A DNA stretch of 64,000 nucleotides, taken from assembly GCA_022841665.1 (NCBI GenBank), contig JALHRB010000008.1:1-64000 (forward strand). The letters are read 5' to 3'. This stretch comes from Pseudolabrys sp. Lineage in GTDB: Bacteria; Pseudomonadota; Alphaproteobacteria; Rhizobiales; Xanthobacteraceae. The notes below the pieces were generated by a model that was not told where the DNA came from, made no database searches, and worked only from the letters and a program-made list of their open reading frames with translations. Below are positions 1 to 64,000 of this stretch, piece after piece. Numbering within the stretch: the first letter of the stretch is position 1; each line of letters opens with the position of its first letter. Position numbers and translations under genes: made by a program.

Positions 1-878
1 CCCAGCCGCGCGCGGCGGGCGGTCACGCGGGGCATGCGCATGCGCCGGCACATCCCGCCGACAAGGTGCAGCCGGGCGTGCCCGGGGTCGATGCCGTCAT
101 CGCGGTCGCCTCCGGCAAAGGCGGCGTCGGCAAATCCACCACGGCGGTCAACCTCGCGCTGGGCTTGCGCGATCTCGGCCTCAAGGTTGGCATGCTCGAC
201 GCCGACATCTACGGGCCCTCGCTGCCCAAGCTTCTCGCCATCAAGGAGAAGCCGCAGACCGTCGGCGGCAACCGGCTCAAGCCGATCGAGCGCTACGGCC
301 TCACCGTCATGTCGATCGGCTTCCTCATCGACGAAGAGACGCCGATGATCTGGCGCGGGCCGATGGTGATGTCGGCGATCACGCAAATGTTGCGTGAGGT
401 GGAGTGGGGCAAGCTCGACGTCATGGTGGTCGACATGCCGCCCGGCACGGGCGACGCGCAGCTCACCATGGCGCAGCAGGTGCCGCTCAAGGGCGCGGTG
501 ATCGTCTCGACGCCGCAGGACCTGGCGCTCATCGATGCGCGCCGCGGCGTCGCCATGTTCAAGCGCGTGAACGTGCCGGTGCTCGGCGTGGTCGAGAACA
601 TGAGCTACTTCCTGTGCCCGAGCTGCGGCACGCGCTCCGATATTTTCGGCTATGGCGGGGCGCACAAGGAAGCCGACCGGCTCGGCGTGCCGTTCCTCGG
701 CGAGGTGCCGCTGCACATGACCATCCGCGAGAAGTCAGACGCCGGCCTGCCGGTGGTCGCCACCGAGCCGGACGGACCGCACGCCAAGATCTACCGCGAC
801 ATCGCCGCCAAGGTGCTGGCGCAGATCAAGGGCGGCGGCGCCGGACGCGCCGCGCCGAAGATCGTCATCGAGGCGTAG
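1..878 (+). CDS. mrp: Mrp/NBP35-family iron-sulfur cluster carrier ATPase (5' partial)
   Basis: Cytosolic P-loop ATPase of the Mrp/ApbC/NBP35 family, which assembles or carries [4Fe-4S] clusters to apo-enzymes. The frame (codons from base 3) is already open at the window edge, so the N-terminal part, normally a DUF59/MIP18 domain, lies outside; the GTG at 66 is probably internal. Visible are an Ala/His-rich linker, the deviant Walker A GKGGVGKST at 114-140, the DMPPGTGD switch near 432-455, and the CPSC cluster-ligand motif at 615-626. The stop is TAG 876-878. It converges on the next gene with a 19-base gap. The family call is secure from these motifs. Confidence 0.95.
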   Translation, partial: QPRAAGGHAGHAHAPAHPADKVQPGVPGVDAVIAVASGKGGVGKSTTAVNLALGLRDLGLKVGMLDADIYGPSLPKLLAIKEKPQTVGGNRLKPIERYGLTVMSIGFLIDEETPMIWRGPMVMSAITQMLREVEWGKLDVMVVDMPPGTGDAQLTMAQQVPLKGAVIVSTPQDLALIDARRGVAMFKRVNVPVLGVVENMSYFLCPSCGTRSDIFGYGGAHKEADRLGVPFLGEVPLHMTIREKSDAGLPVVATEPDGPHAKIYRDIAAKVLAQIKGGGAGRAAPKIVIEA

Positions 879-897
879 GGCTGCGGCGACGCGCAGA

Positions 898-1560
898 TCA
901 GTCTTCCGCCCACATGCGCGTGAGATTGGCAAGCGACTTCGAGACCAGGTCGTAGTCGGCGCTCTTGCCCTCGCGCGCGAACATGCGCCGCCGGGCGGTG
1001 TCGAGGTCGAACAATATCTCGCGCCGCGCCGCGTCGCGGATGAAGCTGCGTGCCCAGCCGACGCACACCAGGCGCTCGCCGCGCGTGACTTTGGCGACGC
1101 GGTGCAAAGCCGTGGCCGGGTAGGCGACCATCGAGCCGGCAGCCAATTTTACCGGCTCCTCACCGGCGGTGCTCTCGATCACGAGCTCGCCGCCGCTGTA
1201 GCTCTTCGGGTCGCTGAGGAAGAGCGTGAAGGAGACGTCGGTGCGCATGCCCTGCATCAGCGCGTCGTCGACATGGCTGCCGTAGTTCTTGCCCTTATCA
1301 TAACGGGCGAATAGCAGCGGGGTCAGCGCCTTCGGCCGCACGGCCATGCGGAAGACGTCGTTGCGCAGGATGCGATCCGCCACGCGCTTGCGGATGTCGT
1401 CGAGCGAACGGTCGTTGCTGTCCGCCTGGGCGTTGTTCTTGACCACGCGCGCCGCGAAGCCGGCGGTGGCGCGGCCATCGACGAAACGCACGTTCTTGAG
1501 CGCACGGCGCACGGCGGCGATGTCGTCGCGCGACAATACATTGGCGATTACGATCTGCAT
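898..1560 (-). CDS. piuC: PiuC/PKHD-type Fe(II)/2-oxoglutarate-dependent hydroxylase
   Basis: A 220-residue Fe(II)- and 2-oxoglutarate-dependent dioxygenase of the PiuC/YbiX type, a prolyl-4-hydroxylase-like fold often linked to iron uptake; the physiological substrate is unknown. The iron triad is visible as His96-x-Asp98 in YGSHVDD and His153 in ALHRV, with Arg163 positioned for 2-oxoglutarate. Length matches the family (about 225). It is divergently arranged with the exported protein at 1693, so the two may share the 1561-1692 region. No TonB receptor, the usual partner, is in the window. Confidence 0.93.
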   Translation of the reverse strand: MQIVIANVLSRDDIAAVRRALKNVRFVDGRATAGFAARVVKNNAQADSNDRSLDDIRKRVADRILRNDVFRMAVRPKALTPLLFARYDKGKNYGSHVDDALMQGMRTDVSFTLFLSDPKSYSGGELVIESTAGEEPVKLAAGSMVAYPATALHRVAKVTRGERLVCVGWARSFIRDAARREILFDLDTARRRMFAREGKSADYDLVSKSLANLTRMWAED

Positions 1561-1692
1561 GCGTCTCTACTTCTCATGCCTCATCGCAGTCTAGCAGACT
1601 GGAACCGTTCAAAACTGTTTCGTTTGGATGGGTGTCTTCGCCATTGTATGTTGCACGCGGCGGCGCGTGTGAAGAAAAGTGGAGCCAGAAGC

Positions 1693-2571
1693 GTGAAGAA
1701 GAAAACGAAAATCTGGGTCGGCATCGGCGCCTTTGTGCTTGCCGGCAGTGGCGGCCTGATGCACGCGGAGCAGCCGGCTGCCGCTGCGGCGCTGGAAGCG
1801 GGTGTTGCGGCAAGTACTTCGCCGCGCGACGCGCTTCTCTCGTCCGCGGCGCCCATCGTGTTCGCGCAAGCCGCGGGCGGCGAGGGTGGCGAAGGCGGAG
1901 AGGGGGGCGAAGGGGGCGAAGCCGGCATTAATGTCGCCGCCACCGAAAACGATCCGGTCGAATACAACATCGCCTTGCAGGTGATCGCGGCGCATTACTA
2001 TGCCGGCCTGGCCGCCTACGAAGCCAAGGAAACCGAGGCGGGCGCGCAGATGTTCGCGCACGGCCTGTCGGAAGTCTTCATCCCGATGGAAGAGGTTTTC
2101 GGCCGGCGCGGCGTAAAGGGCTTGCGCGAGGCCATGGAAGCCGCGGTCGACGCGGGCGCCGGGAAAAAGCCGTCCGCGGCCGTGCGCAAGCTGGTGCAGA
2201 ATGTGCTCAAGGCGATTGCGGCGGCGGAAAAGGCCGCGCCGAAGTCCGCGCAGTCCGCGCTGGCGGTCAAGACGAAAGTCGTGGCCGATCTGCTAAACCG
2301 CGCGGCGTTTCAGTACAACGTGGCGCTCTCCGACAAAACGCTCGAGCCGTATCTCGACGGGCTCGGCTTCGCCGCAGCGGCGCGCAATGAAGCGGACAAG
2401 GTATTGCCGGAGCTTCGCAAGTCCGACAAGAAGAAGGCGGCAACTCTTAAGACTGCGCTGGACATGGCGGCCAAGGCCTATCCGGGCATCAAGCGGCCTG
2501 CCAAAGCGCCGGTGCCCGCGGGCGACTTCCTGGCCGCATCCTCCGCCGCGCAGCTCGCGGTATCGCGCTGA
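1693..2571 (+). CDS. Exported helical protein with Gly-Gly-Glu repeat, function unknown
   Basis: A 292-residue protein of unrecognised function. The GTG at 1693 was chosen because GGAG at 1681-1684 sits 8 bases upstream and a classical signal peptide follows directly (KKKTKIWVGIGAFVLAG). An earlier open frame from 1576 lacks these. After the signal come five tandem Gly-Gly-Glu units (residues about 62-76), then an Ala-rich, probably all-helical domain containing HYYAGLAAYEAKE. The location next to PiuC hints at metal physiology, but that is only an inference from position. The protein is probably periplasmic. Confidence 0.75.
   Translation: MKKKTKIWVGIGAFVLAGSGGLMHAEQPAAAAALEAGVAASTSPRDALLSSAAPIVFAQAAGGEGGEGGEGGEGGEAGINVAATENDPVEYNIALQVIAAHYYAGLAAYEAKETEAGAQMFAHGLSEVFIPMEEVFGRRGVKGLREAMEAAVDAGAGKKPSAAVRKLVQNVLKAIAAAEKAAPKSAQSALAVKTKVVADLLNRAAFQYNVALSDKTLEPYLDGLGFAAAARNEADKVLPELRKSDKKKAATLKTALDMAAKAYPGIKRPAKAPVPAGDFLAASSAAQLAVSR
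1876..1920 (+). repeat. In-frame GGE-coding microrepeat
   Basis: Five degenerate 9-base units each coding Gly-Gly-Glu inside the exported protein gene. Codon choice varies between units (GGC/GGT/GGA/GGG, GAG/GAA), so this is a protein-level low-complexity linker and not a recent slippage product. Confidence 0.8.
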
Positions 2572-2761
2572 AACTCCTCTTGAAAAGCTGGCGGGCTTTA
2601 CGCCTTTCGTAGGGGTGCGCGCGGCGCATTGCATATCTGCATTGCACGCATGCGGTCGGCGCGCCGCGGCGGTCTGGCAACGGCGGCCGCAACCTGCTTT
2701 CTCACCGGCTGATCCGCCGATCCCGGCGGACTCGATCAAGAAAAACTGGAGTTGGTTAGAA

Positions 2762-3850
<1,089 letters not shown>

Positions 3851-3887
3851 GGCGGTCTTCGTCCCACCCTTTGCCTGCAACGATTTG

Positions 3888-3923
3888 GCCCCCGCCCGGC
3901 ACCCCCGGGCGGGGGCTTTTCTT
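3888..3923 (+). terminator. Rho-independent terminator after TRAP receptor 1
   Basis: A 12-bp perfect stem (3888-3899 with 3905-3916) with a 5-base loop is followed by TTTTCTT. It separates receptor 1 from receptor 2, so the paralogues are probably separate transcription units. Confidence 0.9.
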
Positions 3924-4034
3924 ATGCCGAACCGACTGGATTTCCGTATCGCGAAGCGTATCCTTGCGGGCGCGAAACCGCTGGGGAAACACAGCTAGTT
4001 GAATCAACAAGAAATCCGAGGGAGGCTTTTTGCC

Positions 4035-5123
4035 ATGAAACGTCGTCAATTCCTGAAAACCGCGGGCGTGGGGCTCGCGGCGAGTGCGGTCGCCGCGCCG
4101 GCCATCGCTCAAACAATGCCCGAGTTCAAATGGCGGCTCACCGCGAGCTGGCCCAAGTCGCTCGATACGCTGTACGGCAGCTGCGAGACATTGGCCAAAT
4201 ACGTGTCGGAGGCCACAGGGGGAAAATTCCAGATTCAGGTCTTCGCCGCCGGCGAAATCGTGCCGGGCCTGCAGGTGCTCGACGCCGTGCAGAACGGCAC
4301 CGTCGAAATGGGCCACAGCGCGCAGTACTACTACATCGGCAAGGACCCGACCTGGGCGCTGTTCTGCGCGATTCCGTTCGGCCTCAATGCCCGCCAGCAG
4401 AACTCCTGGTTCTATGAAGGTGACGGCCAGAAGCTGATCGACGAGTTCAGCGCCAAGTATAACTCGCGCTGTCTTCTGATGGGCAACACCGGCTGCCAGA
4501 TGGGCGGCTGGTTCCGCAAGGAGATCAACACGGTTGACGACCTGAAGGGCCTCAAGATGCGCATCGGCGGCTGGGCCGGCAAGACATTGTCCAAGCTTGG
4601 CTCCATCCCGCAACAGATCGCGGCTGGCGACATCTATCCCGCGCTGGAAAAGGGCACAATCGACGCCGCCGAATGGGTGGGGCCGCATGACGACGAGAAG
4701 CTCGGCTTCTACAAGGTTGCGAAGTACTACTACTATCCGGGCTGGTGGGAAGGCGGCACGGCCAACCATCTGATCATCAATCAGGCGAAGTGGAACGAAC
4801 TGCCGAAGTCCTACCAGGCGATCGTCACGGCGGCGGCGGGCTACTGCAATATCGAACAGCAGGCCCGCTACGACGGCCGCAACCCCGCAGCATTGAAGCG
4901 CCTGGTCTCGCAAGGCGTTCAATTACGGCCGTTCTCGCCCGCAATCATGGAAGCCTGCCTGAAGGCCTCGAATGAGGTGAACGCGGAAGAGGCGGCGAAA
5001 AACCCGGTATTTAAGAAGGTACTGGATTCGATCCAGGCCTACCGGGCGGACCAGTACCTGTGGTGGCAGGTGGCCGAATATGGCTACGACAGCTTCATGA
5101 TCCGCAGCCGCGGCAGGGGCTGA
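4035..5123 (+). CDS. TRAP transporter substrate-binding protein, TakP-like (copy 2)
   Basis: A second 362-residue Tat-exported receptor (KRRQFLKTAG at the N-terminus), started at ATG 4035 behind GGAG 4020-4023. An upstream in-frame ATG at 3999 has no such ribosome site and would block the signal peptide. It keeps the GWAGKTLSKLGS and IYPALEKGTIDAAEWVG core, but with His replacing Tyr in the VGPHDDEKLGF segment, which differs from copies 1 and 3 and could alter ligand preference (inference). Nucleotide divergence from copies 1 and 3 is clearly higher in the central region. Its own terminator is at 5148-5179. Confidence 0.93.
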   Translation: MKRRQFLKTAGVGLAASAVAAPAIAQTMPEFKWRLTASWPKSLDTLYGSCETLAKYVSEATGGKFQIQVFAAGEIVPGLQVLDAVQNGTVEMGHSAQYYYIGKDPTWALFCAIPFGLNARQQNSWFYEGDGQKLIDEFSAKYNSRCLLMGNTGCQMGGWFRKEINTVDDLKGLKMRIGGWAGKTLSKLGSIPQQIAAGDIYPALEKGTIDAAEWVGPHDDEKLGFYKVAKYYYYPGWWEGGTANHLIINQAKWNELPKSYQAIVTAAAGYCNIEQQARYDGRNPAALKRLVSQGVQLRPFSPAIMEACLKASNEVNAEEAAKNPVFKKVLDSIQAYRADQYLWWQVAEYGYDSFMIRSRGRG

Positions 5124-5147
5124 CGCGTTTATACGACAGTGCGACCC

Positions 5148-5179
5148 GGGGCCGGCCCAAACGCCGGCCCCGTCTGTTT
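5148..5179 (+). terminator. Rho-independent terminator after TRAP receptor 2
   Basis: The stem GGGGCCGGC (5148-5156) pairs with GCCGGCCCC (5163-5171) around CCAAAC, followed by GTCTGTTTT. It lies 24 bases after the stop codon of receptor 2. Confidence 0.85.
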
Positions 5180-5349
5180 TAGGGCCACGAAGAGGGACAC
5201 CTTCCAGCGTGCGACTTTCGTATAAGAGGTTCAGGCTGGATTAAGAGGACAGGCTCCGTCATCGTTCCGCTACGCCCGCTGAGGGCCAATCAAAAAGGGC
5301 ATGCGCAAAAGCAAGGCCCGCAGGGAACAATCCAAGGGAGGGTACCGGA

Positions 5350-6438
<1,089 letters not shown>

Positions 6439-6456
6439 TGCGCCACCCTGAATGAG

Positions 6457-6487
6457 AAAGCCCGGAGCGAAAGCTCCGGGCTTTTTT
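6457..6487. terminator. Bidirectional terminator between TRAP receptor 3 and the TRAP large permease
   Basis: AAAGCCCGGAGC (6457-6468) pairs perfectly with 6473-6484 around a GAAA tetraloop and ends in TTTTTT. It lies between two convergent genes. The plus-strand T tract is strong; on the minus strand only a short T run follows. Confidence 0.9.
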
Positions 6488-6508
6488 CGTCGACGATGGC
6501 AACGCGTA

Positions 6509-8170
6509 TTATTTAAAACTCGGCGGCGGACCGAAATCGAGCGGCGGCATGTCCATCTGCGGGATCTCGATCCTCACCTTGCTGGGGTCGATCGTGCTAG
6601 CCGTGCCCTTGTAATGCATGACCATTCCGGGGAAGAGGATCACCAAAAGGACCATGATGACCTGGATGACGACGAACGGAACAGCGCCCCAGTAAATCTG
6701 CCCCGTTGTGACGGGGTCCATGCGTTTGCCGGTGATGCGATCGAGGTAGGATTCGCGCGGCGCCACCGAGCGCAGATAGAACAGGGCGAAGCCGAAGGGC
6801 GGGTGCATGAACGAAGTCTGCATGTTCACGCCGAGGATCACGCCGAACCAGATCAGGTCGATGCCGAGCCGCTCGGCTGCCGGACCGAGCAGCGGGATGA
6901 CGATGAAGGCGAGCTCGAAGAAATCGAGGAAAAACGCCAGCACGAACACGAAGGCGTTGACGAAGACCAGGAAGCCGACCTGTCCGCCCGGCAGCGAGAC
7001 CAGCATTTCCTCGACCCAGATGTGGCCGCTCACGCCGTAGAACGTCAGCGAGAAGACGCGCGCGCCGATCAGGATGAAGAGCACGAAGGCCGACAGCTTG
7101 GCAGTCGATTCGATCGCCTGCCGGACCAGGTCCCAGGTGAGGCGCCGCTTCATTGCGCCGAGGATCAACGCGCCGCTGGCGCCCATGGCGCCGCCTTCGG
7201 TCGGCGTGGCGACGCCGATGAAGATGGTGCCGAGCACCAGAAAGATTAGGAACAGCGGCGGCACCATCACGAAGGTGGTCTGCTGTGCTATGTGCGACAG
7301 GAAGCGGAAGCCGAAGAAGCGGTTGGTCAGCCAGTTCACGACCGCGACCGCGAAGGCGAAGACGATGCCGAAAAACATCGTGAGCACGACGTAGTCGGCG
7401 CCGCGCGAGGTCGCGCCGCGCATGGCCAGCCAGCCGAACAGGCCGCTCGCCACCGCAAGAATGCCGAGCGAGATCAGGCCGCGGCTGCCATCGGGCTCGC
7501 GGAAGCCGACCGCCTCGAGCGGAAGCCCGGGCGTCGCCTTCGGGTAGATCATGGAAACCAGGAAGATGTAGCTGGCATAGAGGGCGGCCAGCACCATGCC
7601 CGGGATGAAGGCGCCCTCGTACATATCGCCGACCGACTTGCCGAGCTGGTCGGCCATCACGATCAGCACCAGCGAGGGCGGAATGATCTGCGCCAGTGTC
7701 CCCGAAGCGGCGATCACGCCCGAGGCGACGCGGCGGTCGTAGCCGTAGCGCAGCATGATCGGCAGCGAGATCAAGCCCATCGAGATCACCGAGGCGGCCA
7801 CCACGCCGGTTGTCGCCGCGAGCAGGGCGCCGACGAAAATCACCGCATAGGCAAGGCCGCCGCGCACGGTACCGAACAGCTGCCCAATGGTGTCGAGCAG
7901 GTCCTCGGCCATCCCGGATCGTTCGAGCACCAATCCCATGAAGGTAAAGAACGGAATCGCCAGCAGCGTGTCGTTGTTCATCACGCCGTAGACGCGCTCG
8001 GGCAAAGCTTGCAGAAAGTCCGGTGAGAACTGTCCGAGCTCGATGCCGATCAACCCGAAGATGAGACCGACCGCGCCGAGCGAGAAAGCCGCCGGATAGC
8101 CGAGCAGCAGGAACACAACCAGCGCGGCGAACATGATCGGCGCCATGTTGTGGATGATGAAGGCAGTCAT
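6509..8170 (-). CDS. dctM: TRAP transporter large permease (DctM/TakM-like)
   Basis: A 553-residue, about 12-helix inner-membrane subunit that couples sodium to substrate import in TRAP transporters. It is longer than typical DctM (about 430), as in the mannitol/chloroaromatic (TakM-type) subfamily, because of an inserted charged and hydrophobic segment near residues 210-300. The motif IIPPSLVLIVMADQLG and the repeated hydrophobic blocks support the call. It lies 29 bases downstream of the small permease gene and is convergent with the three receptors. No other permease pair is in the window. Confidence 0.93.
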   Translation of the reverse strand: MTAFIIHNMAPIMFAALVVFLLLGYPAAFSLGAVGLIFGLIGIELGQFSPDFLQALPERVYGVMNNDTLLAIPFFTFMGLVLERSGMAEDLLDTIGQLFGTVRGGLAYAVIFVGALLAATTGVVAASVISMGLISLPIMLRYGYDRRVASGVIAASGTLAQIIPPSLVLIVMADQLGKSVGDMYEGAFIPGMVLAALYASYIFLVSMIYPKATPGLPLEAVGFREPDGSRGLISLGILAVASGLFGWLAMRGATSRGADYVVLTMFFGIVFAFAVAVVNWLTNRFFGFRFLSHIAQQTTFVMVPPLFLIFLVLGTIFIGVATPTEGGAMGASGALILGAMKRRLTWDLVRQAIESTAKLSAFVLFILIGARVFSLTFYGVSGHIWVEEMLVSLPGGQVGFLVFVNAFVFVLAFFLDFFELAFIVIPLLGPAAERLGIDLIWFGVILGVNMQTSFMHPPFGFALFYLRSVAPRESYLDRITGKRMDPVTTGQIYWGAVPFVVIQVIMVLLVILFPGMVMHYKGTASTIDPSKVRIEIPQMDMPPLDFGPPPSFK

Positions 8171-8199
8171 TTAATGGCCCCGGCTCCAGCTCTCGGCTT

Positions 8200-8802
8200 T
8201 CAGCGCTTCTCGATTGCTTCGACGATGTGCTCGATCTCCGCCTCCAGCGGGTGCGTCTGGCTGGCGTGCGGATCCGGAATAAGATCCCGCATCACCGCGA
8301 GCCGCTTGACGAGTTCCGAGAGGCATTGGGCGAGAAGCATTGCGAAGGCGATCATGACCAGCGACTTGGCGGGCCATTGCGGCAGGCCGCCGGCATTGCC
8401 CGACTGCTCATTGATCATGAAGGAGCGGTAAAAGAACGGGATGCCGGTCACGATCATGACGATCGTCAGCGGCAGCAGGAAAAAAATGTGGCCGACGACG
8501 TCGACCGCGTCGCGCACCCGCTTCGGGAAGAAGTTGTTCACGATGTCGATGCGGATATGTTCGTTGGCGAGCAGCGTCCAGGGCGAGCACAGCAGAAAGA
8601 CGACGCTGAACAGCACCCATTGCAGCTCCAGCCAGGAATTCGACGAGGTGTCGAACGTCTTGCGCACGATAGCGTTGACGGTCGAGACCACGACCGCTGC
8701 CAGGATGAGCCACGCCACGCGCTTGCCAATCCAGGCATTGCCGGCGTCGACCGCACGTGAGACCGGCAGCAAAGCCTTTAGCACTGCGTCGAGAGCGCCC
8801 AC
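8200..8802 (-). CDS. dctQ: TRAP transporter small permease (DctQ/TakQ-like)
   Basis: A 200-residue four-helix membrane subunit of the TRAP transporter. The GTG at 8800-8802 was chosen because a minus-strand AGGGGAG lies about 8 bases upstream; a longer open frame to 8919 has no ribosome site and low-complexity sequence. Typical features are WLELQWVLFSVVFLL, NEHIRIDIV and a C-terminal acidic helix. Together with the large permease downstream it forms a two-gene operon lacking its own adjacent receptor. Confidence 0.9.
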   Translation of the reverse strand: MGALDAVLKALLPVSRAVDAGNAWIGKRVAWLILAAVVVSTVNAIVRKTFDTSSNSWLELQWVLFSVVFLLCSPWTLLANEHIRIDIVNNFFPKRVRDAVDVVGHIFFLLPLTIVMIVTGIPFFYRSFMINEQSGNAGGLPQWPAKSLVMIAFAMLLAQCLSELVKRLAVMRDLIPDPHASQTHPLEAEIEHIVEAIEKR

Positions 8803-9033
8803 TGCATCTCCCCTCTGGCCGGCGGGCCGGCCCGCGCTTCTTGTTTTTGTTGTCGTTCCCTCGGCTGGGCCTTGCGGCCAAGCCTGCCACCTTAATCCGA
8901 TGGCGGCCTCGGGCGTCAATGACGAAATTGATTGGAAAGGGCTTGATCCCGCATCGCAATAGCGCCAGCGGTTAGCCGAAAGTAGGGGTGGGCAAGCTTC
9001 ATGCGCCTGCGGCGCTTGAAAAAGCGCCGCGCT

Positions 9034-10095
9034 TTAGCCGCCGGTTACGCTCATGTGGCGGCCCACCGCCGGAGCCTGCCGGCGGCGGTCGATGACGAAG
9101 TCGTGGCCCTTCGGTTTGCGGGCGATGGCTTCGTCGATGGCGGCATGCAGGGCGGCGTCGCTTTCCGAAGCGCGCAGCGGGCTACGCAGGTCGGCGGCAT
9201 CGTCCTGGCCGAGGCACATATAGAGGGTGCCCGTGCAGGTGATACGGACGCGGTTGCAGGATTCGCAGAAATTATGCGTCAGCGGCGTAATGAAGCCGAG
9301 GCGGCCGCCGGTTTCTTTCACCCGCACGTAACGCGCCGGCCCCCCGGTGCGGTAGTCGATGTCCTCAAGCGTGAAGCGCTCGGCGAGGCGGGCGCGTACG
9401 AGCGACAGCGGCAGGTACTGGTCGAGCCGTGACTCCTCGATGTCGCCGAGCGGCATAACCTCGATCACGGTCAGATCCATGCCGCGGCCGTGCGCCCATT
9501 GCATCAGGCCGGCGATCTCGTCCTCGTTCACGCCCTTGAGCGCGACCGCATTGATCTTGACTTTGAGGCCGGCCGCCTGCGCGGCGTCGATGCCGGCAAG
9601 CACCTTGCCGAGATCGCCCCAGCGCGTGATGGCGCGGAATTTCTCCGGGTCGAGCGTATCGAGCGAGACGTTGATACGTTCGACGCCGTGGCCCTTCAGC
9701 TCGCTTGCGTATTTTTCAAGTTGAGAGCCGTTGGTGGTGACCGTCAGCTCCTTGAGCGCGCCGCTTGCGAGATGACGCGACAGCGACGACACCAATGTCA
9801 TGATCCCGCGTCGCACCAGCGGCTCGCCGCCGGTGAGGCGCAGCTTAACGACGCCCTTGGCGATGAAGGCGCTGCACAGACGGTCGAGTTCCTCCAGGCT
9901 GAGCAGGTCGGCCTTCGGCAGGAACGACATGTGTTCCGACATGCAATAGACGCAGCGGAAATCGCAGCGGTCGGTGACCGAGACGCGCAGATACGTGATG
10001 GCGCGGGCGAATGGGTCGATCAGCGCGCGCGGCTTGTTGCCCGCGCGGTCAAGATCGATGGTGCTGTCGGATCCGGCCGCTTCCATGACGCTCAT
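9034..10095 (-). CDS. moaA: GTP 3',8-cyclase MoaA (molybdenum cofactor biosynthesis)
   Basis: Radical SAM enzyme that, with MoaC, converts GTP to cyclic pyranopterin monophosphate in the cytosol. The SAM-cluster cysteines are C44, C48 and C51 in [10 protein letters not shown]; the second cluster is in [12 protein letters not shown] with a further Cys downstream; the protein ends in the conserved Gly-Gly. The ATG at 10095 gives 353 residues, near the family norm. A longer TTG start at 10149 would place coding sequence against the terminator at 10148-10179. No other moa genes are nearby. Confidence 0.95.
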
Positions 10096-10147
10096 ATAGG
10101 AACTGTGGACGATCTTGACTATTTCGTCCAGGCGGCAGGGCCCATGC

Positions 10148-10179
10148 AAAACGGCCCGCGGAGCTGGTCCGCGGGCCGT
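10148..10179 (-). terminator. Rho-independent terminator after the PEGA lipoprotein (minus strand)
   Basis: A 12-bp perfect stem (10151-10162 with 10168-10179) with a 5-base loop, followed on the minus strand by TTTTG. It lies between the lipoprotein stop and moaA and supports the shorter moaA start. Confidence 0.85.
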
Positions 10180-10202
10180 GGTTTAGAGGAAAAAGCGGAT
10201 TC

Positions 10203-10691
10203 TCAGCGCTGAGGCGCAGGCCATGGGGCAGGGGCCTGTTGCTGCGCCGGCGCAGTGGCCGTCGCCGGCTTGGGAGCCGCGGCCGCGGGCTTCTTGGCGG
10301 CGGGCTTGGCCGGCGCACGGCGGGCGGGCTTGGCCGGCTGGGGCGGAGGCGGCGCGGCCGTGAGTTCCACCGCCACCGGATTCGGACGCAGGCGCGGCGC
10401 CGAGCCGACTTCCTGCACCAGTTCAAGTGTCTCGGTTTCCGGCAGATAGCCGTTGAGCGTGAAGGTGACCGTCAACGGTCCGGTGGTCGGCAGTGCAAGT
10501 GCGCAGGGCGTGCGGCAGGTTTGTCCGCTCGAAGCCTTTGCCTCGGCGTTTGCCGGCGTGGATTCGAAGCGGACGTTGTCCATCGACGGCGCCGGTTTCA
10601 GCGCATCGAGGTTGAGAAAGTCCGAACTCGACGAGCACGCCGCAAGAGCAAGCGCACCGCCGACGAGAACGACAACCCGGTACATCATCAT
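10203..10691 (-). CDS. PEGA-domain-like lipoprotein with Pro/Ala-rich tail
   Basis: A 162-residue predicted lipoprotein. The lipobox LAAC lies about 20 residues from the start, followed by SSSS. A segment with NVRFESTPANAEA and LTVTFTLNGYLPET resembles the PEGA surface-carbohydrate-associated fold; the remainder is a Pro/Ala/Lys tail typical of wall-contacting envelope proteins. Three consecutive ATG codons (10691, 10688, 10685) follow a GGACGGG sequence; the first was taken. It likely sits in the outer membrane facing the periplasm (inference). Function unknown. Confidence 0.75.
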   Translation of the reverse strand: MMMYRVVVLVGGALALAACSSSSDFLNLDALKPAPSMDNVRFESTPANAEAKASSGQTCRTPCALALPTTGPLTVTFTLNGYLPETETLELVQEVGSAPRLRPNPVAVELTAAPPPPQPAKPARRAPAKPAAKKPAAAAPKPATATAPAQQQAPAPWPAPQR

Positions 10692-10821
10692 CTGACCCGT
10701 CCACTCGAGCGGCAAGAAGAGCGCTCGCTCAAGTCAGGATACGGGCGAACGTCATATCGGTGCAACACGTTGCGTTCCGTTAACCTTACCGCATTAACCA
10801 TAAAGGTGTCGCATCGCAGCA

Positions 10822-11493
10822 TTACGCGATGGAAACGGCCGCAATCGAGGCCGGCAATTGCTCGAAATGGCTGATGATGCGATCCGGCGCATATTCGGAC
10901 ACGGGTTTGTCGCTGTATCCGAAGTCGACAGCGATCACGGGAACTCCGGCGGCGCGCGCGGTGCGGATGTCCGTTAAGGAGTCGCCGATCATGACCGCGT
11001 GACGCGGGTTGCCGCCGGCGGCGGCGATGGTGCGGCGCAAGATTTCAGGGTCGGGCTTCTGGATGCCGAATGTATCCTGACCGCAGATGGCTTCGAAGCG
11101 GCCTGCCAGGCTCAGAGCTTCGAGCAAAAGCAGCGACAGGCGCTCGAGCTTGTTGGTGCAGACCGCCAAGCGGCAGCCGCGCGCCGCAAGTTCATCGAGC
11201 GCATCGAGCAGTCCCGGAAAAGGACGCGACCGGTCGGCGATGTGGTCGGCGTAGTAGGCGATGAAATCTGCGAACATGCGCTCGACCTCCGCCGGCGGCA
11301 CGCTGCGTCCTTCCGCTTCAATGCCGCGGACGATCATCGCGCGGGCGCCGCCGCCGATCAGGTTGCGCGCCGTGTCGTAAGGCACCGGCGGCAGGCCCTC
11401 GCGCGCGAACACCACATTGAGGGTGTCGATGAGGTCCGGCGCGGTGTCGATCAGGGTGCCGTCTAGGTCGAAGACGATTGTGGGGGCGGGCAT
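10822..11493 (-). CDS. gph: Phosphoglycolate phosphatase (HAD superfamily)
   Basis: A 223-residue haloacid dehalogenase hydrolase, most likely 2-phosphoglycolate phosphatase, which salvages the product of oxygenase activity or 3'-phosphoglycolate DNA repair. Motif I is DLDGTL with nucleophile Asp9 and acid/base Asp11; motif II is in VCTNK; motif III is near KPDPE; motif IV is GDSLTD. It is divergent from rpiA. Close HAD relatives such as other phosphomonoesterases cannot be excluded. Confidence 0.88.
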   Translation of the reverse strand: MPAPTIVFDLDGTLIDTAPDLIDTLNVVFAREGLPPVPYDTARNLIGGGARAMIVRGIEAEGRSVPPAEVERMFADFIAYYADHIADRSRPFPGLLDALDELAARGCRLAVCTNKLERLSLLLLEALSLAGRFEAICGQDTFGIQKPDPEILRRTIAAAGGNPRHAVMIGDSLTDIRTARAAGVPVIAVDFGYSDKPVSEYAPDRIISHFEQLPASIAAVSIA

Positions 11494-11640
11494 GGCGGGA
11501 CCAGCTAGCGGCCACCGGACCGTCTGGCAAGTCCCGGCGTCCCCAGCCCCGGGGGATGCCTATTTTCGGCTATCCAGCCCCCCGGTTCGGGGCTAGATAG
11601 GCAGCGAACGATAGAATCCACGCCGGATTTCAGCGGAACG

Positions 11641-12336
11641 ATGAACGCCGAGGCCCAGAAACGCGCCGCCGCCGTGCGCGCCGTCGAATTTGTGCGGCCG
11701 GGGATGCGGCTCGGGCTCGGCACCGGCTCGACCGCCAAGCATTTCGTCGAGTTGATCGGCGCGCGCGTGCGCGGCGGCCTCGATATCGTCGCGGTGCCGA
11801 CCTCGGAAGCCACCCGCGCGCAGGCCATGCACGAGGGTATTCCGCTGACGACACTGGATGAGACGCCCGCGCTCGACCTCACCGTGGACGGCGCCGACGA
11901 GATCGGCCCCGACCTGGTGCTGACGAAAGGCGGCGGCGGCGCGCTGCTGCGGGAAAAGATCGTGGCCGGCGCGTCCGCGCGCATGATCGTGATTGCAGAC
12001 GAGAGTAAATGGGTCGAGGCGCTCGGTCGCTTTCCGCTGCCGGTCGAGGTGGCGCCTTTCGGGGCCGAAGCCACCCGCCGAGCGGTGGAAAAGGCGGTGG
12101 CGGCCATTCAAGAGCCGGGCCGGTTCAGCTTGCGCCGGGCCAAAGACGGCCATGCTTTCGTCACGGATGGGGGCCACTGGATCGTCGATGCCGCTCTCGG
12201 CCGGATTGACGACCCGAGGGCGATAGCGCATGCGCTTGCGGCGGTACCGGGGGTCATGGAGCACGGTCTTTTTATCGACATCGCCCAGATCGCCATCATT
12301 GGCGGTCAGGACGGCGTCAGGATTGTCGAGCGCTGA
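11641..12336 (+). CDS. rpiA: Ribose-5-phosphate isomerase A
   Basis: A 231-residue cytosolic enzyme interconverting ribose 5-phosphate and ribulose 5-phosphate in the pentose phosphate pathway. Signatures are [11 protein letters not shown] near the N-terminus, TVDGADEI, and [11 protein letters not shown], which contains the catalytic loop. Length is standard. The stop TGA at 12334-12336 abuts the next gene, which is probably co-transcribed. Confidence 0.96.
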
Positions 12337-12359
12337 TGTCTCGAGCAAACGGAGCTACA

Positions 12360-12875
12360 ATGATGTGTTTCCTTCAGGCCACCCGCCGCGCCGTGCGCGT
12401 GGCGGCTATGGCGGCCACTCTGGCTGTCGCTGCGCCGGCCGCCTATGCCCAGCAGCCCACGCCTTCCGCAATCGCAACCGCCAAGGAACTGGTTGCAACG
12501 ACCGGCAGTACCGCCTTGTTCACTCCGCTGATCGCAGGCGTGATCGAGCAGGCCAAAAGCGTGTTCCTCCAGCAAAATCCTGCTTTGGCCAAGGATCTCA
12601 ACGAAATCGCGGCCAAGCTGCGTGCCGAATACGCACCGCGGTTCAACGAGATCAGCGACGAGGTGGCGCGGCTTTATGCGACGCACTTCACCGAGTCGGA
12701 ACTGAAGGACATCCTTACCTTCTATAAGTCTCCGACCGGCAAGAAGATGCTGAACGAGCAGCCGCAGGTCGTCGATGCGAGCATGAGATTCGCGCAGAAC
12801 TGGGCTAACGCGCTCAGCGAAGACGTGGTGGGGAAGATGCGCACCGAACTGAAGAAAAAAGGGCACGCGATGTAG
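12360..12875 (+). CDS. DUF2059-domain exported protein
   Basis: A 171-residue protein with a signal peptide (basic start, Ala-rich core, AYAQQ cleavage region) and a helical DUF2059 domain, recognisable from LYATHFTESELKDILTFY followed by SPTGKKM. Start 12360 or 12363 is favoured because GGAG 12351-12354 is correctly spaced; an ATG at 12336 overlapping the rpiA stop is possible. The family is periplasmic and of unknown function. It is the second gene of a likely rpiA operon leading to glutathione reductase. Confidence 0.85.
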   Translation: MMCFLQATRRAVRVAAMAATLAVAAPAAYAQQPTPSAIATAKELVATTGSTALFTPLIAGVIEQAKSVFLQQNPALAKDLNEIAAKLRAEYAPRFNEISDEVARLYATHFTESELKDILTFYKSPTGKKMLNEQPQVVDASMRFAQNWANALSEDVVGKMRTELKKKGHAM

Positions 12876-12922
12876 TGACGGCGGGGGCCGACCTCCGGTC
12901 CCTGGCCGCGTGCGGGTGCGAA

Positions 12923-14308
12923 ATGACTAGTCGCGACGTCGATCTGTTTGTCATCGGGGCGGGTTCGGGCGGCGTGCGCGCCGCGCGCATCGCCGCGAGC
13001 TATGGCGCGCGCGTGATGATCGCCGAGGAGTTCCGCGTCGGGGGCACCTGCGTCATCCGCGGCTGCGTGCCGAAGAAGCTCCTGGTCTACGCCTCGCGCT
13101 TTTCCGATGAATTCGAGGACGCCGCCGGCTACGGCTGGACGGTCGGCGAGCCGACATTCCACTGGCCCACGCTGATCGCCAACAAGGATCGCGAGATCGC
13201 GCGGCTGGAGGCGGCCTACACGAGCACGCTCGAGCGATTCAAGGTCGAGCTGGTCAAGAGCCGCGCTGTGCTGGAAGACGCGCACACGGTGCGGCTCACG
13301 GCAAGCGGCGCGCGCGTGACCGCCAAGACGGTCCTGATCGCGACCGGCGCCTGGCCGCATCTGGGGCCGAAGATCCCCGGGCTCGAGCACGCCATCTCTT
13401 CGAATGAAGTCTTCCACCTGCCGGAGCTGCCGCGGCGGATCGTGATCCAGGGCGGCGGCTACATCGCGGTGGAGTTCGCCTGCATCTTCGCCGGGCTCGG
13501 ATCTAAGGTCACGCTCGTCTATCGCGGCGAGAACATCCTGCGCGGCTTCGACGACGACCTGCGCGAGCATCTGCGCAACGAGATGCGCGGGCGCGGCATC
13601 GCCGTGACCTGCGGCCATACGGTGACCGCGATCGACAGGGCTGGCGACGAGTTCGTTACGCACCTCTCCGACAACACGACGATCGCCGCCGACAAGGTGA
13701 TGTTCGCCATCGGCCGGCGGCCCAACGTGATGGGGCTCGGCATCGACAAGCTCGGCGTGCGTATCCACGAGCACGGCGGCATCGAGGTCGACGACTATTC
13801 GCGCACCTCGGTGGAAAACATCTATGCGGTCGGCGACGTGACCAACCGCGTCAACCTCACGCCGGTCGCGATCCGCGAGGGCCACGCCTTCGCCGACACG
13901 CTCTACGGCGGCAAGCCGACGCGCGTCGACCACGCCGACGTGCCGACCGCGGTATTCTCCGAGCCCGAGCTCGGCGTCATCGGCCTGACCGAGACGCAGG
14001 CGCGCGAGCGCCTCGCCAAGGTGGACGTCTACAAGACCAGCTTCCGCCCGATGAAGGCGACGCTCGCCGGAAGACCAACGCGCTCGTTCATGAAGCTGCT
14101 GGTCGACGGCACCACCGATAAGGTCGTCGGCTGCCATATCGCCGGGCCGGACGCCGGCGAGCTGATCCAGGTGATCGGCGTGGCGGTGAAGATGGGGGCG
14201 ACCAAGGCCGATTTCGACGCCACCATGGCGGTGCATCCGACCGCGGCCGAGGAATTGGTCACCATGCGCGAAAAGGCCGTCAGCTACGGCCGTGCAGCGG
14301 CGGAATAG
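12923..14308 (+). CDS. gor: Glutathione-disulfide reductase
   Basis: A 461-residue FAD/NADPH disulfide oxidoreductase that reduces glutathione disulfide. The FAD motif GAGSGG is at residues 12-17, the redox disulfide C43-VIRG-C48 follows, the NAD(P) motif is GGGYIAVEFA, the second FAD motif is in IYAVGDVTN, and the dimer-interface HPTAAEE is near the C-terminus. ATG 12923 gives the standard length; a longer frame to 12875 begins inside the preceding stop region. The Arg-rich NADPH loop (VYRGENILRGFD) favours glutathione over lipoamide or mercury. Confidence 0.96.
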   Translation: MTSRDVDLFVIGAGSGGVRAARIAASYGARVMIAEEFRVGGTCVIRGCVPKKLLVYASRFSDEFEDAAGYGWTVGEPTFHWPTLIANKDREIARLEAAYTSTLERFKVELVKSRAVLEDAHTVRLTASGARVTAKTVLIATGAWPHLGPKIPGLEHAISSNEVFHLPELPRRIVIQGGGYIAVEFACIFAGLGSKVTLVYRGENILRGFDDDLREHLRNEMRGRGIAVTCGHTVTAIDRAGDEFVTHLSDNTTIAADKVMFAIGRRPNVMGLGIDKLGVRIHEHGGIEVDDYSRTSVENIYAVGDVTNRVNLTPVAIREGHAFADTLYGGKPTRVDHADVPTAVFSEPELGVIGLTETQARERLAKVDVYKTSFRPMKATLAGRPTRSFMKLLVDGTTDKVVGCHIAGPDAGELIQVIGVAVKMGATKADFDATMAVHPTAAEELVTMREKAVSYGRAAAE

Positions 14309-14315
14309 GGCGGGC

Positions 14316-14729
14316 TCAGGCCAGCAGGGTGGCGAGCCGCGTCAAGTTCTGCACGATGCCGTCGAGCTTCTGAATGAAGGTGGCCACTTCCTGAAGCCGC
14401 TGGGCGGTCCGCTGAACCTTTTCCAGTTTCCGTTTCAAATCGACGTTGGCCGCGCGCATGCTGTTGGCGAGGGCGGCGACCGCGGCGGAGTCGTTGAGCG
14501 CCTCCAAGGTCAGGACCGCGAGATCGCCGTTTCTTCCGGCGAGGGCATCGAGCGCTGCATTGAGCTTGTCGATCTCGGCCAGTTCTGCCGCGGTCAGCGG
14601 ACGCAGCGGTTGCGGATTTTCGATGCTGTCGATGCGATCGGCGATCTTGTCGCGCTCGTCGGCGATGTCTCGCAACGCGGCCTCGCTAGCGGCCAATATC
14701 TGGTCGATGGTGGCTTGGGCGTCGGGCAT
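14316..14729 (-). CDS. Small coiled-coil protein, function unknown
   Basis: A 137-residue acidic protein with no signal peptide, dominated by heptad-like helices (long Leu/Ala/Lys/Asp/Glu runs such as KLNAALDALAG and LKRKLEKVQ). ATG 14729 has GGAGG 7 bases upstream on the minus strand. It starts 10 bases after the frameshifted lipoprotein gene ends, so the two are an operon and may act together at the envelope (inference). No known family recognised. Confidence 0.75.
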   Translation of the reverse strand: MPDAQATIDQILAASEAALRDIADERDKIADRIDSIENPQPLRPLTAAELAEIDKLNAALDALAGRNGDLAVLTLEALNDSAAVAALANSMRAANVDLKRKLEKVQRTAQRLQEVATFIQKLDGIVQNLTRLATLLA

Positions 14730-14739
14730 GATGCCTCCG

Positions 14740-15709
14740 TCAGGTCTGGCCCTCGCCACCGGCGCGCGCCTTCTGGAAGGCCTTGTTGATTTCTGCGAGC
14801 TTGTTGGCTTCCTCGGTCGCCCGTTGCAGCAAGGTCCACAATTCGGCGAAGCTTGGCTCGGGGGCGGTGAGCGCTTTGTGCAGCATGCCGTGCGCTTCGC
14901 GCAGCGCGTCGAACACGTTCTTGGGGTTGCTGGAGAGCGCGGCGTCATAAGCCTCGGCCGCGCGTATATAAGCGTCGCGGTTGGCCGCGTTACGATTGCG
15001 TTGATATTGCTGTCGAGCGGTGCGGAAAGCGGCGTCGATCTGATCGCGCTGGATCTGAATGGCGGCGATGTTGACCGCATTGAACACTTTGATGAGGTCT
15101 GGGAAGATCGCTTCCATTTCGGTGGTGGCCTCGCGCAGGGCGGCGACCTTCTGCGCCTCCAGCACCTTGCCGAGCCCGTAGCTCACCGCGTCGGCGACCG
15201 GACCGAGCAAAGGCTTCACCTTGCTGAAGTCGACGTCCTTGACGTTGTGCTTCTTCGCCAGCGCCTCGCTGTCCTGGAGCAGAGCGCCGAGGTTGGTCTT
15301 ATCGCCTGCGTACCCCTAGCGACCTCACCGGCGGTATCGGCCTTCGCGATGTCGGCGAGCGAGTTGGTATAGGCCAGCAGGCCGTCCATCAGTTGCTGGA
15401 GATTGTCGAGCGAGGTGTTGAGCGGCTGCTTTCTGCCGCTCTTGTCGGTTACCATCAGGCGGCAGCGTTCTGCCCGGGGTCGGCACTCTTTGTCCATCGG
15501 ACCGATGCCGCCGCCGTCGTCGACCAGCTTCAAGCGCCGGTCGTGGGCGAATTTCTCCACGCTCTCGCGGCTCGACTTGAAATTGGTGGCGGCTACCTTG
15601 GTGGCGTCGGAGAAGGCGGTGATCGGAGGAGCGAAATCGTTGGCGCTACAGCCGGCGAGCACGACGGCGAGCAAAGACGGGACACGCAAAGGCGAATAAC
15701 GCGGAACAT
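14740..15709 (-). pseudogene. Frameshifted lipoprotein gene (interrupted in two places)
   Basis: Two minus-strand frames together spell one protein of about 320 residues. The upstream frame carries a lipobox (LLAVVLAGC) and runs through SLADIAKADTAGEVA, then goes out of frame near 15316-15330. The other frame, blocked upstream by a TAG near 15320, continues with GDKTNLGALLQDSEALAKK and a helical C-terminal domain to the TGA at 14740. At the 5' end a GGGAGGGGGG ribosome site precedes ATG 15709 (MFRVIRLCV), which is again in a different frame from the lipobox; the lipobox frame itself could only use TTG 15689 or an upstream GTG at 15737. This is either a decaying gene or assembly errors. Confidence 0.65.
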
Positions 15710-15754
15710 GACGCCCCCCTCCCGGCCGTTCCGCCACGCCGCGGTCGACGACCG

Positions 15755-15807
15755 GCAGTTGTGGTTACTATAAACTGCAATTAAGCTTATGAAAATAGAC
15801 AATTTTC
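15755..15807. promoter_or_regulatory. AT-rich divergent promoter region with two short palindromes
   Basis: Between the lipoprotein gene and the DAHP synthase gene lie GCAGTT/AACTGC arms (15755-15760, 15773-15778) flanking a TATAA-containing segment, and GAAAAT-AGACA-ATTTTC (15791-15807). They are plausible operator sequences in the most AT-rich stretch of the region. No regulator is identified. Confidence 0.35.
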
Positions 15808-15884
15808 CGCTCCCGTAACGGGATTGCTGGCCTGCGACTGGCTGGCGCGTGTATAAGGCGCTGAAATCTGTGGAGTGGTTCGTG

Positions 15885-17273
15885 ATGGCCGAGCGTTGGA
15901 CGCCCGATAGCTGGCGCAAAAAGCCGATCCTGCAGGTGCCGGATTATCCGGACCGGCAGGTCTTGGCCGACGTCGAAAAGCAGTTGGCGACCTTCCCGCC
16001 GCTGGTTTTCGCCGGCGAGGCGCGCCGCCTCAAGAAGCAGCTTGCACGGGTCGCCGCGGGGCAGGCTTTCCTGCTGCAGGGCGGCGACTGCGCGGAGAGC
16101 TTCGCCGAGCATGGCGCCAACAACATCCGCGACTTCTTCCGCATGTTCCTGCAGATGGCGGTGGTGCTCACTTATGCTGCCGCCTCACCGGTGGTGAAGG
16201 TCGGCCGCATCGCCGGGCAGTTCGCCAAGCCGCGCTCCTCACCGACCGAGAAGCGGGACGGGGTCGAGTTGCCGAGCTACCGCGGCGACATTATCAACGA
16301 CATCGCCTTCACGCCGGAAGCGCGCATCCCCGATCCGCGCCGGCAGGTCGAAGCCTATCGCCAGTCGGCAGCGACGTTGAACCTGCTGCGCGCTTTTGCG
16401 CAGGGCGGCTACGCCAACTTGGCCAGCGTGCGGCAGTGGATGCTCGGCTTCGTCAAGGACAGCCCGCAGTCGCGCCGCTATGTCGAATTGTCGGACCGCA
16501 TCTCCGAGGCGCTCGGCTTCATGCAAGCCTGCGGCCTCGATCTCGAGAGCCACCCCGAGCTGCGCACCACCGATTTCTACACCAGCCACGAAGCGCTGCT
16601 GCTCGGCTTCGAGGAGTCGCTGACCCGCATCGATTCCACGACCGGCGATTGGTACGCGACCTCCGGCCACATGCTGTGGATCGGCGACCGCACGCGCCAG
16701 GCCGACCATGCGCACGTCGAGTATGCGCGCGGCGTGAAAAACCCGCTCGGCCTCAAATGCGGGCCTACGAGCAAACCGGACGACCTGTTGCGGCTTATCG
16801 ACATTCTCAACCCGGACAACGAGCCGGGCCGGCTGACGCTGATCGGCCGCTTCGGCGCCGAGAAGGTCGGCGAGCATTTGCCTGCGCTGGTGCGCGCGGT
16901 CGAGCGCGAAGGCAAGGTGGTGATCTGGTCCTGCGACCCGATGCACGGCAACACCATCACTTCGGCGTCCGGCTACAAGACGCGGCCGTTCGACCTGATC
17001 TTGAAAGAAGTGCGCAGCTTCTTCGAGGTGCATCAGTCGGAAGGCACTTATGCCGGCGGCGTCCACCTGGAGATGACCGGGCAAAACGTCACCGAATGCA
17101 CCGGCGGCGCGCGCGCGATCTCGGATGCCGATCTCAACGACCGCTATCACACGGTTTGCGATCCCCGTCTCAATGCCGAGCAGGCGATCGATCTTGCCTT
17201 CCTCCTGGCTGAGCTCCTCAAGAAGGAACGCTCGGCGCGCGGCGAGCCGATGCCGGTGGCGGCCGGGCTCTGA
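15885..17273 (+). CDS. Class II (plant-type) DAHP synthase
   Basis: A 462-residue 3-deoxy-D-arabino-heptulosonate 7-phosphate synthase, the first step of the shikimate pathway, joining phosphoenolpyruvate and erythrose 4-phosphate. Class II signatures are [30 protein letters not shown] and [10 protein letters not shown], with the metal-binding Cys, His and Glu in conserved positions. ATG 15885 has GGAG 15872-15875 upstream; an earlier frame start at 15849 lacks one. It is the only shikimate gene here. Confidence 0.95.
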
Positions 17274-17381
17274 GCTGGAAGCTTTCCGCTCCCTGCGGTG
17301 TTAGTCTCCCCGGGCGGCACGGCGCGTGGCTCGGCGCGCCCGCCGTTGCGCTGCCAAACATCCGGGTCGGGGGAGACAAAC

Positions 17382-18539
17382 ATGAAACGCCACATTTGGC
17401 GGCCGGCCTTCGTGCTGGCTGCTCTGCCGCTATTCGTCGCGTCCGCGTCGGCGCAGCTTGCGGTAACTGCGAATGACGGCAAGGCCGTGCTGGTCAACGG
17501 CGCGAACGTTGTGCCGGACAATGCGGCGGCCGATACGGTCGCCATCATCGATCTGTCGGCCAAGCCGCCGAAGCTCGTCGGTGAGGTGAAGGCGCCGGCG
17601 AGCGTGGTCGGCCCGCCGCAGAGCGTCGCCGTAGCGCGCGACGAGAGCATCGCGCTGGTCACCGGTGCAGTCAAACTCGATCCGGCCAATCCGAAGAAGA
17701 CCACGCCCGACAATCGCGTCTCGGTCATCGACCTGAAGGCCAAGCCGCCGGCGGTGATTGCGACTGTCGAAGCGGGTGTGGCGCCCTCGGGCCTGTCGAT
17801 CAATCCCGCCGGCACGCTGGCGCTGGTCGCCAACCGCAACGACGGCACTGTCTCGATCTTCACCATCGCCAACAAGACGCTGACCGCGGCCGGCAAGGTC
17901 GATTTTGGAAATTCGCGGTCCGGGCCGAGCCATGTCGCCTTCACGCCTGACGGCAAGACGGCGCTGGTAACGCGCGACGGCGACCACCGCATCTCGGTGC
18001 TGAGCGTGGACGGCAGCAAAGTCGAGGACACCAAGAAGTTCATGGTGGCCGGCTTCCGGCCCTACAGCCTCGCCATCAGTCCGAAGGGCACCGTCGCCGT
18101 GTTGACCAACCAGGGCGGCGGGCAGGGCGATACCGACATGATCTCGGTCATCGACCTCAAGCAGAACCCGCCGCGCATCGTGGACACGATCGCCGTCGAG
18201 CAGATTCCTGAAGGTGCCACCATGTCACCGGATGGAAAGTATGTGGCGGTGACCATGCAGAACGGTTCCAACAAGCCGGCGGCGCACCCGAACTACCACA
18301 AGAACAGCGTGCTCAGGATCTACCGTATTGACGGCACCAAACTCACGCTGGCCGCTAAGGGCGAGTTTGGCGCATGGGGTCAAGGCGTGGTCTGGAGCAA
18401 GGACGGCAAGACCCTGCTCGCCCAGGCTATGGCCGAGCAGTCATTGGACGTGCTGTCGTTCGACGGCAAGCGGTTGAAAAAGACCGGCACGATCAAGGTC
18501 AACGGCGGCCCGGCGGGCATTCGCACCGCGCTGGACTGA
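17382..18539 (+). CDS. Exported beta-propeller (YncE-like) protein
   Basis: A 385-residue secreted protein with a signal peptide ending ASASA-Q and repeated blades containing NRVSVIDLKAKPPAV, LSINPAGTLALVANR, VAFTPDGKTALVTRD and TMSPDGKYVAV, typical of seven-bladed lactonase/YncE-type propellers. GGGGGAG lies about 7 bases before ATG 17382. Such proteins often bind ligands or DNA or act with other periplasmic proteins; no catalytic residues can be assigned. It stands alone between the DAHP synthase and nadE genes. Confidence 0.85.
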   Translation: MKRHIWRPAFVLAALPLFVASASAQLAVTANDGKAVLVNGANVVPDNAAADTVAIIDLSAKPPKLVGEVKAPASVVGPPQSVAVARDESIALVTGAVKLDPANPKKTTPDNRVSVIDLKAKPPAVIATVEAGVAPSGLSINPAGTLALVANRNDGTVSIFTIANKTLTAAGKVDFGNSRSGPSHVAFTPDGKTALVTRDGDHRISVLSVDGSKVEDTKKFMVAGFRPYSLAISPKGTVAVLTNQGGGQGDTDMISVIDLKQNPPRIVDTIAVEQIPEGATMSPDGKYVAVTMQNGSNKPAAHPNYHKNSVLRIYRIDGTKLTLAAKGEFGAWGQGVVWSKDGKTLLAQAMAEQSLDVLSFDGKRLKKTGTIKVNGGPAGIRTALD

Positions 18540-18591
18540 CCGGCAACCGTTGAAGATTGCCCAGCGGAAGGGCAGGCGCTAAATCATCTCC

Positions 18592-20334
18592 ATGAACGCC
18601 CGCCCTTCCGACCGTCTCGCGATCGCCATCGCCCAGCTCAACCCAACGGTCGGCGACGTCGCCGGCAACGCGGAGAAGGCGCGGCGCGCCCGCGTGACGG
18701 CGGCCGGGCAGGGCGCCGATCTGGTCGTCTTCCCCGAGCTGTTCATCGCCGGCTACCCGCCGGAAGACCTGGTGCTCAAGCCGGCCTTCCAGGCCGCCTG
18801 CCGCACGGCCGTCGAGACGCTGGCGCGCGAAACCGCCGTGCCCGGTCCGGCGCTCTTGATCGGCACGCCCTGGGTCGAGAACGGCAAGCTCTACAACGCG
18901 GTGGCGCTGCTCGATAATGGCGTTATCGCCGCGCTTCGCTACAAGGTCGATCTGCCCAATTATGGCGTCTTCGACGAGAAGCGCGTGTTCGTGCCCGGGC
19001 CGATGCCGGGGCCGGTGAATTTCCGCGGCGTGCGCCTCGGCGTGCCCATCTGCGAGGACATCTGGGGCGAGGAAGTTGTCGAGTGCCTGGCCGAGACCGG
19101 CGCCGAACTGCTGGTGGTGCCGAACGGCTCGCCGTATTGGCGCGACAAAGGCGACGTGCGGCTGAACATCGCGGTCGCACGCGTCACCGAGCAGGGGCTG
19201 CCGACCCTCTACGTCAATCAGGTCGGGGGGCAGGATGAGCTGGTGTTCGACGGCGTGTCGTTCGGCCTGCACGCCGATTGCTCGCTCGCCTTCCAGCTCT
19301 GCGGTTTCCGCGAAGACATCGTCACCACGCAATGGGCGCGGCGCGGCAACACCTGGCGCTGCGACAACGGTCCGATGATCGGGGGCGACGAAGCCGACCG
19401 CGGCGATTATGCGGCCTGCGTGCTGGGCTTGCGCGACTACGTCAACAAGAACGGCTTCCCCGGCGTGGTGATCGGCCTTTCCGGCGGCGTCGACAGCGCG
19501 CTGGTCGCCGCCATGTCGGTCGATGCGCTGGGTCCCGAGCGCGTGCGCTGCGTAATGCTGCCGTACAAATTCACCTCGCAGGAATCGCTCGACGATGCCG
19601 CGGCCTGCGCCAAGGCGCTCGGCGTCAAATACGAAACTTTGCCCATCGCCGCGGCCGTGGACGGCTTTGAGAAGGTGCTCGCGCCGCTCTTTGCCGGCCT
19701 GCCGCGCGACGTGACCGAAGAGAACCTGCAGGCGCGCGTGCGCGGCACGATCCTGATGGCGATCTCCAACAAGTTCAATCTGATGGTGGTGACGACCGGC
19801 AACAAGTCGGAGATGTCGGTCGGCTACGCCACGCTCTATGGCGACATGAACGGCGGCTTCAACCCGGTGAAAGACCTCTACAAGACCGAAGTATTCCGCC
19901 TGTGCCGGCTGCGCAATGCATGGAAGCCGGAGGGTGCGCTCGGGCCGGACGGCCCGGTGATCCCCGACAACATCATCACGCGGCCGCCGACGGCCGAGCT
20001 GCGCGAGAACCAGAAGGACGAAGACTCGCTGCCGCCTTATGCGGTGCTCGATCCGATCCTGGAGCGGTTGGTCGAGCGCGAGGAGCCGGTCTCGGCCATC
20101 GTCGCCGCCGGCTTCGACCGCGACGTCGTCGCGCGCATCGAGCGGCTGCTGCACATCGCCGAATACAAGCGCCGGCAGGCGGCGCCGGGCGTGAAGGTGA
20201 CCTTGAAGAACTTCGGCCGCGACCGCCGCTATCCGATCACCAATCGCTTCCGCGATCCGGGCACGCCGCTGCCGGCGCCGGACGTGTCGCTGGTGACGGG
20301 CAAGCCGACCCGCAGCGAAGCCGCCGATATCTGA
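18592..20334 (+). CDS. nadE: Glutamine-dependent NAD+ synthetase
   Basis: A 580-residue two-domain enzyme making NAD+ from deamido-NAD+, ATP and glutamine. The N-terminal nitrilase-like glutaminase shows Glu49 (FPELF), Lys118 (RYKVDLPNY) and the nucleophile Cys154 (PICEDIWG). The C-terminal synthetase has the pyrophosphatase P-loop SGGVDSA and the TGNKSEMSVGYAT motif. Length and order are complete. It ends 6 bases from a convergent gene. Confidence 0.97.
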   Translation: MNARPSDRLAIAIAQLNPTVGDVAGNAEKARRARVTAAGQGADLVVFPELFIAGYPPEDLVLKPAFQAACRTAVETLARETAVPGPALLIGTPWVENGKLYNAVALLDNGVIAALRYKVDLPNYGVFDEKRVFVPGPMPGPVNFRGVRLGVPICEDIWGEEVVECLAETGAELLVVPNGSPYWRDKGDVRLNIAVARVTEQGLPTLYVNQVGGQDELVFDGVSFGLHADCSLAFQLCGFREDIVTTQWARRGNTWRCDNGPMIGGDEADRGDYAACVLGLRDYVNKNGFPGVVIGLSGGVDSALVAAMSVDALGPERVRCVMLPYKFTSQESLDDAAACAKALGVKYETLPIAAAVDGFEKVLAPLFAGLPRDVTEENLQARVRGTILMAISNKFNLMVVTTGNKSEMSVGYATLYGDMNGGFNPVKDLYKTEVFRLCRLRNAWKPEGALGPDGPVIPDNIITRPPTAELRENQKDEDSLPPYAVLDPILERLVEREEPVSAIVAAGFDRDVVARIERLLHIAEYKRRQAAPGVKVTLKNFGRDRRYPITNRFRDPGTPLPAPDVSLVTGKPTRSEAADI

Positions 20335-20340
20335 TCTCTC

Positions 20341-21417
20341 TTACCGCGCCGGAATGAAAGTGGGGCCGACGGTGCGCACGGTGCGCTTGCCCGGCTCGGT
20401 CTCGGCTTGCGCCGTTGGCGTAGCCGGGGTGTTCGCCGACGGTGTCCTGTCGCTACGTGCCGGCTGCCGGATCGGCTTGCCGTCGGCGCCGGTGCGTGGT
20501 TGCGACAGCCGCTTGGCGTTTTCCTCGGTCACGATCACGTCGCCGGGCGCGAGCGTCTGGTCCGGCCCGATGACCTTGAGCGCGTCGGCCCAGCTTTCGC
20601 CCGGGCGGCGGCAACTGCACGCGGGCGTCATCGCCTTGCGATACGCAAACGCCGTCGGTAGTTCGGTGTAGAGGCGGCCGTTGAGCGAAACCGCCTTCTC
20701 CACGTCTTCGCCGGGGTTGTGATAGGTGTAGAGCGACACTTCGGAAGCGGGGCAACTGCGCTGGCAGGCCTGCTCGTCGTCGCGGAAACGCTCCGGCGTC
20801 GTCGAGTAGGAGATCGGGTAATAGTAGCCATCGCAGGTACGCACGCAGATGGTGCGATAGGTGCCGCCCATCGGCCCGCCCGGCGTCGATGAGAAAAGCC
20901 CGCCGCTCGCGCTATTGCCGAACAGCCGGTCGAAGAAGCCGTCGCGCTGGCCGGCCAGCGCGGCCGAACGGTATTGCGCGCCGCAACCGTTGTCGGCGAG
21001 CGAGATCAGCAGCGACTGGCGCTGCGCCGCGCGTTCGGTCGTGCCGCCGTTGAGCCGCTCCAGCTCATTCTGCAAGCGCTCAAGCGCTGTGCGCTGCTGA
21101 CCGATCTGGCGGGTGAGGTTGCCGCATTGCGGCGGCGGGCTGTTGAAGATCGAAAAGAAGCCAGAGCTTTCGCAATCCATGCGCCGCGATTGGGCGACCA
21201 GGCGGTCGACCTCGAACTGCTGGCGGTTGACGGCCTCTTCGGCCCGCCGGATCTGCTCGGCTTTGGCCGGGTCGCTGTTGCCGCGGTCGAGCGCGGAAAG
21301 CTGCGCCTCCAGCCGCTGGCAGGCGGGATTGGCCGACTGCGCGAATGCGCCCGCGCCGGTGACGAAAACCAGCCCGGCGACGGCGGATGTGAAGAAATAA
21401 CCCCTCATGGCCGGCAT
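20341..21417 (-). CDS. DUF2865-domain exported protein
   Basis: A 358-residue exported protein. The signal peptide follows MPAMRGYFFTSAVAGL, then a predicted coiled coil (QLSALDRGNSD to ELERLNGG). The Cys-rich DUF2865 block contains CVRTCDGYYYPISY, CQRSCPASEV and TPACSCR. ATG 21417 has TGAGG just upstream; the longer frame to 21552 overlaps the neighbouring gene. DUF2865 proteins are common in Rhizobiales; function unknown, probably periplasmic or surface. The C-terminus is Pro/Thr/Arg-rich. Confidence 0.87.
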   Translation of the reverse strand: MPAMRGYFFTSAVAGLVFVTGAGAFAQSANPACQRLEAQLSALDRGNSDPAKAEQIRRAEEAVNRQQFEVDRLVAQSRRMDCESSGFFSIFNSPPPQCGNLTRQIGQQRTALERLQNELERLNGGTTERAAQRQSLLISLADNGCGAQYRSAALAGQRDGFFDRLFGNSASGGLFSSTPGGPMGGTYRTICVRTCDGYYYPISYSTTPERFRDDEQACQRSCPASEVSLYTYHNPGEDVEKAVSLNGRLYTELPTAFAYRKAMTPACSCRRPGESWADALKVIGPDQTLAPGDVIVTEENAKRLSQPRTGADGKPIRQPARSDRTPSANTPATPTAQAETEPGKRTVRTVGPTFIPAR

Positions 21418-21454
21418 TCTAGCCTCAGAAATGTGGCGGCGCGAGGACCTGGCT

Positions 21455-22327
21455 TCAGTGCAGGCGCGCGTTTTCCGCGCGCAGGTTCCAGAGCACGCCG
21501 GCGATGATGATGAGGGCGCCGAGCAGCACGAAAATATCGAGACTCTCGCCATAGAAGGCCCAGCCGACCACCGCGATCAGCGGAATGCGCATGAAATCCA
21601 GTGGCACCACCACGCTGGCGTCGCCCGAGCGGAAGGCATTGCTCAAGCAATAGTGTGACGTAAGGCCAGAGACCCCGACGCCCAGCGCCGGCAAGATTGC
21701 GTGCCCGTCGATCTTCAGGAAGGCTGCCGGATCGCTGCCGACCAGCGAGAGCGGGAATTGAATGACCGCCATCCAGAAAATAATTCCGAAGGTGGTCTCG
21801 GTCGCCGTCAGCTTCTTGGTGGTGATCATCGTGATGGCGTAGCCGAAGGCCGCCAGCAGCACGAGGATCGCCGCCGGATTGAAGCTGGCTATGCCCGGCC
21901 GCAAAATGACCAGCACGCCGACGAGGCCGAGCACGACCACGCCGAGCCGGCTTGGCGTCATTCTTTCCTTCAGCAGCCAGACCGCGAGCAGGGCGGTCCA
22001 CCCCGGCATGGTGAATTCGAGTGCGAATACCATGGCGAGCGGCAGCATGGTCAGGCTGGTCGCCCAGCAGAACTGCGAGGCGTAATGGATGGTGTTGCGC
22101 AAAAAGTTCAGGCCCATGCGCCGCGGGCGGGCATGGATGCGCAGGTCGGGGCGCAGCACCAGCAGCACCAGCAGCACCAGCAGTGCCACGCCGCTCCGGA
22201 TCGCCAGAATCTCGAATATGCTCAGGCCGCCCCGCGCCAATTCGCGAATCGACACCGCCATTACCGAGAATGAAAGGAGCGCGCCGATCATCCAAAGGAC
22301 GACGCGCGCAAGGCTATGGGTGGTCAC
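21455..22327 (-). CDS. EamA/DMT-family transporter
   Basis: A 290-residue membrane protein with ten predicted helices in two EamA repeats, e.g. FEILAIRSGVALLVLLVLLV and the second-repeat SGLTSHYCLSNAF. The family exports or imports small metabolites by an unknown coupling; the substrate cannot be read from sequence. The start is uncertain: GTG 22327 directly precedes the first helix (ARVVLWMIGALL) but has no clear ribosome site, and the open frame extends to 22627. Confidence 0.85.
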   Translation of the reverse strand: MTTHSLARVVLWMIGALLSFSVMAVSIRELARGGLSIFEILAIRSGVALLVLLVLLVLRPDLRIHARPRRMGLNFLRNTIHYASQFCWATSLTMLPLAMVFALEFTMPGWTALLAVWLLKERMTPSRLGVVVLGLVGVLVILRPGIASFNPAAILVLLAAFGYAITMITTKKLTATETTFGIIFWMAVIQFPLSLVGSDPAAFLKIDGHAILPALGVGVSGLTSHYCLSNAFRSGDASVVVPLDFMRIPLIAVVGWAFYGESLDIFVLLGALIIIAGVLWNLRAENARLH

Positions 22328-22395
22328 TGGCGCTATCGTTGAGGTGACGTGAAAGGGAGAAACGTCCGGCTCTCTAGCAGGCCCGCGCCCGCCCG

Positions 22396-23031
22396 TCACT
22401 CCGCGTCCGGTTGATTTTCCGGCCGGGCCTTGTCGAAGGCGGCAAGCTTCAGGCAGGCGGCCTCGACCGACACGATCTTGGGGAATGCCTCGAGCGGAAC
22501 TTTCAGCCGCCGGGCGTTGAACACCTGCGGAATGAGGCAGACGTCGGCCAGCGTGACGTGCGCGCCGCAGGCATAGGGGGCGGGCGCGATCATGGACTCG
22601 ATGGCGGCGAAGCCTTCGAGGACCCAATGGTGGTACCAGGCGTCGATTTCCGGCTGCTCGTGCTTGAGCACGCGCTTGAGGTATTGCAGCGCGATCAGGT
22701 TGTTGAGCGGATGGATGTCGCAGGCGACGGCTTGGGCGACCGCGCGCACCTTGGCGCGTTCCAACGCGTCGGCCGGCAGCAGCGGCGGCTCGGGGTGGAT
22801 GTCGTCGAGATATTCGATGATCGCCAGCGACTGCGTTAGCACCTCGCCGTTCGAGAGCTCCAGGGCCGGCACCCGCATCTGCGGATTGACGGCGCGAAAT
22901 TCCGGCTTGCGCTGCTGCCCGCCTTCCTTGGTCAGATGAATTGACACCATCTGATAGGGCAGGCCCTTGAGGTTGAGCGCGATGCGCACGCGGTAGGCGG
23001 CGGACGATCTGAAATAGGTATAGAGCTTCAC
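22396..23031 (-). CDS. maiA: Maleylacetoacetate isomerase (zeta-class GST)
   Basis: A 211-residue glutathione transferase-fold enzyme that isomerises maleylacetoacetate to fumarylacetoacetate, the third step from homogentisate. The zeta-class glutathione site SSAAYRVRIALN is at residues 9-20, followed by NPQMRVPALEL and the LTQSLAIIEYLD motif. GTG 23031 has GGAG about 9 bases upstream; the frame to 23070 is longer but lacks a site. It lies on the opposite strand to hmgA and fahA, beyond the MarR gene, completing the pathway. Confidence 0.92.
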   Translation of the reverse strand: MKLYTYFRSSAAYRVRIALNLKGLPYQMVSIHLTKEGGQQRKPEFRAVNPQMRVPALELSNGEVLTQSLAIIEYLDDIHPEPPLLPADALERAKVRAVAQAVACDIHPLNNLIALQYLKRVLKHEQPEIDAWYHHWVLEGFAAIESMIAPAPYACGAHVTLADVCLIPQVFNARRLKVPLEAFPKIVSVEAACLKLAAFDKARPENQPDAE

Positions 23032-23071
23032 AGGGCGGACTCCGGCTCTCGCAAATAAGACGGCCGGCAAT

Positions 23072-23578
23072 CTATCTGCCGCCGCGGCTGTTGGCGATAT
23101 CTGTGATCTGCGAGGAGCGCTCGGTCAGCTTGCTGAGGGCGCGGTCGAGCGCGGCGCGGTCGGCGGCATCGACGCTCTCCAAAAGCTTCTGCGCGAAATC
23201 GAGAGCTATCGGCGCGAGCTCGTTGTAGATGTCGCGCCCGGCCGGGGTGAGCGAGAGGAAGGCCTCGCGCAGATCGGCCCGGTTGGCCCGCCGTACGACG
23301 AGCTTGCGGCGCTCGAGCAGCGCAACCGCGCGCGAGACCTTGGTCTTGTGCATGCAGCTGTGGCCGCCGATGCCTTTGGCGGTCATCATGCCGAATTGGC
23401 CGAGCGTGACCAGCACGCGCCACTCCGGCACGCCGATCTTGTAGCGGTCGGCATAGATGCGCGAGAGCGCCTGAGACACCAGGTTGGCGCAGACGTTGAG
23501 CCGGTAGGGCAGAAATTCTTCGAGCTTGAGCGCAGCTTCCGGACGCTCCGGCGCCTTTTGCGCGCTTTCGTTGGTCAT
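23072..23578 (-). CDS. MarR-family regulator, probable homogentisate pathway repressor
   Basis: A 168-residue winged-helix regulator of the MarR/HmgR type: dimerisation helices at both ends and a winged-helix centre with WRVLVTLGQFG, CMHKTKVSRAVALLERR and LREAFLSLTPAGR. It sits 40 bases upstream of maiA on the same strand and divergent from hmgA, the classic layout for a ligand-responsive repressor of both arms (inference). The large inverted repeat at 23626-23670 in the shared promoter region is its likely binding site. Confidence 0.9.
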   Translation of the reverse strand: MTNESAQKAPERPEAALKLEEFLPYRLNVCANLVSQALSRIYADRYKIGVPEWRVLVTLGQFGMMTAKGIGGHSCMHKTKVSRAVALLERRKLVVRRANRADLREAFLSLTPAGRDIYNELAPIALDFAQKLLESVDAADRAALDRALSKLTERSSQITDIANSRGGR

Positions 23579-23625
23579 CGGTGCACCGCGTTCCCCTGGA
23601 CGCTGCGCCGATTATGCATCGGTCT

Positions 23626-23670
23626 TTGCACGCCCGTCGCGACTTTGGCCGAAGTTGCGACCGCGTGCAA
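23626..23670. promoter_or_regulatory. Nested inverted repeat, candidate MarR operator
   Basis: Outer arms TTGCACGC (23626-23633) and GCGTGCAA (23663-23670) are perfect complements. Inner arms GTCGCGACTT (23636-23645) and AAGTTGCGAC (23652-23661) match at 9 of 10 positions around TGGCCG. It is centred between the divergent marR and hmgA genes. The dyad symmetry and position fit a repressor operator; an attenuator hairpin is less likely. Confidence 0.6.
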
Positions 23671-23831
23671 CGAGTTTGGAAGTATTCTAAGCTGGGGACG
23701 TTGCGGGCAAATTCGGCCGTTCCGGCAAGGCCCAGGGCGCCATTTCAGCTGGCCGGCGGCGCCCCGCGCCTCTGAGTTGACGATGGTTTCGATTGCAACT
23801 AAACAGGCGGCATGCCTTCGGAGGTCGCATC

Positions 23832-25142
23832 ATGAGCCCCGGCTATATGTCCGGCTTCGGCAACAACTTCGAGACGGAGGCACTTTCCGGTGCCCTGCCG
23901 GTCGGGCGTAATTCGCCGCAGAAATGCAATTACGGCCTCTACGCCGAGCAATTGTCCGGCTCGCCCTTCACCGCGCCGCAGGCCTCCAACCAGCGTTCCT
24001 GGCTCTACCGCATCAGGCCGACGGTGCGGCATACCGGCCGCTTCCAGAAGGCCGATGCCGGACAATGGCGTACCGCGCCGCTGCGCGAGGACAGCGAACT
24101 GCCGATCGGCCAGTTGCGCTGGTCGCCGGTCGCCATCCCGTCCGCCAAGCTGACCTTCGTCTCCGGCCTGCACACGATCACCACGGCGGGCGACGTCGAC
24201 AGCCAGGCCGGCATGGCGAGCCATCTTCTCTTCATCACCCAATCGATGCAGCGCGAGCACATCTTCAACGCCGACGGCGAATTCATGATCGTCGCGCAGG
24301 AGGGCCGGATCCGCTTTCGCACCGAGTTCGGCGTGATCGAGATCGAGCCCGGCGAGATCTGCGTGATCCCGCGCGGCGTCATCTTCCGCGTCGAGCTCGT
24401 CGACGGCCCGGTGCGCGCCTACGTGTGTGAAAACTACGGCGGCGGCTTCATCCTGCCGGACCGCGGGCCGATCGGCGCGAACTGCCTTGCCAATCCGCGC
24501 GATTTCCTCGCGCCGGTGGCGGCCTATGAGGACGTCGAAGGTCCGCACAAGCTTACCGTGAAGTGGGGCGGCGAGTTGTTCGTGACAGAGGTTGCGCAAT
24601 CGCCCCTCGATGTCGCCGCCTGGCACGGCAACTACTATCCCTACAAATACGATCTGCGGCGGTTCTCGCCGGTCGGCGCGCTGCTGTTCGACCATCCCGA
24701 CCCGTCGATCTTCACCGTGCTGACATCGCCGTCGGAGACGCCGGGAACGGCCAACATCGATTTCGTGATCTTTCCCGAGCGCTGGCTGGTGGCGGAGAAC
24801 ACGTTCCGGCCGCCCTGGTATCACCGCAACATCATGTCCGAGTTCATGGGGCTGGTGTTCGGCGTCTACGACGCCAAGCCCGAGGGCTTCGTGCCCGGCG
24901 GTTTCAGCCTGCACAACCAGATGCTGCCGCACGGCCCCGACGCCGACGCCTTCGAGCACGCCAGCAATGTCGAGCTCAAGCCGGTGAAGCTGTCGAATAC
25001 GCTTGCCTTCATGTTCGAGACGCGCTTCCGCCAGCGCGTCACCAAATACGCGGCGGCGCTGGACAGTTTGCAGGACAACTACATCGACTGCTGGGCCGGG
25101 CTGAAGAAGCACTTCGATCCGAACCGGCGCGAGCCGAAATGA
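23832..25142 (+). CDS. hmgA: Homogentisate 1,2-dioxygenase
   Basis: A 436-residue non-heme Fe(II) ring-cleavage enzyme that opens homogentisate to maleylacetoacetate. Start ATG 23832 has GGAGG 7 bases upstream. Family signatures are [14 protein letters not shown] at the N-terminus, the active-site region [12 protein letters not shown] with [16 protein letters not shown], and metal-ligand segment [15 protein letters not shown] followed by [11 protein letters not shown]. Length is typical. It overlaps the fahA start by 4 bases (ATGA), so the two are translationally coupled. Confidence 0.97.
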
Positions 25143-26155
25143 AGCTTGCCTCGCTCAAGGACCGGCGCGATGGCCGCCTGGTCGTTGTGTCGCGCGACCT
25201 CACGCGCTGCGCCGATGCGCACGCGGTGGCGCCGACTATGCAGGCCGCACTCGACGACTGGGAAGCGGCCGAGCCGCGCCTGATTGAGATCGCCGATGCG
25301 CTGGAAGCGAACCGCATCGCGCATGTGCCGTTCGACCCCGCCAAATGCGCGGCGCCGCTGCCGCGTGCCTACCAGTGGCTGGACGGCTCGGCCTACGTCA
25401 ATCACGTGGCGCTGGTGCGCAAGGCGCGCGGCGCCGAGATGCCGGCCTCGTTCTGGACCGATCCCTTGATGTACCAGGGCGGCTCCGACGTGCTGCTCGG
25501 CCCGCGCGACCCTATTGCGGTGGCGGATGAGGCCTGGGGTATCGATCTGGAGGCCGAGGTCGTGGTGGTCCTCGGCGACGTGCCGATGGGCGCGACGCGC
25601 GAGCAGGCCGCCGCCGCCATCCGCCTCATTATGCTGGTCAACGACGTGACCCTGCGCAACCTCACCGGGCCGGAGCTCGCCAAGGGCTTCGGCTTCGTGC
25701 AGTCGAAACCCGCCTCGGCCTTCACGCCGGTCGCCGTCACGCCTGACGAGCTGGGTCACGCCTTCGACGGGGCCAAGGTAAACTTGCCGCTCTTGTCGTT
25801 CGTCAATGGCGCGCCCTTCGGCAAGCCGGTCTGCGGCAACGACATGACCTTCGATTTCCCGAGCCTGATTGCGCATGCCGCCAGGACGCGCGCGCTCGGC
25901 GCCGGCACCATCCTCGGCGCCGGTACCGTGTCCAACCGCGACGCCGACGGCGGCCCAGGCAAGCCGATCGGGGAGGGCGGGCTCGGCTATTCCTGCATCG
26001 CCGAGCAACGCACCGTCGAGACCATCCGCACCGGCAAGCCGGTCACACCCTTTTTGAAATTCGGCGATAAGGTTTGCATCGAGATGCGAGATGCCGAGGG
26101 CCGTTCGATCTTCGGCGCCATCGAGCAGGACGTGGTACGTTACACGCGAACCTGA
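25139..26155 (+). CDS. fahA: Fumarylacetoacetate hydrolase-family protein
   Basis: A 338-residue fumarylacetoacetase-fold hydrolase. In this context it releases fumarate and acetoacetate from fumarylacetoacetate, the last step of tyrosine/homogentisate breakdown. The call rests on [29 protein letters not shown], the metal-site [13 protein letters not shown] and [12 protein letters not shown]. The start overlaps the hmgA stop (ATGA at 25139-25142), although the frame stays open upstream. It is the bacterial short type, not the 420-residue eukaryotic-like form. Confidence 0.92.
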
Positions 26156-26168
26156 CGGAGGATCCGCC

Positions 26169-26609
26169 ATGCCGCCCCGCCTGGTCATTCCTGCTTTCGG
26201 CAGTCTTTACCGCACGTTGGCGCCGGTCACCGAGCCGCTGGTCCGCGTGGTGGCGGGCGGCGCGCTCGCCATGCACGGCTATCCGATCCTGTTCGGCAAC
26301 ACGGCGGCCGCGGCCAAGTTCCTGGAAAGCGTCGGCTTTGCGGACGGCCTGTTTTGGGCCTACGTGGTGGGTACGGTCGAGTTCGCCTGCGGCCTGTGCC
26401 TCGCGCTCGGATTGCTGACCCGCGTGGTGGCCGTGCCGATCATCGGCTTTCTCGCCATTGCCATCGTGACCTATCACTGGCAATTCGGATTTGCTTGGGA
26501 GAACCGCGGCTTCGAATACCCGTTGTTCTGGGCGATCGTCGTTTTCCATTTCCTCGTCCGCGGCGGCGGTGCATGGTCGCTCGATGCCATGATCGGCCGG
26601 GAGGTCTGA
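26169..26609 (+). CDS. DoxX-family membrane protein (first copy)
   Basis: A 146-residue four-helix DoxX-like membrane protein: helices around VRVVAGGALAMHGYPILFG, FAYVVGTVEFACGL-like and LLTRVVAVPIIGFLAI segments, with the family pattern of an early Gly-rich helix and a mid-protein TVEF. GGAGG lies 7 bases before ATG 26169. It sits between fahA (13-base gap) and the MBL gene (no gap), firmly inside the homogentisate operon. DoxX proteins are often partners of oxidoreductases or redox stress systems; no specific activity can be assigned. Confidence 0.88.
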   Translation: MPPRLVIPAFGSLYRTLAPVTEPLVRVVAGGALAMHGYPILFGNTAAAAKFLESVGFADGLFWAYVVGTVEFACGLCLALGLLTRVVAVPIIGFLAIAIVTYHWQFGFAWENRGFEYPLFWAIVVFHFLVRGGGAWSLDAMIGREV

Positions 26610-27560
26610 ATGAGTAAGGATTTTGCGTCCACCGGGGATCTCGGCGAAAAAAAGGTTTCCTTCGACCAGATCGGGCCGGGGCTCTACGCCTACACGGCGG
26701 AAGGCGACCCGAACTCCGGCGTCATCGTCGGCGACGACGGCGTGATGGTGATCGACGCGCAGGCGACGCCGGCGATGGCCGGCGAATTGGTCGCACGCGT
26801 TGCCAAGGTCACCGACAAGCCGATCAAGTACGTGCTGCTGACCCACTATCACGCCGTGCGCGTGCTGGGTGCGTCCGGCTTCAAGGGCGCCGAAATTCTT
26901 GCCTCCGACATGACGCGCGGCATGATTGCCGAGCGCGGCAAGCAGGATATGGATTCCGAGATCGGCCGCTTCCCGCGCCTGTTCCGCGCGGTCGAGACCA
27001 TCCCGGGCCTGACCTGGCCGACCATCACGTTTCCCGATCAGATGTCGGTCTGGCTGGGTAAACGCGAGGTGCGCATCATGCATATCGGCCGCGGCCATAC
27101 CGCGGGCGACGTCATTGCCGCCGTGCCGGACGCAGGCGTCGTCTTCTCCGGCGACCTCGTCGAATACAAGTCGGCCTGCTATTGCGGCGACGCACACTTC
27201 ACCGACTGGCCGGCGACGCTGGAGAATCTCGGCGAATTGCAGGCCAACGCGTTGGTGCCGGGCCGCGGTGCCGCGCTCACCACGCCGCAGCTCGTGCAGG
27301 AGGGCATCGAGATGACCGGCGACTTCATCTCGACGCTGTACGGGTCGGTGCAGGAGAGCGTCGCCAAGGGCCGCTCGCTGAAGGACGCCTTCGACTTCGC
27401 GCGCCTCGCGATGGATCCGAAATTCAAGTCCTTCGCCATCTACGAGCACTGCCTGCCGTTCAACGTCTCGCGGGCCTATGACGAGGCGCGCGGCGTCGAC
27501 TGGCCGGTGATCTGGACGGCCGAGCGCGACCGCGAAATGTGGGCGGCGTTGCAGGGCTAG
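26610..27560 (+). CDS. MBL-fold protein with altered metal motif
   Basis: A 316-residue metallo-beta-lactamase-fold protein. His79 and His81 of the first metal site are present (THYHAVRVLG), as are His163 (GRGHTAGD) and Asp182 (FSGDLVE). Val83 and Arg84 replace the Asp-His pair of the usual HxHxDH, so the second metal site should be absent or rebuilt. It starts directly after the DoxX stop. Enzymatic role unknown; hydrolysis of a thioester or lactone intermediate of aromatic catabolism is conceivable but not shown. Confidence 0.88.
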   Translation: MSKDFASTGDLGEKKVSFDQIGPGLYAYTAEGDPNSGVIVGDDGVMVIDAQATPAMAGELVARVAKVTDKPIKYVLLTHYHAVRVLGASGFKGAEILASDMTRGMIAERGKQDMDSEIGRFPRLFRAVETIPGLTWPTITFPDQMSVWLGKREVRIMHIGRGHTAGDVIAAVPDAGVVFSGDLVEYKSACYCGDAHFTDWPATLENLGELQANALVPGRGAALTTPQLVQEGIEMTGDFISTLYGSVQESVAKGRSLKDAFDFARLAMDPKFKSFAIYEHCLPFNVSRAYDEARGVDWPVIWTAERDREMWAALQG

Positions 27561-27701
27561 CGGCAAGAAACGTCTTTATTCCCCGGACGGGTCGGAAAAA
27601 ATTCGTTTTGCGATGCGGACCCATGCCCCGGCCATCTGGCCAACACCGGAATGACTGAGCTAGATTCGCCGCACGGGAATCATGCCAACAGGGGAAAAAC
27701 A

Positions 27702-28166
27702 ATGTCAATGCAAGACGGATCGTCACATCCCGCGCTCTCCTACACCGACGGTTTGGCTTCGGCATGGCAGGACGTTCTGCTGCTTGCCGGCCGTATCCTG
27801 CTGGCCTGGGTCTTCCTGGCGAGCGGCTTCGGCAAGCTCGGCAACATCGCCGGCACGACGGCCTACTTCGCCAATATCGGCCTGTCACCGGCCGCGTTCT
27901 TCGCGTGGTTTGCCGCCATTTTCGAGTTCTGCGTCGGCATCGCGCTCATTGTCGGCGTGGCGACGCGCTACGCCGCGCTCGCGGTCTTCATCTGGGTGCT
28001 GATCGCGACCGTCATCGCGCACCGCTACTGGACCTATCCGCCGGCGCAGCAGGGCGCGCAATACATCAACTTTCTCAAGAACCTCTCGATGATGGGCGGC
28101 GCGCTCTACGCCTTCGTCTTCGGCGCCGGGCGCTACGCGGTCGACGCGGTGCTGAGGAAACGCTAA
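27702..28166 (+). CDS. DoxX-family membrane protein (second copy)
   Basis: A 154-residue DoxX-like four-helix protein; ATG 27702 follows AGGGGAAAAAC. It has a longer soluble N-terminus than the first copy and conserved ILLAWVFLASGFGKLG, then FEFCVGIALIVGVATRYAAL. Sequence identity with the copy at 26169 is low, so this is not a recent duplication. It lies 141 bases after the MBL gene and just before the monooxygenase, keeping the island's order DoxX-MBL-DoxX-oxygenase. Confidence 0.88.
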   Translation: MSMQDGSSHPALSYTDGLASAWQDVLLLAGRILLAWVFLASGFGKLGNIAGTTAYFANIGLSPAAFFAWFAAIFEFCVGIALIVGVATRYAALAVFIWVLIATVIAHRYWTYPPAQQGAQYINFLKNLSMMGGALYAFVFGAGRYAVDAVLRKR

Positions 28167-28177
28167 CGCGAGGAGCC

Positions 28178-29776
28178 GTGGCAACGACGAGCCGATATCA
28201 TTTCGCCTACCGTCGTTGCCCGGATCAGGACGCGGCCAAGCCGGCGCGCCGGCCGGTGGTCGTGGTCGGCGCCGGCCCGGTGGGGCTGGCGGCGGCCATC
28301 GACCTGGCCTTGCGCGGCGTGCCGGTAGTGCTGATCGACGACGCCGACCGCATCGGCGAGGGCTCGCGCGGTATCTGCTGGTCGAAGCGCACGCTGGAAA
28401 TATGCGACCGGCTCGGCGTCGGCGAGAAGCTCGCCGCGCACGGCGTCACCTGGAAGCTCGGCAAGGTCTTCAGCGGCGACGAGCTGGTGTTCTCCTTCGA
28501 CCTGCTGCCGGAGGACGGCCACAAGATGCCGGCCTTCATCAATCTCCAGCAGTTCTATCTGGAAAAGGCCTTGTGCGACCGCGCCGGCGAGATCGACGAC
28601 ATCGATGTACGCTGGAAAAACAAGCTGACCGGGCTCGAGCCGCATAACGACCATGTGCGGCTCACCATCGATACGCCGGACGGGCCCTACGTCCTGGAAG
28701 CATCTTGGCTGATCGCCGCCGACGGCGCCCGCTCGACCGCGCGCGACCTGCTGGGCCTCGCGTTCGCGGGCGTCACCTTCGAAGACAAGTTCCTCATCGC
28801 CGACATCAAGATGGCGGCGGATTTTCCGACCGAGCGGCGTTTCTGGTTCGACCCGTCGTTTCACAGCGGGCAGTCGGCGCTGATGCACCGCCAGCCCGAC
28901 AATGTCTGGCGTATCGATCTCCAGCTCGGGCCGGACGCCGATGTCGTGGAAGAACAGAAGCCGGAGCGCGTGACCGAGCGGCTCAAGCGCATGCTGGGCG
29001 CGCGCGACTTCTCGCTCGAATGGGTTTCGATCTACCGCTTCAACTGCCGGCGGCTCAACCGCTTCGTGCATGGCCGCGTGATTTTTGTTGGCGATGCCGC
29101 GCACCAGGTCTCGCCCTTCGGTGCGCGCGGCGCCAATTCCGGCATCCAGGACGCCGAGAATCTCGCCTGGAAGCTCGCCGCCGTACTCAAGGGCGAAGCG
29201 GGGGCGGCGCTGCTCGACTCCTACGAGCGCGAGCGCATGCAGGCGGCGGACGAGAACATCGCGCATTCGACACGCTCGACCGATTTCATCGCGCCGCATT
29301 CGGAAGCCGAGCGCAACTTACGCAATGCCGTGCTGGCGCTGGCGCCCAGGGCCGAATTCGCGCGCCGGATGATCAATTCCGGACGCCTGTCGGTGGCGAC
29401 CGTCTATGACACGCCGCTGTCGACGCCGGACGAGGCGACCTTCGCCGGCAGCGCGCGGCTCGGCGCGCCGCTGCCGGACGCGCCGGCCCGCCATCGCGAT
29501 GGGCGCGAGGGGCATTTGCTTGAAAGCATCGGCGGCGCGTTCACGCTGCTTTACGCCAAGGATGGCGCGCCGCCGCAGCCGCCCGCCGGCGTGCGGCTCA
29601 TCGCCATCGGCGAGGACCTGATCGATAGCGCCGGCGCGATTGCCAAGCGCCTGGATGCGACGCCCGGCGCCGCCTATCTGCTGCGGCCCGACCAGCACTT
29701 GTGCGCGCGCTGGCGCAAGTTCGATGCCGGCAAGGTCGCGGCCGCGCGCGACCGGGCGTTGGGGAAATCGTCATGA
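28178..29776 (+). CDS. FAD-dependent aromatic monooxygenase (MhaA/MhpA-like)
   Basis: A 532-residue class A flavoprotein hydroxylase. It shows GAGPVGLAAAIDLALRG (FAD dinucleotide fold), the DG motif in LIAADGARSTARDLL, and the GD motif in FVGDAAHQVSPFGARG. The C-terminal thioredoxin-like tail is typical of phenol and 3-hydroxyphenylpropionate hydroxylases. GTG 28178 lies unusually close (2 bases) to AGGAG 28171-28175, so the start is tentative. Position in the homogentisate island and the coupled 64-residue downstream protein make 3-hydroxyphenylacetate 6-hydroxylase the best guess (inference). Confidence 0.85.
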   Translation: MATTSRYHFAYRRCPDQDAAKPARRPVVVVGAGPVGLAAAIDLALRGVPVVLIDDADRIGEGSRGICWSKRTLEICDRLGVGEKLAAHGVTWKLGKVFSGDELVFSFDLLPEDGHKMPAFINLQQFYLEKALCDRAGEIDDIDVRWKNKLTGLEPHNDHVRLTIDTPDGPYVLEASWLIAADGARSTARDLLGLAFAGVTFEDKFLIADIKMAADFPTERRFWFDPSFHSGQSALMHRQPDNVWRIDLQLGPDADVVEEQKPERVTERLKRMLGARDFSLEWVSIYRFNCRRLNRFVHGRVIFVGDAAHQVSPFGARGANSGIQDAENLAWKLAAVLKGEAGAALLDSYERERMQAADENIAHSTRSTDFIAPHSEAERNLRNAVLALAPRAEFARRMINSGRLSVATVYDTPLSTPDEATFAGSARLGAPLPDAPARHRDGREGHLLESIGGAFTLLYAKDGAPPQPPAGVRLIAIGEDLIDSAGAIAKRLDATPGAAYLLRPDQHLCARWRKFDAGKVAAARDRALGKSS

Positions 29777-29967
29777 GCAAACTTGTCACCGCCTCGCAAT
29801 TCGCCGATCCGGACGCCGCTTACGTGACGCTGGTGGAGGCACGCCGGGGCTTGAGCGCGCAAGAGGCGGCCGCCCTCGACACCCGGCTGGCGCTCATCCT
29901 CGCCAACCACGTCGGCGACCTCGGCGTGCTGAAAGAAGCGATCGAACTGGCGAAAGGCGCGCGCTAG
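29773..29967 (+). CDS. 64-residue DUF2783/MhaB-like coupling protein
   Basis: A 64-residue helical protein starting inside the stop of the monooxygenase (ATGA at 29773-29776), so expressed with it. It contains YVTLVEARRGLSAQEAA and LALILANHVGDLGVLKEA and is probably a DUF2783 member. The MhaAB hydroxylase of Pseudomonas putida likewise pairs a flavoprotein with a roughly 60-residue coupling protein; size, order and context fit, but homology was not tested. Its stop shares CTAG with the convergent kinase gene. Confidence 0.78.
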   Translation: MSKLVTASQFADPDAAYVTLVEARRGLSAQEAAALDTRLALILANHVGDLGVLKEAIELAKGAR

Positions 29968-32171
29968 CCGTATTTGGCGTCCAGCACCTGCCGCACCTTG
30001 CGCGCCAGCGCCTCGGTGGTGAAGGGCTTGATCAGCAGCTCGACGTCGGCGTCGAGCCGGCCGTGGTGGATGATGGCGTTGCGCGTGTAGCCGGTGGCGA
30101 ACAGCACGGGCAGTTCCGGCCGCAGTTTCTGCGCCTCCGTGGCCAGCTCGCGGCCGTTCATGCCGCCCGGCAGCACGACGTCGGTGAACAGCAAGGCGAC
30201 CTGCGGCGTCTTGGCGAGGATGTCCAGCGCCTCGGCCGCCGTCGCGGCGTGCTCGACGCGGTAGCCGAACTCCGACAAAGCCTCGACCACGAAGCGGCTG
30301 ACGTCGGCGTCGTCCTCCACCAGCAGAATGCATTCGTGGTGCTGGTCGGCGCGTTCGAGCTTGGGCTCCTCGGCGGTTTCCCAGTCCGGGAAGGCCTTTT
30401 CGTCGGTCAGGCGCGGGAAATACATCTTGATCGACGTGCCTTGCCCCGGCTCGCTGTAGATCTGCACGTGCCCGTCCGACTGCTTGACGAAGCCGTAGAC
30501 CATGCTCAGCCCGAGCCCGGAGCCGGCGCCGGTCGGCTTGGTGGTGAAGAAGGGATCGAAGGCCTTGTCGCGCACGTCCGGCGTCATGCCGACGCCGGTG
30601 TCGCTCACCGCCACCATGACATATTGCCCGGCTTTGATGTCGAGCCCGCCGCGCTTCACATAGGCGTCGTCGAGATAGGCGTTGGAGGTTTCGATCGTCA
30701 GCTTGCCGCCGCCGGCCATGGCGTCGCGCGCGTTCACCGCCAGATTGAGCACGGCGTTCTCGAGCTGGTTGGGATCGAGCGCGGTGCGCCAAAGGCCGGT
30801 CGCCAGCACGGTCTCGATGCGCACGTTTTCGCCGATCGTCCGGTGCAGCAGTTCGGACATCTCGCCCACCAGGCGGTTGATGTCGACGCTTTTGACCTCC
30901 TGCGGATGCTGGCGCGAGAAGCTGAGCAGGCGCCGCACCAGCGTCGCCGCGCGCAGCGAGGCCTGCCGGATCGCGGTGAGCGAGCGGTTGACGCGTTCGT
31001 TGTCGGGCTCGATCCGGCGCAACGCCATTTCGGCATTGCCGATGATGGCGGTGAGCAGGTTGTTGAAGTCGTGCGCGATGCCGCCGGTCAGCCGGCCGAC
31101 CGCCTCCATCTTCTGCGCCTGGCGCAAGGCGAGCTCGGTCGTCTGGCGGCGTGCGATCTCGTCGCTCAATTGCACATAGGCTTGCGAAACCCGCCGCGTG
31201 CTGCGCAGCGTCATCAGGGCGAGCGCAAACAGCGCAAGCGTCGCGGGTAGCCCGAAAATCAGGTGGGCGGACATGTCCGACAACCAGTCTGCGCGCACCG
31301 TGCCGGCATCGAGGCCGCCATAGACGTAAACGTCATGGCCGGGAAGTTTGCGATAGGCGATCAGGCGTTCGGTCTGGTCGTAATAGGAGAGGCCCAATAC
31401 AAATCCGCTGTTTGGATTTTTGGCGATGGCCGCCATCAGAGGCGTGTCAGCCGGAAGCCGGGCCGTGTCGGCCTGCCGCTGCGGGAAGCGCACGAGGACG
31501 GCGCCGTCGGCGCGCACCATCCCGGCGACGGTGAAGTCGATGCGCGGCAGCGTCGCGTAATAGCGTACGAAATATTCCGGGGCGATCGAGACCAGATAAA
31601 CGCCGGCGAACCGCTTGTCGGCGTCGAGTCGCTTGCGCGTGATGGCGAAGAAATTGGTGCGGGCGGCGCGGGCGTCGACCACTTCGCTGACATAGATATC
31701 GACCGTGCCTTCCTTCTGCGCGCGGAAATAGTCGCGGTCGGAAAGGTCGAGATTGCCCGGCATCGGATAGACCGTGCCCGAAACCAGCGGCTGTCCCTCG
31801 CCGTTGATGACCCAAAGGTCGCGCAGCTGCGGCAGGTTCTGGATGAAGCTGCGGATGCGTCCGCTGTAGTCCGCTTCGTTTCTGCGGATCGCGTCGTCGT
31901 CGGCGTTGCCGACCAGTTCCTCGAGGTAGCGCTCGCTGATCTCGAAGGTCTCGAAAACCTTGATCGCGTGCTCGTGCATCACGCCGACGGTGCGGCCGAG
32001 GCGGTCTTCCGCGTCGGTGAAATGCTGATGGTAGGAAATCCAGCCTGCAATCGCGAGAATAGTCAGCGGCAGGACGATCGAGGCGGCCACCAGCAGCCGC
32101 AGCATTTGTTCCGTACGGGAAGCCGCGGCCGAGCCGGCCTTGATACGTGAGCTTTCGCTGGAATAGGGCAT
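29964..32171 (-). CDS. Hybrid sensor histidine kinase with dCache-like sensor and receiver
   Basis: A 735-residue inner-membrane kinase. TM1 is near residues 24-46, a periplasmic Cache-type sensor spans about 50-295 (LSDRDYFRAQKEGTVDIYVS is diagnostic), and TM2 is about 303-322. A HisKA domain carries phospho-acceptor His367 in GGIAHDFNNLL; the HATPase domain has NLAVNARDAM and TGAGSGLGLSMVYG; the C-terminal receiver has phospho-Asp664 in FTDVVLPGG. No cognate output regulator is adjacent. The Cache domain suggests sensing of a small extracellular metabolite, possibly an aromatic or organic acid (inference). Confidence 0.92.
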   Translation of the reverse strand: MPYSSESSRIKAGSAAASRTEQMLRLLVAASIVLPLTILAIAGWISYHQHFTDAEDRLGRTVGVMHEHAIKVFETFEISERYLEELVGNADDDAIRRNEADYSGRIRSFIQNLPQLRDLWVINGEGQPLVSGTVYPMPGNLDLSDRDYFRAQKEGTVDIYVSEVVDARAARTNFFAITRKRLDADKRFAGVYLVSIAPEYFVRYYATLPRIDFTVAGMVRADGAVLVRFPQRQADTARLPADTPLMAAIAKNPNSGFVLGLSYYDQTERLIAYRKLPGHDVYVYGGLDAGTVRADWLSDMSAHLIFGLPATLALFALALMTLRSTRRVSQAYVQLSDEIARRQTTELALRQAQKMEAVGRLTGGIAHDFNNLLTAIIGNAEMALRRIEPDNERVNRSLTAIRQASLRAATLVRRLLSFSRQHPQEVKSVDINRLVGEMSELLHRTIGENVRIETVLATGLWRTALDPNQLENAVLNLAVNARDAMAGGGKLTIETSNAYLDDAYVKRGGLDIKAGQYVMVAVSDTGVGMTPDVRDKAFDPFFTTKPTGAGSGLGLSMVYGFVKQSDGHVQIYSEPGQGTSIKMYFPRLTDEKAFPDWETAEEPKLERADQHHECILLVEDDADVSRFVVEALSEFGYRVEHAATAAEALDILAKTPQVALLFTDVVLPGGMNGRELATEAQKLRPELPVLFATGYTRNAIIHHGRLDADVELLIKPFTTEALARKVRQVLDAKYG

Positions 32172-32295
32172 ACGCCTCGGGCAGGGCCGGACACTGGTTC
32201 CCTATAGGTACCGGGCTAATGCCGAGAACTCAATCGCAGCGGCCGCGGCAAACCCGCCGAGTAGCGTTGGAACTTTGCCGGAAGCCGGGCGGTCG

Positions 32296-32613
32296 TCAGC
32301 GGGTGCAGACGATGGCGACCAGGTTGTCGGTGTTGTTGCCGCCGCCGTTGACGCCGCCGCCGGCCGGGATTGCGCCGGTGATCTCCTCACGGTCGACCTT
32401 GTGGAAGGTCGCGGCCGCGGCAAATTTCTGAGTCTTGCAATAGGCATTGGCGGCGGCGGCGCCGCACTTGTCGCCGGCGGCGAGGCAGCGGTCGACCCCG
32501 TAGGCGTCCGCGTCGTTGGCGATGATGAACATGCGCCGCTCGGCCTGCGCGTCGGTGGCAAGGCCCAAGAGCGCGGTCAAGAGCAAGGTGAGGCCGACCA
32601 GGAATGTCCGCAT
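32296..32613 (-). CDS. Small exported protein, caspase-like N-terminal fragment, function unknown
   Basis: A 105-residue protein with a clear signal peptide (TFLVGLTLLLTALLGLATDAQA). The mature part has MFIIANDADAYGVDRCLAAG, two further Cys residues and a Gly/Asn-rich tail ending LVAIVCTR. No family is recognised with confidence. A perfect CtrA box lies 67 bases upstream of its start, suggesting cell-cycle or development-linked expression. Confidence 0.7.
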   Translation of the reverse strand: MRTFLVGLTLLLTALLGLATDAQAERRMFIIANDADAYGVDRCLAAGDKCGAAAANAYCKTQKFAAAATFHKVDREEITGAIPAGGGVNGGGNNTDNLVAIVCTR

Positions 32614-32920
32614 GGTATCGCCCGTAGGGTTGTTGAAGGCGCATTTCCGGCGCCGGTGGCGACAATGCGGCCAAAATCGTTAAGGCGCGCTTAACCTTGG
32701 GCGCCGGGTCGGGTCAATGGAGGGGAGCCGGCGCTGGCGGGCGGCTCTTGACGGGGCCGGTGCAACAAATCATTGTGCCGGCCATGTCCGGCCTTAACCA
32801 TAGCTGCGGCATTTGCAGCGAGATTATCAGCTAGCGCACGCAACGCTGGCTCAGGCCGTCTTTTCTCACACGCGAGATCGACAAGACGCCAGGCCAGCGG
32901 GGCCTCGGGATGTCTTTGCC
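32614..32920. other. Divergent intergenic region between the small exported protein and cysS
   Basis: A 307-base non-coding stretch. It contains an exact CtrA box (32680-32695), a TTAACCAT half-site-like octamer (32794-32801), and a TTGACG followed 17 bases later by CATTGT that could be a weak cysS promoter. I see no RNA gene and no credible small coding frame here. Confidence 0.6.
32680..32695. promoter_or_regulatory. CtrA binding box (TTAA-N7-TTAAC)
   Basis: TTAA at 32680-32683 and TTAAC at 32691-32695 separated by exactly seven bases match the alphaproteobacterial CtrA consensus without mismatch, embedded in a GTTAAG/CTTAAC dyad. It is 67 bases from the start of the minus-strand exported protein and 226 bases from cysS, so the former is the likelier target. 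Confidence 0.6.
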
Positions 32921-34414
32921 ATGGAGCTCAAGCTCTACGATACGCTGACGCGCGAGAAGCGGGTGTTCAACCCGATCGATCCGGCGCGCGTGCGCATGTA
33001 TGTGTGCGGGCCGACGGTCTACGACTTCGCCCATATCGGCAATGCGCGGCCGGTGATCGTGTTCGACGTGCTGTTCCGCCTGCTGCGGCACATCTACGGC
33101 GAGAAGCACGTCACCTACGTGCGCAACATCACCGACGTCGACGACAAGATCAACGCGCGCGCGGCCGAGCGCGGCGTGTCCATCCGCGACCTGACGGAAG
33201 AGACCTACAGGAATTTCAAGGCCGACGTGGCGGCGCTCGGCTGTCTTGAGCCGACGGTGGAGCCGCGCGCGACCGAGCACATCGACGAGATGAAGCTGCT
33301 GATCGAGCGCCTGGTCGCCTCCGGCCACGCCTACGTGGCGGAAGACAATGTGCTGTTCAACGTGCCGTCGATGCCGGACTACGGCCGCCTGTCGAAGCGC
33401 CCGCTCGACGAGATGATCGCCGGCGCGCGCGTCGAGGTCGCGCCCTACAAGAAGGACCCGCAGGACTTCGTGCTGTGGAAGCCGTCGAAGCCGGGCGAGC
33501 CGGGCTGGCCGTCGCCGTGCGGGATCGTGACGCCGGGGCGGCCCGGCTGGCACATCGAGTGCTCGGCGATGAGCTGGAAGCATCTCGGCGAGACCTTCGA
33601 CATCCACGGCGGCGGCATCGACCTTGTGTTTCCGCATCACGAGAACGAGATCGCGCAGTCGCGCTGCGCCTTCTCGACATCCGTGATGGCGAACTACTGG
33701 ATGCACAACGGCTTCCTGCAGGTCGAAGGCGAGAAGATGTCGAAGAGCCTCGGCAACTTCTTCACCATCAGGGAACTGCTCCAGACCGATAAATTTGGAA
33801 GTCAAAAATGGCCAGGTGATGTGCTTCGCCTTGCGATGCTAATGACGCACTATCGAGCGCCGCTCGACTTCAAAATAGACAGGCTGCAAGAGGCTCAACA
33901 AAAAATAAGGCTATGGGAGCGCCTGTTATTGGACCTTACCATGTGGGATTTCCGAGGGCTTCCTCCATCCCCAGAATTGCTTGACATCTTGGCCGATGAC
34001 TTAAACACGCCGGAAGTACTGACATTCGTTTCTCGTCAGGAGAATACAAGTCAGATTTCTCAAGAGACCATGCAACAGTTTGGGACGGATCTGTGTTTCC
34101 TAGGGCTGGCTCCGGATATCGTCCAGAAGCTCTACGACGAAACGGACGAGGAGCGTGCGCGGCGGCAAGAAGAGCTGAGTAGGGCCATAAGAGATGTGAA
34201 AGATGCAACCCGAAAACTTAATAGTCTTCGAATCGCAACTTCGGTAAGCCGCGGTCTGGTCCCGGCTCAAGTGGAGGCTCTGATCGCAGCCCGTACCGCC
34301 GCGCGCGCGGCTAAGGATTTCAAGGAATCCGACCGCATCCGAGACGAGCTCGCCGCCATGGGCGTCGTGCTCAAGGACTCCAAGGACGGCACCACCTGGG
34401 AGATCGCGCGATGA
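32921..34414 (+). CDS. cysS: Cysteinyl-tRNA synthetase (mosaic 3' region)
   Basis: A 497-residue class I synthetase charging tRNA-Cys. Zinc ligand Cys29, HIGN at 38-41, the ECSAMS and HHENE zinc residues, and KMSKS at 272-276 are intact. ATG 32921 gives a normal N-terminus. From about 33785 to 34300 (residues about 289-460, the anticodon-recognition region) GC falls to roughly 42-52% in the lines counted, and codons such as ATA, AAT, TTA and CTA appear that are rare in the flanks. Both flanks return to the local high-GC style. The frame is intact, so the protein should be functional. The stop overlaps the next gene by 4 bases. Confidence 0.95.
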
Positions 34415-34917
34415 GCGCCCAGGCCCATCCCAAATTCGCCATGCGTCCCTATCTGCCGGACGACGCCGCGCTGCTGCGCGAGATATTCCGCGACAGCATC
34501 GAGGAATTGACCGCCGACGACTACACCCCGGCGCAGCAGGAGGCCTGGGCTTCCGCCGCCGATGACGAGCAAGCCTTCGGCAAGAAGCTCGGCAGCCAGC
34601 TCACGCTGGTCGCCACCATGGAAGGCTCCCCGGTCGGCTTCGCGTCGCTGGCCGGCCCGGACAAGATCGACATGCTCTACGTGCATCCGGCGGTGGCCGG
34701 CCACGGCGTCGGCGCCATGCTGGCCGACGCGCTGGAAAAGCTCGCCGGCGGCCGCGGCACGGCCAAGCTCACCGTCGATGCCAGCGATTCCGCGCGCGGC
34801 TTCTTCGAGAAGCGCGGCTATGTCGCCCAGCAGCGCAACACGGTTTCGATCAACGACGAATGGCTCGCCAACACCACGCTCGCCAAGCAACTTGCCGCCA
34901 AAGGGGGCGCCGCATGA
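34411..34917 (+). CDS. GNAT-family N-acetyltransferase
   Basis: A 168-residue acetyl-CoA-dependent acyltransferase. The acetyl-CoA loop is in [23 protein letters not shown], followed by [18 protein letters not shown], the standard motif A/B pair. It starts within the cysS stop (ATGA at 34411) and is coupled to it. The substrate cannot be inferred; the [15 protein letters not shown]-terminus matches YafP/ElaA-like members. Confidence 0.9.
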
Positions 34918-35030
34918 AAAAGCCCGACACGCCGTTCCCGCGTCACTGGAAATATTACATCGTGCTGAAATATGCCGTGCTGGCCGCCGCCGCTCTGCTG
35001 GCATTGTACGTCTTCACCCGGCTGGCCTGA
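34914..35030 (+). CDS. 38-residue single-span membrane peptide
   Basis: A small frame, ATG 34914 to TGA 35030, overlapping the GNAT stop by 4 bases (ATGA) and ending 9 bases before cimA. It has a basic, Pro-containing N-terminus ([14 protein letters not shown]) and one hydrophobic helix (VLAAAALLALYVF). The coupled arrangement on both sides and the plausible membrane architecture argue for a real gene. Function unknown. Confidence 0.65.
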   Translation: MKKPDTPFPRHWKYYIVLKYAVLAAAALLALYVFTRLA

Positions 35031-35039
35031 GGGCGCGCC

Positions 35040-36635
35040 ATGGCCCGCGAGCGTCTGTATCTGTTCGACACGACGCTGCGCGACGGCGCGCAGACCAACG
35101 GCGTCGACTTTACGCTGGCCGACAAGCTGGCTATCGCCGCCATGCTGGACGAGCTGGGCATCGACTATGTCGAGGGCGGCTATCCGGGCGCCAATCCGAC
35201 CGATACCGAATTGTTCGGCAGCAAGCGCGACCTGAAGACGACCTTCACCGCTTTCGGCATGACGCGGCGGCCGGGGCGCTCGGCATCGAACGATCCGGGG
35301 CTGGCCGCGCTGCTCGAGGCCAAGGCGGACGCCATCTGCTTCGTCGCCAAGTCGTGGGACTATCACGTCAAGGTCGCGCTCGAGACCACGGATGAGGAAA
35401 ACATCGCCTCCATCCGCGACAGCGTGCGCGCGGCCAAGGCCAAGGGCAGGGAAGTGCTGCTCGACTGCGAGCACTTCTTCGACGGCTACAAGGCCAATCC
35501 CGCTTATGCGCTTTCTTGCGCCAAGGCGGCCTACGAGGAGGGCGCGCGCTGGGTGGTGCTGTGCGACACCAACGGCGGCACGCTGCCCGATGAGGTGGAA
35601 AGAATCGTCGGCGCGGTGGTGAAGGCGATCCCCGGCGACCATGTCGGCATCCACGCCCACAACGACACCGAGCAGGCGGTGGCCAATTCCTTCGCCGCCG
35701 TGCGCGCCGGCGCGCGCCAGATTCAGGGCACGCTCAATGGGCTGGGCGAGCGCTGCGGCAACGCCAATCTCGTCTCCATCATCCCGACCCTCAAGCTCAA
35801 GCCGGAATTCGCGGCGCGCTTCGACATCGGCGTGTCGGACGCGGCGCTGAAGAAGCTGACCCAAATCTCACACGCGCTCGACGAGCGGCTCAACCGCGCG
35901 CCCAACCGGCACGCGCCTTATGTCGGCGAGAGCGCCTTCGCCACCAAGGCCGGCATCCACGCCTCCGCCATCATGAAGGACCCGGCGACCTACGAGCACG
36001 TCGCGCCCGACACGGTCGGCAACAAGCGCAAGGTGCTGGTGTCGGAGCAGGCCGGCAAGTCCAACGTGCTGGCCGAGCTGGAGCGCATCGGCATCAAGGC
36101 CGACAAGGACGATCCGCGCATCGGCCGGCTGCTGGAGATCGTCAAGGAGCGGGAGGCGATCGGCTACGCCTATGAGGCGGCGGACGCCTCGTTCGATCTT
36201 TTGGCGCGGCGCACGCTCGGCAAGGTGCCGGACTATTTCGACGTCATGCAGTTCGATGTTAACACCGAACAGCGTTACAACGCCCTTGGCGAACGCGTCA
36301 CGGTGGCCATGGCGGTGGTCAAGGTGAAGGTCGGCGACGACAGTCTGATGTCGGCGGCGGAGGGCAACGGTCCGGTCAACGCGCTCGACCAGGCGCTGCG
36401 CAAGGATCTCGGCAAGTATCAGAAATACATCGAGGGCCTGAAGCTGACCGACTACCGCGTGCGCATCCTCAATGGCGGTACCGAGGCGGTGACGCGCGTG
36501 CTGATCGAGAGCGAGGACGAGGCGGGCGACCGCTGGACCACGATCGGCGTGTCGCCCAATATCATCGACGCGTCGTTCCAGGCGCTGATGGATTCCATCG
36601 TCTACAAGCTGGTGAAGTCGCGCGCGCCGGCTTAG
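35040..36635 (+). CDS. cimA: Citramalate synthase
   Basis: A 531-residue enzyme of the isopropylmalate/homocitrate synthase family; the CimA type makes citramalate from pyruvate and acetyl-CoA as a threonine-independent route to isoleucine. It shows DTTLRDGAQ at residues 10-18, the metal-binding HAHND, GTLNGLGERCGNAN, and a C-terminal LeuA-regulatory domain with EGNGPVNALDQAL. 2-isopropylmalate synthase would normally show a different N-terminus. It closes the cysS-GNAT-38 aa operon. Confidence 0.93.
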   Translation: MARERLYLFDTTLRDGAQTNGVDFTLADKLAIAAMLDELGIDYVEGGYPGANPTDTELFGSKRDLKTTFTAFGMTRRPGRSASNDPGLAALLEAKADAICFVAKSWDYHVKVALETTDEENIASIRDSVRAAKAKGREVLLDCEHFFDGYKANPAYALSCAKAAYEEGARWVVLCDTNGGTLPDEVERIVGAVVKAIPGDHVGIHAHNDTEQAVANSFAAVRAGARQIQGTLNGLGERCGNANLVSIIPTLKLKPEFAARFDIGVSDAALKKLTQISHALDERLNRAPNRHAPYVGESAFATKAGIHASAIMKDPATYEHVAPDTVGNKRKVLVSEQAGKSNVLAELERIGIKADKDDPRIGRLLEIVKEREAIGYAYEAADASFDLLARRTLGKVPDYFDVMQFDVNTEQRYNALGERVTVAMAVVKVKVGDDSLMSAAEGNGPVNALDQALRKDLGKYQKYIEGLKLTDYRVRILNGGTEAVTRVLIESEDEAGDRWTTIGVSPNIIDASFQALMDSIVYKLVKSRAPA

Positions 36636-36652
36636 CCGGCCGGGAGGCGGAC

Positions 36653-37081
36653 ATGCTGCGGTTGACCCGACGTTCGGCCATCACGGCGCTGGCAAGCATG
36701 GCGGCGCTATTTTCCCCCGGCCGCCGCGCCGCCGCGGAACGTGCGCGTCAATCCTTCATCGACCAGGCTTTCGCCATGAAGCGGCGAGCTATCGAAAGCG
36801 GCGACCAGCCTTTCGGCGCCGTGGTCGTGCGCGCGGACGAGATTGTCGGCTATGGGCCGAGCCGTGTGGTGCTCAAGAACGACGTCTCGGCGCATGCGGA
36901 ACGCGAGGCGATGCGCGACGCGCAGGCCCGCCTGGGGCGCCAGGACTTGTCCGATTGCGTGATGTATTCGACGTCGCGGCCCTGCGCGGCTTGCGAGCAG
37001 GCCGCCGCCGCTGCGCGGCTCTCCCGCATGTATGCCGGAATGGATGCCGCCGATCTCGGCCCACCGCGCAGGCTGCCATGA
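36653..37081 (+). CDS. Nucleoside/cytidine deaminase-fold protein with Tat-like leader
   Basis: A 142-residue zinc deaminase. The site is complete: His81 and Glu83 in SAHAERE, Cys111 and Cys114 in RPCAAC. Unusually, residues 1-30 look like an export signal: twin arginine in LTRRSAITALASMAALF, then an AAA cleavage region. If it is exported it would act on periplasmic or extracellular (deoxy)nucleosides or guanine-like bases. The stop overlaps the VOC gene by 4 bases. Confidence 0.82.
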   Translation: MLRLTRRSAITALASMAALFSPGRRAAAERARQSFIDQAFAMKRRAIESGDQPFGAVVVRADEIVGYGPSRVVLKNDVSAHAEREAMRDAQARLGRQDLSDCVMYSTSRPCAACEQAAAAARLSRMYAGMDAADLGPPRRLP

Positions 37082-37455
37082 TCGACCACGTTTCCGTCGC
37101 CGTGCGCGACCTCGCCGCTTCGACGCGCTTCTACGAGGCGGTGCTCGGCACGCTCGGCCTCGAGAAGCTGGACGCGGGGCCGGCCACCGTCGGTTTCGGC
37201 AAGAAATATCCCGAGTTCTGGATCAACCTGCGGTCCGACATGACGCCGGTGGGCGCGACCAGCGGCGCGCATGTCTGCTTGCGCGCGCGTTCGACCGGCA
37301 TGGTCGACGCTTTCCATGCTGCTGCGCTCGGCGCCGGCGGCGCGAGCGACGGCGCGCCGGGCCTGCGCCCGCAGCACGGCGAAGGTTATTACGCCGCCTT
37401 CGTGCGCGATCCCGACGGCAACCGCATCGAGGCGGTGACGTTTGTGAAGGGTTGA
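37078..37455 (+). CDS. VOC-family (glyoxalase-like) protein
   Basis: A 125-residue vicinal-oxygen-chelate protein with paired beta-alpha-beta-beta-beta repeats: MIDHVSVAVRDLAAS at the start and YYAAFVRDPDGNRIEAV at the end, the standard metal-site segments (His4, a C-terminal Glu). It overlaps the deaminase stop (ATGA). The substrate is unknown; glyoxalase, fosfomycin-resistance and dioxygenase members share the fold. Confidence 0.9.
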   Translation: MIDHVSVAVRDLAASTRFYEAVLGTLGLEKLDAGPATVGFGKKYPEFWINLRSDMTPVGATSGAHVCLRARSTGMVDAFHAAALGAGGASDGAPGLRPQHGEGYYAAFVRDPDGNRIEAVTFVKG

Positions 37456-37457
37456 CG

Positions 37458-37590
37458 TGCCCCGGACGCGGTGCAGCACGTAGCGTAAGCGGAGTGGTGC
37501 GCCGCAGATCCGGGGCCGTCAGAAAGTCAGAGCTTGTGACGATCCCGGGTCTGCGTCGCACCATTTCATGGTGCGCCGCGCCCGGGACAA
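37458..37590. repeat. Pair of REP-like palindromes between the VOC and LOG genes
   Basis: Two imperfect hairpins: 37460-37517 is bracketed by CCCCGGA and TCCGGGG, and 37541-37586 by TCCCGGG and CCCGGGA with an inner GCACCAT/ATGGTGC dyad. Both have the look of the dispersed palindromic elements found after genes in Bradyrhizobium-type genomes (recollection, not searched). The element lies between convergent genes and may also terminate transcription. Confidence 0.6.
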
Positions 37591-37593
37591 GAG

Positions 37594-38199
37594 TCACAAC
37601 CGCTCCGCTGCGACCCGGTCCATCTGCTTGGCCTCTTCCGGCACGCGCGCGGTGGCGGCCTGCAGCATCGGCAGGATATCGGCCACCTTGTCCGCCACCA
37701 GCAGGTTGAAGTCGAGGCCCGCGCGGATAAACTGCAGCATCTTCATGTGTTCGAGCAAAGCGCAGAGCGGGTCCCAGAAGCCCTTGATATTGGCGAGCAG
37801 GATCGGCTTCTTGTGGCGGCCGAGCTGCACCCAGGTGAGCTGTTCGACCAGTTCCTCCAGCGTACCGACGCCGCCCGGCAGCGCGACGAAGGCGTCCGCC
37901 TTCTCGAACATCAGGCGCTTGCGCTCGTGCATGTCGCGCGTGACGATCAGTTCCTGTGCGCCGCGCAAGGCGTGCTCCCGCTGCGTCAGGAATTCGGGGA
38001 TGATGCCGGTGACGGCACCGCCATGGTCGAGCGCCGCGTGCGCCAGCGCGCCCATGATGCCGTCGCCGCCGCCGCCGTAGACGAGGCCGATCCCCGTTTG
38101 GGCCAGATGTGCGCCGAGGGCACGCGCGGCTTCCACATAGGCCGGGTCGGTTCCCGGCCCGGAGCCGCAGTAGACACAGATTTTGCGGATTTTGCTCAT
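37594..38199 (-). CDS. LOG-family protein (TIGR00730-like nucleotide phosphoribohydrolase)
   Basis: A 201-residue Rossmann-fold protein of the LOG family, which releases free cytokinins or nucleobases from nucleoside 5'-monophosphates. The family signature PGGVGTLEE is visible, together with the nucleotide-binding VYGGGGDGIMGALA and the MHERKRLMFEKAD segment. It is often annotated as lysine decarboxylase, which is incorrect for this fold. It is monocistronic and convergent with the VOC gene. Confidence 0.93.
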   Translation of the reverse strand: MSKIRKICVYCGSGPGTDPAYVEAARALGAHLAQTGIGLVYGGGGDGIMGALAHAALDHGGAVTGIIPEFLTQREHALRGAQELIVTRDMHERKRLMFEKADAFVALPGGVGTLEELVEQLTWVQLGRHKKPILLANIKGFWDPLCALLEHMKMLQFIRAGLDFNLLVADKVADILPMLQAATARVPEEAKQMDRVAAERL

Positions 38200-38369
38200 T
38201 GTTTCCGAACGTAAGGTGGCGGGCCCCGGAGTGCAAATACCGCCGGGCGGGGATGGAAAACTCTCTGGAATATAGATAGTTGCGTGCCCCTGGCGGGGTG
38301 ATTACCGCCGCGAATGGCCCTATATGGGGGCTGCGGCGGGCAGGAGAATCGCCGCTGTCCGGGTCCTTA

Positions 38370-40358
38370 ATGAGCGCTGCCCACAGTCACCATCCCCGTC
38401 CCAGTGAGCCGAAAGCCGTCAGCGCCGACCGCGGGGCGCTGCTGCGCACGGTCGTGCACCTGTGGCCCTATATCTGGCCGGCCGACAGGCGCGACCTGAA
38501 GCTGCGCGTGCTCGGCGCCATGGTGCTGCTGCTGGTGGCCAAGCTCGCCACCATCGCGGTGCCGTTCACCTTCAAGTGGGCAACCGACGCGCTGGCCGGG
38601 CAGGGTAGCGCGCCCGCCGCCGCCTCCGACTGGCTTTTGTGGGCGCTCGCCGCACCCATCGCCATGACGGTCGCCTATGGCGGCATGCGCATTTTGATGG
38701 CGGTGCTGACGCAGTTCCGCGACGGCCTGTTCGCCAAAGTGGCGATGCACGCGGTGCGGCGGCTGGCGTATCGCACCTTCGTGCACATGCACGAGCTGTC
38801 GCTGCGCTTCCACCTCGAGCGCAAGACCGGCGGCCTGACGCGCGTGCTGGAGCGTGGGCGCAACGCCATCGAGACCATCGTTCGCATGGTCATTCTCCAG
38901 CTTTCGCCCACGATCATCGAGTTGCTGCTGATCGTCGGCGTGCTGATGGTGGAATTCGACTGGCGCTATGTCGCGGTCATCCTCGTCACCGTCACCTTCT
39001 ATATGGTCTACACCTACTACGCCACGGAATGGCGCATCGGCATCCGCCGCAAGATGAACGACAGCGACACCGACGCCAACGTGAAGGCGATCGACTCGCT
39101 GCTCAACTACGAGACGGTGAAGTATTTCTCCGCCGAGGAGCGCGAGGCGCAGCGCTACGACCGCTCGATGGCGCGCTACGAGGACGCCAGCACCAAGGCC
39201 TACACCTCGCTCGCCGTGCTCAACGCCGGGCAGGCGGTGATCTTCACCATCGGTCTCGCCGCGGCGATGGTGATGTGCGCCATCGAGATCAAGGCGGGCA
39301 CCAAGACGGTGGGCGATTTCGTGCTGATCAACGCGATGATGATCCAGCTCTACCAGCCGCTCAATTTCATGGGCATGGTCTATCGCGAGATCAAGCAGGC
39401 AGTAACCGACATCGAGCTCATGTTCTCGATCTTGGCGCGCCCGCCCGAGATCCGCGATGCGCCGGGAGCGCCGCCGCTCGCGGTGACGCAGGGTGCGATC
39501 AGATTCGAGAACGTGCGCTTCGCCTACGAGGCGGCGCGGCCGATCCTCAAGGGTGTCAGCTTCGAGGTGCCGGCCGGCAAGACCGTCGCGGTGGTCGGCC
39601 CGTCCGGCGCCGGCAAGTCGACCATCTCGCGGCTGCTGTTCCGGTTTTACGACCTGTCGGGCGGCCGCATCACCATCGACGGCCAGGACATCGCGATGGT
39701 GGCGCAGAAGTCGCTGCGTCAGGCCATCGGCATGGTCCCGCAGGACACGGTGCTGTTCAACGACACCATCCGCTACAACATCCGCTACGGCCGCTGGGAA
39801 GCGAGCGATGCGGAGGTGGAGGAGGCGGCGCGGCTGGCGCAGATCGACACCTTCATCCGGCTCGCGCCCAAGGGCTACGAGGCGGAGGTCGGCGAGCGCG
39901 GCCTCAAGCTCTCCGGCGGCGAGAAGCAGCGCGTGGCGATCGCGCGCACCATCCTGAAGGCGCCGCCGATCCTGGTGCTGGACGAGGCCACCTCGGCGCT
40001 CGACAGCCACACCGAGAAGGAAATCCAGGACGCGCTCGAGCGCGTCTCGCGCGGGCGCACCACGCTGGTCATCGCGCACCGGCTCTCCACCATCGTCGGC
40101 GCCGACGAGATCATCGTGCTCGACCAGGGCGAGATCGTCGAACGCGGCACGCATGCCGCGCTGCTCGCCAAAGCCGGGCTCTATGCCAGCATGTGGAATC
40201 GGCAGCGCGAGGCCGAGGAGGCGCGCGAGAAGCTCGCCCGCGCCGGCGAGGACGAAAGCGCTCCCAACCGCAATCCGCCGCCGGTGGAGGATGCGCTCAA
40301 CAAGGCAGCAGCGGCAGCAACGCCGCCCCTTGAAACCGTCGACAACATCTCGGATTAG
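38370..40358 (+). CDS. Atm1-like ABC exporter (fused permease and ATPase)
   Basis: A 662-residue half-transporter of the Atm1/HMT1 type that exports glutathione-linked metals or persulfide compounds. Six TM helices lie in about residues 50-340, with the Atm1-typical [16 protein letters not shown] in the cytoplasmic loop. The ATPase has Walker [10 protein letters not shown], signature LSGGEKQR and Walker [13 protein letters not shown] 38370 gives a standard N-terminus (His-rich SAHSHH); a longer TTG frame at 38280 is possible. Psd follows after 8 bases. Confidence 0.93.
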
Positions 40359-40366
40359 AGAGACCC

Positions 40367-41065
40367 ATGTCCATCGCCAGTTCGATCCGCCAACAAATGG
40401 TCCCGATCACGCCGGAGGGCTATCCCTTTATCGGCGCCTTCGCGCTCGCGAGCATCGTCCTGTTCTGGATCTGGACGCCGCTCGGCTGGGTCGGCACCGT
40501 GCTCACGCTCTGGTGCGTCTATTTCTTCCGCGACCCGCCGCGGGTGACGCCGGTGCGCGAGGGCCTGGTCGTCGCACCCGCTGACGGGCGCATCAGCATG
40601 GTGACCACGGCGGCGCCGCCGCACGAACTCGGGCTCGGTTCGACGCCGCTGCCGCGCGTGTCGATCTTCATGAGCGTGTTCGACTGCCACGTGAACCGCA
40701 GCCCGGTCTCCGGCCGGGTGGAAAAGATCGTCTATCAGCCGGGCAAGTTCATCAACGCCGACCTCGACAAGGCCAGCCTCGACAACGAGCGCAACTCGCT
40801 GGTGATCTCGACCGCTGGCACTCGCATCGCGGTGGTGCAGATCGCCGGCCTCGTCGCCCGGCGTATCGTCTGCTTCGTGCGCGAGGGCCAGCCGGTGGGC
40901 GCCGGCGAGCGCTTCGGCATGATCCGTTTTGGCTCGCGCCTCGACGTCTATCTGCCCTCCGGCGCCTCGCCACTGGTTGCGGTGGGGCAGATCGCCACAG
41001 GCGGCGAGACCGTGCTGGCCGACCTCGCCGGGGGCGACGCCACCCGCGTGTTCCGGGCTGGATGA
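40367..41065 (+). CDS. psd: Phosphatidylserine decarboxylase (short type)
   Basis: A 232-residue proenzyme of the short bacterial type converting phosphatidylserine to phosphatidylethanolamine at the inner membrane. Two N-terminal helices span about 21-56. The self-cleavage site is Gly189-Ser190 in [12 protein letters not shown], which makes the pyruvoyl cofactor. His108 and Asn110 in [11 protein letters not shown] belong to the active site. It precedes pssA, the enzyme making its substrate. Confidence 0.95.
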
Positions 41066-41086
41066 CGCAGCGCAAAGGTTAACGCC

Positions 41087-41128
41087 GCCGGTATTCGAGT
41101 TCCGCGCCGCCGTGGCGGAACCACCGGC
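41087..41128 (+). promoter_or_regulatory. Two-level hairpin between psd and pssA
   Basis: Outer arms GCCGGT (41087-41092) and ACCGGC (41123-41128) enclose inner arms GTTCCGC (41099-41105) and GCGGAAC (41115-41121). It ends 20 bases before the pssA ATG. No T tract follows, so it is likelier an mRNA structure (processing or translation control) than a terminator. Function is inference. Confidence 0.4.
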
Positions 41129-41148
41129 TAGCCTATATATTGTCATTC

Positions 41149-42027
41149 ATGGTCTTTCCGCCGTTCGATCCCGCGCCGCCACCGTTCCGGCAACGCCGTT
41201 TCAAGGCGATCCCGGTGCGTACCCTCTTGCCCAATCTGATCACGCTGCTCGCGCTCTGCGCGGGCCTGACCGCCATCCGCCTGGCGGTGGAAGGCAAGCT
41301 CGAACTGGCGCTGGCCGCCATTGTCTTTGCCGCGGTGCTCGACGGCGTCGACGGGCGCATCGCGCGCATGCTCAAGGGCACCTCGAAATTCGGCGCCGAA
41401 CTCGACAGCCTGGCCGACTTCGTCAATTTCGGCGTCACGCCGGCGCTGATCCTGTATTTCTGGGGCCTGCACGAGCTGAAATCGGCGGGCTGGATCGTGG
41501 CGCTGGTCTTCGCGATCTGCGCGGGGCTGCGCCTCGCGCGCTTCAATGTGATGATCGACGATCCCAACAAGCCGGCCTGGGCTGGTAACTTCTTCACCGG
41601 CATCCCGGCGCCAGCCGGCGCCATCACCGTGCTGCTGCCGATCTATCTGAGCTTCCTCGGCGCACCGACCAGCCTGGTGACGATCTGGATCACTTTGTTC
41701 TACACCCTCGCAATCGCGCTCTTGATGGTGTCGCGGCTGCCTGTTTTCTCCGGAAAGCGCGTCGGCAAGCGCGTGCCGCCGGAGATGGTGCTGCCGTTGT
41801 TCGTGGTGTCGGTGCTCTTCGTCGCGCTGCTGATCAGCTATCCGTGGATCGTTCTCTCCATCGGCACGGCCGTTTATCTCGCATGCCTGCCGCTCGGCTG
41901 GATGGCTTACCGCGACTATGAGCGCAAGGACGCCGAGGCGGCCGCCGCCGGCGCGGCGCCGGATACGGCCTTCACGCCGCCGCCGGCCGAGGAAGCCGAT
42001 CCCGAACGGCCCACGCGATTGAACTGA
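41149..42027 (+). CDS. pssA: CDP-diacylglycerol-serine O-phosphatidyltransferase
   Basis: A 292-residue membrane enzyme making phosphatidylserine from CDP-diacylglycerol and serine. The CDP-alcohol phosphotransferase motif is complete, beginning at DGVDGRIAR and ending in the two Asp of ELDSLAD. About seven to eight hydrophobic helices follow, then a Pro/Ala-rich cytosolic tail. ATG 41149 is preferred over an in-frame TTG at 41140. With psd it supplies phosphatidylethanolamine. Confidence 0.95.
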   Translation: MVFPPFDPAPPPFRQRRFKAIPVRTLLPNLITLLALCAGLTAIRLAVEGKLELALAAIVFAAVLDGVDGRIARMLKGTSKFGAELDSLADFVNFGVTPALILYFWGLHELKSAGWIVALVFAICAGLRLARFNVMIDDPNKPAWAGNFFTGIPAPAGAITVLLPIYLSFLGAPTSLVTIWITLFYTLAIALLMVSRLPVFSGKRVGKRVPPEMVLPLFVVSVLFVALLISYPWIVLSIGTAVYLACLPLGWMAYRDYERKDAEAAAAGAAPDTAFTPPPAEEADPERPTRLN

Positions 42028-42035
42028 CCCCCATC

Positions 42036-42548
42036 ATGCCCCGCGCAATCAGCGTTCTTGCTCCCGGCGATCGCCAGGGCCGGGCTATCGCCGACACCGT
42101 CATTCTCGATTACGCCCAGCGCAGCGCGCAGAAGGTGAGCGTGACCGGCGTACGAGGGCTTGCCGTGGAGATCGGCCTGCACGCGCCCGCGCGTCTGCGC
42201 ACCGACGACCTGCTCGAGCTCGACGACGGCGCGCTGGTGGAAGTGGTCGCCGCGCCGGAGCCGCTGATCGAAGCGCGCGCGGCCGATGTGTCCGCGTTGG
42301 CAAGGCTCGCCTGGCACCTCGGCGACCGCCATGTGCCGGTGCAGGTACTGCCGAACCGCATTCGCGTGCGGCGCGACGCCGCGATCGAGGCGCTGCTCAA
42401 AGGGCAGGGCGCCAAGGTGACGGCGATCGAAGCGCCGTTCGAGCCGGAAGGCGGCGCCTACGAGTCATCGCATGCGCACGACCATGGCCATCACGGCCAT
42501 AATCATGATCATGGCCATTCGCACGGCCCCGGCCATCACAACCATTGA
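42036..42548 (+). CDS. ureE: Urease accessory protein UreE (orphan)
   Basis: A 170-residue nickel metallochaperone. The N-terminal peptide-binding domain shows LDYAQRSAQKVSVTG, and the metal-binding domain has LARLAWHLGDRHVPVQV with the conserved His. The last 30 residues are almost only His, Asp and Gly, a nickel-storage tail. No urease structural or other accessory gene is in the window. It follows pssA by 8 bases. Confidence 0.94.
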   Translation: MPRAISVLAPGDRQGRAIADTVILDYAQRSAQKVSVTGVRGLAVEIGLHAPARLRTDDLLELDDGALVEVVAAPEPLIEARAADVSALARLAWHLGDRHVPVQVLPNRIRVRRDAAIEALLKGQGAKVTAIEAPFEPEGGAYESSHAHDHGHHGHNHDHGHSHGPGHHNH

Positions 42549-42557
42549 TCAATGGAG

Positions 42558-42947
42558 TCAAGCCGGCGGCGCTGCCGCGCGCGTCAGCGTCACCGGCATG
42601 CCGGTCGCCGCTTTGCCTTCAAAGCGGCCTTCCGCCGGCTTGAGTTGGGCCAGCGCCTCGCCGTCCGGATCGAGGATCGCCAGGCCTTCGCCCGACAGCG
42701 TCCAGCGCCGACTGAGGAAAAAGCGCCCCGGACAACCGCCGTCCGGCGTCACGCGCCCTTCGCGCGCGCCGTCGGCGCCGGTGAAGTTCATGCCGCAGGC
42801 GGGCGCGTTCGGCGCAGCCAGCATCCAGCGGCCGGGCATACCCGCGCCCTCGGACGCAGGCTTGTCGGTCAGGGAATATTGCCCGCCGGCGCAGCCGGCG
42901 AGCAACACAAGGCCAAATGCGGCTCCGGCTGGCCGGGCGATCGTCAT
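42558..42947 (-). CDS. AprI/Inh-family metalloprotease inhibitor lipoprotein
   Basis: A 129-residue predicted lipoprotein with lipobox LLAGC and a mature part resembling the Inh inhibitor of serralysin-type proteases: a paired Cys (APACGMN and GGCPGRF) and the barrel segment WTLSGEGLAILDPDG. These inhibitors shield the periplasm from secreted metalloproteases. No serralysin-like protease is in the window, so the target is unknown. Confidence 0.8.
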   Translation of the reverse strand: MTIARPAGAAFGLVLLAGCAGGQYSLTDKPASEGAGMPGRWMLAAPNAPACGMNFTGADGAREGRVTPDGGCPGRFFLSRRWTLSGEGLAILDPDGEALAQLKPAEGRFEGKAATGMPVTLTRAAAPPA

Positions 42948-42994
42948 TGCAAGTGCCGTCTCGTCTCAAATCGAATCGAGACGGCGAGAATAAC

Positions 42995-44491
42995 TCACTT
43001 CATCGTGGGGATCACGAACTCGGCGCCTTCCTTGGTGCCGGTCGGCCAGCGCGAAGTTACCGTCTTGGTCTTGGTGTAGAAGCGGATCGAATCCGGCCCG
43101 TGCTGGTTGAGGTCGCCGAAGCCGGAGCGCTTCCAGCCGCCGAAGGTGTGATAGGCGAGCGGCACCGGAATGGCGAAGTTCACACCCACCATGCCGACCT
43201 GCACGCGGTTGACGAAATCGCGCGCGGTATCGCCGTCGCGGGTGTAGATGGCGACGCCGTTGCCGTATTCGTGCTCGGACGGCAAACGCACCGCCTCTTC
43301 GTAGTCCTTGGCGCGCACCACCGACAACACCGGCCCGAAGATCTCTTCCTTGTAGATTTTCATCTCGGGCTTGACGTGGTCGAACAGGCAGCCGCCCATG
43401 AAGTAACCTTTCTCGTAGCCCTGCATCTTGAAGCCGCGGCCGTCGACGACCAGCTTGGCGCCTTCCTTGATGCCGGTGTCGACATAGTTCTTCACGCGGT
43501 TGAGCGCCTCGCGCGTCACCAGTGGGCCGTAGTCGGCGTTCGGGTCGTTGGACGGGCCGATCTTGAGGCTCTCGACGCGCGGTATAAGCTTCTTCATCAG
43601 GATGTCCGCGGTCTTCTCGCCCACAGGCACCGCGACCGAGATCGCCATGCAGCGCTCGCCGGCCGAGCCGTAGCCGGCGCCGATCAGCGCGTCGACCGCC
43701 TGGTCCATGTCGGCGTCCGGCATCACGATCATGTGGTTCTTGGCGCCGCCGAAGCACTGCACGCGCTTCCCGTTGGCGCAGCCGGTCGAATAGATGTACT
43801 CGGCGATCGAAGATGAGCCGACGAAGCCGATCGCCATCACGCGGCGGTCGTTGAGGATGGTATCGACCGCTTCCTTGTCGCCGTTGACGACGTTGAGGAT
43901 GCCCGCCGGCAGGCCGGCTTCCATGAACAATTCGGCGATACGCATCGGCACGGAGGGGTCGCGTTCCGACGGCTTGAGGATAAAGGCGTTGCCGCAGGCG
44001 ATCGCCGGCGCCGCCTTCCACAGCGGGATCATGGCGGGGAAGTTGAATGGCGTGATGCCGGCGACGACGCCGAGCGGCTGGCGCAAGGAGAACAGGTCGG
44101 TGCCCGGGCCGGCGCTTTCGCTGTACTCGCCCTTCATCAGGTGCGGGATGCCGCAGGCGAATTCGACCACTTCGAGGCCGCGCTGGATGTCGCCCTTGGC
44201 GTCGGGGACGGTCTTGCCGTGCTCGGATGACAAGAGCTTGGCGAGGCTGTCGTGCTCTTTCTGGATCAGCTCGAGGAATTTGAACATGACGCGGGCGCGG
44301 CGCTGCGGGTTGGTCGCCGCCCAGGCCGGCTGGGCCGCTTCGGCTACCGCGATGGCATGTTCGACCTCGGAATGCTTGGCGAGCGCGACCTTGGCCTGCA
44401 CCTCACCGGTATTGGGGTCGAAGACGTCGCCAAAGCGGCCGGAGGTTCCTGGAACGGTCTTGCCGCCGATGAAATGGCCGATCTCGCGCAT
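42995..44491 (-). CDS. mmsA: Methylmalonate-semialdehyde dehydrogenase (CoA-acylating)
   Basis: A 498-residue aldehyde dehydrogenase converting methylmalonate or malonate semialdehyde to propionyl- or acetyl-CoA in valine and inositol catabolism. The catalytic Cys is in SAGERCMAIS; FNFPAMIPLW and AKNHMIVMPDAD are typical of the CoA-dependent group, which lacks the usual general-base Glu. GGAG precedes ATG 44491; a longer frame to 44578 lacks a site. No neighbouring valine genes are present. Confidence 0.96.
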   Translation of the reverse strand: MREIGHFIGGKTVPGTSGRFGDVFDPNTGEVQAKVALAKHSEVEHAIAVAEAAQPAWAATNPQRRARVMFKFLELIQKEHDSLAKLLSSEHGKTVPDAKGDIQRGLEVVEFACGIPHLMKGEYSESAGPGTDLFSLRQPLGVVAGITPFNFPAMIPLWKAAPAIACGNAFILKPSERDPSVPMRIAELFMEAGLPAGILNVVNGDKEAVDTILNDRRVMAIGFVGSSSIAEYIYSTGCANGKRVQCFGGAKNHMIVMPDADMDQAVDALIGAGYGSAGERCMAISVAVPVGEKTADILMKKLIPRVESLKIGPSNDPNADYGPLVTREALNRVKNYVDTGIKEGAKLVVDGRGFKMQGYEKGYFMGGCLFDHVKPEMKIYKEEIFGPVLSVVRAKDYEEAVRLPSEHEYGNGVAIYTRDGDTARDFVNRVQVGMVGVNFAIPVPLAYHTFGGWKRSGFGDLNQHGPDSIRFYTKTKTVTSRWPTGTKEGAEFVIPTMK

Positions 44492-44627
44492 GTTTTCTCC
44501 AATCGATTGTTTTCTGCCCGTCCGCGCGGCGGAGGGCTGGTTTTCGGCGAGTTTTACCCCATTTTTCGCGGCGGTCACGGGCTCGCCGGCCCGATCAGCC
44601 CGGTTTTTCTTTCACTTTCGGTTAGCC

Positions 44628-44643
44628 TTTACCCCCCTTTAAC
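44628..44643 (+). promoter_or_regulatory. Imperfect CtrA box upstream of the MotA-like gene
   Basis: TTTA-N7-TTAAC at 44628-44643, one mismatch to the CtrA consensus, 72 bases upstream of the MotA-like start. Position and target class (motility-like genes) are typical of CtrA control, but a single-mismatch site can arise by chance. Confidence 0.35.
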
Positions 44644-44715
44644 AGCGCCAGTCTAGGGTCGCTTTGCGGGCGTCGTTTTGATGTCTGGCAAGTGGGTCGC
44701 GTGGTGGAGTAAGTC

Positions 44716-45504
44716 ATGGATATTGCGACGGGCCTAGGCCTGGTTGCCGGCTGCATCGTGCTGGTGGCGCTAATTCTGATGGGCGGCGACCTGCGCATGT
44801 TCGCGGACGCGCACGCCTTCCTCGTCATCTTCGGCGGGGCCTTTTCCGCCACCCTGATCCGATTCCCGCTCTCCTCGATTTTCCACGGTCTGCCGCTCGG
44901 CATGAAGTTCGCTTTCACAATGCGGCGCATGAGCCAGCGCGAACTGGTGGACGAGATCGCCGGTCTCGCCGAAATCGCCCGCAAGCAGGGTCCGATCGGC
45001 CTGGAAAAAGTCGAGATTGACGATCCCTTCCTCGCCAAGGGCATCCGCTTCGTCGCCGACGGCTACGATACCGCCTTCATCCGCGACAACCTTGAGCGCG
45101 ACCGCGACAACTTCCTTACCCATCTCGACGAGGGTCAGAAAATCTACCGCGCCATCGGCGACTGCGCGCCGGCCTTCGGCATGGTCGGCACGCTGATCGG
45201 CATGGTGCAGATGTTCGCGAACATGACCGACCCGTCCAAACTCGGCCCTTATATGGCGGTGGCTTTGCTCGCCACTTTCTACGGCGCGGCGCTCGCCAAC
45301 CTGATGTGCCTGCCCATCGCCGACAAGCTGCACCTCAAACTCGTCGATGAAGAGATCAACCGCACGCTGATCATCGACGGAATCCTGATGATCCGCGAGG
45401 CCAAGAGTCCCTCTTTGGTTAGGGAGATGCTGCTCGCCTACCTGCCGGAGAAGCACCGTCACGTCGAAGCCGACGAGGACGAGACGGAGGCGGTGCCCGC
45501 TTAG
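44716..45504 (+). CDS. MotA/TolQ/ExbB-family proton channel subunit
   Basis: A 262-residue inner-membrane protein of the MotA/PomA type. Four helices are predicted, with cytoplasmic charged residues in between, and the TM3-TM4 motif PAFGMVGTLIGMVQM then LGPYMAVALLATFYGAALAN. GGAG is 8 bases before the start. It pairs with the MotB-like gene 26 bases downstream. No other flagellar gene is near, so it may drive a flagellum encoded elsewhere or another machine. Confidence 0.88.
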   Translation: MDIATGLGLVAGCIVLVALILMGGDLRMFADAHAFLVIFGGAFSATLIRFPLSSIFHGLPLGMKFAFTMRRMSQRELVDEIAGLAEIARKQGPIGLEKVEIDDPFLAKGIRFVADGYDTAFIRDNLERDRDNFLTHLDEGQKIYRAIGDCAPAFGMVGTLIGMVQMFANMTDPSKLGPYMAVALLATFYGAALANLMCLPIADKLHLKLVDEEINRTLIIDGILMIREAKSPSLVREMLLAYLPEKHRHVEADEDETEAVPA

Positions 45505-45530
45505 TAAAGCGGCCCCAGGCAGGTTCACCC

Positions 45531-46358
45531 ATGGCGCGACGCAAAGACGGCGGACACAGCGGCGGACACGGCTGGTTTGTGACCTTCGCCGACCTGATGG
45601 GCCTGCTGGTGGCCTTCTTCGTCATGCTGGTGGCGTTCTCCACGCAGGATTCGGCCAAGCTGCAGGTCGTGGCCGGCTCCATGCGGGACGCCTTCGGCGT
45701 GCAGGACCGCGTGCGTTACTCCGGCATCATCGAGGTGCTCGGCCTGCCGACGCGGCCGAAGCTGAAGAACGCCGCCCACATCGATCCCTCGGAAGCCTCC
45801 GCCACGCCGTCGCCCGACGAGCACGACCGCCAGCGCAGCTACGGCGCGCGCTTCAAGGAGGACCGCAAATTCGCGCTTGCCTCCGCCTCGCTGCGGCAAG
45901 CTTTGCAGGACATGCCGGAGATCACCGAAGTGTCCAAGCACATCATGATCGAAGAGACCAAGCAGGGTCTCAACATCGAGATCGTCGATCAGGACGGCCG
46001 CTCGATGTTTCCCGACGGCATGAAGCAGCCCTACGAGCGCACGCGCCGGATCATCCAGAAGCTCGCCCCGGCGCTCAAGGCGATGCCGTACCGGCTCTCT
46101 ATCGTCGGGCACACGTCGGCCAGCCCCATCCCGCCGAAGCCCGGTTACGGCCCGTGGGAGCTCTCGGCCGACCGCGCCAACGCGGTGCGCGAAATCCTGG
46201 CCGGCGAGGGCATCCCCAGCGGTAACATCTTCATGGTCGCCGGCAAGGCCGACACCGACCCGCTGTTTCCGGATAACCCCTCCATGACCCCGAACCGCCG
46301 GGTGACCATTACCCTGATGCGGGAACAGCCCCCGATTCCGCCCGATTTGACCCCCTAG
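45531..46358 (+). CDS. MotB-like OmpA/peptidoglycan-binding protein
   Basis: A 275-residue protein with one TM helix near residues 15-38; the proton-carrying Asp is in FADLMGLLVAFFVMLVAFS. The C-terminal OmpA-like domain shows LSIVGHTSA, ELSADRANAVREI and NRRVTITL, which bind peptidoglycan. It forms a stator-like unit with the upstream MotA-like protein. The linker (residues 85-135) is longer than in standard MotB. Confidence 0.88.
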   Translation: MARRKDGGHSGGHGWFVTFADLMGLLVAFFVMLVAFSTQDSAKLQVVAGSMRDAFGVQDRVRYSGIIEVLGLPTRPKLKNAAHIDPSEASATPSPDEHDRQRSYGARFKEDRKFALASASLRQALQDMPEITEVSKHIMIEETKQGLNIEIVDQDGRSMFPDGMKQPYERTRRIIQKLAPALKAMPYRLSIVGHTSASPIPPKPGYGPWELSADRANAVREILAGEGIPSGNIFMVAGKADTDPLFPDNPSMTPNRRVTITLMREQPPIPPDLTP

Positions 46359-46426
46359 AGGGAACGTTTCGGGCATGATTTGCGTCAACTGGCCAGGCAA
46401 AAAGGCCGGTACTTTCCCCTTGAAGG

Positions 46427-46451
46427 CGGTGATATAAGGCCGGCCTTTCGG
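46427..46451 (+). promoter_or_regulatory. Leader element shared with the second kup gene
   Basis: A CGGTGATATAAGGCC segment followed by GGCCTTTCGG lies 41 bases before the first kup gene. A similar segment occurs before the second (48552-48572). It could be a common promoter element or a remnant of the gene duplication. Confidence 0.4.
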
Positions 46452-46492
46452 GCCCTTCTCACAAGCCCATCGGGCGGACGCAGACTACCTCC

Positions 46493-48412
46493 ATGAGCAA
46501 CGGCGTGAACGAAACGGCGGCTTCGGCCGGGCCGGCTGCGGGGACTGGCCGGGAGGCCGCCCCCGGCATGGCTGCGCTGGCGCTCGGAAGCGTCGGCGTC
46601 GTCTACGGCGACATCGGCACCAGCCCGCTCTACGCCTTTCGCGAGGCGGCGACGGCGGCAAGCAACGGGGGGCCGGTCGAGCGCGACATCGTACTGGGCG
46701 TGCTGTCGCTCATCCTATGGGCGCTCATCATCACGGTGACCCTCAAATACGTGCTGATGCTCCTGCGCGCCGATAACAACGGCGAGGGCGGCACGCTCTC
46801 GCTGACAGCGCTTGCCACCCGCGGGCTCGGCCGCCGCACCACTTTCGTCTTTCTCGTCGGCGTCATCGGCGCCGCGATGTTCCTCGGCGATTCCGTAATC
46901 ACGCCTGCGATTTCGGTGTTGTCGGCGGTGGAAGGCCTCAAGCTCGCCAATCCGGCGTTCAGCGATTATGTGGCCCCGCTCACCGTCGTTATCCTGATCG
47001 CGCTGTTCGCCGTGCAGAGCCACGGCACCGCCAGGGTCGCCGCCCTGTTCGGTCCGATCATGGTGGTCTGGTTCGTGTCGATTGCGATAGCCGGCGCGCT
47101 GCATATCAATGACGATCCGCACGTCCTTGCGGCCATCAATCCGCTCTACGGCGTGCAGTTTATGTTAAGTCACGGCGTCATCGGTCTCGTCACCCTCGGC
47201 GCCGTATTCCTGGTGGTGACCGGCGGAGAGGCGCTCTATGCCGATCTCGGCCATTTCGGCCGCAAGCCGATTCAGACCGCGTGGTTGTGCCTGGTCCTGC
47301 CGGCGCTGGTGATCAACTATTTTGGGCAGGGCGCCAAGGTGCTGGCCGATCCCGCCGCGATCGAAAATCCGTTCTACCGGCTCGTGCCGGAGGGCCTTTT
47401 GCTGCCCATGATCGTGCTGGCCACGGCCGCGACCGTGATCGCCAGCCAGGCGGTTATCACCGGCGCCTATTCGCTGGTGCAACAGGCGATCCAGCTCGGC
47501 ATGCTGCCGCGGCTGACCATCCTGCACACCTCGGCCTCGCAGGTCGGCCAGATCTATATTCCGCGGGTGACCATGACGTTGCTGATTGGCGTGCTGCTGC
47601 TGGTCGGGCTGTTCCGCACATCGAGCGCGCTCGCGTCCGCCTACGGCATCGCAGTCGCCACCACGATGGTGGTGGACGGTGTGCTCGCCTTCATCGTGAT
47701 CTGGAAATTGTGGCAGTGGCCGCTGTGGAAGTCCGCACTGCTGTGCCTGCCGCTGTTCATTATCGACGTGACCTTCTTCTCCGCCAACCTGTTGAAGCTG
47801 CTCGAGGGTGCATGGGCGCCGATTCTGTTCGGTATTGGCATGGTGCTTTTGATGCTCACTTGGCGGCGCGGCAGCGCCATTCTGATCAGCAAGACGCGAA
47901 AGACCGAAGTTCCGCTTGAGACACTGTTGCGAAGCATGGAAAAGAAGCCGCCGCACGTCGTGCCGGGTACGGCCGTATTCCTCACCAGCGACCCGGAATT
48001 TGCGCCGACCGCGCTGCTGCACAATCTCAAGCACAACAAGGTGTTGCACGAACACAATGTCATCCTCACCGTGGTCACCGCCGACACGCCGCGGGTGCCC
48101 GACGAGGAGCGGGTACAGATGGCGGCCCTGTCGAAGCATTTCTCGCGCGTGTCGCTGAAGTTCGGCTACATGGAGCAGCCGAACGTGCCGAAGGCGCTGG
48201 CCATCGCGCGCAAGCACGGCTGGCAGTTCGACATCATGTCGACGTCGTTCTTCCTGTCGCGCCGCTCGCTGCGGCCCTCGGCGCAGTCCGGCATGCCGAC
48301 GTGGCAGGACCATCTGTTCATCTGGCTGGCGCGTTCCGCGAGCGACGCCACCGACTTCTTCCAGATACCCACCGGGCGGGTGGTGGAGGTCGGGACGCAG
48401 GTGACGGTCTGA
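46493..48412 (+). CDS. kup: Kup-family potassium uptake protein (copy 1)
   Basis: A 639-residue K+/H+ symporter of the inner membrane with about 12 helices and a C-terminal cytosolic domain of about 170 residues. Family motifs are [19 protein letters not shown], the conserved [10 protein letters not shown] and INYFGQGA. It takes up potassium independently of the Kdp and Trk systems. The last residues, [10 protein letters not shown], are identical to those of copy 2. It is close in sequence to copy 2 and probably a tandem duplicate. Confidence 0.95.
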
Positions 48413-48466
48413 TCAGATTAAAACGCCGGTCGGGCGGTTGTCGGCTATAAGACACTGAAATTATTC

Positions 48467-48476
48467 ATTTAAATGC
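48467..48476. promoter_or_regulatory. CATTTAAATG palindrome between the kup genes
   Basis: A perfect 10-bp dyad in an AT-rich patch, 130 bases upstream of the second kup start. It may be an operator or promoter part; no regulator is known. Confidence 0.3.
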
Positions 48477-48551
48477 TTGTGACGGGCTGCGTATTGCGCA
48501 TGGCTCGTACGGACGGAGTGCCCAAATCGCACTGCTGGCCCTCGAGTTCAG

Positions 48552-48572
48552 CGGTATAAGCCCGCCCTTCGG
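48552..48572 (+). promoter_or_regulatory. Leader element before the second kup gene
   Basis: CGGTATAAGCCC followed by GCCCTTCGG, 34 bases before the start; the counterpart of 46427-46451 with about 85% agreement when two gaps are allowed. Any role is inferred only from conservation between the two leaders. Confidence 0.4.
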
Positions 48573-48606
48573 CATATTGCACCGCAACAAATCAGGCCTC
48601 TTCCCC

Positions 48607-50520
48607 ATGTCGCACAGCACCGTCGCCGGCAACGGCGGCTCCCTTGCGGCCGACACCCATCCGAAGGCCGGCTTCTGGGCACTTACCCTCGGCAGTATCG
48701 GCGTCGTCTACGGCGACATCGGTACCAGCCCGCTTTACGCCATGCGCGAGTCCGTTCTGGCCGCCGTCGGACCGGGCAATGCCGCGAACGAGACTGTGGT
48801 CCTCGGCATTCTCTCGCTGATCATCTGGGCGCTGCTGCTCGTCGTCACCGCCAAATACGTGCTGATCCTGCTGCGCGCCGACAACAAGGGCGAGGGCGGT
48901 ACGCTGGCATTGATGGCACTGGCATCGCGCGCGCTCGGCGGCGCCAGCGGCGCCGTCATCCTGCTCGGCGTCATCAGCGGCGCCCTGTTTTACGGCGACG
49001 CCATCATCACGCCGGCGCTGTCGGTATTGTCGGCGGTAGAAGGCCTGAAGATCGTGACGCCGGCGTTCGACGCTTATGTGGTGCCGATCACTGTCGTCAT
49101 CCTGGTCGTGCTGTTTGCGGTGCAGTCGCGCGGCACGGCCAAGGTCGCTGCCTTTTTCGGTCCGATTACGCTTGTTTGGTTCGCGGCGCTTGCCGCCGCC
49201 GGGCTGTGGCATATTGGGCAAAACACGGACGTGCTCTCCGCATTTAATCCCTGGTACGGCATGAATTTTCTGCTGCACCACGGCCTGATCGGGTTCTATA
49301 CGCTCGGCGCCGTGTTTCTGGTGGTGACCGGTTCGGAAGCGCTTTACGCCGACCTCGGCCATTTCGGCCGTGGCCCGATCCGCTTCGCCTGGCTTACGGT
49401 AGTGTTGCCAGCACTCACCATTAACTATCTCGGGCAGGGCGCCCTGGTGCTTGCCGACCCGAAAGCGATCGAGAACCCCTTCTTCTTGCTTTATCCGGAA
49501 TGGGCGCTGCTGCCGATGGTCGGTCTCGCCACTGCCGCCACCGTGATCGCGAGCCAGGCGGTCATCACCGGGGCGTATTCGCTCACGCGCCAGGCAATCC
49601 AGCTCGGCCTGTTGCCGCGGCTTGAAATCCGCCACACCTCGGAATCCTTGTTCGGGCAGATCTACATGCCGCGCGTCAACACGCTGCTGCTCGTCGGCGT
49701 GCTGCTGCTGGTCGCGCTGTTCCGTTCGTCGAGCGCGCTTGCGTCCGCCTATGGCATCGCAGTCACCGGCACCATGGTCGTCACCGCCATGATGGCCTTC
49801 GTTGTCATTTGGAAAGTGTGGCGCTGGCCGTTGATCGCGGCGATTGCGTTGATCGCGCCATTCCTGCTCATCGACCTCACGTTTCTCTCGGCCAACATGC
49901 TCAAGATTTTCGAAGGCGGCTGGATGCCGCTCGCGCTTGGCGCCGTGGTCATAGCGGTGATGTACACCTGGCGGCGCGGCAGCCGACTGCTGTTCGAAAA
50001 GACTCGCAAGTTGGAAACGCCACTCGAATCCCTGGTCGCGGGCCTCGAGAAAAAGCCGCCGCAGCGGGTGCCCGGCACGGCCGTCTTCCTGACAAGCGAT
50101 CCGGCCAGCGCGCCGACCGCGCTCCTGCACAGCCTCAAGCACTACAAAGTGCTGCACGAAAAGAACGTCATTCTCACCATCGAAACCGCCGACACACCGC
50201 GGGTCGATCCAGCCGAACGGGTGCGCATGGAGCCTGTGGGCGAGACTTTCGCCAAGGTTGTGCTGCGTTTTGGCTTCATGGAGACGCCAAACGTGCCCAA
50301 AGCGCTGGCGATTGCCCGCAAGCTCGGCTGGCAATTCGACATCATGGCCACCTCGTTCTTTCTGTCGCGGCGTTCGCTCAAACCGGCGGTGAAGTCGGAC
50401 ATGCCGCAATGGCAGAATCGGCTGTTCATTGGCCTCACCCGCGTGGCCAACGACGCCACCGACTATTTCCAGATTCCGACCGGCCGCGTGGTCGAGGTGG
50501 GCACCCAGGTGACGGTCTAG
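48607..50520 (+). CDS. kup: Kup-family potassium uptake protein (copy 2)
   Basis: A 637-residue second Kup transporter with the same motif set ([33 protein letters not shown]) and the same 12-helix plan. ATG 48607 aligns with copy 1; a longer TTG frame at 48577 is unlikely. Divergence from copy 1 is concentrated in the first 40 residues and the C-terminal domain. Its stop codon lies in a 22-base sequence that is repeated 29 bases downstream. Confidence 0.95.
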
Positions 50521-50559
50521 CGGACTGCGACACGCAAGTGACGGTCTAGCGGACTGCGA
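50509..50559 (+). repeat. Tandem 22-base repeat (29-base period) across the kup stop
   Basis: GTGACGGTCTAGCGGACTGC and its next two bases occur at 50509-50530 and again, identical, at 50538-50559. The first copy contains the last codons and stop of kup copy 2, so the second is a non-coding duplicate. This fits local slippage. Confidence 0.9.
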
Positions 50560-50622
50560 AAAGAATGGTGCAGCCCGGCCGGATTCCGGGTAAAACGGCG
50601 CGGTAAACGGGAGTTTTCGGCC

Positions 50623-50961
50623 ATGGCCGAGCAGATGCCGCGGGCGGACGAAGTGACCGACCTGACGCCGGAGGAGGTCGCCACCGGCCTGCGCGAAGGG
50701 CGCATGCTGTTGGTCGACGTGCGCGAGCTCAACGAGACCGCGATGGAAAGCTACCCCGACGCGGTGATCGTGCCGCTCTCCTGCTTCGACCCCGCCGCCA
50801 TTCCCGACCCGCAGGGCAAGCAGGTTGTGTTTGCCTGCCGTTCCGGCCGCCGCTCCATCACCGCTTCCGTCGCCGCTCAGGATCAGGGCTACGCCTACAC
50901 CCACCATCTGGCGGGCGGCATCATCGCCTGGAAGCAAGCCGGGCTACCCACCAAGACCTGA
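50623..50961 (+). CDS. Single-domain rhodanese-like protein
   Basis: A 112-residue rhodanese domain. The persulfide-forming Cys72 sits in the loop FACRSGRRS. The rest follows the family: LLVDVRELNETAMESYPDAVIVP near the N-terminus and HHLAGGIIAWKQAGLP at the end. It is cytosolic with no signal peptide, and may supply sulfane sulfur. GGGAG is 12 bases before the ATG. It is followed after 26 bases by the PotF-like gene. Confidence 0.92.
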   Translation: MAEQMPRADEVTDLTPEEVATGLREGRMLLVDVRELNETAMESYPDAVIVPLSCFDPAAIPDPQGKQVVFACRSGRRSITASVAAQDQGYAYTHHLAGGIIAWKQAGLPTKT

Positions 50962-50987
50962 AGTCCGCATCGTACAAGAGGCCCGTC

Positions 50988-52076
50988 ATGCGTCGCGCGT
51001 TTGCGATCGCCGTTGTCGCTCTGAGCGTCGGCATTCCCATGGCCGCCGCGCAGCAGCGCACGGTCAATGTCTACAACTGGTCGGACTACATCGACCCGCA
51101 GGTGCTGGAAGATTTCACCAAAGAGACCGGCATCAAGGTGCAGTACGACACTTTCGATGCCAACGAGACGCTGGAGACCAAGCTGCTCGCCGGCAAGTCC
51201 GGCTACGACGTGGTGGTGCCGACCGGTTATTTTCTCGAGCGGCAAATCAAGGCCGGCGTGTTCCGGAAACTCGACAAGAGCAAGCTGCCGAACCTCGTCC
51301 ATGCCTGGCCGGAGATCGCCAATCGGCTCGCCGTTTACGACCCCGGCAACCAGTACGCCGTCAACTACATGTGGGGCACGACCGGCATCGGCTTCAACGT
51401 CAAGGCCGCGCGCGCGCGGCTCGGCGACGCCAAGATCGACAGCTGGGACATCGTCTTCAAACCCGAAAATCTCGCCAAGTTCAAGGACTGCGGCGTGCAT
51501 ATGCTCGATAGCGCCGACGACATCATGCCGGCGGCGCTGCACTATCTCGGGCTCAATCCGAATTCGACAGACGCGAAAGACCTGGAGAGGGCCGCCGATC
51601 TTGTGATGAAGGTCCGCTCCTCGGTGCGCAAATTCCACTCCTCGGAATATCTCAATGCGCTGGCGGGCGGGGAAATCTGCCTGGTGGTCGGTTGGTCCGG
51701 CGACATCAAGCAGGCGCAGAAGCGTGCCGCCGAAGCCAAAGGAGGCGTCGAGGTCGGCTATGCGATCCCGAAGGAGGGCGCGCAGATGTTCTTTGACAAT
51801 TTCGCCATCCCGACGGATGCCGCGAATGTCGCCGAGGCGCACGCTTTCATCGACTACATGATGAAGCCCGAGGTGGCGGCCAAGAACAGCAACCTCGTTT
51901 CTTACGCCAACGGCAACCTGGCCAGCCAGAAACTCATCGACAAGGCGGTGATCGAGGACCGCAGCGTCTATCCCGACGCCGCCCTCATGAGCAAGCTCTA
52001 CATCGTCGGCGCGCGCGACCAGCGGGCGCAGCGCACGCTCAACCGGCTGTGGACGAAGATCAAAACGGGAAGGTGA
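50988..52076 (+). CDS. Polyamine ABC transporter substrate-binding protein (PotF-like, orphan)
   Basis: A 362-residue periplasmic binding protein of the PotD/PotF family with signal peptide (cleavage near AAAQQ). Polyamine features are VYNWSDYIDP, SGYDVVVPTGYFL and the VGWSGDIKQA hinge segment. The closest named relatives bind putrescine or spermidine. No ATPase or permease genes accompany it, so it must serve a transporter encoded elsewhere or act as a sensor. Confidence 0.93.
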   Translation: MRRAFAIAVVALSVGIPMAAAQQRTVNVYNWSDYIDPQVLEDFTKETGIKVQYDTFDANETLETKLLAGKSGYDVVVPTGYFLERQIKAGVFRKLDKSKLPNLVHAWPEIANRLAVYDPGNQYAVNYMWGTTGIGFNVKAARARLGDAKIDSWDIVFKPENLAKFKDCGVHMLDSADDIMPAALHYLGLNPNSTDAKDLERAADLVMKVRSSVRKFHSSEYLNALAGGEICLVVGWSGDIKQAQKRAAEAKGGVEVGYAIPKEGAQMFFDNFAIPTDAANVAEAHAFIDYMMKPEVAAKNSNLVSYANGNLASQKLIDKAVIEDRSVYPDAALMSKLYIVGARDQRAQRTLNRLWTKIKTGR

Positions 52077-52087
52077 GGCCTCCCTCA

Positions 52088-52186
52088 CCCTGAAAGGGGG
52101 AGGGTCGGGGGTCTACGACGGCGCGCGATTGACCCCCACCCGTCCGCCTTCGCTCCGCTTTGGCGGACGACCTCCCCCTTTCAGGG
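52088..52186. repeat. 99-base inverted-repeat element (CCCTGAAAGGGGGAGG arms)
   Basis: Perfect 16-base arms CCCTGAAAGGGGGAGG (52088-52103) and CCTCCCCCTTTCAGGG (52171-52186) enclose a GC-rich centre with its own GTCCGCC/GGCGGAC hairpin. It resembles dispersed intergenic palindromes of Rhizobiales. It lies between convergent genes and its right arm supplies the stop codon of lpxXL. Confidence 0.8.
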
Positions 52187-53137
52187 GGAGGTGGAAGAAA
52201 GCGCGTCATCTTCCGGCCGCCAACGGCGGTGCAGCCACAGCCACTGCTCAGGGTGCTCGCGCACCCAGCCCTCGATGACGGACATGATGTTCTGCATGGT
52301 GCCGGCGATGTCGACCATGCCGTCGGAGCTACGGACGGGCATGATTTCCTCGGTCAACTCGGCGCGGAAGCGGTTGCCCGGCAGCCTGACGATGCGGGTG
52401 CCGTGGATCGGGCAGTCGAAGTGCTGTGCCAGCCGCGCGATCAGCGGATTGGCGCGGGTTTTTTGGCCGAAGAAGGTCACCTCGACGCCGCGCACATAAT
52501 ACTGATCGACCAGCATGCCGACATGCGCCCCGCGCTCCAGCGCCTGCGACAGCTTCAGCGGCGCGTCGAGCCCGGTGGAGATCATATCGCCCATGAGGGC
52601 ATTGCGAGTTTCGCTGATCCAAGCGTTCAGACGTGGAATGTTCGGGCGCCGGTACAACACCGCGCTATCCATCTTGTAGGTGGAGGCGGCGATGGCCGGT
52701 AGCTCCCAATTCGCCAGATGCGCCGCGAAAATCAGGGCAGGGCGGTCGTCGCGCAGCAGTGTGCGGAAGCGCTCGATGTCGGCATCGCGCAACTCGATGC
52801 GGCCGGGCCGGTCGGGATAGTCGGGGTCCCAGTCCCACAGCCGGTCGAGGTGCGCGAACTCGGCGCCCATGCGGCCGAGATTGTCCCAGACGCCGCGCAC
52901 GATGGTCTCGATCTCGGCCGGCGACTTTTCTGGAAATGCGGCGGTGAGTTGCGTGCGCGCGATGCGATTCTCGCGAAACAGCGGCCCAATGGTGCGCATG
53001 AAGCCGCCGGCCGCATTGGTCAGCGTGTCCGGATTGAACAGGCGCAGGAGCTTGAGCAGGCCGACCGCAACCGATCCGACCAAGGCGTCTCCGGCGCGCT
53101 TGAGGCCGCGGCGTAAACGTCGCTTGATCGTGCTCAT
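52181..53137 (-). CDS. lpxXL: Lipid A very-long-chain acyltransferase LpxXL
   Basis: A 318-residue inner-membrane acyltransferase of the LpxL/HtrB family. The catalytic H-x4-E is His140 to Glu145 in AAHLANWELP. Context identifies it as LpxXL, which moves the 27-hydroxyoctacosanoyl chain from AcpXL to lipid A: it ends the acpXL cluster in rhizobial gene order, 15 bases after adh2XL. The last codons (STSP and stop) fall in the repeat at 52088-52186, so the C-terminus may be recently changed. Confidence 0.93.
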   Translation of the reverse strand: MSTIKRRLRRGLKRAGDALVGSVAVGLLKLLRLFNPDTLTNAAGGFMRTIGPLFRENRIARTQLTAAFPEKSPAEIETIVRGVWDNLGRMGAEFAHLDRLWDWDPDYPDRPGRIELRDADIERFRTLLRDDRPALIFAAHLANWELPAIAASTYKMDSAVLYRRPNIPRLNAWISETRNALMGDMISTGLDAPLKLSQALERGAHVGMLVDQYYVRGVEVTFFGQKTRANPLIARLAQHFDCPIHGTRIVRLPGNRFRAELTEEIMPVRSSDGMVDIAGTMQNIMSVIEGWVREHPEQWLWLHRRWRPEDDALSSTSP

Positions 53138-53152
53138 GCTGCGTCGTCCGGG

Positions 53153-54175
53153 CTAGAAATGGACGATGACCTTGCCGAACACCTGCCGGCTTTCGATGCG
53201 CGCGAGGCCTTTCTCGAAGTCGGCGAGCGCAAACTCGGAATCGATGATGGCGCCCATGCCCGCCGCCATCTTCGACAGGCTGTCGCGGATGTTCTGGATG
53301 CGGCAGCCGAACGAGCCGAGGATCTTGTACTGCTGCTGGAAGAGCTGCATGAGGTTGATGGTCACGGTCGGCCCGGCGGTCGAACCGCAGGTGACCAGCC
53401 GCCCGCCGCGCTTCAGGACCAGCAGCGAGCCGTTGAAGCCCTCGCCGCCGACGTGCTCGAACACCACGTCGACGCCCTTCTTGGCAGTGAGCTTGCGGGT
53501 GACGCCCTCGAAGCGATCGGTCTTGTAGTTGATCACGTGGTCGGCGCCGAGGGCCTTCGCCTTCTCCGCCTTGGCGTCGTCGCCGACGGTGGTGATGACG
53601 GTGCAGCCGAGCGCCTTGGCCATCTTGATCGCCACCGAGCCGATGCCGGAACCGGCGGCGTGCACGAGGATGGTCTCGCCGGGCTTGAGCTTGGCGTTGT
53701 CGAACAGCATGTGCTCGGTGGTGCCGAAGGCGATCGGCGCGCAGGCGGCGTCGCGGAAGCTGACGCCTTGCGGCACCGGCACGACAAGCCGCGCCGGCAG
53801 GTTGATGAGCTCGCGCGCGAAGCCGTCGATATGGAAGCCCATGATGCCGGCGACGTTTTCGCAGAGATTATCGCGGCCTTCCTTGCAGTTGGCGCAATGC
53901 CCGCAGGTCATCGCGCCGTACATGACGACCTTGTCGCCCGCCTTGAAATTCTTCACGCCCGCGCCAGCGGCCGCAATCTCGCCGGAGGCTTCGGCGCCGA
54001 CGACCAGCGGCAGCTTGCGCTTGGCGAAGGCCATGCCGCGGAAGCCCCAGAGGTCGAGATGGTTCAGCCCGACCGCCTTGATGCGCACCTGCACCTCGCC
54101 GTCGCCCGGCGGGGGCGGGGCGGGGATGTCGGCCAGTTCGAGCTTGCGGTCGCCGATGAGCTGGAGTGCGCGCAT
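53153..54175 (-). CDS. Zinc-dependent dehydrogenase/enoyl reductase of the VLCFA cluster (Adh2XL)
   Basis: A 340-residue medium-chain dehydrogenase. The catalytic-domain segment VVGAEASGEIAAAGAGV, the structural-zinc cysteines in CGHCANCKEGRDNLC, and the NAD(P) motif HAAGSGIGSVAIKMAKALG are clear. In rhizobia the same position holds the adh2XL gene, thought to act as enoyl-ACP reductase in very-long-chain hydroxy fatty acid synthesis. ATG 54175 is likely; a TTG frame reaches 54190. Confidence 0.9.
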   Translation of the reverse strand: MRALQLIGDRKLELADIPAPPPPGDGEVQVRIKAVGLNHLDLWGFRGMAFAKRKLPLVVGAEASGEIAAAGAGVKNFKAGDKVVMYGAMTCGHCANCKEGRDNLCENVAGIMGFHIDGFARELINLPARLVVPVPQGVSFRDAACAPIAFGTTEHMLFDNAKLKPGETILVHAAGSGIGSVAIKMAKALGCTVITTVGDDAKAEKAKALGADHVINYKTDRFEGVTRKLTAKKGVDVVFEHVGGEGFNGSLLVLKRGGRLVTCGSTAGPTVTINLMQLFQQQYKILGSFGCRIQNIRDSLSKMAAGMGAIIDSEFALADFEKGLARIESRQVFGKVIVHF

Positions 54176-54200
54176 GGGATGAATGGACAAGCGCGGCCGG

Positions 54201-55469
54201 TTAGGCCGGCTCGAGCCCCATGACGAGCGAGACGTTCTGCCCGCCGAAGCCGAATGAATTCGAGATGGCGTGCCGCACGCGCGCGTCGCGCGCCTTGTTC
54301 GGCACCACGTCGAGCGGGATGGCCGGGTCGGGCATGTCGTAGTTGATTGTCGGGGGTATGCGCTGGTTCTGGAGCGTCAGCAGCGAAAACACCGCCTCCA
54401 CCGCGCCGGCCGCCGACAAGGTGTGGCCGATCATCGACTTGTTCGACGAGATCGGGAGGCTCTTCATGCGCTCGCCGAAAACGGTCGAGCAGCCGAGATA
54501 CTCCATTTTGTCGTTTTCCGGAGTCGAGGTGCCGTGCGCGTTCACGTAGTCGATGTCGTCGGGTACGAGGCCGGCGTCGTTGATGGCGCTTTTGATGCAG
54601 CCGATGATCGGCTTACCATCCGGGCTCGATCGCGTGCGGTGGAAGGCGTCGGTCATCTCGCCGCAGCCTTCCAGAATGCCGAGGATCTTGGCCCCGCGCG
54701 CATTGGCCGTGTCGTAGTTCTCCAGCACCAGCGCGCCCGAGCCTTCGGCCATGACGAATCCGTCGCGGGTCTTGGAGAAGGGGCGTGCCGCCTTTTCCGG
54801 CGGATCGTTCTGCGTCGACAGCGCCGACAGCAGGGAGAAGCGGATCACGGCTTCCGGATTGATCGAGCCGTCGGTGCCGACGCAGAGGGCGGCGTCGGTC
54901 TCGCCGCGGCGGATGGCCTCGACGCCGAGCTGGATCGCGGTCGCGCCGGAAGCGCAGGCCGTCGACAGCGAGATCGGCGAGCCGCGGGTACCGAATTTCT
55001 CGGCCAGGTGATCGGCAACCGAGCCGAGCAGAAAGCGGCGGTGAAAGGCGGGAAACTGCGCGCTCACGCGCAGCAAGTCGGCATAGGTGATCTTGTCGTT
55101 GGCGCCGGATTCGCGGGCGACCTCACGCCGTTGCGGCCATTCCATTTCGATCGGCGGCACGGCGAGGAAGAGGGGGCCTGGAAATGCGCCGCGTCCGCCG
55201 ATGCCGGATTGCGCAATCGCTTCTTCGGCAGCGATGTCGGCGAAGCTCTCGGTGAGGCCTGCGGCCGACTCGTGCGGCGGCAGGAAATCGATGGTGCCGG
55301 CGATGCGCGTCTTAAGCCCGTCGGTCGGAAAGCGGGTAATGGCGCGAATGCCGGATTCGCCGGCGGTGAGCTTGGCCCAGTTGTCGGTCTTGCCGGCGCC
55401 GAGCGAGGTGATCACGCCCAGGCCGGTGACGGCGACGATCGGGCGGCCCTGCTTGTCGGTGGATGCCAT
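54201..55469 (-). CDS. fabF1XL: Beta-ketoacyl-ACP synthase FabF1XL
   Basis: A 422-residue condensing enzyme with a complete Cys-His-His triad: Cys172 in STACASGATA, His312 in HGTSTPEND and His349 in NKSMIGHTLSAAG. Assigned as the active elongation synthase of the very-long-chain acyl cluster by gene order. GGAG is 10 bases upstream of ATG 55469. The second KAS-like gene lies 13 bases upstream. Confidence 0.94.
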   Translation of the reverse strand: MASTDKQGRPIVAVTGLGVITSLGAGKTDNWAKLTAGESGIRAITRFPTDGLKTRIAGTIDFLPPHESAAGLTESFADIAAEEAIAQSGIGGRGAFPGPLFLAVPPIEMEWPQRREVARESGANDKITYADLLRVSAQFPAFHRRFLLGSVADHLAEKFGTRGSPISLSTACASGATAIQLGVEAIRRGETDAALCVGTDGSINPEAVIRFSLLSALSTQNDPPEKAARPFSKTRDGFVMAEGSGALVLENYDTANARGAKILGILEGCGEMTDAFHRTRSSPDGKPIIGCIKSAINDAGLVPDDIDYVNAHGTSTPENDKMEYLGCSTVFGERMKSLPISSNKSMIGHTLSAAGAVEAVFSLLTLQNQRIPPTINYDMPDPAIPLDVVPNKARDARVRHAISNSFGFGGQNVSLVMGLEPA

Positions 55470-55482
55470 CGCGCGCTCTCCT

Positions 55483-56670
55483 TCAACCGATCTTTTCAAC
55501 CAGCGCCAAGCCTTCGCCCCGCCAATGTCCGACGCCGGTGACGACCACCTGGCGCAAATCTTCCTTCATCGGCTTCTCGAAGCCCGACGAGTCGCTGGGT
55601 GGAAACAGCCTACCATGCCCAACCGCGATCGCGGCCAGCGCCAAATTCATCGTGAATTGCGGCTCCAGCCCATGGCCGAGATATGTGCCTGTGGCGCGCA
55701 CGGCAAGGTCGGGATGCTGTGTCAGAAACGTGCGCTCGTCGGCGGTGGCCGGTTCTGCACCCGTGGCGCCCGACAGCACGGCGGCATGGCCGTCTTGCAC
55801 CTTGTCCTTGACCTTGTCCCACAGCCGCGTCAGCGCGCCCAGGGCTGCGCCCGGCGCGCGGTCGGCGCGGTCGGAGACGACCGCCGCAAGCCGCGCGATC
55901 GGCTTGGCGCCGCGCGCTTTGGCGTGCTCGCTCGCCTCGATCACCAGGAAGGCGCCGAGCGAGCCGAGCGCAAAGCCGGCGCCGTTGCGCTGCCAGATCG
56001 GCTTCAATTCGTTCTTCAGCGCCATATTGGCGAATTCGTACAGCATCAGCAGGTCCGGCCGCTCGCCATTGTGCGAGCCGCCGACCAACGCGATGTCGCT
56101 CTGCCCGGCGCCGATGCGCGCATGCGCGATGCGCACGGCATCGATGCCGGCGCTTTCCTCGCCCATGAAGGTACGCGAGGAGCCGGTCACGCCGTGCACG
56201 ATGGAAATATTGCCGGCGAGCAGATTGGACAATTGCGCCAGGAAGAGGGTGGGGCGCAGGTCGCTCATCAGCCGTTCGTTCAAGAAAGCGTCCGGATCGG
56301 CCGCATTCTTGATGCCACTGAGAATATTCGAATCGACCGCCAGATCGCGCTCACCACCGCCAGCGGCGACGATCATGTCCATGCGCGAGAGCAGCTCGGG
56401 CTTGCCCTTCACGCCGGCCGAGTCGAGCGCAAGCCCGGCCGCGTAGGTGCCGATGCGCTGCCAATTCTCCATTTGGCGTTGTTCTTTTTTGGAGATCTGC
56501 GCGTCAAAGTTGATCGACGCCAGCGGATGCACGACGAAGGGTGCGAACGTCGTCGTGTCCGCGGCCGGCCTGGCCTCGGTCAGCTTCTGCCAATGCGCCT
56601 CGGGGCCTTCGCCGAGGCAGGAGACGATTCCGATGCCGGTGATCCAGGTTTCCCGCTCCGTGTCAGCCAT
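55483..56670 (-). CDS. fabF2XL: KAS-like protein FabF2XL lacking catalytic residues
   Basis: A 395-residue thiolase-fold protein of the FabF family. At the position of the active Cys it reads VHGVTGSSRTF, with no Cys; the first His motif is replaced by SGATGAEPATADE; a Gly-His remains in YLGHGLEPQF. This recalls the chain-length factor of type II polyketide systems, so it may form a heterodimer with FabF1XL (inference). ATG 56670 overlaps the fabZXL end by 8 bases. Confidence 0.9.
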   Translation of the reverse strand: MADTERETWITGIGIVSCLGEGPEAHWQKLTEARPAADTTTFAPFVVHPLASINFDAQISKKEQRQMENWQRIGTYAAGLALDSAGVKGKPELLSRMDMIVAAGGGERDLAVDSNILSGIKNAADPDAFLNERLMSDLRPTLFLAQLSNLLAGNISIVHGVTGSSRTFMGEESAGIDAVRIAHARIGAGQSDIALVGGSHNGERPDLLMLYEFANMALKNELKPIWQRNGAGFALGSLGAFLVIEASEHAKARGAKPIARLAAVVSDRADRAPGAALGALTRLWDKVKDKVQDGHAAVLSGATGAEPATADERTFLTQHPDLAVRATGTYLGHGLEPQFTMNLALAAIAVGHGRLFPPSDSSGFEKPMKEDLRQVVVTGVGHWRGEGLALVEKIG

Positions 56671-57136
56671 TGGCAGGGACCTCGCTGGCAAAGCCGACGC
56701 GCTCGGCCATCTTGCGCATGGCGAGGCGCATTTCGTCGTTCGGGAAGTCGAGAATGCGCAAGGTCAGCGACGCGTCGCAAATAGTCTTGCGGCCCATGCT
56801 GATCTTGGCCTCGGTCATCGCGTAGCCGGAACCGTCATGGGTGATCCGCGCCTGGATCGCGAGTACGTTCCCGGGCGTGACGAAGGTGCGGAATTTGGCG
56901 TCCTTGGCGGCGGCGAGGAACGCCATTCTCTGGAAATTGTTGGCAGCGGCGACCAGCCAGCCCGACGTTTGCGCCATGGCCTCCAGCAGCAAAACGCCCG
57001 GCATCAGCGGGTAGCCGGGAAAATGGCCTTCGAAGATTGTGCTTTCAGTCGGGACCGTAGCCTCGGTGCTGATCGTGCGGTCGGCGAGACTGATGTCGAC
57101 GACCCGGTCGATCAGCTGGAAGTACTCGAGACGCAT
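56663..57136 (-). CDS. fabZXL: 3-hydroxyacyl-ACP dehydratase FabZXL
   Basis: A 157-residue hotdog-fold dehydratase. Catalytic His38 lies in EGHFPGYPLMPG and Glu52 in LLEAMAQTSGW, the FabZ pattern. GGGAG precedes ATG 57136; a longer frame to 57253 is in the acpXL gene. The cluster position (second after acpXL) matches rhizobial fabZXL, which works in making the C28 hydroxy acyl chain. Confidence 0.94.
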   Translation of the reverse strand: MRLEYFQLIDRVVDISLADRTISTEATVPTESTIFEGHFPGYPLMPGVLLLEAMAQTSGWLVAAANNFQRMAFLAAAKDAKFRTFVTPGNVLAIQARITHDGSGYAMTEAKISMGRKTICDASLTLRILDFPNDEMRLAMRKMAERVGFASEVPANG

Positions 57137-57147
57137 GTGCTCCCGCT

Positions 57148-57429
57148 TCAGGCTCCCTTGGCCGCGACCAACTCGTCGATGCGGGCGCTGAGGTTCTTCA
57201 ACACGAAGTACTGGTCGGTGGTGGCCTTGCCGTCGTTGACTTCCTGGGTCCACTGCTCGAGCGGCAGTTTAATGCCGAAGGCCTTGTCGATGGCGAAGGC
57301 AATATCCAGGAAGTCCAGGCTGTCGATGCCCAGATCGTTAATGGCGTGGCTTTCCGGGGTGATGGAATCGCGCGGGATATCGCAGGTCTCGGCGATGATA
57401 TTGGCGATGGTATCGAACGTCGAGGACAT
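57148..57429 (-). CDS. acpXL: Specialised acyl carrier protein AcpXL
   Basis: A 93-residue acyl carrier protein for very-long-chain fatty acids. The 4'-phosphopantetheine Ser37 is in GIDSLDFLD. It carries the longer C-terminal helix ([20 protein letters not shown]) that separates AcpXL from the housekeeping AcpP. It is the first gene of the cluster, with a 199-base upstream region. Confidence 0.95.
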
Positions 57430-57628
57430 CGTTAACTCTCTGATTGATAAGGAGTTCTTGCGAATGGACGGCCCGCGCGCCCGGTCCTCGCGCAACAGCC
57501 CCCCTGGCCCGGCGTCACGCCGGTATGCGGTCGGCTGCCCGTATAGCGAAGCAGCGGGGTAAGTTCAATGGCGGCGGGTATTTGACGGACGAAACTGGCT
57601 AACGGCGGGCTTTGGCTGTTCCGCTGCC

Positions 57629-57934
57629 TCACCAACGGTCTTTAGTGACCTCCACGGGGGTGCAGCCGCGGCGGCCCGAAAGCACGCAATCCTGATTCTT
57701 GCGCATCTTGGCCATGGTGTCGGCCAGCCAAAGACCGCCGCCAATAAGCGCGATCACGAAAACGAAGGCCACGGCGTTGACGATCATGCGATGCCGGTAG
57801 TCGTCCGGCTCGTCCCCGCCCTCGTATTTGGCAAGGTTTTCGACCGGCGGGGCGGGCGGCCGCGCGCCGGGCCGGCCGCGCCGGAAATCCACCACGCGCG
57901 CGTCGTCGGATGAGGGAGGGTCTTTAGGAGCCAT
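57629..57934 (-). CDS. Small single-span membrane protein, function unknown
   Basis: A 101-residue protein with a Pro/Arg-rich cytosolic N-terminus (FRRGRPGARPPAPPVENLA), one helix (VAFVFVIALIGGGLWLADTM), then a short Cys-containing tail with two Cys (CVLSGRRGC). No known family is recognised, though such proteins occur near lipid A genes in related genomes (recollection). It is monocistronic. Confidence 0.75.
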   Translation of the reverse strand: MAPKDPPSSDDARVVDFRRGRPGARPPAPPVENLAKYEGGDEPDDYRHRMIVNAVAFVFVIALIGGGLWLADTMAKMRKNQDCVLSGRRGCTPVEVTKDRW

Positions 57935-58118
57935 TGCGCGACCATATCATGCCGAAAAAAGGCGGCTTGCGGACGTGGCGCGAATCCCCATAAGTCTCTG
58001 AAAAAGTGGAGTTATTTCTCCCTAAAGCGGCAGAGCTGTTCGTGGATGAGAAATAGCGGAGGCGGGTCGATCCGAAGGCCGCCGCCGGCGATTTATACGA
58101 AGTTCCTTGCGTCGGGCC

Positions 58119-59987
58119 ATGCGGTTACGCCACAGTCACGCGGGGCCGGGAGCTGCAAAAAAGAACAGGGCTCTGCTGTCGCCGAGAGCGACCCTAAACA
58201 GGGCGCTCCGGTGGTGGTTTTCGGCCGCTCTGCTGTGCGGGGCGGTGTGGGGGATGCTGGGGAAGGACTTGTATCCAACCGTCACGTTGCTCGGGCATGT
58301 CTTCGACCTGTCCGGCTTAGCCAAGGTCACGTCGCTCCTTATTCTGCCGTTTGCGCATGAGGATCTCGCCATCCTCTTCGGCGGCTTTATCGTCACCAAC
58401 AATCTGATGCCGGTCGGCCTGGTGGCGTTAAGCCTCTACGGCGGCATGGTGGCGAGCGATTTCGCGCTCTACGGCATTGGCGCCGCGGCGCGCTATATCC
58501 CGTGGCTCAGCCGCTACGCGGTCGACGACCGTGTGCTGCGCTTCGGGGATACGCTCAAGCGCAACGTGTTCGGACTGGTGGCGCTGTGCCGCGTGGTGCC
58601 CGGCATCGTCTTCGTCGCCTTCGTCGCCTGCGGCTGGGCGCGCGTGTCGCTCGTGCGTTTCACTGCGGCGAGCCTGGTCGTCTCGGCGCTTTACCTGCCC
58701 TTGATGCTCTATCTGGTCGTGATGTTCGGGGACGCCCTCGAAGACCAATTCGGCATGTGGGCTTGGCCGCTGCTCTTCGTCGCCCTTGCCGCCAGCGGGT
58801 TTGCACGCAAGCGGGTCTTCGCCTTCGGCGAGGCGGCGGCCTCCGAAGCAAGCGTTGCCGACGTCGCGCTGCCGCAGTCGTGGTTCGGCATGCCGCCGTT
58901 GTCGCGCGCCGACCGCAAGGTCGCCGCGGCCGAGCGCATTCCGCCGACATTGTTCTACCTGCCGCTGCTCGCCAACTGGATCAGGCTCGGTATCCGCCAT
59001 CGCTCGCTCACCCTGCCGACGGCGGCGAACCCCGCCATCTTCACCGGCGGCATGTGGGGCGAATCCAAGAGCTCCTACTTCAACGACGTCGGCCAGGGCG
59101 AGCGCTCCTGGATCGCCGGCTATGTCGTGATCGAGCGCGGGCCGCGCACGGTCGGTTCGGATATCGAATGCGCCGAGCAAGCCCTTGCGGAGGCCGGACT
59201 CGACTACCCGTTGATCGCCAAGCCCGACATCGGCTGGCACGGTCATGGCGTGCGCCTGATCGAGGACCGCACGCAGCTTGGCGCCTATATCGCAGACTAT
59301 CCGCGCGCGACGCCGCTGATGCTGCAGCGATACGTGCCGCATGCGGCGGAGGCGGCGGTACTTTATGCGCGGTTGCCGGGCGAGCCGCGCGGCCGCGTGC
59401 TCTCGCTCACCTTCCGCTATACGCCGCACGTGGTCGGCAACGGACGCGCGAGCCTGCGCCAGCTCATCGCCGCCGACGCGCGCGCGCAGTGGAAGTCTGC
59501 GTTGCACCTCGGCATCGACCCCAGCCATCGCGGCATCGACGCGCAGGCCCTTGAGCGCGTGCCGGAGCGCGGCGAGGTGGTGCGGCTGGCGCTGATCGGC
59601 AACCAGCGCGCCGGCGCGCTCTACCGCGACGGCCGCCGCCACATCACCGCGGCGTTGGAAGCGCGCTTTGACGGCATTGCCCGCAGCATGACCGAATTCC
59701 ATTACGGCCGCTTCGACCTGCGCTTTGAGTCGGTGGACGGCCTCATGCGTGGCGAGAATTTCTCCATTGTCGAGATCAACGGCATCGGAGGGGAAGCGAT
59801 CGACTGCTGGGATCCGCACCTCACCGTGCGCGAGGTCTACCGGCGCCTGGCGGACCAGCAGGAACTGCTATTCCTGATCGGCCAGCGCAACCGCGCACGC
59901 GGCTTCCGGCCGACTGCGATTCGCGAGTTCGTCGGCAGCCTGATACGGCAAGGTCAGTTGATTAAGCGCTATCCGGCTTCGACCTGA
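58119..59987 (+). CDS. VTT/DedA membrane domain fused to an ATP-grasp domain
   Basis: A 622-residue fusion. Residues about 50-230 are a VTT/DedA-like membrane domain with FAHEDLAILFGGF and CRVVPGIVFVAF, the family's charged and Pro-Gly motifs. About 300-600 is an ATP-grasp domain: Lys368 in LIAKPDIGWHGHG, a CphA-like HVVGNGRASLRQLI, and the metal-binding FSIVEINGIGGEAIDCWD at the end. A TTG at 58107 is an alternative start. It probably uses ATP to ligate a carboxylate or amine to a membrane lipid or its head group (inference). It stands between the AcpXL cluster and the copper genes. Confidence 0.88.
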   Translation: MRLRHSHAGPGAAKKNRALLSPRATLNRALRWWFSAALLCGAVWGMLGKDLYPTVTLLGHVFDLSGLAKVTSLLILPFAHEDLAILFGGFIVTNNLMPVGLVALSLYGGMVASDFALYGIGAAARYIPWLSRYAVDDRVLRFGDTLKRNVFGLVALCRVVPGIVFVAFVACGWARVSLVRFTAASLVVSALYLPLMLYLVVMFGDALEDQFGMWAWPLLFVALAASGFARKRVFAFGEAAASEASVADVALPQSWFGMPPLSRADRKVAAAERIPPTLFYLPLLANWIRLGIRHRSLTLPTAANPAIFTGGMWGESKSSYFNDVGQGERSWIAGYVVIERGPRTVGSDIECAEQALAEAGLDYPLIAKPDIGWHGHGVRLIEDRTQLGAYIADYPRATPLMLQRYVPHAAEAAVLYARLPGEPRGRVLSLTFRYTPHVVGNGRASLRQLIAADARAQWKSALHLGIDPSHRGIDAQALERVPERGEVVRLALIGNQRAGALYRDGRRHITAALEARFDGIARSMTEFHYGRFDLRFESVDGLMRGENFSIVEINGIGGEAIDCWDPHLTVREVYRRLADQQELLFLIGQRNRARGFRPTAIREFVGSLIRQGQLIKRYPAST

Positions 59988-59996
59988 CGCATGGAC

Positions 59997-60013
59997 GCCG
60001 TCCGCCGGACGGC
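59997..60013 (+). other. Hairpin after the VTT-ATP-grasp gene
   Basis: GCCGTCC-GCC-GGACGGC, a perfect 7-bp stem with a 3-base loop just after the stop. No T tract follows, so it may be only a weak terminator or 3'-end stabiliser. Confidence 0.35.
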
Positions 60014-60028
60014 TTACATTCCCGGCCC

Positions 60029-60382
60029 ATGCGCAAGCCCGCCCAAAGACGCCGGTTCCTAGCGCTGCTCGCGGCCTATGTGGTCGTGCTGGAAGCGTTG
60101 CTGCTGCCTTTGTCGGTGGCGGCCGGCGCCGTTTTCGATGCCGCTCTTTGCACGGCGTCATCGTCGGAAAACGCCCAACCGCCCGGCCATGACTCCGCCT
60201 GCGCCTGCGCGGCCGGCTGCGGCATGCAGTGCTGCGCGCAGGCGCTCGCCGGTCCGCCGCCTTCGGAATTCGCGTTTGTATCCTGCGAGATCGGCATTCT
60301 TGCAGCGCCCGCGGCGTTCAGAGCCGTGTCGAAGCCGACCGCCCTTGGCCCGCATTGCGCGCGCGCGCCGCCTGCGGCCTGA
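60029..60382 (+). CDS. Cys-rich DUF2946-like protein
   Basis: A 117-residue protein with one N-terminal helix (FLALLAAYVVVLEALLLPL) and a short Cys-dense segment (DSACACAAGCGMQCC). Size and pattern fit DUF2946, small membrane-anchored proteins often next to copper or cobalt genes. It is followed after 72 bases by a copper chaperone, so copper binding by the cysteines is a reasonable guess. Confidence 0.75.
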   Translation: MRKPAQRRRFLALLAAYVVVLEALLLPLSVAAGAVFDAALCTASSSENAQPPGHDSACACAAGCGMQCCAQALAGPPPSEFAFVSCEIGILAAPAAFRAVSKPTALGPHCARAPPAA

Positions 60383-60454
60383 CGCAGCCCCTCGCCTTCA
60401 ATTCAACTCGCGGGCCGCGCGCAAGCGCAGGCTCGCCCGTCAGGAGCTTCCAAG

Positions 60455-60937
60455 ATGACTCGCTTTGCTTTCATTCTCGCCGTCTTTGCCATCGCCGTCT
60501 TGCCGGCACGGGCCGAAGACGTCACCGCCGGCAGTCTCAAGATCGCGTCCCCTTGGGTGCGCGCCACGCCCAAGAGCGCCAGCGTCGGCGGCGGCTACAT
60601 GAAGATCACCAACAACGGGACCGCGCCCGACCGCCTGGTCGGCGGAGCATCGCCCGTATCCAGCCGCTTCGAAGTGCACGAGATGGCCGTCGTGGACGGC
60701 ATCATGAAGATGCGCGGGCTGCCACAAGGCCTCGAGATCAAGCCGGGGCAGACGCTTGAGCTCAAGCCGGGCGGCTACCATGTGATGTTCTTGGGATTGA
60801 ACCGCCAGCTCATGCAGGGCGAGAAGGTCAAAGCCACGCTGCAATTCGAGAAGGCCGGCAAGGTCGACGTCGAGTTCGCCGTCGAAGGCATCGGCGCGCA
60901 GAGCGGCGGCAGTCATTCGGGCGGCATGAAGCACTAG
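60455..60937 (+). CDS. Periplasmic copper chaperone PCu(A)C
   Basis: A 160-residue exported cupredoxin-like chaperone that delivers Cu(I) to the CuA or CuB site of cytochrome oxidase. Ligands His75 and Met77 (VHEMAVVDG), Met86, and His109 and Met111 (GGYHVMFLG) are in family order. Signal peptide cleavage is near ARAED. A His/Gly-rich tail (SGGSHSGGMKH) may also bind metal. GGAG precedes ATG 60455. Confidence 0.93.
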   Translation: MTRFAFILAVFAIAVLPARAEDVTAGSLKIASPWVRATPKSASVGGGYMKITNNGTAPDRLVGGASPVSSRFEVHEMAVVDGIMKMRGLPQGLEIKPGQTLELKPGGYHVMFLGLNRQLMQGEKVKATLQFEKAGKVDVEFAVEGIGAQSGGSHSGGMKH

Positions 60938-60950
60938 GACGCAAACCGCG

Positions 60951-60983
60951 AAAAAATCCCGGCCGGAGCGCCGGGATTTTTTT
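60951..60983. terminator. Bidirectional terminator between PCu(A)C and the CMD gene
   Basis: A 13-bp stem, 60951-60963 with 60970-60982, beginning AAAAAATCCC and ending in TTTTTTT, loop CGGAGC. A and T runs on both sides make it a terminator on both strands for the convergent genes. Confidence 0.92.
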
Positions 60984-60990
60984 CTACGCG

Positions 60991-61581
60991 CTACTTTCTC
61001 GCCGGTTCCGCGAAAGCCAGCGGCTGGTCGGGCGGCGGCAGCATGTGGAAGACGTTGAGCGTCATCGAAATCAGGGCGTAATAGCCGAGGATGCCGATGA
61101 GCTCGACCATGGCCGCGTCGCCGAGAAACGCGTGCACGCGCTTGTAGGTGCGCGTGCTCACGCGCCGGGTCTTGTAAAGCTCCTGGATGAAATCGTAGAT
61201 CGCGCGTTCGTCCTTCGGCGCCGATTTCGGCACGCGGCCCTTGCGCAGGTCCTCGATCGTCTTCGGCTTGACGCCGCCCTTTTCGGCCATCGGCGCATGC
61301 GCGAACCACTCGTATTGCGCGCGCCACAGCCGCGCCGTGCACAGGATGGCGAATTCCGACAGCCGCGGCGGCAGCGCGGTCTTGTAACGGCAATGCGCGC
61401 CCAGCGCCTGGGCGAGGTGGCCGAATTCCGGCGCGTGCATCCACGCGGCAAACGGCCCGCGCGGAGTGATCGACTTGCCGCGCGGGCCGGCCCGCAGCGA
61501 ATCGAGCAGCGCGCGCTGCGCCTCGCTCATCGTGTGTTCGTCGAGCTGGGAAAGGCGGGACGCCGGACGCTTGGCAGGCAT
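60991..61581 (-). CDS. Carboxymuconolactone decarboxylase-family protein
   Basis: A 196-residue AhpD/CMD-like helical protein: PRLSEFAILCTARLWRAQYEW resembles the CMD core, then RVHAFLGDAAMVELIGILGYY. The AhpD redox CxxC is absent (one Cys in ILCTARLW), so peroxidase-linked activity is unlikely; a decarboxylase or structural role is open. ATG 61581 is the likely start; the frame to 61638 has no ribosome site. Confidence 0.82.
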   Translation of the reverse strand: MPAKRPASRLSQLDEHTMSEAQRALLDSLRAGPRGKSITPRGPFAAWMHAPEFGHLAQALGAHCRYKTALPPRLSEFAILCTARLWRAQYEWFAHAPMAEKGGVKPKTIEDLRKGRVPKSAPKDERAIYDFIQELYKTRRVSTRTYKRVHAFLGDAAMVELIGILGYYALISMTLNVFHMLPPPDQPLAFAEPARK

Positions 61582-61691
61582 GGAAATGGGTCCTCGAAGG
61601 GCAGGCGGGCAGGGCAGACGCGGGATCAATTGCCCCATTATGATGGCGGGAACAATAGGCGGCCGCTGCGGACCGCGCCCAGGAGGTTCTC

Positions 61692-62051
61692 ATGACCAGA
61701 CACTTGGCCAGGTTTGTGCTGGTACTCGTTGCGGCCGGGCTCGCCGGCCCCGCCTTCGCCGACGCCATCGATGGCAACTGGTGCCATCAGGACGGCCGCC
61801 GCTTTGCTATCCGCGGGCCTCAGATCGTCACCCCCGGCGGCAAGCAGATGGAGGGCAACTACGGCCGCCACGATTTCTCCTACACCGCACCCACGCCGGA
61901 GCGGGGCGCGGGCGGCGTCATTGTGATGCTTCTGCTGAATGAAAACACGGTGCGGCTGCGCTATGGCGAGGCCGCGGACAGTACTGCGGAGACTTGGATG
62001 CGCTGCGCGCCCTCGATCAGCGCAGTCAGCGGGGGTCGGCGACCGTCTTGA
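61692..62051 (+). CDS. Small exported protein, function unknown
   Basis: A 119-residue protein with signal peptide (LVLVAAGLAGPAFADA) and a mature part with DGNWCHQDGRRFAIRG and VRLRYGEAADSTAETWMRC, two Cys that could form a disulfide. AGGAGG lies 7 bases before ATG 61692. The last 26 bases overlap the 3' end of the convergent RlpA-like gene. No family is recognised. Confidence 0.75.
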   Translation: MTRHLARFVLVLVAAGLAGPAFADAIDGNWCHQDGRRFAIRGPQIVTPGGKQMEGNYGRHDFSYTAPTPERGAGGVIVMLLLNENTVRLRYGEAADSTAETWMRCAPSISAVSGGRRPS

Positions 62052-62427
62052 CCCCGGCGCCAGCCTGGATCTCGGCCGTCACCTTGAGCAGGCCCCGGTC
62101 GATCATGCGCAACTGCCTGGCGGCGGCGAGTGAAAGGTCGAGCACTCGCCCTTTTGTGAACGGACCGCGGTCATTGACGACCACCTCTACGTGGCGGCCG
62201 CTGCGGGCATCGACAACGCGCAGGCGGGTGCCGAACGGCAATGTACGGTGGGCTGCGGTGAATTTCTCGGGGTCGTAAGCGGTGCCCGAGGCGGTACGGC
62301 CTTTATAGTCTTTGCTGTAGTAGGCGGTGACGCCGGTAAATTGCTGCGGCGCCTGCGCGAGGGCGCTGGCGCTCCCGCCAGCTCCGGCGAGAATTGACAA
62401 AAGTGCGATCCGCATTCTCCGGGTCAT
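62026..62427 (-). CDS. RlpA-like septal ring/double-psi barrel protein
   Basis: A 133-residue exported protein with a signal peptide (SILAGAGGSASALAQA) and an RlpA double-psi beta-barrel: GTAYDPEKFTAAHRTLPFGT, then VNDRGPFTKGRVLDLSLAAA. RlpA enzymes are lytic transglycosylases of stripped peptidoglycan, with an Asp in the VNDRGP motif. GGAGGGG precedes ATG 62427. It is short and has no SPOR domain, unlike full RlpA. Confidence 0.9.
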   Translation of the reverse strand: MTRRMRIALLSILAGAGGSASALAQAPQQFTGVTAYYSKDYKGRTASGTAYDPEKFTAAHRTLPFGTRLRVVDARSGRHVEVVVNDRGPFTKGRVLDLSLAAARQLRMIDRGLLKVTAEIQAGAGVKTVADPR

Positions 62428-62596
62428 GACCCCTCCGCCGTCGATTGCACGCAGCGGCAGACTTATGAACAGTCTGTGGTTCGAGTGAGGCAAACAGGAC
62501 GGGCGCAAGCAACGTCTATGTGACGAGGTCCGTGATCATGCTTGCATCTCACGCTAACCGTCGCGAGGAACAAAGGTTCCAGGGAGCAGTCGGTCG

Positions 62597-63088
62597 TCAG
62601 GCTTTGGTGGTTTTCTTGGCGCCCGCTGCCTTGTGGGCGGCAGCGCGCGTGGTTTTTTTGGGCTGCGTGCGCCGGCTTTCGAGGTGGGAAAGGGTCTGTT
62701 CCGCGCGTGTCCGGCATTGGTTGTGCAATTCTTCCAATTCCTCGTCTGTGAGATCCTCGATGGAGGCGAACTTGTTTTCGGCGCCCTTCATGGCCAGCAC
62801 CAGTTCGGAAAGCTTGAGCTGAACAGTGAGGATGTCGCGGTTCTGCGTGTTCTGGATCAGGAACACCATCAGGAAGGTGACGATGGTGGTGCCGGTGTTG
62901 ATGACGAGCTGCCACGTGTCGCTGTAATCGAACATCGGCCCGGTCACGATCCAGATGACCACCACGGCCATGGCGAGCAGAAAAGCGACCGGGTGGCCTG
63001 TCCAACTCGCCACCGCCTGCGCGAACCGCGAGAAGCCCATCCCCAACGAGTTGCCGTTCTTAACGCCGTTCTTGGTCGCGTGCTTCAT
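62597..63088 (-). CDS. Low-affinity iron permease-family membrane protein
   Basis: A 163-residue two-helix membrane protein of the low-affinity iron permease family (PF04120-like). It shows PVAFLLAMAVVVIWIVTGPMF and TTIVTFLMVFLIQNTQNRD, then a charged helix with KLSELVLAMKGAENKFA, all characteristic. The tail is Lys/Thr/Ala-rich. ATG 63088 has GGGGGA nearby. Transport is not proven for the bacterial members. Confidence 0.88.
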   Translation of the reverse strand: MKHATKNGVKNGNSLGMGFSRFAQAVASWTGHPVAFLLAMAVVVIWIVTGPMFDYSDTWQLVINTGTTIVTFLMVFLIQNTQNRDILTVQLKLSELVLAMKGAENKFASIEDLTDEELEELHNQCRTRAEQTLSHLESRRTQPKKTTRAAAHKAAGAKKTTKA

Positions 63089-63189
63089 GGCCAATCCCCC
63101 GGGGCGGCGGGGCCGCGCCTACCGCCTTCAACGCATTGTCTTTTGCCGAGTTCCCTTGTTAAGGCGCGCCCCCCACCACGGGCTTTCAC

Positions 63190-64000
63190 TCATTTGAGTT
63201 TCGGCAGCTCCTGGCGCACCCGGCCGATACCGGCCCAGGGGTCCTTGCGCTGACGGCTGAGCCGCTGCATCAAATTCTTCACCGTGTATTGGCTGGCGCT
63301 CTTGAGCGAGGCGAGCTCCGACCAGTCGATCGGCGCCGAAACCGGTGCGCCAGCGCGCGCGCGGGTGGAGTAGGGCGCGACCGCGGTCGCTTCCCGGCTG
63401 TTGCGGAGATAGTCGACGAAGATGCGGCCTTTGCGTTTGGCCTTGGTCGCCGTCGAGATGTAGCGGTCCGGTTCGTCCGCCTCCATCGCGCGCGCAACGG
63501 TATGGGCGAATTCCTTCGCTTGATCCCACGGCGTCGGAGCGATCGGCAGAACCACGTGCAGGCCTTTGCCGCCCGAGGTCTTCAGGAAGGTCCTGAGCTT
63601 GATCTGCGCCAGGCGGTCGCGCACATCGCGCGCGGCGGCCACGATGTCCTTCCAGCCGGTGCCGGGCCCCGGGTCGAGGTCGAACACCAGCCGGTCGGCC
63701 TTGTCGAGGTGATCGACGGTCGAGCCACGGACGTGGATTTCCAGGACGCCCGCCTGCACCAGCGACATCAACCCGTCGAGTTCGTCGAGCGAAATGATCT
63801 TGTCGCCTTTCTCCGGCACCAGATGCAGGTGCGCGGAGACGAGCCCGGCGGCGGCGTGTTTCTGGAAGAAACATTGCCCCTCGGCACCTTCCGGGCAGCG
63901 CAGCAGCGCAATCGGCCGTCCCGCCAGATGCGGCTTCATCCATTTCCAGACTTTTGTGTAGTAGTCGGCGAGGTCGCGCTTGGTGACATTGGCGTCTTGC
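63190..64000 (-). CDS. ligD: LigD-type polymerase/primase domain (5' partial)
   Basis: C-terminal part of a non-homologous end-joining LigD; the frame is open to the window end, upstream of the internal ATG at 63939, with a VTKRDLADYYTKVW segment that matches LigD. The polymerase domain is clear: PEGAEGQCFFQKH, the catalytic DxD in DLDPGPGTGW, LKTSGGKGLHVV, and the DYLRNSREATAVAPYS region. It ends in the polymerase domain, so ligase and nuclease modules, if present, would be upstream. It partners Ku, which is not in the window. Confidence 0.94.
   Translation of the reverse strand, partial: QDANVTKRDLADYYTKVWKWMKPHLAGRPIALLRCPEGAEGQCFFQKHAAAGLVSAHLHLVPEKGDKIISLDELDGLMSLVQAGVLEIHVRGSTVDHLDKADRLVFDLDPGPGTGWKDIVAAARDVRDRLAQIKLRTFLKTSGGKGLHVVLPIAPTPWDQAKEFAHTVARAMEADEPDRYISTATKAKRKGRIFVDYLRNSREATAVAPYSTRARAGAPVSAPIDWSELASLKSASQYTVKNLMQRLSRQRKDPWAGIGRVRQELPKLK

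Follow-up and report, generated by a model that had tools for sequence, protein, structure and literature searches.

The window, ie the whole stretch of 64,000 nucleotides that was analysed, carries a gene in which a VTT/DedA membrane domain is joined to an ATP-grasp ligase (Table 1). The original prediction placed it at 58119-59987 on the forward strand and gave it 622 residues. A single uninterrupted open frame does hold both halves over that interval, but the predicted start and length did not stand: judged from the sequences of relatives, the true start is most likely the TTG at 58269, and the protein would then have 572 amino acids. A TTG preceded by a G-rich, Shine-Dalgarno-like stretch is aligned to position 58269 in 21 of the 28 relatives printed, a tally biased towards finding one because the script sought the nearest start codon. 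Six relatives (L024, L025, L027, L030, L031 and L034) have an in-frame stop no more than two codons upstream of the aligned TTG. Matches to the 622-residue reading start at residues 31-68 in 28 of the 32 rows of fused homologues, the exceptions being L027, L029 and L041 (longer match crosses a stop) and L048 (truncated where the contig ends). From the shared TTG, the upstream stops and the starting points of the matches, the gene most likely spans 58269-59987; the ATG at 58119 was rejected on the first two.

Table 1. Features of the fusion gene and its surroundings in the window
Feature	Position	Strand or orientation	Basis or remark
Lipid A very-long-chain cluster	52181-57495	opposite strand	AcpXL, FabZ-like, two KAS, alcohol dehydrogenase-like, LpxXL-type acyltransferase
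Small membrane-protein-like ORF	57629-57934	divergent from fusion	no Pfam/NCBIfam match; recurs in 8 relatives' loci
In-frame stretch of first reading, most likely untranslated	58119-58268	+	relatives' TTG and upstream stops
G-rich Shine-Dalgarno-like ggggaagg	about 58259-58266	+	before TTG 58269
Corrected CDS, VTT/DedA + ATP-grasp ligase (most likely start)	58269-59987	+	TTG start, 572 aa; conserved TTG, upstream stops in relatives, 32-row alignment A1
VTT/DedA domain	58296-58820	+	own HMM match; Pfam VTT_dom residues 36-150, 24.9 bits, under cut-off
ATP-grasp ligase region	58899-59981	+	own HMM match; profile match to 7ta5, 8fxh, 7wac; Foldseek
Hydrophobic helix 226-243, possible membrane anchor	58944-58997	+	start of ATP-grasp region; predicted model
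Family motif GGMWGESK, residues 260-267	59046-59069	+	G261 in 114, E265 in 111, K267 in 114 of 114 sequences
Lys318, aligned with ATP-binding lysine of ATP-grasp enzymes	59220-59222	+	114/114; K of VVVKP in 7ta5
Arg481-Phe-Asp483 and Glu502-x-Asn504, metal and phosphate ligands by analogy	59709-59780	+	EIN aligned with 7ta5
117-aa ORF	from 60029		between fusion and PCu(A)C gene
Copper chaperone PCu(A)C gene	60455-60937	downstream of fusion	Pfam 1.2e-38

The suspicion that the frame joins two genes through a sequencing or assembly error was raised with the prediction, and separate VTT and ATP-grasp genes are the commoner arrangement elsewhere. However, the identical fusion is found full-length in 16 of the 23 other genomes of the genus (66-77% identity), in MAGs from numerous projects and on finished Azospirillum plasmids. 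Such conservation shows the fusion to be real and refutes a joining error, which retains practically no probability. Five of the 16 same-genus matches cross one stop; in the two inspected (L003/L024 and L004/L025) the stop precedes the TTG.

The fusion had also been tied to the adjoining lipid A long-chain cluster. The cluster is indeed present, but the functional link was not supported, since fused homologues on Azospirillum plasmids have other neighbours and no lipid A cluster nearby. A lipid A role could not be argued from synteny on these grounds, and the proximity of the cluster appears to be no more than local synteny. Decoration of lipid A or another part of the lipopolysaccharide, which the AcpXL/FabZ/KAS/LpxXL genes would suggest, is very unlikely for the same reason. 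In Azospirillum a DUF1345 membrane protein gene lies directly after the fused gene (L063 11781-12431; L106 7920-8573), and a relative of that gene follows the fused gene in G272.

Conserved residues and predicted structure of the two halves

DedA/VTT proteins are lipid translocators, with undecaprenyl phosphate and glycerophospholipids such as phosphatidylethanolamine (PE) as known substrates. The 622-residue reading gave no Pfam VTT match; the 572-residue protein matches VTT_dom (PF09335) with E 3e-5 and 24.9 bits, against a gathering cut-off of 33.9. Fused homologues above this cut-off are L147 (43.4 bits), L123 (42.1) and L063 (39.1); separate VTT partners L068 and L148 also exceed it, and L110 falls just under it at 33.8 bits. 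The VTT motifs lie within the first 180 residues of the 32 rows of alignment A1 and are followed by a linker. An undecaprenyl phosphate transporter model matched the VTT halves with E 2.9e-16 (L196) and E 0.03 (window protein), all below curated cut-offs.

By its predicted fold and catalytic residues, the second half belongs to the ATP-grasp superfamily. The NCBIfam cyanophycin synthetase model matched the window protein with E 1.7e-4, and profile comparison with cyanophycin synthetase 2 (7ta5) gave E 9e-8. The full-length CphA model scored 19.8 bits against a cut-off of 850, with the match confined to the ATP-grasp part. Pfam ATP-grasp models remained below cut-off for the window protein, and the RimK model was above cut-off in the triple fusions described below. 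None of the 111 ungapped rows, out of 114 sequences, departs from R481, D483, E502 or N504, and a family consensus GG(M/L)xGEsK stands just ahead of the ATP-grasp core. The stretch corresponding to helix 226-243 is hydrophobic also in stand-alone Bacteroidota relatives, as judged visually in alignment A1. The predicted combination of VTT/DedA and CphA-like ATP-grasp domains in one chain, with intact signature residues, is thus borne out by the alignment and by the residue counts across 114 sequences. One fused relative, L050 (9959-11461, from a MAG without PF13444), has a missing stretch and altered catalytic residues (RFR, EITG) and so looks decayed.

An AlphaFold2 model had a mean pLDDT of 80.6 and a pTM of 0.66, the VTT half being less confident. 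The rows listed by Foldseek were ATP-grasp enzymes, the best being the ATP-grasp parts of cyanophycin synthetases (5e-10), followed by GshAB and D-Ala-D-Ala ligases. Whole-query TM-scores were low (about 0.3) because only the ATP-grasp half aligns, and among the 50 rows listed there was no DedA-fold match to the lower-confidence VTT half.

Distribution and gene partners

In the remaining genomes of the order there were six matches in 198, with G152 and G102 the only clear cases. An even draw of the Alphaproteobacteria gave the ATP-grasp half in 31 of 385 genomes, the window's own genome included; a 32nd match was VTT-only (G587, scored ATP-grasp-negative in this draw). Fifteen of 398 genomes in the phylum draw matched, one of them VTT-only, as did 28 of 72,556 plasmid records; 29 of 148 Bacteroidota genomes were positive, and a fused form was also found in a Fibrobacteres MAG (L051).

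Among 40 loci taken from the draws at class and phylum level, the VTT domain was fused in four (G272, G253 and G623, and G353 by Pfam), encoded by the gene immediately upstream in the same orientation in 31, and not found near the ATP-grasp gene in five (G260, G576, G308, G564 and G928), of which G308 and G564 were inspected over only 1.5 kb each side. This tally leaves out G294 (no locus) as well as G587 and G919, in which only the VTT domain matched. In Salinivibrio kushneri the VTT and ATP-grasp genes share 4 bp; on Paracoccus plasmids and in G152 they are convergently oriented. The ATP-grasp, VTT and hydrolase genes of Paracoccus denitrificans PD1222 are PDEN_RS24485, RS24475 and RS25810. 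Stand-alone ATP-grasp genes of Saprospiraceae had no VTT gene nearby and a LysE-type exporter gene downstream; in L052-L058 they are flanked by this gene and a MOSC-domain gene.

An alpha/beta-hydrolase gene stands beside the VTT/ATP-grasp pair in 11 of 29 class-draw loci, and also in Paracoccus and G152. The Ser-Asp-His triad is intact in all 15 separate hydrolases examined, and by visual inspection nine of 13 have a signal or lipobox at the N-terminus, the four without being those of Paracoccus and G152. In 12 of the 29 positive Bacteroidota a single open frame of 812-865 amino acids comprises an N-terminal hydrophobic segment, an alpha/beta-hydrolase, VTT and ATP-grasp. Pfam confirmed three domains in one of these triple fusions (L196); in L193, L195 and L203 two of the three exceeded the cut-off. 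All 12 triple fusions (L199-L210) have another residue in place of the catalytic serine of the hydrolase (Gly in 11, Lys in one), which rules out an active hydrolase half there, and a separate intact hydrolase gene lies near the fusion in 11 of the 12. No orthologue was found in the window's genome, where the best match had E 4e-11 against 1e-135 and 4e-117 for the controls G343 and G152. Use of the same hydrolase by the window's organism was therefore rejected, and the hydrolase is an accessory and not a core part of the system.

Outside the Alphaproteobacteria, genes resembling ornithine-lipid synthases recur as partners. An OlsF-like gene (GNAT domain PF13444 plus acyltransferase) lies nearby on the same strand in 10 of the 10 non-alphaproteobacterial genomes of the phylum draw, with 29-2307 bp between the domains, the usual order being VTT, ATP-grasp, DinB-like, TANGO2/NRDE-like, YHS and OlsF-like. 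In G623 such a gene lies about 40 bp upstream of the fused gene. An OlsB-like gene (NF052555, E 2.4e-51) begins 10 bp past the ATP-grasp gene on a Variovorax plasmid, and each of the 12 Bacteroidota triple fusions is preceded by OlsB-like and OlsA-like genes, 10 of them with an intervening DinB-like gene. Flanks common to 11 of these 12 loci make them two contexts rather than twelve. On a tree of the ATP-grasp half (77 hand-picked rows, near-duplicates omitted) the OlsF-bearing loci, G623, Variovorax and the triple fusions occupy separate places, G623 and Variovorax falling with the window in one 22-row group (100/99).

This operon partnership does not extend to the wide alphaproteobacterial loci: an OlsB/OlsF-like gene was absent from all 19 (L106-L124), from the vicinity of the window gene and, on two Salinivibrio plasmids, from the sequence up to 10 kb away. 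An OlsB is encoded at another place in the window's genome (371 bits against a curated cut-off of 320). PF13444 occurs in 30 of 31 ATP-grasp-positive Alphaproteobacteria against 223 of 354 others (p 3.7e-5) and in 23 of 29 positive Bacteroidota against 42 of 119 others (p 2.1e-5), both values uncorrected for genome size and kinship. Within the genus, fusion and PF13444 do not co-vary, because all 24 genomes (the window's included) have PF13444, including the seven without the fusion. ATP-grasp-positive genomes without PF13444 are G442, G948 and G949, plus six of the 29 Bacteroidota; the DinB and YHS neighbours are nevertheless kept in two of the Bacteroidota without it, G1000 and G1097.

Other neighbours recur. 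DinB-like, TANGO2/NRDE-like and YHS genes are found beside ATP-grasp in two phyla (L148-L156; Bacteroidota stand-alones L191, L192 and L197), and a YHS neighbour in four alphaproteobacterial loci (L096, L102, L117 and L119). In Variovorax and Komagataeibacter, genes for an iron-containing redox enzyme and a SAM methyltransferase lie upstream of ATP-grasp (L067 8110-9950; L070 8103-9957); the redox enzyme of L070 is Haem_oxygenas_2 by Pfam, and the two products are possibly further tailoring enzymes. The acyltransferase next to the Komagataeibacter gene (L070), at first taken as OlsA-like, is a lipid A acyltransferase by Pfam.

Proposed function

The original prediction that the protein acts on a lipid-linked substrate at the membrane is still the best reading. 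Since OlsB/OlsA- or OlsF-like genes share operons with relatives of the fusion in several lineages, the substrate can be narrowed: it is probably an ornithine-type aminolipid, which the VTT + ATP-grasp protein probably modifies and flips. Tested OlsB/A/F-like neighbours scored below NCBI equivalog cut-offs (eg 432 of 620, 135 of 320 and 175 of 320 bits) and the OlsF-like ones also match glycine-lipid enzyme models, which leaves room for a head group other than ornithine. We consider it quite probable that the fusion works in the OlsBA/OlsF aminolipid pathway, and on balance likely that it is a membrane enzyme of two domains serving an as yet undescribed aminolipid system, with ligation and translocation as the activities that we infer. 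For the individual parts, ligation of the aminolipid head group by the ATP-grasp half is slightly favoured, and a similarly modest preference can be given to movement of the aminolipid by the VTT half.

According to the proposed mechanism, the ATP-grasp half would act at the inner face of the inner membrane, using ATP and Mg, and would activate a carboxylate, belonging either to the aminolipid head group or to a small acid, as an acyl phosphate. It would join this to an amine, which could be that of a small molecule (amino acid, taurine) or of the head group, and the VTT/DedA half would then carry the aminolipid, once modified, across to the outer face. Where a lineage has the exported alpha/beta-hydrolase, the added group might be cleaved off again, as AcvB does with lysyl-PG made by LpiA.

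Ligase and translocator might instead act on another carrier, such as undecaprenyl phosphate or a PE-type glycerophospholipid, with the aminolipid operons reflecting a common envelope-stress response. Such substrates are known for DedA proteins, the VTT halves match the undecaprenyl phosphate transporter model, albeit below its curated cut-offs, and the alphaproteobacterial loci are without an adjacent aminolipid synthase. However, the adjacency of synthase genes in Bacteroidota, on the Variovorax plasmid and in the 10 non-alphaproteobacterial genomes is more specific than a stress response requires, and this alternative appears rather unlikely. It is also quite unlikely that the ATP-grasp half makes a soluble small molecule, eg a dipeptide osmolyte, which the VTT half exports, the aminolipid genes sharing an osmotic or phosphate signal. 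VTT proteins are lipid translocators and the hydrophobic helix in the ATP-grasp region is conserved, both of which argue against such a product, although the Variovorax ATP-grasp weakly matches N-acetylglutaminylglutamine synthetase (E 1e-4) and the Saprospiraceae loci have a LysE-type exporter gene after the ATP-grasp gene. Induction of a Vibrio OlsF by low salinity, as given in excerpts of PMC12186959, would also fit a soluble product; the same excerpts describe a functional OlsF pair in Vibrio cholerae, one of which is the last gene of a putative four-gene operon. An ornithine-type aminolipid is the substrate that we prefer.

Comparison with known systems

The original prediction named no characterised member of this architecture, and none was found described in the open-licence literature: ATP-grasp with VTT domain, SNARE-associated Golgi or DedA gave no description of such a system, DedA with ornithine lipid gave nothing, and ATP-grasp with ornithine lipid gave only a reference-list mention of ATP-grasp. 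Neither a route for aminolipids across the inner membrane nor a gene for head-group extension was found in the literature searched. The only current annotations in the gene set are 'VTT domain-containing protein' and 'D-alanine--D-alanine ligase'. It appears that two known superfamilies, VTT and ATP-grasp, are paired in a new and widespread system, the function of which we infer from genomes only. If the proposal is true, it would provide a gene for aminolipid head-group extension, as in taurine-ornithine lipid, together with a route across the inner membrane; it would make this an ATP-grasp enzyme acting on a membrane lipid and a DedA protein with a specific aminolipid cargo; and it would give the gene set, in several phyla, a function that can be put to the test. 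A review cited in PMC12493201 estimates the share of sequenced bacteria able to make ornithine lipids at about half, and excerpts of PMC12493201 tie these lipids to stress tolerance.

The adjacent and most fused forms share the Pfam VTT domain with UptA and other DedA/VTT proteins, but here the domain is fused to, or in an operon with, a ligase, and that of the window stays under the Pfam cut-off. The ATP-grasp domain of the cyanophycin synthetases CphA1 and CphA2 is the closest solved relative by sequence profile and Foldseek; unlike these enzymes, the window protein is without polymerising or Mur-ligase partner domains, is predicted to be membrane-bound and has other gene partners. OlsBA- and OlsF-like synthase genes are operon partners in several lineages, but these synthases build the lipid, whereas the window protein, which has no homology to them, would act afterwards. 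The kind of product expected is exemplified by the taurine-ornithine lipid (cerilipin) of Gluconobacter cerinus, an aminolipid whose head group is extended with an amine-bearing unit (PMC12493201, PMC4484230), although excerpts of these two papers name no gene for it.

MprF/LpiA with AcvB offers the nearest functional analogy, in that a single chain both alters the head group of a lipid and flips that lipid, as is proposed here. In Agrobacterium, according to excerpts of PMC13135905, the synthase-flippase LpiA is in an operon with AcvB, a periplasmic alpha/beta-fold hydrolase that reverses the modification, and the gene set of hydrolase, VTT and ATP-grasp mirrors this arrangement. The folds are unrelated: ATP-grasp takes the place of the aminoacyl-tRNA transferase and VTT that of the MprF flippase domain, and no model for either MprF-type domain was among the Pfam/NCBIfam matches of the window protein. 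The partners differ as well, being aminolipid genes, and the substrate is putative. The best reading by analogy is that the window protein would work like MprF/LpiA, yet is not a member of that family. We tentatively suggest, as a possibility somewhat short of likely, a dedicated head-group ligase-flippase for ornithine-type aminolipids, ie a convergent counterpart of MprF/LpiA built from ATP-grasp and DedA domains and accompanied in some lineages by an AcvB-like exported hydrolase.
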